Shown here: positions 1 to 39,940 of the stretch, piece by piece
Layout: each line of letters opens with the position of its first letter
How positions within the stretch are numbered: position 1 is the stretch's first letter
Origin: Planctomycetota bacterium
Lineage (GTDB): Bacteria > Planctomycetota > Brocadiia > Brocadiales > Scalinduaceae
Direction: 5' to 3'
Length of the DNA stretch: 39,940 nt
Assembly: GCA_022570935.1 (NCBI GenBank)
Contig: JACZYU010000006.1
Span: forward strand, 1-39,940
Position numbers and translations under genes: made by a program
The notes under the pieces: generated by a model
Databases searched by the model: none
What the model was told of the DNA's origin: nothing
The model's input: the letters and a program-made list of their open reading frames with translations, nothing else

Positions 1-330
1 CACATAATCTGCAACTGCCATTGCATGAATAATTGCATCAAATTTTCTATTCTTCAGTTTCCCCTGAAGAACCTTTATCAGGTCGTTATTAGTTTCAATC
101 TCGATTAGCTTAAGCTGTGAGACCTTCATGTTATTACGGTCATGGATTACAGGAAACAAGCTGTCAGCTCCATATATGTACGTAACAACCGCTCCACGAC
201 CCATTGCCCGGAGTGCTATCTCACTACCAAGCCTCCCTGTTGATGTATTCGTTATGTAACGAACGGCATCCAGATAGCCGCGTGTTGAACCTGCAGTAAT
301 AAGAATATTTTTCTTTTTAAGGAGGGACAT
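1..330 (-). CDS. coaB: Phosphopantothenate-cysteine ligase, N-terminal part (stand-alone CoaB)
   Basis: The reading frame starts with ATG at 330 and runs off the left edge, giving 110 residues. It reads MSLLKKKNILITAGSTRGYL, then VRYITNTSTGRLGSEIA and a C-terminal AMAVADYV. ITAGST and the NxSTGxxG segment are the nucleotide-binding signatures of CoaB, which joins 4'-phosphopantothenate to cysteine in coenzyme A synthesis. In most bacteria CoaB is fused behind CoaC (the decarboxylase). Here the frame begins directly at the CoaB Rossmann fold with no CoaC domain in front, so it appears to be the separate-gene form. I see no Shine-Dalgarno site before the ATG. The rest of the gene lies outside the window. 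Confidence 0.8.
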   Translation of the reverse strand, partial: MSLLKKKNILITAGSTRGYLDAVRYITNTSTGRLGSEIALRAMGRGAVVTYIYGADSLFPVIHDRNNMKVSQLKLIEIETNNDLIKVLQGKLKNRKFDAIIHAMAVADYV

Positions 331-828
331 AATTCTGAGTACGACAAAAATGCGAAACATTGATTATTGAGCAAAGCTTATAGATGCAACCTTACTAAGT
401 TATGAGAAAGTAAGTGGTTAAATTACAAATTTCAAATCACAAATCCCAAACAAATTTTAAATTACAATGTCCAAATGACCAAAACTAGACTTCGGCGAGT
501 GCAGTCGATCTGTTTGCTCGCCCTGTTAAATATATCTTTGTATTTTATTGGTCTTTGTGAAAAATGTAACTTTTGAAAGTTGTTGTAAAGACCTCATCCA
601 AATAATTTAACAGGGTAAAGAATTTTGTGTTTGTTTATTGGTATTTGTTTGCTATTTGCCTGCCTGCCGGCAAGGCAGGGAGTTTGTTATTTGGTGCTTA
701 CCCGCCAGAAAGGCTATGTCGGGCTGGTCAGAGATCCAGAAAAACTAAATATTTTGTCAAAATTGGGTAAAATATTATTACTAAGGGACTAAGCTAGTAT
801 CGGGTAGCTGACATCAAGTATCGGACAG
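331..828. other. Intergenic region with low-complexity repeat and hairpin
   Basis: No gene is visible. The stretch 415-480 is an A/C-rich low-complexity sequence of CAAATCACAAATCCC type, and 625-700 holds a TTTG-rich counterpart, so the two partly complement each other. A perfect hairpin lies at 659-679 (CCTGCCT, loop GCCGGCA, AGGCAGG). It resembles the other small GC-rich palindromes scattered through this window. A GGCGAG...CTCGCC stem lies at about 494-522. Confidence 0.5.
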
Positions 829-2334
829 TTATTCCAGTTCTATAGTATTTACTTCACCAAATTCCGTCAACGGTTTATCAAACTGTTTCATATCGCCGAT
901 AACGAGTAATTTTATCTTGTCAGGATGTAAATACTCTTTTGCCACACGCGCTATATCTTCTCTGGTTATAACCTTTATGTTGTCTACATAAGTCTCAAGA
1001 TAGTCTAAGGGCAACCCCTCATATTCTATTTTAACCATCTGGCCAACAATACTGGCACTTGATGTAAATTTAAAGATAAATTGATTTATATAGGTATCCT
1101 TTGCTAATTCTAATTCGTCGTCTTCAACATACTCCTCCCTTATTTTTCGCACCTCATCCAGGGCAAGGGTTATGGCCCTTACGGTCGATTCACTCTTAGT
1201 CTGGCATGATACGAAGAAGAAACCAATATCTCTTGGTGTATGAAAAGCGCTGTAAGCTGAATACGCCAATCCTTCATCTGAACGTACTTTGCTTGGGATT
1301 CGGGCTGTAAAACCTCCACTTCCGAGTATAAAGCTTAATATCTTAATCGGGAAATAATCCTTACTCAATCTATGTATACCATAATGTCCAAAAACCACAT
1401 GGGACTGGTTAATATCCTTGTAAATGTAGTTTGTTGATTTCTGAAATTTCTTCACCACCGATGGCACCTCTGGAAAATCTATCTCAACTTTTTCCCATTT
1501 TGCAAAAACGGTCTTTATTTTTTTTATTATTTCTTCAGTATTAAAATCTCCTGAAATACCCATAATGATATTGTTTGGGTGGAAATACTTTTCGTGAAAG
1601 GCTACCATGTCTTCTCTGGTTATTTTCTCAATAGTATCTTTATACCCTGTTGTTTTTCTACTATACGGATGATCTGCTTCGTACAATATTTTTCTGAATT
1701 CTCTGAATACAATCTGTCGGGGAGTGTCATTTTCCCTTCTGATGCCTTCCAATATTTCATCCTTTTCCTTCCTGATCATGTCCTCTGGAAAAGCAGGATT
1801 CATCAGTACATCGGCGAAAATCTCCAAGCCCTTATCAATATCCTTCTTCATTGTAGAAAGGGAAGCTCCACCCGATTCTCTTCCAATCTGCGTCTCGACA
1901 GATGCCGCGATAAACTCCAACTCTTCATTCATCTGCTCGGGCGTTCTTGTCTTTGTGCCACCCCTTCTCATCACGCTGCCAACCAGATTCGCAAGCCCTG
2001 CCTTTTCTTTTGACTCGTAAACGGCACCAGTCTTAAAGCGGGCAGTAATTCTAAAAATTGGCAAGTCGTGGTCTTCGAGAAGATAAAGGATCATGCCATT
2101 GTCCAAAACCAGCCTTTCAGGTTTTGGCGGAGTGAACTCAATTGGTTTGTACTTAAATTTAGAAACTATCCTGGCCCCCTCCGATTGAGGTTCAGTTGCC
2201 ATAGGTACAATCGTCTGGCCGCCATGTCCATCATACGCAAAAAGCGCTTTTGCCTGTACAATAGAAAGACTTGACAATATGAGAATTAAAACAAGTAGAT
2301 TGCTTAGTGAAAATTCAGCCTTTATTGTTTTCAT
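829..2334 (-). CDS. M16 peptidase homologue lacking the zinc motif (non-catalytic subunit type)
   Basis: About 501 residues with an N-terminal hydrophobic export signal (SNLLVLILILSSLSIVQAKA), so probably periplasmic or membrane-attached. It has the two-halved M16 insulinase layout (LVLDNGMILYLLEDHDLPIF early; FGHYGIHR and SGGFTARIPSKVRSDEGLAY in the second half). At the place of the zinc-binding HxxEH it reads GLANLVGSVMRRGG, so it cannot bind zinc in the usual way. It overlaps the 3' end of the upstream M16 gene by 20 bases. Paired genes of this kind commonly encode one active and one inactive M16 subunit. I chose ATG 2334, preceded by AAGGAAAG, over the adjacent in-frame TTG at 2337. Confidence 0.88.
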   Translation of the reverse strand: MKTIKAEFSLSNLLVLILILSSLSIVQAKALFAYDGHGGQTIVPMATEPQSEGARIVSKFKYKPIEFTPPKPERLVLDNGMILYLLEDHDLPIFRITARFKTGAVYESKEKAGLANLVGSVMRRGGTKTRTPEQMNEELEFIAASVETQIGRESGGASLSTMKKDIDKGLEIFADVLMNPAFPEDMIRKEKDEILEGIRRENDTPRQIVFREFRKILYEADHPYSRKTTGYKDTIEKITREDMVAFHEKYFHPNNIIMGISGDFNTEEIIKKIKTVFAKWEKVEIDFPEVPSVVKKFQKSTNYIYKDINQSHVVFGHYGIHRLSKDYFPIKILSFILGSGGFTARIPSKVRSDEGLAYSAYSAFHTPRDIGFFFVSCQTKSESTVRAITLALDEVRKIREEYVEDDELELAKDTYINQFIFKFTSSASIVGQMVKIEYEGLPLDYLETYVDNIKVITREDIARVAKEYLHPDKIKLLVIGDMKQFDKPLTEFGEVNTIELE

Positions 2335-3835
2335 CAATTGGTTTCTTTCCTTTCTTTTTATTCACTAAGATTGCAACCGTTCTATTGGTCTTTGTAAAAT
2401 ACTTGTTTGCAACACGCATAATGTCCTCTGCGGTTACGGCTATTGTCTTTTCAACCAGAGTGTTAATATATCTCCATCCGAAAATCGCCTCATAAGAAGA
2501 TATTTTACTTGCCAGTCCTGATGCGGATTCCAGGCTTCTTATAAAAGCAGCTTCCAGTTGGTTCTTTATCTTTTGTAATTCACGGGCAGTTACTGGAGTC
2601 GTTTTCAGTTTTTCCAGTTCTTCGTATATTGCTTCTTCGACATCCTCTGCCGTATTGGGATACCGCGGCGAACAGAAGAAGATGAAGGAATCTGCATATT
2701 TGGATGGCCCTCCATACGCATGTGCCATTACTGCAATGCGTTTTTCTTCTATCAGGCTTTTGTATAACCTGGAAGTCCTTCCATTTGAAAGAATTGCCGA
2801 TATAACATCAAAGACATATTGATCAGGGTGGCCGACTGCAGGTTTGTGGTAAGCTATGGACAGTACGGGATTGGCGTCATATTCTACATAAACTCTACGT
2901 TCTCCTCTTTGCTCTGGTTCGACAGTCGTAACCTCCGGTGGAGGTGGCTGGCGTTGAATATCACCAAAATATTTTTCTATAAGCTTGATAACTTCATCAG
3001 GGTTTATATCACCAACAACAACTATAACTGCATTATTTGACGAATAGTATTGTTTAAAATATTTGGCAACCTCTGCTTTCTTCATATTTGCAATATCTGA
3101 CATCCATCCTATAACCGGCCAGCCATAAGGATGGGCCGTAAAGGTGGCAGCATTCAATTGCTCCATCAACAGGCCAAACGGGCTATTTTCCGTACGAAGA
3201 CGCCTCTCTTCCATTACAACATCCCTTTCAGAATAAAACTCTCTCAGGACGAGGTTCTCCATACGGTCAGCTTCCATAAATGCCCATAATTCAAGCCTGT
3301 TTGCAGGCAGGTTACAATAATAATATGTTGCATCATTACTGGTAGATGCATTGAGACCGGTAGCGCCATTCTTGAGATAAATTGACCACATTTCATCTTT
3401 AACTATCAACTTCTTCTGTTTTCTCCAGACTTCTTCCAATTCCGCTTCTAATTTCTTTATCTCTTCTTTGCCGGTATTCGTACCTTTGGCCTTTTCAACT
3501 GCAATTCCAGAAATCAGTTCATCCTCTCTTTCCAGAAGAGGTTTTTCGCTGGCATAATCCTTAGTCCCAAAAATCTCAGTACCCTTGAACATCATATGTT
3601 CAAACAAATGAGAGGCGCCCGTGATCCCCGGATGTTCATTTACAGAACCAACCTTGTAAACAATACGGAGTGAGACTATAGGAACATCGTGTTTCTCCAA
3701 CATCAACAATTTTATACCGTTGTCGAGTGTGTGTTCCCTTACATCAAGTTTTAACTTTTGACCCTGACTGTATGCAGTCGTACAAAAAAAGAGCACTACG
3801 GAAACTAACAAAAATCTCATTCTAAAGGCCTTCAT
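2315..3835 (-). CDS. M16 family zinc metallopeptidase (catalytic partner)
   Basis: About 506 residues with an N-terminal signal peptide (MRFLLVSVVLFFCTTAYSQG). The inverted zinc motif HLFEH is at residues 76-80 (H76, E79, H80), and a conserved glutamate-rich helix (SERDVVMEERRLR) lies further on, as expected for M16A/B peptidases of the insulinase/processing-peptidase type. The C-terminal half carries the second M16 fold (AYHKPAVGHPDQYVFDVISA, NGRTSRLYKSLIEE). It heads a two-gene operon with the motif-less M16 homologue. Start ATG 3835 is chosen because AGGAG lies seven bases upstream; an in-frame TTG at 3838 is possible but less likely. Its substrate cannot be told from the sequence. Confidence 0.9.
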   Translation of the reverse strand: MKAFRMRFLLVSVVLFFCTTAYSQGQKLKLDVREHTLDNGIKLLMLEKHDVPIVSLRIVYKVGSVNEHPGITGASHLFEHMMFKGTEIFGTKDYASEKPLLEREDELISGIAVEKAKGTNTGKEEIKKLEAELEEVWRKQKKLIVKDEMWSIYLKNGATGLNASTSNDATYYYCNLPANRLELWAFMEADRMENLVLREFYSERDVVMEERRLRTENSPFGLLMEQLNAATFTAHPYGWPVIGWMSDIANMKKAEVAKYFKQYYSSNNAVIVVVGDINPDEVIKLIEKYFGDIQRQPPPPEVTTVEPEQRGERRVYVEYDANPVLSIAYHKPAVGHPDQYVFDVISAILSNGRTSRLYKSLIEEKRIAVMAHAYGGPSKYADSFIFFCSPRYPNTAEDVEEAIYEELEKLKTTPVTARELQKIKNQLEAAFIRSLESASGLASKISSYEAIFGWRYINTLVEKTIAVTAEDIMRVANKYFTKTNRTVAILVNKKKGKKPIDENNKG

Positions 3836-4351
3836 CAAAAAGCTCCTCTCTATTGATTTTAGACTAAGCTAAGTCAAAGTTGAATTTAGTCAGCTTTGCA
3901 GGATGAATAGGAGTATACATGAATTACCACTTCATTTATCTTTTCTATACAGTAAATGTTGATACAATAATTCCACTAAAATAGTTCCTGAATATACCTT
4001 TTAGTGTAATCCCACTATGATTTTCATTCTAATAACTTTGGTGGTTAAATCAAATGAAAATTGCAAACCCTATTGGTGTCTTTTTTGAAATGTGAAATTA
4101 TAGCCATGTGCCAGCCACAAACTATACACAAACAATTTAACGGTCCGGCCAGTTCGATGAAATCCGTGCTCGTTTGCAGCTGGCTAAATATACAAAGCGT
4201 TCTTACCACCTAATGAATGTTACAAGGTAGCTCTTTTTATTCATTAATATCCCTTTTACTACTAAATAAAAACAATAATAATATTGACAAATCTTAAGAA
4301 CTATGATAAATAAGTTGTTTCTGAAATTATGCAGATTAACACATTTTAATC
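3836..4351. other. Divergent intergenic region between M16 operon and rplM
   Basis: No gene is visible in about 515 bases. It must carry the promoters for the minus-strand M16 pair and the plus-strand rplM-rpsI operon. Around 4141-4195 there is an imperfect GGCCAG...CTGG hairpin followed by CTAAATATA. I do not recognise a ribosomal-protein leader structure. Confidence 0.4.
4284..4312 (+). promoter_or_regulatory. Possible sigma-70-like promoter of rplM-rpsI
   Basis: A perfect TTGACA at 4284-4289 is followed after 17 bases by TAAATA (4307-4312), a weak -10 box. This sits about 40 bases before the rplM ATG on the same strand. The -35 match is good and the -10 match is poor, so this is a candidate only. 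Confidence 0.35.
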
Positions 4352-4783
4352 ATGATAAAGACCTTTATAGCAAAAAAAGAAACAGTTCAAAGAGATTGGT
4401 ATTTAATTGATGCCAAAGACAAAATCCTGGGGAGAATGGCAAGCCGTATTGCTATGATACTTCAGGGGAAAACAAAGCCTATATATACTCCGCATGTTGA
4501 TACCGGTGATTTTGTCATAGTTACTAATGCAGAGAAAATAAAATTGACCGGAAATAAGATGAATGATAAGGTTTACTATACTCATTCAGGTTACCCGGGA
4601 GGCTTTAAGGAACTTCCAGTAAAAACCTTGCTGGAAAGGCATCCGGACAGAGTAGTAAAAATGGCGGTTAAAAGAATGATGCCGAAGACAAAACTCGGAA
4701 GCGCCATGTTTAAGAAATTAAAGGTTTATTCAGGCCCAGACCATTCTCATGAGGCTCAACAGCCTAAGGTTCTGGAAATCTAA
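4352..4783 (+). CDS. rplM: 50S ribosomal protein L13
   Basis: 143 residues, the normal length for bacterial L13 (uL13), an early assembly protein of the large subunit. Family signatures are visible: [18 protein letters not shown] near residue 15, [29 protein letters not shown], and the C-terminal [18 protein letters not shown]. It is followed after 17 bases by rpsI, the standard rplM-rpsI operon order. No clear Shine-Dalgarno site precedes the ATG, which is common among core genes in this window. The start agrees with the usual L13 N-terminus. Confidence 0.97.
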
Positions 4784-4800
4784 TTCAAGAAAACAACAAA

Positions 4801-5199
4801 ATGGCTGAAGATACAAAATTTATATGGGGCACCGGCAGACGCAAGTCATCTGTGGCAAGGGCCAGGATAAGAAAAGGCACCGGAAAGTTTCTCGTAAACC
4901 GTAGAGAACTGGACGAATACTTTGGCAGAGACCGAGACACGTTTATAGCACGGTTGCCATTAAAGACCACAAAAACCTTAGGCAAATATGACGTGTTTAT
5001 AAATGTTCAAGGCGGCGGTCTGACCGGCCAGGCAGGGGCAATATGCCTGGGGGTTGCAAGAGCCCTCTATAAAGCAGATGAGTCACTTGCAGAAGGCTTA
5101 AGGGGCGCAAGCCTCCTGACTAGAGACAGCAGAATGAAGGAGCGGAAGAAATACGGTCAAAAAGGTGCAAGAGCAGGCTTCCAATGGACAAAGAGATAA
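4801..5199 (+). CDS. rpsI: 30S ribosomal protein S9
   Basis: 132 residues, typical for bacterial S9 (uS9). It shows WGTGRRKSSVARARIRKGTG near the N-terminus, NVQGGGLTGQAGAICLGVARAL in the middle, and a basic C-terminal tail DSRMKERKKYGQKGARAGFQ ending in TKR, the part that reaches toward the P-site tRNA. Second gene of the rplM-rpsI operon. No Shine-Dalgarno site is apparent. A palindromic terminator begins 22 bases after the stop codon. Confidence 0.97.
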   Translation: MAEDTKFIWGTGRRKSSVARARIRKGTGKFLVNRRELDEYFGRDRDTFIARLPLKTTKTLGKYDVFINVQGGGLTGQAGAICLGVARALYKADESLAEGLRGASLLTRDSRMKERKKYGQKGARAGFQWTKR

Positions 5200-5220
5200 T
5201 CTTACCAGCGCAAGGTTCTT

Positions 5221-5242
5221 CAGCAATTCATGCCAATTGCTG
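5221..5242 (+). terminator. Terminator hairpin after rplM-rpsI, overlapping the end of the epimerase gene
   Basis: CAGCAATT (5221-5228), loop CATGCC, AATTGCTG (5235-5242) is a perfect 8-bp stem followed on the plus strand by TCTTCTTTCCTT. It sits between convergent genes, and its left arm contains the first base of the minus-strand epimerase stop codon (5228-5230), so terminator and coding end share sequence. Confidence 0.6.
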
Positions 5243-6172
5243 TCTTCTTTCCTTATAGAAATTTGTTGTTAATTTTATACCTTCCTGAAGCTTCACTTTT
5301 GGACTCCAATCCAACCCTTTTCCAGCCTTCGTACTATCGATGCAAATGCGGTCAATCTCCCCCGGTCGTTTCTCATCAAAGACCGGCTCTACGTTAAGCC
5401 CCAAAGCATCTCTAACCGATTCAAATATCTCTATATCTTTTATTTCCTTGCCCCAACCAAGGTTATAAATCTCATCTTGCGAGCTTATGGACTTAAACAT
5501 AACATTAATATTTGCAGTTACGATATCTTCTACATAAACATAATCCCTTGTCTTTGTCCCATCACCAAAAATTGTTGGTTGTTTACCATCAAGCATCTGT
5601 TCGGTAAAGATAGCAACAACTCCCGCTTCTCCATGGGGGTCCTGTCTAGGGCCGTAAACATTTGGATATCGCAAAACTGCATAATCCAGGTTGTTGGTTT
5701 GCTTGAAGACAAATAAATAATGTTCAACAGTATGCTTACTTACGCCATACTGCGATTGAGGAGCTATGGGATGTTTTTCATCTACCGGCAAGTACCTGGG
5801 CTCTCCGTATACAGCACCACCGGTAGAAGCGTATACAAACTTCTTTACATTATGCTTATTCGATAAATTTATCAGGTTTAAGGAACCCAGTATATTTACC
5901 TGTGCATCATATAAGGGTTCCCTTACAGATCTTCGCAAGTCCACTTGAGCAGCATGATGGTTGACAATATCAGGTTTTTCTTCTGAAAATATTTTATCCA
6001 GGCCCTCCGTATTACATATATCCTCTTTAAAAAAGGTTGCCTTTGGATTAATATTTTCTTTTTTACCCGTTGTTAGATTGTCCACTATTATTACATCATG
6101 CCCCTGAGATATTAAATTATCAACAAGGTTGGATGCAATAAATCCGGCGCCACCAGTAACCAATATCTTCAT
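5228..6172 (-). CDS. NAD-dependent epimerase/dehydratase (UDP-glucose 4-epimerase-like)
   Basis: 314 residues of the extended short-chain dehydrogenase family acting on nucleotide sugars. The NAD-binding GGAGFIAS is at residues 7-14, the S/T of the triad lies in ASTGGAVYG (about 115-123), and the catalytic pair Y142/K146 lies in QYGVSK. RYPNVYGPRQDPHGEAGVV and IFGDGTKTRDYVYVEDI are typical of GalE-like enzymes. Exact sugar specificity cannot be read from the sequence. It lies 9 bases downstream of the haem lipoprotein gene, so the two are probably co-transcribed, although no functional link is evident. No clear Shine-Dalgarno site. It converges on rpsI. Confidence 0.9.
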   Translation of the reverse strand: MKILVTGGAGFIASNLVDNLISQGHDVIIVDNLTTGKKENINPKATFFKEDICNTEGLDKIFSEEKPDIVNHHAAQVDLRRSVREPLYDAQVNILGSLNLINLSNKHNVKKFVYASTGGAVYGEPRYLPVDEKHPIAPQSQYGVSKHTVEHYLFVFKQTNNLDYAVLRYPNVYGPRQDPHGEAGVVAIFTEQMLDGKQPTIFGDGTKTRDYVYVEDIVTANINVMFKSISSQDEIYNLGWGKEIKDIEIFESVRDALGLNVEPVFDEKRPGEIDRICIDSTKAGKGLDWSPKVKLQEGIKLTTNFYKERRQQLA

Positions 6173-6181
6173 GATCAGGTC

Positions 6182-6688
6182 TTAATTATCATCCTGTCCT
6201 TTGCCTGTGTAATACTTGTCCATTGCCACATTAAAATCTGTCTCCAGATTCATTCTGTCCCACTCTTTGCGTGTCAAACGGTGGCAGTAACTGCAGGTTT
6301 TCTTGAATCGGGCTAACTGATCAGTTGCCTTATCGTGGTCTTTTTCCCGGCATACCTGTAACATCTTTACCAAGGAATTATTAAACATGAATTTAATCTC
6401 ATAAAACTCTTTTGGTATTTCATCACCGGCAAGGTTAAGTGCATTAAAAGTCTTCTCTATCTTGATACATAACTCTTCCGCATCAGCCCAGTCACCCTCT
6501 CCCAGTCTGCGCGTCATAAGCATTGTATCCTCCTTCATCTGTTTCATATTTTCTTTAAATCCAAGTTTTTCATACCACTCAACAGATTCATCTTCCTGCA
6601 TTCCTGCCTGCTGTTCTGTCTTTCCACAAGACAAGATAAAAATTAAACCAATTAATGAAAACTTCAGTAAACTTCTCGTAAATCTCAT
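6182..6688 (-). CDS. Haem-c lipoprotein, class II cytochrome c (c'/c556)-like
   Basis: 168 residues. The N-terminus MRFTRSLLKFSLIGLIFILSC is a lipoprotein signal with the lipidated Cys at residue 21. A single C-terminal haem-binding motif CSYCH is at 132-136, preceded by helical segments rich in charged residues and Met/Phe. A C-terminal CxxCH after a helical bundle is the layout of class II cytochromes c. It would be anchored in the membrane facing the periplasm and carry electrons; the partner is unknown. I chose ATG 6688 (GGAG nine bases upstream) over the ATG at 6703, which lacks a site. It is the first gene of a pair with the epimerase. Confidence 0.75.
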   Translation of the reverse strand: MRFTRSLLKFSLIGLIFILSCGKTEQQAGMQEDESVEWYEKLGFKENMKQMKEDTMLMTRRLGEGDWADAEELCIKIEKTFNALNLAGDEIPKEFYEIKFMFNNSLVKMLQVCREKDHDKATDQLARFKKTCSYCHRLTRKEWDRMNLETDFNVAMDKYYTGKGQDDN

Positions 6689-6783
6689 ACTATGTATCTC
6701 CATGATATAAATAAATCCCTTCCTGCTAAAATAATATCCAGTTCTTTACTATGTCTCTTAAACCTTTATAGACCATTTTGAAA

Positions 6784-6822
6784 GAGGGGCTACATTTTGT
6801 TGATTACAAAATATAGCCCCTC
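6784..6822 (-). terminator. Strong terminator hairpin downstream of fhs
   Basis: GAGGGGCTA..ATTTTGT pairs with ACAAAAT..TAGCCCCTC across a 5-base loop (TGATT), a 17-bp stem with one C/A mismatch. On the minus strand it follows the fhs stop by about 53 bases and is followed by TCTTTC. Confidence 0.7.
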
Positions 6823-6875
6823 ACTTTTGATAGTTTTCTAATACCACTTTACCATAACTGAGAAAGCATTCCAGC

Positions 6876-8642
6876 TTAGAAAAGTCCCTTTACCTTGCCG
6901 GTTTCCACATCCACATCCACACGTCTGTAAGCAGGATCGGAGCAGGTTCCCGGCATGACTTTCACTGTTCCCGCAAATGGTACTATAAATCCGGCTCCTT
7001 TGAATGTTAATACCTCTTGTATCTTCAATCGCCAATCCTTCGGAGCGCCCTTGAGCATTGGATTATCGGTAAGGGAAAGATGCGTCTTAGCCATGCATAT
7101 CCCCAGTTTGGCAGTTTCCGGATCAGCTTCCATCGCCTTGATCTTTGCCAGAGTGTCCGGAGTATAATCGACTCCGTCAGCGCCGTAAACCTGTGTGGCA
7201 ATCATATCTATACGCTCTCTTAATGGAGTCTCCAAATCATAGAGGAACTTGAAGTCGTTCTCTTCGTTACATGCATCGATCACGGCATCAGCCAGTTCCA
7301 GGGCTCCTTCGCCACCCTTTTCCCAATGTTTGGAAAGAGCAACACGGGCTCCGGCATCTTCTACCACCTTTCGTACCGCACTTATCTCATCATCCGTATC
7401 TGTGTAGAAATTATTTATACAAACCACAGGGTTGATACCGGCCTTCTTTACCACATTAATAAGATGGAGCAGATTCGATTCAGCCCCTTTCACCACCCAT
7501 TCAACGTTCTCTTCCTTGTAAACCGGATCAAGAGGATGGCCCGGAATAGGAATCGGTGCGCCGCCATGGCATTTAAGAGCCCTGATAGTGGCGACAAGAA
7601 CCGCAGCATTGGGTTTATTACCGGAGAAACGGCATTTCAGATTCCAGAATTTCTCAAATCCTATATCGGCACCAAAACCAGATTCGGTTACGTGATAATC
7701 CCCTAGCTTCAGCCCCAGCCGGTCTGCAATGATAGAGGATTGGCCAATGGCAATATTAGCAAAAGGTCCGGCATGGACGAATACCGGCTGCCCTTCGATG
7801 GTTTGCAGTAGGTTTGGATTGATTGCATCCACCATCCACGCAGTCATAGCGCCATCTACTTCCAAATCGGCAGTTGTTACAGGTTTGCCTGATTTATCAT
7901 AAGCCAGCACAATCTTGCCCATCCTCTCACGCATATCTTTCAAGTCTTTTGCAACTGAGAGTATAGCCATAATCTCAGAAGAGACGGCAATAGCAAATCC
8001 GGACTGCATCATGAACCCGTCCATTTTGCCGCCTATACCGATATTAATTTCCCGAAGCGCCTGGGCGCAAAAATCTATAACCCACTTGCATACAACATTA
8101 TTTGGATCAATATTAAGACGTTTCAGTTTCCTTTTAGCAAGCTGTTCGTCGTTGTAGTTGAACTCATGTTGTATTCTGGATGTAAGAGCCACCATGCCAA
8201 GGTTGTGGGCATTCATGATTGCATTAATGTCCCCTGTCAGTCCAAGAGAGAAAGGAGTCAAGGGGATACATTGAGAAAGCCCGCCACCTGCAGCAGAACC
8301 CTTGATATTCATAGTAGGCCCACCAGATGGCTGACGAATAGCGCCTACAACATTTTTGTCTCTTTTTCCCAGACCTTGTACCAGGCCCATAGTTGTAGTG
8401 GATTTCCCCTCGCCAAGTGGAGTCGGGGTGATTGCAGTTACATCAATATATTTTCCATCCGGCTTATCCCCAAGCCGGTTAATTGCCCTGTTAAAATCAA
8501 TCTTTGCTACATAGTGCCCGTGAGGAAGCAGTTCATCTTTCTCGATACCTAACTCCTCAGCTAGCTGATAAACCTTTTTCATCCTGGTTTCAGCGTCTTC
8601 TGCTATTTCCCAATCCGCATGCTTGGTCGGATCCAACGCCAT
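6876..8642 (-). CDS. fhs: Formate-tetrahydrofolate ligase
   Basis: 588 residues; the family is usually about 555-560, the excess being mostly an N-terminal extension. The ATP-binding segment [12 protein letters not shown] is at residues 72-83, followed by [20 protein letters not shown] and a long conserved core ([30 protein letters not shown]). The enzyme makes 10-formyl-THF from formate, ATP and THF. It serves one-carbon metabolism and is the second step of the methyl branch of the Wood-Ljungdahl pathway, which anammox planctomycetes use for carbon fixation; that context is inference. A strong Shine-Dalgarno GGAGGG lies nine bases before the ATG. It stands alone, with a terminator downstream. 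Confidence 0.96.
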
Positions 8643-8924
8643 AATACTTACCCTCCTTTCAATTTACCTGATAAATTAACTTACTTTGTAGATTTTATAA
8701 TACATTACATATTACAAATAACTGAATCAAAAGGTTTCTGACAATATTCTTTAAAATACAAAGAAATAGGCAAGAACCTATGCTATGTGCTAATGATAAA
8801 CTTTTTAATTATATTGATAAAATTTCCAAGGTCAAGGAAAATGATTTGTGGGGTTGGGTTTATTGTGATGTTGCAATTTGTTAAGACGTTATAGGTTTAG
8901 GACACATATTATTTAGTACCTTTT

Positions 8925-10115
8925 TTAATGAGGTAAATCAGATTCGTAGACAGTGCCGGTGACGTACAAAAGTGGTGCATCTGCCAGGTTGATAACCTTC
9001 TTTTTTGGAAGTTTACGATCTTGTGAATCAAATAGAATCTCTACTGTTGGGCGTAAGGGTGAATCTTCATTAATCTCTACCACCGTACATATTGCCTTTG
9101 AATTTAATCTTACATAACTACCCAATGGAAAGCATGATAGTCTTGTAAGCAATAACCTCTTAACCTCATTAGAAAAAAGTTCTTTTTGGGTGCCTAATAT
9201 CAATTTCACTGCCTCATGAGGCATATAGCCCTTTCTCTGAGGTCTATGATGGGTCAAGGCTTCGTATACATCAACTACTCCTATAATCTTGGCGTAGTCA
9301 TGTATTTCATCTCCTTTAAGACCCCTTGGATATCCCTGGCCGCCCTCTCTTTCCTGTTCCTGGTAAGCTACATTGGCAATCCACGAATATTTCTCTCCAA
9401 GGGTTTGGAGTATCTTATATGTATAATACGGATGCTTCCTAATCTTCTCAATCTCAGATGCTGTCAGTTTCCCGTTTTTTTCTACGATTTCCTGTGGCAT
9501 AAAAACCATGCCAATGTCATGCAGGAGAGCTGTTATCCCTAATTCAATCAGTTGCTTACTTGAGTAGTTTACCCCTTTTCCCAACATTAAAGCGTAGATG
9601 CAGACGTTGACAGAATGCACTGCGAGGTTATCGGGTATATCTTTACCACCCTGTACAGCCTTTCCATAGAGAATACTGGCGGCTTTCTCTGTATTTACTA
9701 TTTCACTAACAATTTCCAATCCTTTATCTATAGTAAATCTCTGCTTCCTTTTTAAACTATTAAAGACGCCTTCTATAAAGTTACAACTACTTGTATATAA
9801 ATTCTCTATTCGTTTTTGTTTCTCTAATTCCTCTGAAGACGGAGCCGCTAACTCCTCTTCGCTGGGCAAATAAATATTTTCAAGTGATTTTACATCAGGC
9901 GTTACAAATAGTTCCTCTTTTTTGGACTCAGTTTTAGCTTCAGTAGGCAAGTCAAACTCGCTTATCTCTTCAGCGCCAGTCTCCTCTTCTTGTGTTATTT
10001 TTACAACTTCTTCCTTATCTTCCTTGAGACTTGCCAAATCTCTTATTTTAACTTCTTCCTTCTGCTTTTTTTCCGGAACTTTGCCCCGTTTAATTAGATC
10101 TGATAGTCTGGCCAT
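8925..10115 (-). CDS. HD-GYP domain phosphodiesterase
   Basis: 396 residues. The first ~110 are acidic/lysine-rich and probably disordered. The HD-GYP domain follows: HSVNVCIYALMLG, the HD pair in LLHDIGM (about residues 197-201), HPYYTYKILQ, then GGQGYPRGLKGDEI (GYP near 260) and AKIIGVVDVYEALTHHRPQR. HD-GYP proteins hydrolyse cyclic di-GMP; the metal-binding H, HD and H residues all appear present. A short C-terminal domain (LGSYVRLNSKAICTVVEINE) resembles the beta extension found behind HD-GYP in some proteins. It starts 13 bases after the ExeA-like ATPase, so the two are probably co-transcribed, and it may regulate secretion, motility or surface attachment. Confidence 0.88.
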   Translation of the reverse strand: MARLSDLIKRGKVPEKKQKEEVKIRDLASLKEDKEEVVKITQEEETGAEEISEFDLPTEAKTESKKEELFVTPDVKSLENIYLPSEEELAAPSSEELEKQKRIENLYTSSCNFIEGVFNSLKRKQRFTIDKGLEIVSEIVNTEKAASILYGKAVQGGKDIPDNLAVHSVNVCIYALMLGKGVNYSSKQLIELGITALLHDIGMVFMPQEIVEKNGKLTASEIEKIRKHPYYTYKILQTLGEKYSWIANVAYQEQEREGGQGYPRGLKGDEIHDYAKIIGVVDVYEALTHHRPQRKGYMPHEAVKLILGTQKELFSNEVKRLLLTRLSCFPLGSYVRLNSKAICTVVEINEDSPLRPTVEILFDSQDRKLPKKKVINLADAPLLYVTGTVYESDLPH

Positions 10116-10128
10116 AACTTATTGTCTC

Positions 10129-10557
10129 TTATCTTTTTGTATCGTCGATTAATTTTTGAATTATTTTGGAGTCGATTAATTCTGCTTTAGTACTGAATCC
10201 GTCGAGAAGGGCAAGATCGCAAATATTATTTATCTCTCTCGGCACCCCTCCGGTGTGAGAATAAATCTTCTCAATAGCCTCTTTTGTAATTATATTCTTC
10301 TTCAAGCCGGCAACTTTCAATCGAAATATTATATATTTTATCGTGTCGTTAAAATCAAGAGGTTTTAAATGATATCTTATAGATATCCTGGAATCGAGTT
10401 GTTTTATCTTTTCAACCTTTTCTCGAAGTTCGGGTTGTCCTATAAGGATTAACGTTACGAGAAATTTGTCATTCAGTTGGAAGTTTAAGAGCAATCTCAA
10501 TTCCTCCAGGGTTGTATCACTTTCTATGGCTTGAGCTTCATCAATTACAACTATGGT
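10129..10557 (-). CDS. ExeA/GspA-like AAA ATPase, C-terminal part (after frameshift)
   Basis: About 142 residues beginning at the slip site: Walker B VVIDEAQAI, then LRLLLNFQLNDKFLVTLILIGQPEL (sensor region), LDSRISIRYHLKPLDF and a C-terminal helical lid (TGGVPREINNICDLALLDG). It continues, in the -1 frame, the N-terminal fragment at 10551-10928. Together they give about 265 residues, normal for the ExeA-type ATPases associated with type II secretion and pilus assembly. The first in-frame start alone would be at 10500, which removes Walker B, so an independently translated fragment would be inactive. Confidence 0.75.
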   Translation of the reverse strand, partial: TIVVIDEAQAIESDTTLEELRLLLNFQLNDKFLVTLILIGQPELREKVEKIKQLDSRISIRYHLKPLDFNDTIKYIIFRLKVAGLKKNIITKEAIEKIYSHTGGVPREINNICDLALLDGFSTKAELIDSKIIQKLIDDTKR

Positions 10558-10928
10558 TTTTTTCCTTTATTCAGATTTTCCAACATCGTCTCATTAAGGG
10601 CGTGAAGCATGCCAGCTTTGTCGTCAACTGATTTTTCAACACCTAATTGATAAAGAATTTCTTTAAGAAGGTCAGTAGGGGAGAGGCATGGATTAGCAAT
10701 AAGTCCTATTTCATATTTATCACTTGAAAGCTCCTGAATAAAAACCCGACTAAGAGTTGTTTTTCCACAACCAATCTCGCCTGTTAACATTGCCGCCCCT
10801 TTCTGCGATTTTGTTGCATATAAAAGCCTCATTAGCGCCTCTTCATGTTGTGCCGAACGGTATAAAAAGCGAGGATCGGGAACATTCTCAAAGGGAAGGG
10901 TATGAAGTCCCCAATATTCTTCGTACAA
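10551..10928 (-). CDS. ExeA/GspA-like AAA ATPase, N-terminal part
   Basis: 125 residues starting MYEEYWGLHTLPFENVPDPR, the hallmark N-terminus of this family, with SAQHEEALMRLLYA and the Walker A loop GEIGCGKTT at about residues 50-58. It ends NLNKGKKP-stop right after seven A residues (T7 at 10557-10563 on the plus strand). A -1 slip on A AAA AAA joins it exactly to the Walker B fragment. This could be programmed frameshifting, polymerase slippage, a recent inactivating deletion or a homopolymer error. It lies upstream of the HD-GYP gene. Confidence 0.75.
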   Translation of the reverse strand: MYEEYWGLHTLPFENVPDPRFLYRSAQHEEALMRLLYATKSQKGAAMLTGEIGCGKTTLSRVFIQELSSDKYEIGLIANPCLSPTDLLKEILYQLGVEKSVDDKAGMLHALNETMLENLNKGKKP

Positions 10929-11760
10929 GTAAATGGTCTCCTTATTTTACCTTTATATGACTCAATATTTGGGAAATTTAAATATTGAGGTTTTACTATG
11001 GACTTGATCAAGTAAAACTATAATCACAGATTTCGACATCTAATCTGTTGTTGTTATTGTAAAGGCAGCAAATTTGTTAATTTTAACCAGTCTTTAGATT
11101 AATACTAATATGCGGTGAAAAATCTAATTACAGACTCTATCTAACATAAAACGTTCTGATTTAATCATAAATGGCATACCTTGTCAAACAATTTTAACCA
11201 GTAAGCCCTTTGTTTTATTAGAGATAGCTAAAAGAATATGATTAATAAAGAACATCTGGAATTTGAAGAAGTTTGAGTATACCTGAAGGAAATAACAGTT
11301 AATTTTGGATTTGACGTTTTTGCGAAGGATTGTTATTATTCAATAAATTAACTCCTTCGGTCGCAATTTATGGCATTTTGCTCCACAAAATGAAAGAAAC
11401 TTGCACTGATAACTGTAGACTATCATTGTAGTGCAAAGAATAAGTTTTATAAGATGCAATATTTCAACAACTTATAGAATCTCCGATATTAACTCCTTTT
11501 AGTCGGACTGGAAAACGTGCTCCACAATAATTTGACATAGGGGTGAGCTTACCTGTCTGCCGACAGGCAGGCAAACCCATTATTATTTTTGTCACCCGCC
11601 TATAAGCAGGCGGGCGACCTACAATATTATTAAAATGCAGGGTAGGTTTCTAACCCACCATCATATACGTCTCATTGAAAAGCAACCTACATTTATTCTA
11701 TAAAAGTTTTGTTTTGCACAGCAAAACATTAATAAATTAGCGATTGAAAGGAGCTAATTT
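10929..11760. other. Long intergenic region with several palindromes upstream of argC
   Basis: No gene is seen in 830 bases. There is a small hairpin CATTTTG/CAAAATG at 11374-11392, a GC-rich palindromic segment at 11552-11572 (CCTGTCTGCCGACAGGCAGG), and a perfect hairpin CCCGCCT-ATAAGC-AGGCGGG at 11595-11614. Two stretches near 11349 and 11490 share the frame TTAACTCCTT...GTCG...TGCTCCACAA and may be decayed copies of one element. The argC Shine-Dalgarno AGGAG is at the right end. Confidence 0.45.
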
Positions 11761-12777
11761 ATGATCAAAGTTGGAATTATCGGGGCGACAGCATATACAA
11801 GCTTAGAACTGATAAAGATTCTACTACGTCACCCTGAGGTGGATATAGCGTATCTTGGTTCCAGAAGAGAAGAAAACGCAAGGATTTCTGACATCTTTCC
11901 GGTTTTAGCAGGTACATTTGATAAGTCTTGTTCGCAAATGGCACAGAAGATTGTACCAAAAGGTGTAGATATGGTTTTTGTTACGCTTCCTCCTGTGGTC
12001 TCCATGCAATATGTTCCGGGATTCCTGGATGCGGGTATAAAGGTAGTAGATTTGAGTGCTGACTACAGATTTCAGGAGAAATCTATATATGAAAGATGGT
12101 ACAAAACTAAACATACAGATCCTTCGGGATTGGAAGCCGCAGTCTATGGTCTTCCGGAGATATTCAGAGCAGAAATTAAAAAGGCAACTTTAGTTGCAAA
12201 TCCCGGATGTTATCCCACCTCTGCAATCATTGGTTTAGCTCCGTTGCTTATAAAGGATTATGTTCACACCGATGATATAATCATTGATGCCAAATCCGGA
12301 ATCTCCGGTCGGGGGCGTGAGTCTAATAAGGATACCCATTATTGTGAATGTAATGAGAATATCGAGGCTTATAATGTGGGAGAACACCGGCATACACCAG
12401 AGATTGAAAATATACTTTCTGTAATCGGGAAGTCAGAAACGACAGTTTGTTTCACTCCGCATTTAGTTCCAATGGACAGGGGTATTCTCTGTACAATATA
12501 TGTTAAAATGAAAAATGAAATCTCTAGTAAAGAAATCATAACTTTATATAATGATTTTTATTCAGAAGAACCTTTTGTTCGAATCAAGACAGATGATAAA
12601 CTTCCGAGGACCAAGGATGTTGTTAATACAAATCTTTGTGAGATAGCAATCAGGATAGTTGGCACACGTGCTGTAATTTTATCTAGTATAGATAACCTGA
12701 TAAAAGGTGCATCCGGGCAGGCAGTTCAAAACATGAATATAATGTATGGTTTTAATGAAACAACCGGACTTTTGTAG
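11761..12777 (+). CDS. argC: N-acetyl-gamma-glutamyl-phosphate reductase
   Basis: 338 residues, the usual length. It catalyses the NADPH-dependent reduction of N-acetylglutamyl phosphate to the semialdehyde in arginine synthesis. The N-terminal nucleotide-binding motif VGIIGATAYTSLELI and the active-site cysteine C150 in NPGCYPTS are visible, along with VVDLSADYRF, KSGISGRGRE and FTPHLVPMDRGI. The ATG has AGGAG eight bases upstream. It is followed 55 bases later by gltX; the spacer contains a weak 7-bp hairpin (12777-12800). No other arg genes are in view. Confidence 0.96.
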   Translation: MIKVGIIGATAYTSLELIKILLRHPEVDIAYLGSRREENARISDIFPVLAGTFDKSCSQMAQKIVPKGVDMVFVTLPPVVSMQYVPGFLDAGIKVVDLSADYRFQEKSIYERWYKTKHTDPSGLEAAVYGLPEIFRAEIKKATLVANPGCYPTSAIIGLAPLLIKDYVHTDDIIIDAKSGISGRGRESNKDTHYCECNENIEAYNVGEHRHTPEIENILSVIGKSETTVCFTPHLVPMDRGILCTIYVKMKNEISSKEIITLYNDFYSEEPFVRIKTDDKLPRTKDVVNTNLCEIAIRIVGTRAVILSSIDNLIKGASGQAVQNMNIMYGFNETTGLL

Positions 12778-12832
12778 AATAGATTTTTCAATTTCTATTC
12801 CGGTTCAAAATATTGTTTAAGAAACGAAAAAA

Positions 12833-14146
12833 ATGACTTCAAAAGTAAAGGTAAGGTTTCCTCCAAGTCCAACAGGTTTCCTGCATATTGGAGGAGCAAG
12901 AACAGCTCTTTATAACTGGCTTTTTGCCAGACACAATAACGGGAAATTTATTCTGAGGATCGAAGATACTGACCAACAACGTTCTACTGAAGAGGCGACT
13001 CAAGCGATCCTGGACAGTTTGACATGGCTGGGTTTGGACTGGGATGAAGGCCCGTATCATCAGAGCGAGAGGCTTGAAATTTACAGTGAATACGTGGAGA
13101 AATTGCTGAAGGAGGGCAAGGCTTTTCATGTGGATGATCCTGAAAAAGGCAGGGCAGTACGTTTTAAGCTAACAGGTGAGCTTACGGATTTTGATGATTT
13201 GGTTCATGGAAACATAAAATCCGACACCTCGCTTATCGAAGACTTCGTTATCCAGAAAGCGGATGGTTTTCCCACTTATAATTTTGCATGTGTTGTTGAT
13301 GATGGAGTAATGGAAATAACACACGTGATTCGGGGTGATGACCATTTGTCTAATACGCCAAGGCAGGTTGCCCTTTATAAAGCTTTGGGTTTTGAATTAC
13401 CAAAGTTTGCACACATCCCGATGATTCTCGGAGAGGATGGCTCCCGTATGAGCAAGCGTCACGGGGCAACGTCTGTAACTGAATATCGCGAAAATGGTTA
13501 TTTGCCGGACGCCTTGGTTAATTTTATTGCACTTCTTGGCTGGTCACCCGGACATGATCAAGAGTTATTAACCAGGCAGGAGATGATAGAGAAGTTTACC
13601 CTGAAACGAGTCAATAAGACCAGCGCACGCTTTGACTATACAAAGCTTGACTGGATGAACGGCAAGTACATTCAGGGCTTACCGGTTGAAGACCTCGTCA
13701 GTAAATTACGCCCATATATAAAAGATGCAAATTTGGATAATGGAGTATTTACAGATGAATGGTTGTACAAGTTGGTAGAATTATATAAGGAAAGGTTTAG
13801 AACATTACCAGAGTTTGTAACGCTGGCATCCCCATTCTTTACTGATGAAATTGAATATGAAGATGCTGCAGTACAGAAACATCTGAAAAAAGGCAATCCT
13901 TCTCTGATAAAAGATGCTTATAATAAACTGAAAGAGGTCAAGGATTTTTCATCAATTACAGAACTAGAAGATTGTTTACGGTCGATAACAATCGAACACA
14001 GTGTTGGCTTTGGCAAATTGGCACAGCCTATAAGGGTTGCGATTATAGGTAAAAGTGCAAGCGCTGGAATCTTTGAAACTTTAGAACTGTTAGGTAAAGA
14101 AAAGACACTAAAACGACTGGAATATACAATAAATACTTTTTTGTAA
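12833..14146 (+). CDS. gltX: Glutamyl-tRNA synthetase lacking the zinc-binding segment
   Basis: 437 residues; bacterial GltX is usually about 465-490. The class I HIGH-type motif PSPTGFLHIGGARTAL is near residue 10, and RMSKRHG (KMSKS type) is at about 205-211. The rest aligns well with the family (LRIEDTD, PTYNFACVVDD, THVIRGDDH, LGWSPG). Between EGKAF and RAVRF, where E. coli GltX has about 40 residues including the CxC...C zinc ligands, there are only a few residues (HVDDPEKG), so this copy cannot bind zinc there. It is in frame with no sign of decay. No clear Shine-Dalgarno. It may also charge tRNA-Gln if gatCAB is present elsewhere. Confidence 0.95.
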   Translation: MTSKVKVRFPPSPTGFLHIGGARTALYNWLFARHNNGKFILRIEDTDQQRSTEEATQAILDSLTWLGLDWDEGPYHQSERLEIYSEYVEKLLKEGKAFHVDDPEKGRAVRFKLTGELTDFDDLVHGNIKSDTSLIEDFVIQKADGFPTYNFACVVDDGVMEITHVIRGDDHLSNTPRQVALYKALGFELPKFAHIPMILGEDGSRMSKRHGATSVTEYRENGYLPDALVNFIALLGWSPGHDQELLTRQEMIEKFTLKRVNKTSARFDYTKLDWMNGKYIQGLPVEDLVSKLRPYIKDANLDNGVFTDEWLYKLVELYKERFRTLPEFVTLASPFFTDEIEYEDAAVQKHLKKGNPSLIKDAYNKLKEVKDFSSITELEDCLRSITIEHSVGFGKLAQPIRVAIIGKSASAGIFETLELLGKEKTLKRLEYTINTFL

Positions 14147-14153
14147 AATTTAA

Positions 14154-14717
14154 ATGACAATCAGGGCCTTCATTGCAATAGAAATAGATAGTGGGATTAA
14201 AGACAGGCTATCTGAATACCTGAATCAGTTAAAGAAAACAGGCGCTTCTGTTAAGTGGGTTGCTCCTGAGAATATCCACTTAACTTTGAAATTTATTGGA
14301 TATATAGAGGAGGAAACTCTTCCAGACTTGAATAAAATTATTAGTGATGCCGTCTCTTGTCTGGGCCCATTCACTATTAGTATAGGAGATATTGGTGCAT
14401 TTCCAAATTTCAAGAAACCGCGTGTAGTTTTTGTTTGTGTACAGGATAAAGGAAATAATCTTTTAAATATCTATGAAAGGCTCGACAAGGGTATTGAGAA
14501 ACTTGGAATAAAAAGGGAATCCAAAAAGCATGTCGGGCATATTACACTTGGAAGAATTAAATCACAGAAAAATATATCCAAACTTACAAGTGTTTTAAAT
14601 TCCGGAACAAAATGTTCCTTTGGCGTTGAAAAGGTAAGTTATATCTCTCTGATGCAAAGCAAGTTAACTCCAGCAGGGCCAATTTATACGAAATTAAACA
14701 ATTTTATGCTAAATTAA
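14154..14717 (+). CDS. thpR: RNA 2',3'-cyclic phosphodiesterase (LigT-like)
   Basis: 187 residues of the 2H phosphoesterase family. The two catalytic HxT motifs are HLTLKFIG (about residues 41-48) and HITLGRIK (about 125-132). N-terminal MTIRAFIAIEIDSGIKDRL and KWVAPENIHLTLKF are typical of bacterial ThpR/LigT, which opens 2',3'-cyclic phosphates on RNA ends. It begins 7 bases after gltX and ends one base before the next ATG, so it is part of a tight operon of translation/RNA-related genes. No Shine-Dalgarno is visible. Confidence 0.92.
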   Translation: MTIRAFIAIEIDSGIKDRLSEYLNQLKKTGASVKWVAPENIHLTLKFIGYIEEETLPDLNKIISDAVSCLGPFTISIGDIGAFPNFKKPRVVFVCVQDKGNNLLNIYERLDKGIEKLGIKRESKKHVGHITLGRIKSQKNISKLTSVLNSGTKCSFGVEKVSYISLMQSKLTPAGPIYTKLNNFMLN

Positions 14718-14718
14718 A

Positions 14719-15243
14719 ATGAAAAAAGGTAAACTCAAATATTCTCTAGAACACAACTGGGTTGAGCTTAAGAGAAAAGTTGTAACAATTGGTGTAACTG
14801 ATTACTTTATAGATGAACTTGGCGACCTGATAGATCTTTGCTTACCAAAAGTTAATGAGGATATTATTCTTGGTATTTCTTATGGTGAAATAGAATCCAT
14901 TAATGTTCTTCATGATTTAATAGCACCTTTAATGGGTGCGATTGTAAAGGTAAACTTAGATTTGGTTACCACTTTAAGGGTATTGCAGAAGAATCCATTT
15001 GATGATGGTTGGCTCATCAAAGTCAGGATAACAGACCCTGAGCAACTTGATGCCCTTATGGATGAAGATGAATATGAAGAGTACAAGAAAAGTATTAAAA
15101 AAAAGGGGAAAGAAGCTGTAAAGAAAAAAGTAAAGGTAGAGGAAAAAGAGAAGGCAAAAGCAAAAGAAGGGAAGGATAAGGCAGAGAGGAAGAAAAAAAC
15201 AGAGCAGAAAAAGAAAGTAGTGAGAAAGAGTAAGAAGCGGTAA
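14719..15243 (+). CDS. GcvH-like protein without the lipoyl lysine, with a lysine-rich tail
   Basis: 174 residues. Residues 1-~115 match the glycine cleavage H-protein fold: YSLEHNWVELK, IGVTDYFIDELGDLIDLCLP, ISYGEIESINVLHDLIAPLMG, NPFDDGWLIKVRITDPEQLDAL. The lipoyl-carrying lysine of the ESVKAVSD-type motif is replaced by Asn62 (codon AAT at 14902-14904), so it cannot carry the aminomethyl-lipoyl arm. Residues ~120-174 form a highly basic Lys/Glu tail. The fold is probably reused for another task, perhaps binding a protein or nucleic acid; that is inference. It lies one base after thpR, without a Shine-Dalgarno, in the gltX-thpR-tyrS cluster. Confidence 0.85.
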   Translation: MKKGKLKYSLEHNWVELKRKVVTIGVTDYFIDELGDLIDLCLPKVNEDIILGISYGEIESINVLHDLIAPLMGAIVKVNLDLVTTLRVLQKNPFDDGWLIKVRITDPEQLDALMDEDEYEEYKKSIKKKGKEAVKKKVKVEEKEKAKAKEGKDKAERKKKTEQKKKVVRKSKKR

Positions 15244-15300
15244 ATGAGTTTCATTAAAAAAAAATATTACTTCCATTGACAGAATGTGCTTGACTTAAAA

Positions 15301-16041
15301 ATGCCTGATAATAAACGTTGGAATATAGGAGATATATTTAAGGTTTTCCTGTTTTATTTCTTCATGATGCTGGTTGGAATACCTGTTTTTTTAAGAGTAT
15401 CAAAACAAATATTTAGATTTGATTTAATAGAAGTATTTGGGCAGAACACTATACTCCTTGGTCTGTCTCTAGTTGTAAATATTTTGACCTGTCTGTATGT
15501 TTTCTATATTATTCGGGTAGGATATGGTTTGCCTGTAACATCATTAGGTTTTACAGTTCACAACTGGAAACGTGATGTGATAATTGGCCTTAAATATTAT
15601 CTGGTAGTTCTTCCTGTTATAATTCTAGCCGGTTTTGTAGTAGATTTTGTTCTAAGAATATTTGGTATAGTACCTGAGCAGCAAGACATTATTAATAAAA
15701 TCCTGAATGAGGACTCTTTGGGAGTCCTTACTTTCATGTTTTTCTTTGGTATGTTAGCTGCACCTGTTGTTGAGGAGCTTCTTTTCAGGGGATTTCTTCA
15801 GACTGCAGTAAGAACTACTTTCGGCAAGCAAAAAGCCATCTTAATTAGTGGATTCCTGTTTGCTTTGGTACATCTAAATGCCCATGTGTTTTTGCAGATA
15901 TTTATCCTGGGACTTCTGTTAGCTTATCTATTTGAGAAGACTAAATCATTAATAGCACCAATAACTGTCCATATCTGCCACAATACTGCTATATTAGCTT
16001 TCTTGATTTCTTTTAAACACATTCTAAAAAGTCATGTTTAA
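15301..16041 (+). CDS. CPBP family intramembrane metalloprotease
   Basis: About 246 residues with six or more hydrophobic segments (VFLFYFFMMLVGIPVFL, LGLSLVVNILTCLYVFYII, YYLVVLPVIILAGFVVDFVL and others). The CPBP (Rce1/abortive-infection) signatures are present in order: EELLFRGFLQ (EExxxR), FALVHLNAH (FxxxH) and HICHNT (HxxxN type), supplying the Glu and His metal ligands. In bacteria these membrane proteases have varied roles; no substrate can be inferred. I list the ATG at 15301; a GTG at 15286 adds five residues and neither has a clear ribosome-binding site. It overlaps tyrS by 8 bases. Confidence 0.85.
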   Translation: MPDNKRWNIGDIFKVFLFYFFMMLVGIPVFLRVSKQIFRFDLIEVFGQNTILLGLSLVVNILTCLYVFYIIRVGYGLPVTSLGFTVHNWKRDVIIGLKYYLVVLPVIILAGFVVDFVLRIFGIVPEQQDIINKILNEDSLGVLTFMFFFGMLAAPVVEELLFRGFLQTAVRTTFGKQKAILISGFLFALVHLNAHVFLQIFILGLLLAYLFEKTKSLIAPITVHICHNTAILAFLISFKHILKSHV

Positions 16042-17278
16042 GGGCATTGAAGAACAACTGAATATTATTAAACGCGGAGTTGTAGAAATCGTCCGCGAAG
16101 AAGAACTCATCGAGAAACTGCAGAGGTCAATAAAGACCAAAACCCCCCTGCGAGCTAAATTAGGCCTTGATCCTACCGCACCGGATATACATATTGGAAA
16201 TGCTGTCCCGATTCACAAGTTACGTAATTTCCAGGAACTTGGCCATACGGCAGTATTAATAATTGGAGACTATACTGCAATTGTAGGCGATCCGTCTGGT
16301 GTGAATAAGACACGGCCTCAACTTTCACACGAAGACATAAAGGAGAATACGAGAACGTACTTAGATCAAATAGGAAAGATACTGGATATAGACAAGACTG
16401 AAATCCGTTACAATAGTGAATGGTTTAAGGAGATGAAATTTACCGATGTAATTACATTAGCCTCAAAGATGACAGTTGCCAGGATGCTGGAGAGAGATGA
16501 TTTTTCGAAAAGATATAGTTCTGGAGTTCCCATAAGTCTCCATGAATTTATTTATCCATTAATGCAGGGATATGATTCAATAATGGTAAGAAGTGATATT
16601 GAAATCGGTGGTACAGATCAGATATTCAGTCTGCTTGTTGGCCGTGATCTCCAAAGGGATAGAAATATGGAGCCACAGGTGGCACTCACCACTCCCTTAC
16701 TGGAAGGAATCGATGGGAACAAAAAGATGAGTAAAAGCCTGGGCAATTATATAGGCATATATGAAGAGCCAAAAGAAATCTTTGGTAAAACAATGAGGAT
16801 TGGTGACGATCTTATGCGTAAGTATTTTGAGTTGGCAACTGACATGACTATGGAAGAAATAGATAGTACATTAAAGGAGCATCCACGCCAGGCAAAGATT
16901 GTATTGGGGAAGGCTATTGTAAGCCGGTATTACAATGAGGAGATAGCCCGGGAAGTGGCGGAAGAATTCGACAGAGTTCATAAAGAACATAAACTTCCGG
17001 ACAACATTGCTAAATTAGATATAAAACTTCCACTATTAAAATTAGATGCGACAGCGACAATTAGCACAACTTATAAAATATGGTTAGTAAAATTATTGGT
17101 TGATCATGGCTTCGCATCTACTAACGGAGAAGCAAGGAGGTTGATTTCTCAAGGAGGAGTAAGTATTGACAATCATAAATATACAGATCCAGCACAAGAA
17201 GTTGATATAAAAAGCGGAATGATATTAAAAGTAGGAAAACGCCGATTTGCAGAGATTGTTATAACTCAACCTGGCTGA
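16034..17278 (+). CDS. tyrS: Tyrosyl-tRNA synthetase
   Basis: 414 residues, class I synthetase. The HIGH-type motif appears in PTAPDIHIGNAVP (about residues 48-60) and KMSKS in KKMSKSLGNYIG (about 229-240). LGHTAVLIIGDYTAIVGDPSG and the tyrosine pocket region LMQGYDSIMVRSDIEIGGTDQ are clear. The C-terminal ~65 residues form an S4 RNA-binding domain (LLVDHGFASTNGEARRLISQ). The sequence is of the type often named TyrZ rather than the E. coli-like form. It is the last gene of the argC-gltX-thpR-gcvH-like-CPBP-tyrS run, overlapping the CPBP gene by 8 bases, and its stop codon forms the loop of a terminator hairpin. Confidence 0.96.
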   Translation: MFKGIEEQLNIIKRGVVEIVREEELIEKLQRSIKTKTPLRAKLGLDPTAPDIHIGNAVPIHKLRNFQELGHTAVLIIGDYTAIVGDPSGVNKTRPQLSHEDIKENTRTYLDQIGKILDIDKTEIRYNSEWFKEMKFTDVITLASKMTVARMLERDDFSKRYSSGVPISLHEFIYPLMQGYDSIMVRSDIEIGGTDQIFSLLVGRDLQRDRNMEPQVALTTPLLEGIDGNKKMSKSLGNYIGIYEEPKEIFGKTMRIGDDLMRKYFELATDMTMEEIDSTLKEHPRQAKIVLGKAIVSRYYNEEIAREVAEEFDRVHKEHKLPDNIAKLDIKLPLLKLDATATISTTYKIWLVKLLVDHGFASTNGEARRLISQGGVSIDNHKYTDPAQEVDIKSGMILKVGKRRFAEIVITQPG

Positions 17279-17287
17279 GCCAGGTTG
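17267..17287 (+). terminator. Terminator hairpin with the tyrS stop codon in its loop
   Basis: CAACCTGGC (17267-17275), loop TGA (the tyrS stop, 17276-17278), GCCAGGTTG (17279-17287): a perfect 9-bp stem followed by TTAAAT. A second small hairpin GAAAACC-TAC-GGTTTTC follows at 17294-17310. Confidence 0.6.
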
Positions 17288-17588
17288 TTAAATGAAAACC
17301 TACGGTTTTCAAACTTTCCCCGGACAAAAAGCGCCCCTGCCCGTCCGGCAGGCGGGGAGGACTTTCCCTTATTTAGTATAAAAGGTTAGAAGCCCAGCTA
17401 TCTAAAAAGAGGCTGGGCATGTTTACGAACAAAGTTTGCTCGAAGGCCATAAATTTGCTTGTTATTAAGCATTATACTTTACCACACGAACGGTGTGGTA
17501 AAACAGTCTAGAAGGTGACAATTTCCCCGCCCGGATGAATCCGTTCGAACGGGCAGTTAAAAAAAATAAGAAATTGTCGGCTTATAGA
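17288..17588. other. Convergent intergenic region packed with palindromes
   Basis: About 300 bases between the ends of tyrS and the SurA-like gene, with no ORF. It contains a CCCCGGACAAAAAGCGCC repeat (17318-17335, same family as at 37.1 and 38.3 kb), a GC-rich palindrome at 17334-17357, a GCCCAGC...GCTGGGC stem (17392-17398 with 17412-17418), a perfect 10-bp hairpin TTTACCACAC-GAACG-GTGTGGTAAA (17478-17502) that could terminate the minus-strand gene, and a GCCCG...CGGGC palindrome at 17529-17554. Confidence 0.55.
17478..17502 (-). terminator. Probable terminator of the SurA-like gene
   Basis: A perfect 10-bp stem TTTACCACAC/GTGTGGTAAA with a 5-base loop, about 90 bases past the minus-strand stop codon. 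It has no long T run, so it is a moderate candidate. Confidence 0.4.
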
Positions 17589-18563
17589 CTAATAATATCT
17601 TTTAATTACCACATTTTTTCTCAATTTTTTCAAGTATTCTTTTCTCTTTTTAACAAAATCTTCTCTAAAGAGCATACTGCGAATTTCATTTTGTGCCTGC
17701 TGAAAGGTCAATGTTTGAGAGGGAATAATCTCTTCTATCTTAAAGATATGGTAACCTAACGAAGACTCTATCATTGGGCTTATTTCACCTTCTTTTAAAT
17801 TAGAAATTTGAGCAACCAGATCCTTTCTGAAGTCCTTTGCTTCATCAGATTCCCACAAACCCCCTTTATCAGAACGCGGACCGCGTGAACGTTCTCTTGC
17901 CAGGTCTTCGAATTTTTCTCCATTTTCTAATCTATTTAAAATATCTTCCGTCTCAGATTTTGCATCTTCTCTTGTTTTGTATCCAGAAAACTTTATCAAT
18001 ATCTGTCTGAAACTTAAACTACCTTCTCTTGAAAATTCATCAGTGTGTTCCTGATAATAGCGTTTAATTCCTTTTGGTGTAACTAGTATTTTTCTATAAA
18101 CATTATCACGCATAATTTCTTCGATTAATAGATCTTCCTTTAATTCTGCTCTTTTTTTAAGCGGATTAATTCCCTGTTTATGGGCCAGTTCATAAAATTT
18201 ATAGACAGAACCAACTTCTTCTACAGCACCCTTAACAAAAGCATCAAGGCTCTTTTCAATCTCTTCTGCCTTTTCCGGATTTGCAAGTACAACCTTCTTT
18301 GCCTCCTGCACAAGTATTTTTCTATCAATTAATTCATCAATACCCTTAGAAATTATTTCGCGTTCTTTCTGCTGGAACCCTACGCCCCCGTACTTTTCTC
18401 TGGCAATATGTATGGCGTTAACTACCTGTCTTCTAATATCAAATTCCGTAATTATCTCACCATTTACGATAACTCGTACGGCATTTAAATTATCAGCACT
18501 TGTTTGATATAAATAAAACAGTTGTAGTATGGAAAAAACTAAGCTTAACCTTAGAACCTTCAA
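17589..18563 (-). CDS. SurA/PpiC-type periplasmic peptidyl-prolyl isomerase
   Basis: 324 residues with an N-terminal signal peptide (LSLVFSILQLFYLYQTSADN). The SurA_N-like region begins with VNGEIITEFDIRRQV (33-47) and contains GIDELIDRKILVQEAKK. One parvulin domain spans about 182-278 (SLSFRQILIKF, EKFEDLARERSRGPRSDKGG, LGYHIFKIEEI). It probably helps fold outer-membrane or secreted proteins in the periplasm. It is shorter than E. coli SurA, with one parvulin domain instead of two. The start is TTG at 18563, chosen because GGAGG lies ten bases upstream and no ATG fits. Single-gene unit converging on tyrS. Confidence 0.88.
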   Translation of the reverse strand: MKVLRLSLVFSILQLFYLYQTSADNLNAVRVIVNGEIITEFDIRRQVVNAIHIAREKYGGVGFQQKEREIISKGIDELIDRKILVQEAKKVVLANPEKAEEIEKSLDAFVKGAVEEVGSVYKFYELAHKQGINPLKKRAELKEDLLIEEIMRDNVYRKILVTPKGIKRYYQEHTDEFSREGSLSFRQILIKFSGYKTREDAKSETEDILNRLENGEKFEDLARERSRGPRSDKGGLWESDEAKDFRKDLVAQISNLKEGEISPMIESSLGYHIFKIEEIIPSQTLTFQQAQNEIRSMLFREDFVKKRKEYLKKLRKNVVIKRYY

Positions 18564-19075
18564 ATGTTATATTCCTCCTGCACCATAAAATATAAATTTT
18601 AACAAAATACAGTATACAATCCCGTCTATGATCTGTCATCTATCATTTTGAGGTAATTGCTCAATATCAAGTGGAATTCTATATCCTTCCTTTCGGAAGG
18701 ATTCCAGAGTTAACTCCCTGTCTGCGTGCCACGCACAGGTAGGCTGGAATCTCCGCCTAGTTGGATCTGCCTTGGGCATGACCTGCGAAAGCGGGGTTGA
18801 CACTTGCGTTAAATAGCAGTGACATCTTACTTGATATTAAGCATTCTATCCCATCAAAAACAGTTCTAACAGACGGTGCCTGTCCCCCGTCCAAATGGAT
18901 TCATCCGGGCGACTATGGTCTTTCAGGCGGAAAGTTGATAAACGCCCCTTCGCAAGCAAAATACTTCCCCTATGATTAACAGATCAGGATAACTTTACAT
19001 CAAAGATACTATACAGCCAAGTGGCTAATAATACACTTGAAACAATTCAGATATACTATAACATCTGAAATTGAT
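18564..19075. other. Intergenic region with palindromic repeats
   Basis: No convincing gene. A compound palindrome lies at about 18700-18755: GATTCCAG...CTGGAATC with an inner TGCGTG-CC-ACGCA stem. At 18885-18910 is an inverted, diverged copy of the palindrome found at 17525-17555 on the other side of the SurA-like gene. A 60-residue ORF at 18797-18979 is made of this repeat material and lacks family features. Confidence 0.4.
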
Positions 19076-20104
19076 ATGAAAGAGATTGATAATACATTCT
19101 ATAACGATATCCGTACTATTCTGCAACAGGCAAGAAACAAAGCCTATTCTGCCATTAATTCCGCAATGGTCGAAGCTTACTGGAGTATTGGTAAAAGAAT
19201 TGTAGAAGAAGAGCAGAAGGGCAAGGGAAGAGCCGAATACGGTGCTAATCTTATTAAAAATCTGTCTATCGCACTTAATGTGGAGTTTGGAAAAGGATTT
19301 TCCATTGCTAACTTGAAAAATTTTAGACAATTTTACCTTACTTTCAAGGATGATCAAAAAGGCTACACACTGTGTAGCCAATTAAGCTGGTCTCATATTC
19401 GTCTGATTATGCGCATTGACAAACCCAATATCCGTGAATACTATCTCAAGGAAACAAAAGCGCAAGGATGGAGTGTACGGCAACTCCAAAGAAACATTAA
19501 CTCTCACTACTATGAAAGGCTTCTTTCATCTATAGATAAAAAAAGTGATTTGATATCTGTAAAGAATATTGAACAGGAAAATACCCGGGATTTTATAAAA
19601 GATCCTTATGTACTGGAATTTCTCAATTTGCCGGAAAATGTAGAATTAAAGGAATCAACACTTGAAAAAAACATCATCAATAATCTTCAGGCATTTCTTT
19701 TAGAAGTCGGTAAGGGCTTTTCATTTGTAGCACGCCAATTTAGAATAAGTACTGAAACATCCCATTTTTATATTGATCTGGTTTTTTATAATTACATTCT
19801 TAAATGTTTTGTGATAATAGATTTAAAAACCGGCAAATTAACTCATCAGAATATTGGTCAGATGGATATGTATGTCCGTATGTTTGATGATCTAAAGCGA
19901 AGTGAGGATGACAATCCGACTATTGGAATAATCCTTTGCAGCGATAAAGAAGATACTGTTGTCAGGTATTCCATCTTAAAGGACAGTGAACAGCTTTTTG
20001 CTTCGAAATATCGGTTGGTTCTTCCTACGGAGGAAGAATTGAAAGCGGAACTAGAACGAGAAATTAAACTGATTGAAGAGCAGCAAGCTGGCAATGAAAA
20101 ATGA
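19076..20104 (+). CDS. YhcG-type PDDEXK nuclease (DUF1016 family)
   Basis: About 342 residues. The N-terminal DUF1016 region is clear (ARNKAYSAINSAMVEAYWSI, FGKGFSIANLKNFRQFYLTF, QLSWSHIRLIMRI, EYYLKETKAQGWSVRQL). The C-terminal PDDEXK domain follows: GKGFSFVARQFRI, then FYIDLVFYN (catalytic Asp) and CFVIIDLKTGKL (D-x-K form of the ExK motif), with NPTIGIILCSDK. Proteins of this group are found with mobile elements, toxin-antitoxin loci and restriction systems; this one has no recognisable partner. ATG 19076 is listed; a TTG at 19037 is the alternative and neither has a good ribosome-binding site. It overlaps the next gene by 11 bases. Confidence 0.85.
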   Translation: MKEIDNTFYNDIRTILQQARNKAYSAINSAMVEAYWSIGKRIVEEEQKGKGRAEYGANLIKNLSIALNVEFGKGFSIANLKNFRQFYLTFKDDQKGYTLCSQLSWSHIRLIMRIDKPNIREYYLKETKAQGWSVRQLQRNINSHYYERLLSSIDKKSDLISVKNIEQENTRDFIKDPYVLEFLNLPENVELKESTLEKNIINNLQAFLLEVGKGFSFVARQFRISTETSHFYIDLVFYNYILKCFVIIDLKTGKLTHQNIGQMDMYVRMFDDLKRSEDDNPTIGIILCSDKEDTVVRYSILKDSEQLFASKYRLVLPTEEELKAELEREIKLIEEQQAGNEK

Positions 20105-20570
20105 CGAAACTATATGTAAAAGAAGAAAATTTACAGAGTCAATTTTGCAGTCTCTAGAAAAATCAATTTATAGAGATTATGTTTTTGGTATAAAATGGTT
20201 TCAAGTTGAATATTCAAAAGGAAAATTACGAAAAAAAATGGAGCCTGAACCGTATCTGGAGATTTATCAGAAGCCAAAAAGTAGTAATGATGAAAAAAAA
20301 GATTTCACATGTGAAAACGAATTTCGTTTAGCCTTTCTAATGAAACTTAAAAATAATATATTAAAATCAAAGAACGGATCAAAAAGGTTGTTTGTACAAG
20401 GAGAAGAACGCTTAGAAAGAATGTCGAAATATCTTAATATGGCCGTTGAAGAATTAAAACAGGCTCCACATATAATGAAACATTATGAGGATGTAACACC
20501 TTACTGGATTGAAAGCATTACACTGAACAATCCAGAAGGTTTTCATGGCTGTTCGCAACTTAAGGAATAA
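20094..20570 (+). CDS. Unknown protein coupled to the YhcG-type nuclease
   Basis: 158 residues, family not recognised. It is strongly basic at the N-terminus (CKRRKF), with KWFQVEYSKGKLRKKMEPEPYL and KSKNGSKRLFVQGEERL in the middle, and has no signal peptide or membrane segment. The ATG at 20094 overlaps the nuclease stop codon region by 11 bases (ATGAAAAATGA), so translation is probably coupled; an upstream in-frame TTG at 20073 is less likely. Because of this tight link it may act with, or modulate, the nuclease. That is inference from position only. Confidence 0.6.
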   Translation: MKNDETICKRRKFTESILQSLEKSIYRDYVFGIKWFQVEYSKGKLRKKMEPEPYLEIYQKPKSSNDEKKDFTCENEFRLAFLMKLKNNILKSKNGSKRLFVQGEERLERMSKYLNMAVEELKQAPHIMKHYEDVTPYWIESITLNNPEGFHGCSQLKE

Positions 20571-21001
20571 CATTGCATAACCAGAGGGTATAGATGAACT
20601 CGAATGTCAGATGCAACTTTATCTATCGAGGCTTTGGGAGCACCCCTCACCCTAACCGCTATATATGACATATTTGTAACCATCAAATATAAAATTGAGG
20701 GACACTATACTCATTTAATTGACTCACAGAAAACGAGGTAATTAAAACTATAGTTTTTCGATTCTAATTTCATCGTGTACAATTTTTTTATTTGAATTAT
20801 TAACCTTCACTTTTTTTAATCCTTTACGAGTCTTCACAATATAATGACCGTCAATAAAGTTGAGAAGAAGTAACTACCCGCCTGCCAATCAGTTCGGGCA
20901 GGAAGTGTGAAGTGATCTAAAGTGTCTAAAATTGGGGTAAAAAACAATTTTTATCTTAGGCACTTTTAACTTTTATTAATAGCCAAATCGAAAAAATCAA
21001 A
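20571..21001. other. Intergenic region with repeat fragments and a coding remnant
   Basis: No intact gene. It contains a GC-rich palindrome at about 20878-20903 (CCCGCCTGCC...GGGCAGG), a copy of the GTCTAAAGTG-type repeat at 20905-20937, and the minus-strand remnant listed at 20748-20873. Confidence 0.4.
20748..20873 (-). pseudogene. C-terminal coding remnant cut off at a palindrome
   Basis: An open frame of 41 codons without a start. It reads NFIDGHYIVKTRKGLKKVKV, then a short N/K linker and HDEIRIEKL-stop, which looks like a genuine protein C-terminus rather than random sequence. It begins right where the GC-rich palindrome at 20878-20903 ends, suggesting that the upstream part was lost through the repeat. 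The family is not recognised. Confidence 0.3.
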
Positions 21002-24000
21002 CTAAGATTTCGGGTTTAATAAATTCTTTATGAAATCTGCGGAATCATGAGGCGACATCTTCTTTCCGGGCAAGGTAAGGTGCAATTCGTTATAAGCCAC
21101 TACTTTTACCAGTTTCTTTGCATTTCTAAAGAGTGATTCTGCTTTCTTCAAATTCTCTACATGAAATATAACAGTGCCATTTGTTCGTACGAGTGAACGG
21201 ATATTAGAAGCCTGTGCCGCTACTCTTACCTCACTTTCTATTAACAGGTTTTTAACCTGCTGCGGTATTTGACCGAATCTATCTGCAAGCTCTTTTTCCA
21301 TTTTATTTATCTCACCCTTAGAAGATAACCGATTTATCTTCCTGTATATTTCTATTTTCAGCTTCATGTCAGGTATGTAGTCGTCAGGGAGATACGACTC
21401 AAGGTTTAAGTTTATGTGGACATCGTTGTAATCCGGAATTGGCTCATTCTTCCCCTTACGTATTACGATTTCAAGTAGTCTGCAAAACATTTCATAACCG
21501 ACCGCTTCAATATGTCCGTGTTGTTCTATACCTAAAATATTTCCTGTTCCCCTGATCTCAAGATCCCGCATCGCAATTTTAAAACCTGCGCCAAGTTCTG
21601 AGAAATCAACAATGGCCTTTAGCCTCTTCTCCGCTTCCGGTGTAACCGGCCTGTTTTTTGGTAACAAAAGGTAGGCATAGGCACGGTGCTTGTAGCGTCC
21701 CACCCTGCCACGCAACTGATGCAAATCCGCCAAACCAAACATATCCGCCTGATTAATAAATATAGTGTTTACATTAGGAATATCAAGACCGGATTCTATT
21801 ATCGTTGTTGATACAAGAATGTCGAATTTGCCGTTAACAAAATCTGCCATTTTCTTCTCCAGGATTCTTTCCGGCATTTGCCCATGGGCTACAGTAATCC
21901 TCGCTTCCGGGACTATCTTCGCAATAGTATCTGCAATGCGATTTATATTTTTTACACGGTTGTGTACAAAGTAAATTTGTCCATCACGATTTAATTCATG
22001 AATTATTGCACTCCTTATTACATCACTGTTAAAACGCAATAAATTTGTCTGTATGGATTGCCTGTCCTGTGGTGGAGTATTTAGAGACGATATATCCTTT
22101 ATGCCCAGGAGAGACAAATGCAGGGTACGCGGGATCGGGGTTGCTGTTAACGTGAGGACGTCAATCGATTCTCTATACTTCTTTAGTTTTTCTTTATGTT
22201 CGACACCAAACCTCTGTTCTTCATCTATGACTACCAACCCGATATCTTTGAATGTAACATCTTTCTGGATCAACCGGTGTGTCCCAATAACAATGTCTAC
22301 CTTTCCTTCTTTTAAATTCTCCAATATTTCCTTTTGTTCTTTTCGGGTCTTAAACCTGCTTAATACATCAATATTAATGGGATAGTCTGCCATCCTTTCA
22401 GTAAAGGTTCTATAATGCTGTTGCGCCAGTAAAGTTGTTGGTACCAGGATGGCCACCTGTTTACCATACATTACGGCTTTAAATGCAGCCCTGATCGCAA
22501 TCTCAGTCTTACCATATCCCACGTCTCCACAAATAAGCCTGTCCATAGGTTTTAATGATTCCATATCTTTCTTAATATCTCTGACAACCTGTAGCTGATC
22601 CTCAGTTTCCTGGTATATGAATTCTGACTCAAACTTTCTCTGCCATTCAGAGTCTTTCGGGTAAGCTATGCCCCGTTTTGCCGCTCTCATTGCCTGCATG
22701 GAAAGAAGCTCACTTGCCATATCCCGAACGGCCTCTTCTGCCATCTGTTTTTTTCTTTCCCATGTTCGGCTGCCTAGCTTGCTGAGTTTTGGCTTGTGTT
22801 CTGAACCGCATACGTATTTTTGTACTAACTCAATCTTTGTGGCAGGAACATAGACCTTTGCGCCTTCATCGAATTCGAGTACAAGGAATTCACCATAACT
22901 GCCGGACTCATTATCCTTGTTAAGCATTTGCATACCCAGGAACCTTGCTATGCCGTGGCTGACGTGCACCACATAGTCTCCATTTCTTAAATCAAGAAAA
23001 GAATCGATGGCCTTTGTCGGTATTAATTTTTTCGGTTCCCTCCTCAGCCTGTAGCGTTGGAATATTTCATGATGTGTAAGAAATGCCGTGGAGATATCTT
23101 CAAATAAGAAACCATGGTTGAGATGCCCTATTTGATACTCTGTGTGATTGAAGGGTGAACGTTTGCCTGCAATTTCCTTAGTAGTTCTATTTCTATTTGA
23201 AGCAGTCTTACGGGAGACCGGTTGGGAATTAATATCTGATAGCAATTCGCTTAATCTCTGCTCTTCGGCCTGGTTGCTGCAAAAGATTATGGTGTTCTGG
23301 TACGAAGTCTTTATATCCTCGATCTTTTTAATTGAGTTATGGACATCATGATCAAAATAGTCCAGGGCTTTTATATTAAACGAAAATATATTTTTGCGTT
23401 TAAGCATTAAATTAGAAAGATATATCTTTCTAAAGTCCTTGCACGATTTTATTATATGATTAAAAGGAAAAATCTTACTATGAGACTCTAAGTTAACGCT
23501 TATGCTTTCTGCTCTGTTTTCTATATTTTCATATTCCTTAAAAACAATCCACGAGTCTTTTGGTATATAATCAATCAGAGAGCTGTACCTGCATTTATGC
23601 CTGTTCGCTTTCGGATGAACAGGTGTGTTGACTTGTTCAGTCTGTACACCCAGTATTTTACATTCTTGTACTTGTCTCTCTGACAATTGTGTCTCCGAGT
23701 TAAACATGCGGATAGAGTCGATTTCATCGCCGAAAAACTCGATACGGTAAGGCATTTCACCGGCGCCACTACTTACTGTATTACCTGATTGATGTTCTTG
23801 CAGAGAAGAAAATGGGAAGACATCTATAATCCCTCCCCTCAAGCTGAATTCTCCGGGCAGTTCAACTATGCTCGTTCGTTCAAAACCACCGTTTATCAGC
23901 CAGTCTACAAGAAATTCCTGTTCGTATTCCTGTCCCGTCCCGATTGTAAGTATATTTTTCTCTATTGCATCAGGTGGCGGTAGATGTTGTAAGAGCGACT

Positions 24001-24385
24001 GGATTGGGGTTATTATAATTTTGTTGGAAGATTTGCTATTACCTGTTAACAGCTTATATAAAATATTAATCTGTTGCACATAAGTGCTATTGTCAGGTTG
24101 CGATTCAACAGAGATTGCATCCTCTGAGACTGGGAAAAAGGTGGCGCTGCCGGGGAGAAAAACGTTTATATCCTCAAAAATATCTTCCGCCTCTTCTATA
24201 CCTGATGTTACGAAAAGTATTTCTCCATTTCCGGAAAGTTTCTTATCATTTGCCAGGCTGGCAATTAAAAAGGCAGCCGACGAACCCCATAGCCCTTGAA
24301 CATGACAATCCTTTCCTGATACCAGATCACCTGCTATCTGTTTATACTGTTTGTCTTTATGAATAAGCTTAAATATATTTTTCAC
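21002..24385 (-). CDS. mfd: Transcription-repair coupling factor
   Basis: 1127 residues, close to the usual 1100-1170. Mfd pushes stalled RNA polymerase off damaged DNA and recruits UvrA. Domains in order: UvrB-like N-terminal module (LPGEFSLRGGIIDVFPFSS); CarD-like RNA-polymerase interaction domain (DLRNGDYVVHVSHGIARFLG, about 470-490); RecG-like helicase with Walker A GDVGYGKTE (about 617-625), DEEQRFG (about 715) and TATPIPRTLHLSL (about 745); the C-terminal helicase half with IIESGLDIPNVNTI and QLRGRVGR; and the Mfd C-terminal domain. The start is taken as GTG 24385, with no obvious Shine-Dalgarno. Stand-alone gene. Confidence 0.97.
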   Translation of the reverse strand: MKNIFKLIHKDKQYKQIAGDLVSGKDCHVQGLWGSSAAFLIASLANDKKLSGNGEILFVTSGIEEAEDIFEDINVFLPGSATFFPVSEDAISVESQPDNSTYVQQINILYKLLTGNSKSSNKIIITPIQSLLQHLPPPDAIEKNILTIGTGQEYEQEFLVDWLINGGFERTSIVELPGEFSLRGGIIDVFPFSSLQEHQSGNTVSSGAGEMPYRIEFFGDEIDSIRMFNSETQLSERQVQECKILGVQTEQVNTPVHPKANRHKCRYSSLIDYIPKDSWIVFKEYENIENRAESISVNLESHSKIFPFNHIIKSCKDFRKIYLSNLMLKRKNIFSFNIKALDYFDHDVHNSIKKIEDIKTSYQNTIIFCSNQAEEQRLSELLSDINSQPVSRKTASNRNRTTKEIAGKRSPFNHTEYQIGHLNHGFLFEDISTAFLTHHEIFQRYRLRREPKKLIPTKAIDSFLDLRNGDYVVHVSHGIARFLGMQMLNKDNESGSYGEFLVLEFDEGAKVYVPATKIELVQKYVCGSEHKPKLSKLGSRTWERKKQMAEEAVRDMASELLSMQAMRAAKRGIAYPKDSEWQRKFESEFIYQETEDQLQVVRDIKKDMESLKPMDRLICGDVGYGKTEIAIRAAFKAVMYGKQVAILVPTTLLAQQHYRTFTERMADYPINIDVLSRFKTRKEQKEILENLKEGKVDIVIGTHRLIQKDVTFKDIGLVVIDEEQRFGVEHKEKLKKYRESIDVLTLTATPIPRTLHLSLLGIKDISSLNTPPQDRQSIQTNLLRFNSDVIRSAIIHELNRDGQIYFVHNRVKNINRIADTIAKIVPEARITVAHGQMPERILEKKMADFVNGKFDILVSTTIIESGLDIPNVNTIFINQADMFGLADLHQLRGRVGRYKHRAYAYLLLPKNRPVTPEAEKRLKAIVDFSELGAGFKIAMRDLEIRGTGNILGIEQHGHIEAVGYEMFCRLLEIVIRKGKNEPIPDYNDVHINLNLESYLPDDYIPDMKLKIEIYRKINRLSSKGEINKMEKELADRFGQIPQQVKNLLIESEVRVAAQASNIRSLVRTNGTVIFHVENLKKAESLFRNAKKLVKVVAYNELHLTLPGKKMSPHDSADFIKNLLNPKS

Positions 24386-24447
24386 AAAGAAATTATACTT
24401 ACATTTTTATAACCAGGCAAGAGTTTATATGTCCGTTTTTTGTTTCA

Positions 24448-24576
24448 CCTAAATTGAGCGATTTTGTAGCCGCAACCTTCAGGTTGCGAAACTTACGTGA
24501 CCCCATTAAACGTTGAGGAACGCAGGCTAAAGCCTTCGGCTACAATAGCATGTAATATAAAATCGCTCAATTTAGG
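24448..24576. repeat. MITE-like element with 18-bp terminal inverted repeats
   Basis: Termini CCTAAATTGAGCGATTTT (24448-24465) and its exact reverse complement (24559-24576). Inside are GTAGCC (24466-24471) paired with GGCTAC (24538-24543) and a CGCAACC-TTCA-GGTTGCG hairpin (24471-24488). It is non-coding, 129 bp. It could be a miniature transposable element or a large REP/BIME-type unit; no matching transposase is visible in the window. Confidence 0.55.
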
Positions 24577-24677
24577 TTTCACTTGATCATGCAGAACCAA
24601 TACAAGGAATGACACAAAAAAGAACGAGACTGAAAAGAGATGTATGCAAGCTCTGAGTTGGAAGTATGAGAAAAGAG

Positions 24678-24737
24678 AAAAAGGGGACAGATTTATTTTA
24701 TCAAAAGGAGGTATCAAAATAAATCTGTCCCCTTTTT
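24678..24737. repeat. 22-bp perfect inverted repeat, AGGGGACAGATTTATTTT family
   Basis: The arms at 24678-24699 and 24716-24737 are exact reverse complements around a 16-base loop containing AAGGAGG. A third copy (25277-25297) lies at the broken end of the AAA/AlbA-type remnant. The T-run after the right arm could also make it a terminator. Confidence 0.6.
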
Positions 24738-24863
24738 TATGCTAAAGGACTTATGACTCGAAAATTACCCAAAATACCTATTCTCGAACAGCCTGTCAAT
24801 AGGTGACCCTGAAAAAAATCCTTATCGCATGGAATCATTTTCCATGCGTCTTTCCATGCGCTT

Positions 24864-25274
24864 CTATTCTTTATACACATACTTATATTTATTTGACTTA
24901 GGTGGTTCTCCATTATCTCCAATCAAATCTAAATCTCGCATCTTCCTGAGTTGATTCTGTGCAACTTTATCACTAAGATCAAGATGATCCGCATATTCCT
25001 TTTTAGAAACCGCTTTTCTTGATCTTACAAAATCATAACCTGCCAGTTCTACTTCATTCAGTTTGTCAATTGCCTCTTTACCGCTTATTTTCTTAACAGC
25101 ATCAGCTGTCCTTGGGAATATCACAATAACATTACTTCCATCATAATTAATGATAGGAAGTGGAAGATGATGTTTATCTCTTAGTGATCTAAAAGTGTCC
25201 ATTCCAATTTCAGATTCTTCCATATATCCCATCTCATTGAAAATGAATGTAAGTTTCTTATTTCGACTCCATGA
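24864..25274 (-). pseudogene. C-terminal fragment of an AAA_4/AlbA_2-type transcriptional regulator
   Basis: The open frame reads SWSRNKKLTFIFNEMGYMEE, then SEIGMDTFRSLRDKHHLPLP, a VIVIFPRT strand, a winged-helix tail (KKEYADHLDLSDKVAQNQLR) and KYVYKE-stop. The GYMEExxxGMDTFR and FPRT pattern is the C-terminal end of the large putative DNA-binding/ATP-binding family (AlbA_2/AAA_4) whose normal members have about 400-500 residues. The upstream part is missing; the frame runs straight into the repeat copy at 25277-25297. An internal ATG at 25232 could still start a 122-residue protein, but this is most likely a remnant. Confidence 0.6.
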
Positions 25275-25276
25275 AG

Positions 25277-25297
25277 AAAAGGGGACAGATTTATTTT
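25277..25297. repeat. Third copy of the AGGGGACAGATTTATTTT repeat
   Basis: Same orientation as the left arm of the inverted pair at 24678-24737. It marks the breakpoint of the regulator fragment to its left. From here to 25563 no gene is visible. Confidence 0.6.
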
Positions 25298-25563
25298 CAT
25301 TGTTAAACTAAAAAGACCCAAATGTTTTTCAGTCCCTCTCTATTGCTTTGTTACCACTTCTCATTATAAAACTGAAAACATCCTATTGAAATCCTCTCTT
25401 AGAACTCTAAGGATTTTGGAATTAATAACTTGTGGAAACGAGGACTAACTGTATCAAACGGATTTAAGTAATCCTATTTTAGTTTGTGTGGATAAATGTC
25501 TATAAACGCATATAAATAGCCATAACAAGAAACACTAATTTAGTTGATAATAGTACATGTAAA

Positions 25564-25610
25564 ATGATACAATTCTTCTTTTAATTAAGCACGAGGAGGA
25601 ATTGTATCAT
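25564..25610 (+). promoter_or_regulatory. Inverted repeat covering the transposase start codon
   Basis: ATGATACAATTC (25564-25575) and GAATTGTATCAT (25599-25610) are perfect 12-bp complements; the right arm includes the A and U of the transposase ATG, and the loop holds the Shine-Dalgarno GAGGAGG. Transcripts entering from outside would fold and hide the start. IS10 and IS50 protect themselves from read-through in a similar way; applying that here is inference. Confidence 0.55.
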
Positions 25611-26331
25611 GGTGAAGTCAAACAAAATTAATCTTGACAAATTGAAAGGACTCTTTAATAAAATAACAACCCCGACAATCGAAGAATTAAAAAGAGTTTT
25701 AGGAACTAATTCCAGGATGACAGTTTTTCGTAATATATCTAAACTGTCGTACATTTCCAGCTATTCACATAGAGGAAAGTATTATGTCTTGGTAGAACAG
25801 ATCAAATTTGACAAAAAAGGATTATGTTCTCATGGGAATGCAATGTTTTCAAAGTATGGTAATCTTGTGGAAACCGTAAAAGCATTTATTAACAAATCAG
25901 AAAAGGGTTATTCTGCAAATGAGCTTAAAGATATACTTTTGGTAGAAGTCAAAGAACCCTTGTTTAATTTGATACTTAAAAAACGAATTATCCGAAAGAA
26001 ATTTAAAAGGATTTACATCTATTTCTCCATCAAAGCTGAAATAAGAAAGAGGCAAGAGGTTTTAAGGTACAAGTCTGTCAGCGAAGATGATAAGTTGAAG
26101 GCATCAATTATTTTATTTTTTTGTTTACTTGATGAAAAACAAAAAAGGCTTTACGCCGGTCTGGAATCTATGAAGATTGGACATGGAGGTGACAGAGAAG
26201 TAGCTTCCACCCTTGGTTTACATACGAACACCGTAACACAAGGCAGAAAGGAACTATTATCGCGAGACGCAGAGATAGATCGCATAAGAAAAAAAGGTGG
26301 TGGACGAGCAGCAATAAAAAAAAACTCCTGA
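25609..26331 (+). CDS. ISAzo13-family transposase, N-terminal part
   Basis: 240 residues. It begins with a winged-helix-like segment (LKGLFNKITTPTIEELKRVLG, TVFRNISKLSYISSYSHRGKYY), which in many elements is a separate DNA-binding unit. Then comes the ISAzo13 helix-turn-helix block LDEKQKRLYAGLESMKIGHG, STLGLHTNTVTQGRKEL and DRIRKKGGGRAAIKKNS-stop. The stop follows nine A residues (26316-26324); reading one base further on continues straight into the catalytic part. Strong ribosome-binding site GAGGAGG, which is enclosed by the palindrome at 25564-25610. Confidence 0.8.
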   Translation: MVKSNKINLDKLKGLFNKITTPTIEELKRVLGTNSRMTVFRNISKLSYISSYSHRGKYYVLVEQIKFDKKGLCSHGNAMFSKYGNLVETVKAFINKSEKGYSANELKDILLVEVKEPLFNLILKKRIIRKKFKRIYIYFSIKAEIRKRQEVLRYKSVSEDDKLKASIILFFCLLDEKQKRLYAGLESMKIGHGGDREVASTLGLHTNTVTQGRKELLSRDAEIDRIRKKGGGRAAIKKNS

Positions 26332-27295
26332 AATAATTACCGAAATTGAAAGATTAATGAAAAACGATGTTGCCGGCGATCCTATCACCGGTTTGAAATG
26401 GTATAGAAAAACACCTGGTAAAATTGCTGAAAAACTTGAGTCACATGGCATAAATGTTAGCGGAAAGACGGTCGGTAAAATATTAAAGAAAATGGGGTTC
26501 TCATTAAGAGTCAACCAAAAGAAAATTTCTAACGGTGGGAAAAAACTCACAAAAAAAGAAAAGATAGACAGAAACAATCAATTTAATTATATTGCAAGAC
26601 TCCGGGAAGAATCAGCAAAAAATAAAAATCCTATCATCAGCGTAGACACAAAGAAAAAAGAAAAGATCGGGAATTTTAAAAACGAAGGAGCAACATATGA
26701 ACGCAAAGGCAAAAGTACATATGACCATGATTTTGAATCCTACGCAACAGGAAAATTTATACCTTACGGTGTTTATGATACATTATGCAATTCTGGAACA
26801 ATATTCGGAGGGATTTCTGCAGATACTCCTTTGTTTGCAGTTGAATCTATAGAAAAATGGTGGAGGTATGAAGGAAAAAAAAGATACCCAAAGTCAAAAA
26901 GCATCTATATTTTAGCTGATGCTGGAGGCAGCAACAGCTATAGGTCGAAAGTATGGAAATATGAAATTCAAAATAAGCTTTGCGACACTCACGGTTTGTC
27001 GGTAACTATAAGTCACTACCCAGCCGGTGCATCCAAGTGGAACCCGATCGAACATAGATTGTTTAGCGAAATCAGCAAGAACTGGCAAGGGGAGCCACTG
27101 GAGAGCTATGAGAAAGCCTTGAATTTCATCAAAACCACTAAAACCTCGACAGGCTTAAAAGTAAAGGTACACCTTGTTAACAAAAACTATAAAAAAAATG
27201 TAACCGTTTCTGATGAAAAAATGAAAAGTATTTCTTTGGAAAGTCATAATGTTATGCCAAAATTAAATTATACAATAACACCAAGAACCGGTTGA
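26324..27295 (+). CDS. ISAzo13-family transposase, catalytic part
   Basis: About 323 residues from the slip site: TPEIITEIERLMKNDVAGDP, LKWYRKTPGKIAEKLESHGI, then the DDE core with PIISVDTKKKEKIGNFKNEG (first Asp), IPYGVYD, AVESIEKWW, YILADAGGSNSYRSK (second Asp), HYPAGASKWNPIEHRLFS (Glu), and NVMPKLNYTITP at the end. This is the complete DDE_Tnp_ISAZ013 domain. The first ATG of this frame is at 26357. A one-base loss (or two-base gain) in the A9 run joins it to the N-terminal part; transcriptional slippage is plausible. Confidence 0.88.
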   Translation, partial: TPEIITEIERLMKNDVAGDPITGLKWYRKTPGKIAEKLESHGINVSGKTVGKILKKMGFSLRVNQKKISNGGKKLTKKEKIDRNNQFNYIARLREESAKNKNPIISVDTKKKEKIGNFKNEGATYERKGKSTYDHDFESYATGKFIPYGVYDTLCNSGTIFGGISADTPLFAVESIEKWWRYEGKKRYPKSKSIYILADAGGSNSYRSKVWKYEIQNKLCDTHGLSVTISHYPAGASKWNPIEHRLFSEISKNWQGEPLESYEKALNFIKTTKTSTGLKVKVHLVNKNYKKNVTVSDEKMKSISLESHNVMPKLNYTITPRTG

Positions 27296-27514
27296 TGTTA
27301 TTTTAATGTTGGGGAAAAAGTCGAAGTTATTTTTTCCCCAGCCCTTAGAAAGAAGGTGGGCAAGAGCAGGGTGTGGGTAAAAGTAAACGAGCATTTTAAG
27401 ATTTCTGACGGAATTGAATATATACGGTTAAGGCTTACCGGTTCCGGCATTGGTGAATTTCGGTTTGATGATATAAAACTTGTAAAAGAACCTTCTATAA
27501 TAGCCACACACTAA
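27296..27514 (+). pseudogene. C-terminal remnant of a carbohydrate-binding-module protein
   Basis: It is open from the transposase stop to TAA 27512-27514. It reads GEKVEVIFSPALRKK, VWVKVNEHFKISDGIEYIRL, LTGSGIGEFRFDDIKLVKEP. The FDDIKL ending of a beta-sandwich is typical of CBM4/9-like domains and resembles IYFDDIELIKYD in the protein at 35082-37079. No matching 5' part is found on the far side of the insertion sequence, so the gene was truncated, probably at or before the insertion. Confidence 0.5.
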
Positions 27515-27549
27515 ACCCCCAGTATAGTCGCTCTGCAACTTTGAGTACT

Positions 27550-28041
27550 CTAAAGTGAGTCAACTATTTCTTTAAGCTTTTTTATAAAGAGGTTATGACA
27601 TAGCTTAAATTCATTGATGATTTTTGGTATTTTTGCATTTAAGTTTTGTAATTTATCAATATCTAACTCAGACTGGTAGATGTATCTAAATATATGCCTG
27701 AATGCTCTTAGTTCATTAATTTTAAATGCTAAATTTCTATCAAACAATTTTGGACGTACTCCATCTATTTCTATAGTCATTTTATTTACTAAATCTTTAT
27801 GCCAAAAAGTCTGCTCTAAATTATTTTCGAAAAATTTAGAAATTCTTAGAAAATAATTTTCCAACATGTTATAAACATTATGCATCGTATATCCAAGCGC
27901 GGCCCAATCAAATTCATCCGGTTGAATTTGTTTTATCTTATTGTTTATTAAACTATATTTTAACATTAGCTCATCCAGGATATCTATATCGTTCTCAAGC
28001 TCTGATATTAACCCCAGGAAACCAATCCTATCCTTTTTCAT
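27550..28041 (-). CDS. HepT-like HEPN-domain toxin
   Basis: 163 residues, all alpha-helical by appearance. The C-terminal half has INELRAFRHIFRYIYQSEL, the Arg/His-rich helix of HepT-like ribonucleases; the spacing is not the canonical RX4-6H, so activity is uncertain. FDWAALGYTMHNVYNMLENY in the first half is also family-like. Its start overlaps the 3' end of the nucleotidyltransferase gene by 14 bases, the standard MNT-HEPN toxin-antitoxin order. In the studied Shewanella system the MntA antitoxin silences HepT by adding AMP. The ATG has GGAAAAG upstream. Confidence 0.7.
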   Translation of the reverse strand: MKKDRIGFLGLISELENDIDILDELMLKYSLINNKIKQIQPDEFDWAALGYTMHNVYNMLENYFLRISKFFENNLEQTFWHKDLVNKMTIEIDGVRPKLFDRNLAFKINELRAFRHIFRYIYQSELDIDKLQNLNAKIPKIINEFKLCHNLFIKKLKEIVDSL

Positions 28042-28387
28042 ATATCACTTTTCCATTCTTCAGGATTTCATCTTTGATTCTTTCGTTCACACTATCTAAA
28101 TCGACAACATCCACCTTAAAATCACTATCCAATGCTCTGCCGACCAGTTGATAATATTTTTTAGATCTTAAACCAATATCAATATCAAAATTAATATATC
28201 CTATATCTTTTTTAACCAGAGAACCAAAAAGAATCATCTGCTCCAGCCCATCATCAATTTTCAAAAAATCTATCTTCAACCGCTCCACTTCCTTAAATGC
28301 CAGAACAATTCTGGCTTGTATTCTTAACCGTTCGTCCCTATTCGCTTTTTTTATGGTATCAACAATATGCGTAACATTCATGTTCAT
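28028..28387 (-). CDS. MNT-type minimal nucleotidyltransferase antitoxin
   Basis: 119 residues. The nucleotidyltransferase signature ILFGSLVKKDIGYINFDIDIGL contains the GS pair and the DxD metal-binding acids. The rest is a small alpha/beta domain ending in DLDSVNERIKDEILKNGKVI, characteristic of MNT antitoxins. It is the upstream partner of the HEPN gene (14-base overlap). ATG 28387 is listed; further in-frame starts are ATG 28381 and TTG 28399. No clear Shine-Dalgarno. The locus looks intact. Confidence 0.75.
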   Translation of the reverse strand: MNMNVTHIVDTIKKANRDERLRIQARIVLAFKEVERLKIDFLKIDDGLEQMILFGSLVKKDIGYINFDIDIGLRSKKYYQLVGRALDSDFKVDVVDLDSVNERIKDEILKNGKVIYEKG

Positions 28388-28399
28388 ATTTATACCCAA

Positions 28400-28730
28400 T
28401 ATCCTTGAGTTAGTAGATTTTATGTTGTTTAAAACAAATTTACATTAAAACCTTATCTAATCTTCTATCTTTTTTCAATCTTAAAGTCCTCATCTCTCAA
28501 CTTTTACAACCTATCGGTGAGTCCCCTATCCCTTCCCTAAACCCCTTAAAAGCTGCCTTTCTTCTCCCTGATAAACCATTTCTATATCGTGTGGAATATT
28601 ATAAAAATCTCAGATTTCTTACTTGATTCTATAGGTTCAACTATTTAACTCCTAATCCTGCGTTCAACATTATCTCTGAGAACAAAACCCAATATAGGGT
28701 TGTAGCTTAACTGTGATATAACACAATTTT
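28400..28730. other. Intergenic region without visible features
   Basis: About 330 AT-rich bases upstream of the MNT-HEPN pair. I see no ORF and no convincing promoter; only a small CCC-AATATA-GGG palindrome near 28688. Confidence 0.35.
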
Positions 28731-28964
28731 AGGATAATATTAGATACCTTACAAATATATGAACGCCAAAAGAATGCAAAACTTGATGAACTCGCCGCAA
28801 AGGAAATAGCTGAAGTTATTAAGGATGTAGCAGAAGGCCATTTAGCCACAAAAGAAGATGTAGAAAAGATTGTTGCAATGGCAAAGGTTGAAATAATAAA
28901 GTGGGTAGCTGGGATGCTTTTAGCGCAGGCTGCGATAGTTGCCACACTTGTCAAACTACTTTAA
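28731..28964 (+). pseudogene. DUF1640-like coiled-coil membrane protein, 5'-truncated
   Basis: An open frame without any standard start codon reads LDTLQIYERQKNAKLDELAA, a helical HLATKEDVEKIVAMAKVEII stretch and a C-terminal hydrophobic anchor KWVAGMLLAQAAIVATLVKLL-stop. The LATKxD coiled coil followed by KWVxGxLLAQAA is typical of DUF1640/CCDC90-like small proteins. The usual N-terminal FDTxxxVKxL region is mostly absent, and a stop codon closes the frame at about 28720. It may be a decayed copy. Confidence 0.45.
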
Positions 28965-29026
28965 AGCATTTACATAATACAATCAACAATCCACCACGAG
29001 AATCCAGTTTCAAATCCCAAAAAACC

Positions 29027-29043
29027 TACACCTACGGGGTGTA
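29027..29043. repeat. REP copy 1 (TACACCTACGGGGTGTA)
   Basis: First of seven palindromes of this type. It contains the TAG stop of the minus-strand frame at 29032-29391. Confidence 0.65.
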
Positions 29044-29391
29044 TTTGGTATGAATATCAATGGCCTGAAGCCTCTTGCCGGCATTTAATACTTTCAACCA
29101 TTCCTTTTCCTCCACACCTGGTAGCTTCATCAGAAAGTTTGATCCGGAATCCGAAATATTGACAACGGCACTTATGTATGATGTCAAGACACTTCTACTC
29201 ACCTTGTACAAACCGTCAGATAACCAGCTTAATTGACAACTGTTCCTTGTTATTCCCAAAATCTGCTTTACTTTAGCAAACTTAAAATTATTGAATGTTG
29301 AGGCCTGACCCTCTTTCTGCTCCGAGGTGTGTATGTGCTGTCCAATAAAAGAGTATTCGTCTGCAAATTTCCCATCAAGGTCTACTAATTG
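29032..29391 (-). pseudogene. Unrecognised 5'-truncated coding remnant ending in the REP
   Basis: A 119-codon open frame without ATG. It reads LVDLDGKFADEYSFIGQHIH, then a stretch encoded by a dispersed repeat (GQASTFNNFKFAKVKQ), then SRSVLTSYISAVVNISDSGS, FLMKLPGVEEKEWLKVLNAG and AIDIHTKYTP-stop. It looks like real protein sequence from a beta-rich domain, but I do not recognise the family. A TTG at 29259 could start a 75-residue product. The last residues and the stop codon come from REP copy 1. Confidence 0.35.
29255..29319. repeat. Dispersed ~60-bp repeat, copy 1
   Basis: It contains CTTTAGCAAACTTAAAATTA and TTGAATGTTGAGGCCTGACC. Copies 2 and 3 lie at 30483-30533 and 30766-30831 in the same orientation with very few differences. 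This copy lies inside a reading-frame remnant; the others are non-coding. Confidence 0.7.
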
Positions 29392-29419
29392 TCAATTGAA
29401 AACCCTAAAATAGGATATT

Positions 29420-29668
29420 TTAGAATGGAACAGTAACTATTATACCCGGAATATCCTTAAAGTCTTTCTTGTCTTCTGTAACATTAATTGGATTTTCAAC
29501 TTTTTTAGTAATTACAAAAAAGAATTCCATAAGGTTTTGCAGACAAACAACTCCTCCTCCGTTTTCCCAAATCTGGATTAGAAGATTTTTTGAAGTATTA
29601 TGCTTTCCACCTTCAGAGGTATCGTAGGCATATACGAGAATGTTTGTGTCAATCAGCTTATCTGTCAT
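29420..29668 (-). pseudogene. VapC-type PIN toxin with an internal deletion
   Basis: 82 residues, against about 130-140 for an intact protein. The N-terminus DKLIDTNILVYAYDTSE carries the first catalytic Asp, and NLMEFFFVITKKVENP the second acidic site. Then it jumps to TEDKKDFKDIPGIIVTVPF, the normal C-terminal strand. About 50-55 residues with the remaining catalytic acids (the FWDAL-type segment) are missing, in frame. It is probably an inactive toxin remnant. It overlaps its antitoxin gene by 11 bases. Confidence 0.65.
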
Positions 29669-29873
29669 ATAAGTCTTTACGGTGTGAATAAAGTTTTTTT
29701 CCTAAATAAAAGCCTTTATTAAGAAGTTTTATCTGTCTGCTTGTTATTTCCTCCTGGTTTTCATTACTCAAAGTTTTTAACGTAACAAGTGTATTTGTCC
29801 CAACAGGAAGATCTATTTTTTCATCAAAATGGATTGTATCGCCTTCAACTATACCCTTATAAATTTTCTTCAT
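29658..29873 (-). CDS. AF2212-like antitoxin of the PIN toxin
   Basis: 71 residues. MKKIYKGIVEGDTIHFDEKI then DLPVGTNTLVTLKTL form the short beta-barrel strand pattern of the AF2212/DUF104-like antitoxin group; the C-terminal LLNKGFYLGKKLYSHRKDLY is the toxin-binding tail often seen with VapC-like PIN partners. Start ATG 29873 has GGAGG eleven bases upstream; a GTG at 29885 overlaps that site and is less likely. The gene itself looks intact although its toxin does not. Confidence 0.7.
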   Translation of the reverse strand: MKKIYKGIVEGDTIHFDEKIDLPVGTNTLVTLKTLSNENQEEITSRQIKLLNKGFYLGKKLYSHRKDLYDR

Positions 29874-30069
29874 AATAGTTTCCACCTCCTCACTAAAAAT
29901 ATATTGTATTTCTAGATCTTTATGGTATTCATACAGAAAACTGAACTATAAATTACAAAAATGTGCTAATGGTGTCAATAAGCATTACATAGACAGTAAT
30001 GGTGTGTAGTGAGCCGGTAAGCAAAACCATCCACGAGGTGTAAACAACCCGACCCAACCAAACACCCTT

Positions 30070-30429
30070 TTAGTACATACACCTACGGGGGTGTAATTGG
30101 TAGTTCAACCGGGTGTTCCACATCGAATGGGAATTGTTGCCATTTATTGGCATGGTTAAGGCGTGATCGCTCTGAAAACCTGGAGAATATACTTTACTTA
30201 TTTTCTGATTCAGGGCGGGTAATCTTACATTGCAATTCCAATCGACGGGTTCTCCATTATTCAGTAATTCTATCTCCCCATTAGAAACGAGATTCTGTTC
30301 TCCATTATCCACATTAGTGCTTGTATTCTTCGATTTAGACAGATTGGCAGTACAACCGACCACAATTAAGCTAAACATGCTTACAAGAACTAACACTTGG
30401 GGTATTAAAATTTTCAGCAATAATTTCAT
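30070..30429 (-). pseudogene. Lipoprotein with start of a carbohydrate-binding domain, truncated
   Basis: 119 codons. The signal peptide LVLVSMFSLIVVGC has a lipobox (VVGC, Cys about 26), followed by a Ser/Asn-rich linker and LVSNGEIELLNNGEPVDWNC, the usual beginning of a CBM4/9-like sandwich. The domain stops after about 70 residues, and the last codons (LHPRRCMY-stop) are read from REP copy 2. The protein is therefore cut short by the repeat. It resembles the start of the CBM region in the gene at 35082-37079. Confidence 0.5.
30078..30095. repeat. REP copy 2 (one extra G)
   Basis: TACACCTACGGGGGTGTA, with a near copy of one arm (CCACGAGGTGTA) at about 30031-30042. It overlaps the truncated end of the lipoprotein frame. 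Confidence 0.6.
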
Positions 30430-30482
30430 AAGGGAAACGATTCCTTCACACTAATGTCTAATCTCCTTCTCGCCTTTTCCCA

Positions 30483-30533
30483 TTACTTTAGCAAACTTAA
30501 AATTGTTGAATGTTGAGGCCTGACCCTCTTTCT
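30483..30533. repeat. Dispersed ~60-bp repeat, copy 2
   Basis: Same sequence as at 29.26 kb with one A-to-G change in the middle (AATTGTTGAATG). Confidence 0.7.
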
Positions 30534-30765
30534 TTCTTAAAGATGGGAAGAAGACTTGAGACGATTTAGATATAAAGCCAAAGGAGGAGAGTGTATGTAT
30601 AAGTTCGTTGTGTATGGCAGTTAATTATCTGATAATGTTTGTAATTTCTTCATATATGTAAATATAAAAGGAACCTCAGATTTTTAAAATCTTATCAATT
30701 TTAATAAATACTCACAATATCAAATATTGGTATCTCACATTCTCGGACAGCCTGTCAAGGTCTGA

Positions 30766-30831
30766 CCCCAAAATCTGCTTTACTTTAGCAAACTTAAAAT
30801 TATTGAATGTTGAGGCCTGACCCCCTTTCTG
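30766..30831. repeat. Dispersed ~60-bp repeat, copy 3
   Basis: Nearly identical to copy 1 from CCAAAATCTGC to the CTTTCTG end. It is preceded by GTCAAGGTCTGACC, also seen at 39.68 kb. Confidence 0.7.
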
Positions 30832-30850
30832 TTCCTCTGATTGTTAGGCG

Positions 30851-31189
30851 TTACTTGGTGACAAGTTCTTTCTCTATTGCACCTTGAACAAACAAGTTTA
30901 AAGATATGCCCCTTACTTTGGCTTTTTGTACAGCCTTTCTGTGAATTTCAGGCGGTATCCGAATATTGAAGCTGCCTTTGTATGATTTTTCTGGTTTCTT
31001 TTTCAGAACTTTACAAAGTGTCACGTAGTCGTCAACTTCGTTTCGGAATGCCTTTATAAGGCCATCAACATCACGGGCTTCAAATGTTACAAGGTCATCT
31101 ATGCCTTCTATTTTTCCGTGAAAGACCTTATCTTCATCACTGAAATGGGCAGAACCTATAAACCCTTTATAAGTCAAAACGTCTTTCAT
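30851..31189 (-). CDS. hicB: HicB-family antitoxin
   Basis: 112 residues. The N-terminal part (KGFIGSAHFSDEDKVFHGKI, GIDDLVTFEARDVDGLIKAF) is the HicB partial RNase H-like fold. The C-terminal part SFNIRIPPEIHRKAVQKAKV, RGISLNLFVQGAI is a ribbon-helix-helix DNA-binding domain. HicB neutralises the HicA mRNA interferase and represses its own operon. Here the ATG overlaps the stop of an upstream hicA remnant (ATGA), so the antitoxin is now an orphan. Confidence 0.8.
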   Translation of the reverse strand: MKDVLTYKGFIGSAHFSDEDKVFHGKIEGIDDLVTFEARDVDGLIKAFRNEVDDYVTLCKVLKKKPEKSYKGSFNIRIPPEIHRKAVQKAKVRGISLNLFVQGAIEKELVTK

Positions 31190-31284
31190 TTTATCAACCC
31201 TTTACTCCTAAGTTTTTCTTCTATATTGTCTAATTGATATCGTTTAAGCTCAGGCTTTGGGTGAACTCTGTGTGAGATTGTTTT
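31186..31284 (-). pseudogene. hicA: C-terminal stub of HicA toxin
   Basis: 32 codons open after a TAA: KTISHRVHPKPELKRYQL, DNIEEKLRSKGLIK-stop. The HRxHP...LKRYQL...L..KGLI pattern matches the C-terminal end of HicA mRNA interferases. The N-terminal half with the double-stranded RNA-binding fold is absent. Its TGA overlaps the hicB ATG, the coupling expected for hicAB. Confidence 0.5.
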
Positions 31285-31427
31285 TTATTCCTTACACAAA
31301 GGGTTAATTTTTTGTTCAAGATTTTTTCTTAGCGTCTTTGTACCTCCGTGTAAGTTTGTTCCCTTTTCTCCCCGCCTCAGTTTCTTCCCATTCTTCCTTC
31401 CATCATCAATCTACAATCGCCAATATT

Positions 31428-31472
31428 CAACTTTAGGCACTTTAGTTCACTTTAGACACTTCAAACTTGTTT
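31428..31472. repeat. GTCTAAAGTG-type repeat, copy 1
   Basis: It contains CAACTTTAGGCACTTTAG and CACTTTAGACACTTCAAACT. An almost identical copy lies at 38421-38465, partial ones at 37353-37392 and (inverted) 20905-20937. Confidence 0.65.
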
Positions 31473-31477
31473 GTAAG

Positions 31478-33325
31478 TTAACTTCCATCCCCTTTCTCCA
31501 ATATATCCTTATACACCTCATTCTGTGGATTGTATTCAGGAACGAGTTTCTTTAACATTCGAATAGAGGCTTCCACATTTTTCTCAAATGCAAAATGCAT
31601 AAGCTCATCTATATCGCTTTCAAATTCCTCCCAATTCACATTTGTAATCCCTGCTACAGTTATACTCTCATATTCAGTCTTTTTCTCAGTATCATTTATT
31701 AACAATTCTTCATAGAGTTTTTCACCGGGCCTTAAACCGGTATATTCAATCTTCACTTCTTCAGGAGCAAAGCCCATCATCTTTATCATATCTTTTGCCA
31801 TGTCTGCTATCTTTACGGGTTCTCCCATATCCAATATGAATATTTCGCCGCCTTCTCCTAAGCTGGCAGCCTGCATTACGAGCTGTACCGCCTCAGGAAT
31901 GAGCATAAAATAACGTGTAATATCAGGATGCGTCACCGTAACGGGGCCGCCATTTCTTATTTGTTGCTTAAACTTTGGTACTACACTACCCGAACTATCA
32001 AGTACGTTTCCAAACCTGACTGCAACAAACGCAGTATTACTCATGCTATTAAAGTTCTGGATATATAATTCGCATACCCTCTTAGTTGCCCCCATTACAT
32101 TTGTGGGCCGAACGGCTTTATCTGTAGATATCAGTACAAACTTTTTTACCTTATGTTTATCCGCCAGTTTTGCAATCTTGATAGTCCCCACTACATTATT
32201 AATTATGGCCTCACATGGATTAAGCTCAACAAGTGGCACGTGTTTATAAGCAGCGGCATGGAAGATTATATCTGTCTTTATCTTTTTTAAATATTCTTCA
32301 ATTCTTAGAGGTTTGGTTACGTTTTCCATGATAGAGTGAAACATCACACCGGGATGATTTCCATACAATTCAGAATCAATCTTGTACAACCCAAACTCAT
32401 TACTATCAACCAGCATTTTAATAGACGGACTATACTTCACCACCTGTCTGGATAGCTCAGAGCCTACCGACCCTCCGGCTCCCGTTATCATGACCGATTT
32501 ACCCTTGATAAAACTCGCTATCTGTTCCAGGTCCAGATCCTTTGGCACTCGTCTTAAAAGGTCTTCAACCTCTATCTCTCTGATTTCAGTTATGCTTACC
32601 TTTCCATCAACAATATCCGACAAGCTTGGAAGGGTCTTAAACTTAACCTGTGACATCTTACAACCCGCAATTATCTTTCTAACCTTATCGCCTGATGTAG
32701 AAGGAATCGCAATCAGCACATCTTCAATATTATTTTCCTCAATTATCTCATCCAGTTTGTTTGTTCCCGAATAAATTGGAAGATCATGCAATTTCATTCC
32801 AACCTTAGCAGGGTCATCATCGACAAAGCAAACAGGTATATACCCAAACGAAGGTCCATACCTCATCTCTTTTGCTATCATTTGCCCCGCTGTCCCTGCT
32901 CCATATATCAATACCCGTCTTCCTCCCTGTTCTTTCCGTGTACGATAATGTCTGAATATTCTTGTACTAAAACGTATACCACCTGCTCCCACCAGGAAAA
33001 GGAACCAGTACATTATGAATATACTCCTGGGTATTCTATATGTTTGTAAAAAATAAATCAGGACAACGGACATAAGGGTGCTGATAGTAACGGCCTTTAT
33101 AGATGTAACAAGACAATCTACACTTGCATACCGCCATACGGCCTTATACATACCGGTTCTAATGAAGACTGGAATTGTGACAACGATTATTATGGGTAGT
33201 GAAGTTTCGATGAAGTGAACGTAATCCAGGGCACCTTTGAACTCAAACCTCAGAACAAATGTACCAAGATAGCAAAGAATAATCAGGAATACGTCTGTAA
33301 ATATTAAGGCCAGCTTTCTTTTCAT
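31478..33325 (-). CDS. CapD/FlaA1-type nucleotide-sugar 4,6-dehydratase, membrane-bound
   Basis: 615 residues. Four transmembrane segments occupy the first ~110 residues (LIFTDVFLIILCYLGTFVL, LPIIIVVTIPVFI and others). A first Rossmann segment (RVLIYGAGTAGQMIAKEM) and then the catalytic SDR domain (MITGAGGSVGSELSRQVV, HAAAYKHVPLVE, STDKAVRPTNVMGATKR) follow; the C-terminus has GLRPGEKLYEELL. This is the layout of WbpM/CapD proteins, which convert UDP-GlcNAc-type sugars to 4-keto-6-deoxy forms for capsule, O-antigen or glycan synthesis at the inner membrane. It stands alone among decayed loci. A sugar transferase fragment at the window end fits the same pathway. Confidence 0.92.
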   Translation of the reverse strand: MKRKLALIFTDVFLIILCYLGTFVLRFEFKGALDYVHFIETSLPIIIVVTIPVFIRTGMYKAVWRYASVDCLVTSIKAVTISTLMSVVLIYFLQTYRIPRSIFIMYWFLFLVGAGGIRFSTRIFRHYRTRKEQGGRRVLIYGAGTAGQMIAKEMRYGPSFGYIPVCFVDDDPAKVGMKLHDLPIYSGTNKLDEIIEENNIEDVLIAIPSTSGDKVRKIIAGCKMSQVKFKTLPSLSDIVDGKVSITEIREIEVEDLLRRVPKDLDLEQIASFIKGKSVMITGAGGSVGSELSRQVVKYSPSIKMLVDSNEFGLYKIDSELYGNHPGVMFHSIMENVTKPLRIEEYLKKIKTDIIFHAAAYKHVPLVELNPCEAIINNVVGTIKIAKLADKHKVKKFVLISTDKAVRPTNVMGATKRVCELYIQNFNSMSNTAFVAVRFGNVLDSSGSVVPKFKQQIRNGGPVTVTHPDITRYFMLIPEAVQLVMQAASLGEGGEIFILDMGEPVKIADMAKDMIKMMGFAPEEVKIEYTGLRPGEKLYEELLINDTEKKTEYESITVAGITNVNWEEFESDIDELMHFAFEKNVEASIRMLKKLVPEYNPQNEVYKDILEKGDGS

Positions 33326-33567
33326 TTAGCTTTCCATTTGTAAATTAATTTCAAACAAAGTTCCACTTTCTGAGTTTTGTAATCGTTATCAAATAACGCA
33401 AAGTTTATACTATTACTGGTTCAAAATCATACACCTACGAGGTGTATCTGGTGTACTGGGTATTTGGTGGTTTCCAGTTATTGATTTACTAAATAACATA
33501 CTCAAAATATTTTACAGGCCAAACGAGATTTATTTTGGTATGATGTTTTGATCTTGTATATTCTTTC
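33326..33567. other. Intergenic region with REP copy 3
   Basis: It holds REP copy 3 and the flanking GGTATTTGGTGGTTTCCA also seen next to REP copy 5. Otherwise nothing is recognised. Confidence 0.4.
33430..33446. repeat. REP copy 3 (TACACCTACGAGGTGTA)
   Basis: A palindrome of the family, followed by GGGTATTTGGTGGTTTCCAG. Confidence 0.65.
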
Positions 33568-33819
33568 TCATTTGGTCGTCTTATTATGGTCGCCCACGGC
33601 GGCAGGATCCCAATGTCTCCTGAGGCGACCCTGTTGGCTAGCTTCAGATCCGCCTCGTGCGGGAAGTTTTTCCCACCATTTCCCGAAAAAGCTCGACTTA
33701 ACCCTGTGGCGGAAGTACTCAATTTCCCCCTCTGGTGTAAGGCTTTTTATTTCTTTGTAAATCTGCATCTGGGCTTCATGTTTAAAATCAACGCACTTAA
33801 ACTCTTTGTCAGTCTTCAT
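33568..33819 (-). CDS. Small protein downstream of the PIN pseudogene, C-terminus replaced
   Basis: 83 residues with an excellent ribosome-binding site (AAGGAGGT, seven bases before ATG). The first ~50 residues, MKTDKEFKCVDFKHEAQMQI and KSLTPEGEIEYFRHRVKSSF, resemble the small antitoxin-like proteins that follow PIN genes of this type. From about residue 55 the sequence becomes GC-rich and Arg/Gly/Ala-rich (ARGGSEASQQGRLRRHW) and looks like inserted repeat DNA rather than the original C-terminus. The start lies inside the end of the PIN frame. Confidence 0.45.
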   Translation of the reverse strand: MKTDKEFKCVDFKHEAQMQIYKEIKSLTPEGEIEYFRHRVKSSFFGKWWEKLPARGGSEASQQGRLRRHWDPAAVGDHNKTTK

Positions 33820-34267
33820 CTATTAACACCTCCTTTGGTGAGATAATCGTCAATATACCGTAACCGTTCATAAGATTTACCTGGTTATAGGCCTTCATCT
33901 TATCCAGACGCACTATATGCTTAAAGTTCCAGGTACTATGGCATCTGCTCGTGTCACAGTTGCCGCAGCAACATGTGTGGCATCATCTATACACTCAGGC
34001 CCAAGGATTTTTGCCTTTATATATTCATTACGCAGTTCAAGAATCTCATCGGTAAGTTCTACCCTCTCCATCATTTCTTCCGGTAAAGACAATAGAATAT
34101 TTTGAACTTCAGCCGGTGCCATATCCAACTCTGCGATTACAATCTCGCTAAGCAACAGTACGCATTTGCCTTTTCGCACCATTTCAATAAAATGTGACGA
34201 CTCATTGGAAAACTCGGCATCCAGACAGCCGCCGATTACAGATGTATCAGCATATCGGAATTTTCAT
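33809..34267 (-). pseudogene. PIN-domain toxin with two frameshifts
   Basis: Read across three frames it gives a full PIN protein. It starts ATG AAA at 34267; after a one-base surplus the frame continues RYADTSVIGGCLDAEFSNES. The long central frame runs to CIDDATHVAAATVTRADAIV. Then, after one missing base, it continues WNFKHIVRLDKMKAYNQVNL, NGYGILTIISPKEVLIDED-stop (stop at 33809). ADTSVIGG and the IDDATHVAAA block hold the catalytic acids. Each single frame alone is non-functional; the open middle part is 33913-34182. The 3' end overlaps the small gene at 33819. Confidence 0.6.
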
Positions 34268-34335
34268 TACCGGCCCCACTTTCTTGTTTTCTTTCTTCTA
34301 TAACTATACCACCTAACGCCCCGGTTCCTCTTACC

Positions 34336-34352
34336 TACACCTCGTAGGTGTA
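34336..34352. repeat. REP copy 4, inverted (TACACCTCGTAGGTGTA)
   Basis: It lies 6 bases past the stop of the RAYT gene and is in the opposite orientation to copies 5 and 6 on the other side of that gene. Confidence 0.7.
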
Positions 34353-34358
34353 TGGTGG

Positions 34359-35015
34359 TTAGTCTAAACATAGTTCCTTTATTCTTGCTAATTCCCGTTG
34401 AATATTTATCCGGGAAGACACAAATTCTTTGTAATCCATGGGATCTATATTCAAACTCATAGAATTATTACATATCCTTTCTTCCTCCTGTATGCCTCCC
34501 AAGAATTCTTTATATGAAGAAAAATCCCAATCATGTGGTTCATTCACCAAATTAGCAGTTGTCGGATTTAAGTGGATATATCGAGTCAAATGGAGTAATT
34601 GTTCATCCGTGGTTACTACAACACTCTTAAATCTACTTTCCCACAAAGGACCTCTCCTATTCGTTTTAATGTTAAAATATCGAGTATAGCTATTTAAAAC
34701 ATTGCTCATAAATATTGAAATCCCAGCCTTTTTTATCTGCTTTAATATCACATGGATATGTGTAGGCATACAACAATAGGCAATTATTCCTACTAATTCC
34801 TCTTTACCTGAATTGCCATTCAACAAAAATTGATCCTTATCCTTTCTTTCTACAAAAGCAGAAAACTTTAATGGTGGTTTCTCTATTTTATAATATCTCA
34901 ATAATCTTCTCATTCTTTCATAATCCAAATTATTTCTGAATATCTCAAAGCCTGCAATACTTTTAGTAAAAACATGATATATATTTCCTTCCAATAATGG
35001 TAATCTTCTTGTCAT
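34359..35015 (-). CDS. REP-associated tyrosine transposase (RAYT, Y1/HUH)
   Basis: 218 residues from ATG 35015. It begins MTRRLPLLEGNIYHVFTKSI, has the HUH metal site HIH at residues 86-88 in MPTHIHVILKQ, a candidate catalytic Tyr (Y110 or Y113) in NSYTRYFN, and the family segment RGPLWESRFKSV followed by LLHLTRYIHLNPTTANLV. RAYTs are single-copy, IS200-related enzymes that bind, nick and probably spread REP palindromes. This one is bracketed by REP copies in inverted orientation. A GTG at 35027 would start inside REP copy 5. The domain looks complete. Confidence 0.9.
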   Translation of the reverse strand: MTRRLPLLEGNIYHVFTKSIAGFEIFRNNLDYERMRRLLRYYKIEKPPLKFSAFVERKDKDQFLLNGNSGKEELVGIIAYCCMPTHIHVILKQIKKAGISIFMSNVLNSYTRYFNIKTNRRGPLWESRFKSVVVTTDEQLLHLTRYIHLNPTTANLVNEPHDWDFSSYKEFLGGIQEEERICNNSMSLNIDPMDYKEFVSSRINIQRELARIKELCLD

Positions 35016-35023
35016 CACCTTTG

Positions 35024-35038
35024 ACACCTACGGGGTGG
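35024..35038. repeat. REP copy 5 at the RAYT start
   Basis: ACACCTACGGGGTGG, one mismatch at the end. It contains the alternative GTG start of the RAYT and is followed by GGTATTTGGTGGTTTTCCA. Confidence 0.6.
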
Positions 35039-35076
35039 AAGTTGGTATTTGGTGGTTTTCCACAGGGCGTTTTACC

Positions 35077-35093
35077 TACACCTACGGGGTGTA
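35077..35093. repeat. REP copy 6 (TACACCTACGGGGTGTA)
   Basis: Direct repeat of copy 5, 53 bases away. It contains the TAG stop codon of the large anchored protein. Confidence 0.65.
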
Positions 35094-37079
35094 TTCGGGT
35101 TCCATTACATAAACATGAACCTCGTAAGGTTTGAAATGATCTTTAATTCTTCCATTATTAATTTTGATATTTCTGCCTTCAAATAAAACATATGCATTGT
35201 TTCCCTGTAATTGTTCGCTGTGAAAGGCAGCGTCAACCGATGTATTTATTACATTAACGGCAATAATAAATCTAACTGTCTTTCCATCAACAATAGCAGA
35301 TGCCTGCTTACCGCTCTCCTTATCTTTTCGGAGCAAATTGAACAGCTTACTTCCATTCAGCAATTCGCATCCAATGTCTTTAAATAACCAATGTATTGCA
35401 GGTTCCCCATTGGCATCAACAGCGGAGATCTGTGTATTTAGTGAAGGATTTGAATCTGGCGCTGTCAGCACAGGAGAAAGTATGTTTAATTCAGAAGCAA
35501 TCTTCTTCACATCATTCCAGTGTTCCGGAAAATCTTTTATCTTGTATTTCCCACCCCTATAAGTGTAATACAGTATCCCTTTCACACCATGAACTATCGC
35601 AAGATACGTGAGGCACCTTTCTTCTTCAAAGGTAGGGTTTTCTGCATTTCTAAGTATTGCAGAGTCTCTAATATAACTCCAACCAAAAGCCTGTATTACC
35701 GCCCAGACCTGCTTCCCCTTGCTACTCATACTCATGGAAGATTCGTCTATGGAATCACTTAACCATGTCATCGGTCTTCTCGGAATTGGATAAGGATCAA
35801 CCATCAAGACATCTACCGCATCGCCATAATCACTGGCTTTCTTTGATCTTAGCAGTGCCAGGCCAGTAAGTTGGTTTTCATCAAAACTATGGATGTAGTT
35901 GCCCCATTTCCATATAAGCATCGGCGAAATGCCCCTGCCTTCCGGTTCGTCATCCAAATACCAGCAGAGGATGTTATTGGTATCTATCATTTCCTTGATA
36001 CGGATATTCATTCCCTTTTTCTTATTCTTACCGGGTATTCTGACTATACACTTCAACCCATTTTCTTTCGCAGAAAGAACATAATCTATTGTTGAAGATG
36101 CCAGCACACAGTTAAAACCTGCTTCCTTGAGTTCGCCAAAGACATCTTCAGTAGCACCATAGATACCTATTGGGAATGGATCTGATTTAACACTAAAGCT
36201 CCTTGTCTCTGAAGACGTGATCATGTTATTATTCTTATAGGCCTTTATCCTCCAATACCAATTTCCTGCATCCAGTTTCTTTTTTATTTTAAATGAACTA
36301 CCCATTGCGTTTAAGGTTGATAACACAATTTTATCCTTAAAATCATCCGTTCTCGAAAGTTCAATCTTCATTTCAATTATTTTATCATCATCTGGAATCC
36401 TCCACACAAACTCCGGCAACGTGGTATTTAAGACAGCACTGTCTTCAGGTAAAATCAAATCTATGTCGTATTTAATTAATTCGATATCATCAAAATATAT
36501 TCTATGCGACATACCGGGATTCATAAGCTTAATCTCAGTTTGTTGTAATTCTTCTGAGTTCATATACCAACTCATCCTTATCCAGGCATTCCACGAAAAG
36601 AGTTCATTTAAATACATTTTCTTATCAAAGATCTGAATCGTAGGATATTCATCGTCTTTCCAACCATCACGCTTAACCCAGAAGGAAAAGAGATAGTATT
36701 TGTGAGGTTCAATATCTTTTACGGTACAATACCAGACACCTTTACCTCCAATAGAGATAGATTTCTTACCCTTGTGAGCTACCGCTGTTGATATTAGCAA
36801 ATCTTCCTTTTGCTCAAAACTCTCAAACTTCCAGAAATCCGGGATCAGATCTTTATCGACATCTTTCTCAAACCCCGGATTAGGGATTAGATTGGGGAAA
36901 TATACAGTTTTCACTGCTTCATTTCCTTTGGATTCTTCAGAAGGATTTGTAGAAGTTTCCAGGGGAGAGGTAATTCGGGGATTACTGGCGTGGCTTATTT
37001 TAACCTGCCAGATTGTCAGGGCAGTCGAACCGATAATTACAAGCACGATCACCAACCATTTGACTGTTTTCATTTGCAT
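35082..37079 (-). CDS. Membrane-anchored carbohydrate-binding and glycoside-hydrolase-like protein
   Basis: 665 residues. An N-terminal membrane anchor (TVKWLVIVLVIIGSTALTIW) is followed by a CBM4/9-like domain (about 55-200: NLIPNPGFEKD, KKSISIGGKGVWYC, RIYFDDIELI), a fibronectin-like strand module (FVWRIPDDD, GNWYWRIKAYKNN) and a TIM-barrel-like region (FPIGIYGATEDVFGELKEAG, ILCWYLDDEPEG, VLMVDPYPIP, VWAVIQAFGW, VHGVKGILYYTYRGG). The barrel resembles glycoside hydrolases or carbohydrate-binding proteins of planctomycetes; the DDEPEG acids are candidate active-site residues. I placed the start at ATG 37079, because further upstream the frame only reads repeat DNA. The stop TAG lies in REP copy 6. 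Confidence 0.75.
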   Translation of the reverse strand: MQMKTVKWLVIVLVIIGSTALTIWQVKISHASNPRITSPLETSTNPSEESKGNEAVKTVYFPNLIPNPGFEKDVDKDLIPDFWKFESFEQKEDLLISTAVAHKGKKSISIGGKGVWYCTVKDIEPHKYYLFSFWVKRDGWKDDEYPTIQIFDKKMYLNELFSWNAWIRMSWYMNSEELQQTEIKLMNPGMSHRIYFDDIELIKYDIDLILPEDSAVLNTTLPEFVWRIPDDDKIIEMKIELSRTDDFKDKIVLSTLNAMGSSFKIKKKLDAGNWYWRIKAYKNNNMITSSETRSFSVKSDPFPIGIYGATEDVFGELKEAGFNCVLASSTIDYVLSAKENGLKCIVRIPGKNKKKGMNIRIKEMIDTNNILCWYLDDEPEGRGISPMLIWKWGNYIHSFDENQLTGLALLRSKKASDYGDAVDVLMVDPYPIPRRPMTWLSDSIDESSMSMSSKGKQVWAVIQAFGWSYIRDSAILRNAENPTFEEERCLTYLAIVHGVKGILYYTYRGGKYKIKDFPEHWNDVKKIASELNILSPVLTAPDSNPSLNTQISAVDANGEPAIHWLFKDIGCELLNGSKLFNLLRKDKESGKQASAIVDGKTVRFIIAVNVINTSVDAAFHSEQLQGNNAYVLFEGRNIKINNGRIKDHFKPYEVHVYVMEPEYTP

Positions 37080-37100
37080 ATGATCATTTATTTCCTCACG

Positions 37101-37161
37101 CTCCCCGGACAAAAGGCGCCGAGGACAAGAAGCTCCCCGGACAAAAAGCGCCGAGGACAAG
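37101..37161. repeat. Tandem pair of CTCCCCGGACAAAA repeats
   Basis: Two 29-base units (37101-37129 and 37133-37161), each CTCCCCGGACAAAA, then R-GCGCCGAGGACAAG. An inverted tandem pair lies at 38329-38386 on the other side of the RelE-like locus; a single core is at 17318-17335. Confidence 0.7.
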
Positions 37162-37706
37162 CGCCAAGAACGCAGAGGGTAAATAATTAATTTAAAGTGA
37201 GCTAAAGTCAAGAAGACACGAATTCCCCCGCCTGCCCGCCAGCCTGTCCGCCAGTTTGCTGGGCGGAGTTGTTAGGCGGGGAGGGCGACTAAAAGGCATG
37301 AATTGACACGAAAAGAAGAAAATTGGTGATGAATAAAATCTCTTATTCTTAACAACTTTAGATCACTTTTAACTTTAGACACTTCAAACTTGATTCTACA
37401 CCTACGAGGTGGAGGTGGAGTAAACAGCGGTTAAGGTCGTAATAGATGCGGATTAAAATAACCAAAACTCGCAAGTTTCAAATGAAGCTCCATTTCCCCT
37501 TGACATTACTTATCATGGATGTTCCTATTTGTTCTATTTGTTGATATGTAGCCAAGGACCCCCTATTTATCTTAATTTTTCCCTTGAGATGAGATATTTA
37601 ATAAAGTAATGTATTAGCCAGTAGCAATCTTTTTTAAAATATATAGAATATAGGAAAAACAGTCTTTCTACTTTTATTAATATTTAGATTTAATCAGGAG
37701 GAAATA
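37162..37706. other. Intergenic region with hairpin, REP copy 7 and other repeats
   Basis: No gene. A large GC-rich palindrome spans 37226-37281 (CCCCGCCT...AGGCGGGG with an inner CCGCCAG/CTGGGCGG stem). A GTCTAAAGTG-type repeat follows at 37353-37392 and REP copy 7 at 37397-37411. The stretch 37412-37706 is AT-rich and should carry the promoter of the toxin-antitoxin operon; a TTGACA at 37500-37505 has no good -10 box. Confidence 0.5.
37397..37411. repeat. REP copy 7 (partial)
   Basis: TACACCTACGAGGTG followed by GAGGTGGAG; the last arm is degraded. Confidence 0.55.
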
Positions 37707-37919
37707 ATGAAAATTTTAAAATTAGAAGTCGATGATTCTATATTTGATAGATTTAAAGGGTTTTTGGAGATATTACCTAAAAATAAAATAAAAATAAAAG
37801 AAGTATATGATGATACTCATATTGAATTTGTGAAAAAAGAAGAACAAAAAGAAATAGAAAAAAAATTGTCAGATAAAAATTGCCACATCGTGTCACATTC
37901 AAAACTTGTTAAATTATGA
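37707..37919 (+). CDS. Small antitoxin of the RelE-like toxin
   Basis: 70 residues: MKILKLEVDDSIFDRFKGFL, LPKNKIKIKEVYDD and a C-terminal helix FVKKEEQKEIEKKL. A Shine-Dalgarno AGGAGG lies six bases before the ATG. Its stop overlaps the next ATG by four bases (ATGA), the classic antitoxin-then-toxin order. The family name is not certain, but the size, charge and partner fit an antitoxin. Confidence 0.7.
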   Translation: MKILKLEVDDSIFDRFKGFLEILPKNKIKIKEVYDDTHIEFVKKEEQKEIEKKLSDKNCHIVSHSKLVKL

Positions 37920-38200
37920 ACCTGGAAATTGGATATTCAAAAAAAGCTGACAAGTTCTTGGAAAACAAGAATGCAAAGGCAATAACAGAAAAAGAAGTTG
38001 ATACATTAATCATCTCTGCAATAAAAAAGATATTTAAAATCGAGAATCCAAATATTGATTTAAAGAAGTTAAAAGGAAAACTAAAAGGCTGTTTCAGAAT
38101 CAAAAAAGGGGACATAAGAATTATATTTACTTTGAAAAGAAATAAGATTTTGAAAATATTAGTAAACGATATTGATTTCAGAGGCAATATTTACAAATAG
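37916..38200 (+). CDS. RelE/ParE-superfamily toxin
   Basis: 94 residues. The pattern NIDLKKLKGKLKGCFRIKKG, DIRIIFTLKRN, ILVNDIDFRGNIYK is that of RelE/ParE-like toxins; the beta-strand core with basic residues (R and K in FRIKKGDIRIIF) is intact. Most relatives cut mRNA at the ribosome or act on gyrase; which applies here cannot be said. It is translationally coupled to the upstream antitoxin gene. The pair sits between inverted tandem repeats at 37.1 and 38.35 kb. Confidence 0.78.
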   Translation: MNLEIGYSKKADKFLENKNAKAITEKEVDTLIISAIKKIFKIENPNIDLKKLKGKLKGCFRIKKGDIRIIFTLKRNKILKILVNDIDFRGNIYK

Positions 38201-38328
38201 AACATCTTTTTAATTTGCCATTGGTATTGGTTATTTTTAGTTTCCTCTGTAATCTTTGCCTGCCCTATGGAATGAAGCACAATATTCCATTGGGGTGGCT
38301 TCCCGCCCGGCCAGGCCGTTCGGACGGG

Positions 38329-38386
38329 CTTGTCCTCGGCGCCTTTTGTCCGGGGAGCTTGTCCTCCCCGCCTTTTGTCCGGGGAG
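38329..38386. repeat. Tandem pair of CTCCCCGGACAAAA repeats, inverted
   Basis: Two units (38329-38357 and 38358-38386) reading CTTGTCCTC, then CGCCTTTTGTCCGGGGAG, the reverse complement of the pair at 37101-37161. Confidence 0.7.
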
Positions 38387-38420
38387 CGTGAGTACCTCTT
38401 CAATCGCAATCCCCAATACC

Positions 38421-38465
38421 CAACTTTAGGCACTTTAGTACACTTTAGACACTTCAAACTTGTTT
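38421..38465. repeat. GTCTAAAGTG-type repeat, copy 2
   Basis: It differs from the 31428-31472 copy by only about one base (TTAGTACAC versus TTAGTTCAC). The preceding CAATCGC...CAATA sequence is also shared. Confidence 0.65.
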
Positions 38466-38591
38466 TGCGGCTTTTGCCACGCTCAGCGGGCCTTCGTGTG
38501 AGTACCTCTTCAACCGCAATCCCAAATAATAGTCCCTATTTGTAAATCGTCTTTTTAACTAAAGTTGAAATATCTTTGTGCAAAATTGTTA

Positions 38592-39098
38592 TTACAAACC
38601 TTCACCCTCTCCAGCATCTTTTATAATACCTTGCACTATTTGGTCCTTAATCCAAATTCCGCTGTCCATTATTTTTGTAATAGAAATCTTTATTGAAGGA
38701 AGTAGTCCCTTTTTTTTAGCTTTAAGCAGTAGACCCAGTGTTCCTATCACATCAAGATCCAAAACATGTGCCTGTAATCTTGCAACCTTCTCATCTATTA
38801 ACACCTGTTTTATTCCTATTTCTTTTGCCAGAATAATAACTTCTGCCTCACCTTGCTCTAATTCACACAATAGGGTTACTTTTTCAATATCTTGAACCTT
38901 CTCAATTTTTACCCATTTACATGTTTCCAGTTCATAAACACCAAAACTGTCCTTCCCACCAGCCATGATCTCTTCTTTAACATGATATGGGATATAAACA
39001 TCAGTATAAAGCTTTTCAAGTAACGGAATCTGACCACAAGTTGACAAGGCAATCCAGGGAGACGTATTAACTACAATCCCCATTCTTGTATTAGTCAC
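38592..39098 (-). CDS. DUF3368 PIN-like toxin
   Basis: 168 residues. The N-terminal VVNTSPWIALSTCGQIPLLE is the DUF3368 version of the PIN start (usually xSDTSPLI; here Asn replaces the first Asp). LEQGEAEVIILAKEIG carries the second acidic site, VLIDEKVARLQA the third, and DVIGTLGLLLKAKKKGLLPS is the family hallmark. The protein is probably a ribonuclease toxin. The start is GTG 39098, preceded by GAGGAAG and overlapping the antitoxin gene by 8 bases; an ATG at 39083 is the alternative. Confidence 0.8.
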   Translation of the reverse strand: MTNTRMGIVVNTSPWIALSTCGQIPLLEKLYTDVYIPYHVKEEIMAGGKDSFGVYELETCKWVKIEKVQDIEKVTLLCELEQGEAEVIILAKEIGIKQVLIDEKVARLQAHVLDLDVIGTLGLLLKAKKKGLLPSIKISITKIMDSGIWIKDQIVQGIIKDAGEGEGL

Positions 39099-39348
39099 CC
39101 TGGGCTTCCTCCAATATTTTGTCTAAATCCATTTGAAATGGAGAAACCTTGTACTTTTCCAGTCTCATTAAGAATACCACCCTACTCAGGCCGGCTATCT
39201 TTGCAGCTTTGCCAGAGGATATCTTGCCAAGTTCGTAAAGTTTTAATGCCAGCAGGTACCTTGCCTCCTCTTCAAACTCTTCTTTACTCTCTTTAAGAGA
39301 AAGAAGGACATCATCTGGATATTTTATGATTAGTATATTTTCTTTCAT
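39091..39348 (-). CDS. UPF0175 family antitoxin
   Basis: 85 residues. YPDDVLLSLKESKEEFEEEA, RYLLALKLYELGKISSGKAA and KIAGLSRVVFLMRLEKYKV match UPF0175, a small helix-turn-helix-like family that regularly precedes DUF3368 PIN genes. The ATG has AGGAAAG just upstream. Together with the next gene it forms an apparently intact toxin-antitoxin operon. Confidence 0.82.
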   Translation of the reverse strand: MKENILIIKYPDDVLLSLKESKEEFEEEARYLLALKLYELGKISSGKAAKIAGLSRVVFLMRLEKYKVSPFQMDLDKILEEAQGD

Positions 39349-39739
39349 CTTTCCTGGCCTTTCTCATCTCTAAGTGTTTAATCATATTATAGTTTTTATA
39401 TATATAAAGTTTGAGATAACACAACTTTGCCTTTTTAATTAAATCATAGTATTACTTATAATGATTTACAACTCAAATTCCCAGCTTTGTTACAATAAGA
39501 AATTTAATAGAATTACACGACCCTCCCTTATTTGCTTAATAAAGTAAAAGAAGCGTGCCTATCACCTCAATTCCTCAATCCTGCTTCTCTGTCCATAAAC
39601 TATAAGTCAAAAACATGAACCATCAGCAATCACCCATGAGCGAAGTACCATGAACTGTGTTTTTCTTCGTCTTCTGCTTTCAAGGTCTGACCCCAATATC
39701 CTGACCCAATATCCCAATATCTTAAATTGGATACATGGC
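39349..39739. other. Intergenic region, little recognisable
   Basis: AT-rich. The only known elements are GGTCTGACCCCAATATC near 39684 and a short tandem of CCCAATATC, related to the repeats near 30.76 kb. I see no gene. Confidence 0.35.
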
Positions 39740-39940
39740 TTAACATGATTTCTTTATGATAACGAGCTTGATAAGTGTTTTAAAGATTATGGATAGATCT
39801 AAGATGAGTGAAGGACGCTTAAGATATTCTTTAGCTAAACGAATCTTTTCCGGTAGAATTCTACAGACGTATTCATTTTCGGGCTCTTTAGCCCTCACGA
39901 GAATGATTGAATCATATCGAAAATTGAGATAAGCAAGATC
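39740..39940 (-). CDS. Bacterial sugar transferase, C-terminal part
   Basis: The last 66 codons of a gene entering from the right edge: LAYLNFRYDSIILVRAKEPE, ILPEKIRLAKEYLKRPSLIL and DLSIIFKTLIKLVIIKKSC-stop. The ILPEKIRLxxEYxxxxSxxxDLxxIFKTL pattern is the C-terminus of membrane sugar transferases that load the first sugar phosphate onto undecaprenyl phosphate in polysaccharide synthesis. It fits with the CapD-type dehydratase at 31.5 kb. Most of the protein is outside the window. Confidence 0.65.
   Translation of the reverse strand, partial: DLAYLNFRYDSIILVRAKEPENEYVCRILPEKIRLAKEYLKRPSLILDLSIIFKTLIKLVIIKKSC

Follow-up and report, generated by a model that had tools for sequence, protein, structure and literature searches.

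A GcvH-like paralogue without the lipoyl lysine, conserved in the Brocadiia

A GcvH-like gene in the window

The window, i.e., the whole stretch of 39,940 nucleotides that was analysed, is contig C198 of a Candidatus Scalindua genome (G000). The gene under study lies at 14719–15243 in a co-directional cluster, with the following features:

12833–14146, + strand: gltX-like gene, upstream in the co-directional cluster (name read from sequence)
14154–14717, + strand: thpR, RNA 2',3'-cyclic phosphodiesterase (family match)
14719–15243, + strand: lysine-less GcvH paralogue, 174 amino acids, an intact open reading frame from ATG to TAA
14893–14895, + strand: codon GAA, Glu59, three residues upstream of the lost lysine, invariant in 49/49 lysine-less (K-less) copies
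14902–14904, + strand: codon AAT, Asn62, the lipoyl-lysine position by alignment to lysine-bearing (K-bearing) GcvH
15094–15240, + strand: Lys/Glu-rich tail past the H-protein domain, residues 126–174, predicted helix of low confidence
15286–16041, + strand: CPBP family intramembrane protease, found downstream of the paralogue in the Scalindua family
16034–17278, + strand: tyrS-like gene, likewise downstream in the Scalindua family (name read from sequence)

Gene names here and in the neighbourhoods compared below were read from the sequence, except for thpR, CPBP, DUF1611, DUF123, mutS, mnmA and the semialdehyde dehydrogenases.

The initial annotation described a well-kept H-protein fold, and three analyses agree with it. 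The Pfam GCV_H model (PF01597) matches residues 6–125 over model positions 1–121 of 122 (4.6e-27, 94.8 bits), the core of the AlphaFold model has pLDDT values mostly above 90, and the best Foldseek matches are solved H-proteins at about 1.0–1.3 Å over about 120 residues. The overall fold that a functional GcvH requires is therefore present, and the paralogue also keeps His12, Trp98, Asn79 and Pro70. The curated gcvH model (TIGR00527, cut-off 115.85 bits) gives the protein only 90.5 bits and five relatives 85–104 bits, compared with 157 bits for the canonical copy of the same genome. The protein also lies far below the cut-off of the "not_gcvH" model, which likewise covers GcvH-like proteins (TIGR03077, 40.6 against 144.05 bits).

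Loss of the lipoyl lysine and retention of hairpin residues

Asn62 was confirmed as the residue in place of the lipoyl lysine, since its alignment column matches the lysine of the ESVK motif in L001, the K-bearing GcvH of its own genome. A functional GcvH carries the lipoyl-accepting lysine in ES(V)K, and this lysine is absent from the window protein and from all relatives of the gene; the paralogues have N, D, E, S, H, R, Q or A at the position and K in none. Without the lysine, classical lipoylation at that site is impossible. Judged by the missing residue, the paralogue would have lost lipoylation.

The residues around the lost lysine are largely kept. Glu at −3 is found in 49/49 K-less and 91/92 K-bearing proteins; of the K-less copies, 40/49 retain Gly at +11. 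In the bovine H-protein, both Glu(−3) and Gly(+11) play a part in how the lipoylating enzyme recognises its substrate. Their retention suggests that the hairpin face of the paralogue may still dock a partner, but Glu(−3) may also be retained for structural reasons alone.

Conservation across the Brocadiia

The paralogue is present in 69/75 Brocadiia genomes searched, and K was found at the position in none of these 69, so the lysine loss reported for the window is conserved in related genomes. It was not found in G412, G413, G417, G419, G423 and G428, among which only G417 and G419 are more than 90% complete (contamination 6–7%). Outside the class, K is present in 17/17 GcvH loci from other Planctomycetota (L102–L118), which had been chosen for a high score against the K-less profile, and the non-Brocadiia loci from the genome scan are likewise K-bearing. 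A lysine in close relatives would have spoken for a sequencing error or a recent mutation. No relative of the gene carries one, and this explanation was ruled out because the loss is class-wide.

In a tree of 49 K-less and 92 K-bearing rows, built with column 62 excluded, the two sets are split by one change (SH-aLRT 94), and in a more careful tree of 65 rows one change was recovered in 90% of the bootstrap trees; these results are limited to 119 columns, with the root not inferred and some long branches. Adding five rows left the Brocadiia K-less copies together on a single side of one branch (98/98), with L260, from another planctomycete family, as a separate loss. Closest to the K-less copies among the K-bearing proteins are GcvH of planctomycetes; one of these, L214, comes from the Brocadiia genome G419, where it adjoins gcvP and where the K-less copy was not found. 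The canonical GcvH of Brocadiales is placed elsewhere in the tree, away from the K-less group.

The core of the paralogue is under purifying selection: pairwise core dN/dS is about 0.13–0.32 in Scalindua pairs, close to the 0.07–0.28 of canonical gcvH, and the tail evolves faster than the core. One relative (G015, locus L048) has a frameshifted copy, which might speak for a decaying pseudogene or an error. The adjacent thpR reading frame of G015 is also short, so read errors are likely there, and no comparable break was seen in the other paralogue-bearing genomes. With purifying selection and a single branch for all sampled copies, there is practically no chance that the gene is a pseudogene or that the lost lysine is an artefact or a recent mutation.

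Independence from the glycine cleavage system

The lysine-bearing gcvH that the initial annotation proposed to look for elsewhere in the genome was found on contig C146 of G000, between gcvT and the N-terminal part of gcvP. This second GCV_H gene encodes a canonical GcvH with ESVK and passes the curated gcvH cut-off. The association with gcvT/gcvP expected of a functional GcvH is thus seen for the canonical copy, whereas the paralogue was never found beside gcvT or gcvP in the neighbourhoods of its Brocadiia relatives.

Four genomes that are 92–94% complete, G023, G403, G418 and G420, retain the paralogue, and gcvP was not found in them; this result is to be read with care, as gcvP absence in draft genomes can reflect incompleteness. 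No GCV_H match besides the paralogue was obtained in G403, G418 and G420, and the only other GcvH of G023 is of a third, "EAGK" type. The less complete G424, G425 and G426 agree, with only a weak gcvP match in G426. Since the paralogue is kept where gcvP and canonical GcvH were not found, it does not appear to depend on the glycine cleavage system. We also considered it as a stand-in for a missing GcvH and rejected this, because a canonical copy is present and the paralogue persists in genomes where gcvP was not found. A structural or inhibitory H-protein that still serves glycine cleavage would agree with the unchanged fold and with the complete-looking gcv locus of most Brocadiales. This role is nevertheless largely refuted by the gcvP-less genomes and by the separation from gcvT and gcvP, and we consider it very improbable.

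The lipA gene scores above its cut-off in 65/75 genomes, including those without gcvP, and its presence in nearly all genomes indicates that lipoate is probably still made. The paralogue could therefore be considered a pseudo-substrate or regulator, which would dock LipA, LipB, a ligase or a lipoate-dependent complex, could not itself be modified, and would modulate lipoylation. The invariant Glu(−3) despite the missing acceptor, the distribution of lipA, and the occurrence among the closest Foldseek folds of H-proteins whose structures were solved bound to lipoyl synthase and lipoate ligase are consistent with such a function. However, lipA occurs in almost every genome of the class, which makes its co-occurrence little informative; no lipoate gene was found beside the paralogue in the neighbourhoods examined, and Gly(+11) is lost in 9/49 copies. 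We regard a pseudo-substrate role as rather unlikely.

Gene neighbourhood and C-terminal tail

The gene had been described as lying without spacing between its neighbours, which is correct upstream, where 1 base separates the thpR stop from the paralogue ATG, but not downstream, where 42 bases lie before the listed CPBP start. The cluster with two tRNA synthetases was also recovered in the form of the gltX-like and tyrS-like genes; however, the order gltX-thpR-paralogue-CPBP-tyrS is kept in, and specific to, the Scalindua family. Even there, thpR was not found beside the paralogue in two genomes, G005 and G007; only about 75–130 bases separate gltX from the paralogue in these. The order is miaA-paralogue-yhaM in family f2 and paralogue-dgcN-dgcA in f3 and f5, in f5 with DUF123 and mutS, both divergent. 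The cca gene lies within about 1 kb of the paralogue in f4, asd adjoins it in f6 and f103, and mnmA is upstream in one f6 genome. No neighbour was common to the whole class among the families compared, and a conserved RNA operon was rejected because the neighbours change from family to family. As a separate observation in the window, an ExeA-like ATPase at 10129–10928 on the − strand is split between two open reading frames in different frames, which points to a broken gene or an assembly error.

The added basic tail of about 55 residues is confirmed in the window protein, where 55 residues follow Tyr119 with a net charge of +18; AlphaFold models residues 116–171 as a low-confidence helix. The tail charge reaches +38 in Scalindua and is about +7 to +26 in f5, +2 to +4 in f2 and zero in f3 (L230). 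Conservation of the tail thus holds only in part: it is basic in nearly all sampled Brocadiales, but mostly neutral or acidic in f6. As the charge varies by family, basicity of the tail is for the most part an elaboration of Brocadiales and does not define the paralogue; its highly variable length and sequence and its non-basic form in f6 suggest that it may be a lineage-specific extra. A tail shared with other Scalindua proteins was rejected, since the tail query matched itself alone in G012 and nothing in G000. Related K-bearing planctomycete GcvH proteins have strongly acidic tails; among the K-bearing loci of other Planctomycetota, L102–L106, L109, L110 and L112–L115 have long, strongly acidic C-terminal tails with a net charge of about −10 to −35, opposite to the basic tail of the paralogue.

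The RNA- or ribosome-linked role suggested by the initial annotation was evaluated with these data. As an RNA- or ribosome-associated factor, the paralogue would bind RNA through its basic tail and work with neighbouring RNA-processing and tRNA genes. The gltX, thpR and tyrS neighbours in the Scalindua family, miaA and yhaM in f2, cca in f4, mnmA in f6 and the strongly basic tail of most Brocadiales agree with this role. On the other hand, dgcN/dgcA or asd adjoin the gene in other families, thpR is missing alongside in two genomes, the tail of f6 is not basic, and housekeeping operons commonly hold tRNA genes. A dedicated RNA or ribosome factor is therefore considered unlikely.

Probable non-catalytic reuse of the H-protein fold

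The earlier proposal of a reused fold is supported by a single, class-wide tree group that is under purifying selection and never carries K, by the separate canonical GcvH, and by survival where gcvP was not found. Lipoylation has very probably been lost and the paralogue kept for another function. Within this, the paralogue is probably a neofunctionalised, non-lipoylated H-protein that acts by binding rather than by carrying lipoate. An ancient GcvH copy in the Brocadiia ancestor would have lost its lipoyl lysine, and the lysine-less copy would have been retained for a different, non-catalytic task, with lipoate no longer carried on the usual hairpin. The rigid H-fold might then dock a partner protein through the hairpin face and the invariant Glu(−3), a speculative step that we put forward tentatively. 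In Brocadiales, the positive C-terminal helix could add a contact with a polyanion (RNA, DNA, the ribosome or an acidic membrane), although a nucleic acid or the ribosome as the target of the tail is speculative and rather doubtful. Quite improbable is a combined form, in which a class-wide pseudo-H-protein of the anammox lineage docks and regulates, through its retained hairpin face, the machinery of lipoate metabolism or a complex that depends on lipoate, and the Brocadiales tail tethers it to RNA or the ribosome; if true, a dead cofactor-carrier fold would have gained a new role in bacterial regulation.

The loss of a catalytic lysine from a very conserved carrier is stable, and the lysine-less protein is retained across the whole class to which the anammox bacteria belong. 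When metabolism is reconstructed from such genomes, a second "gcvH" gene should not be counted as a glycine-cleavage protein, even though some of these genes score above a GcvH model. The paralogue is also a defined, testable protein for studying what the H-fold can do without lipoate.

Comparison with known GcvH-like proteins

The paralogue resembles GcvH in its complete fold, about 1 Å from solved H-proteins, and in keeping Glu at −3. In contrast to GcvH, it is without the lipoyl lysine, below the curated cut-off, not beside gcvT/gcvP, kept where gcvP was not found and, in Brocadiales, provided with a basic tail. In the open-access papers searched, we found neither a lysine-less bacterial GcvH family nor a paper connecting GcvH, lipoyl groups and anammox bacteria.

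The eukaryotic protein Simiate/Abitram is not known to carry the lysine. Simiate (FAM206A/Abitram) is GcvH-related and has a non-metabolic role in speckles, actin and gene expression (PMC3859600, PMC3986562); it is found only in eukaryotes and is a proposed H-protein descendant with about 20% identity to H-protein (PMC3859600). The Brocadiia paralogue may be a bacterial parallel to this proposed reuse, by analogy, as both would be GcvH-related proteins outside metabolism. LbpA of the sHdr sulfur-oxidation pathway is GcvH-like and outside glycine cleavage as well, but its lysine is strictly kept (PMC6067878) and lipoylated (PMC10332631), a feature that the paralogue does not share. GcvH-L of the SirTM operon of Streptococcus pyogenes is a GcvH-like paralogue outside the usual gcv locus (PMC4518038), and its fold (5a35) is more distant from the Brocadiia paralogue, at 1.6 Å and 21% identity.

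Further Planctomycetota proteins, among them L260 and L291, have a GCV_H domain without the lysine. L260:1453–1926 (− strand) is a GcvH from a different family of planctomycetes; it has an acidic tail and shows a separate Lys-to-Asp loss in a different clade. L291:704–2068 (− strand) joins a receiver domain, a lysine-less GCV_H and a 4Fe-4S domain in one protein, so that the H-fold is fused to signalling and redox domains; such fusions are larger, divergent proteins. At least one independent loss (L260) and the divergent multidomain forms weaken the idea that K-less GCV_H is unique to Brocadiia, and non-catalytic reuse of the fold seems to have occurred more than once in Planctomycetota.

Other K-bearing GcvH types were observed in the same genomes. 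Several Brocadiia have a third GcvH-like type (L044, L047, L051, L052, L057, L060, L065 and L068), in which the lysine lies in SLEAGKYIGPLKA (e.g., L044:4673–5146, + strand) and the gene is often near a ThiF/MoeB-like gene; L044 scores below the gcvH cut-off. In the Scalindua family, two K-bearing types accompany gcvP, with the motifs ESVKAAY and ESVKSVSD, and are represented by L001 and its relatives versus L003–L008, L010 and L011. The two types form separate clades, which suggests that the whole gcv operon was replaced.
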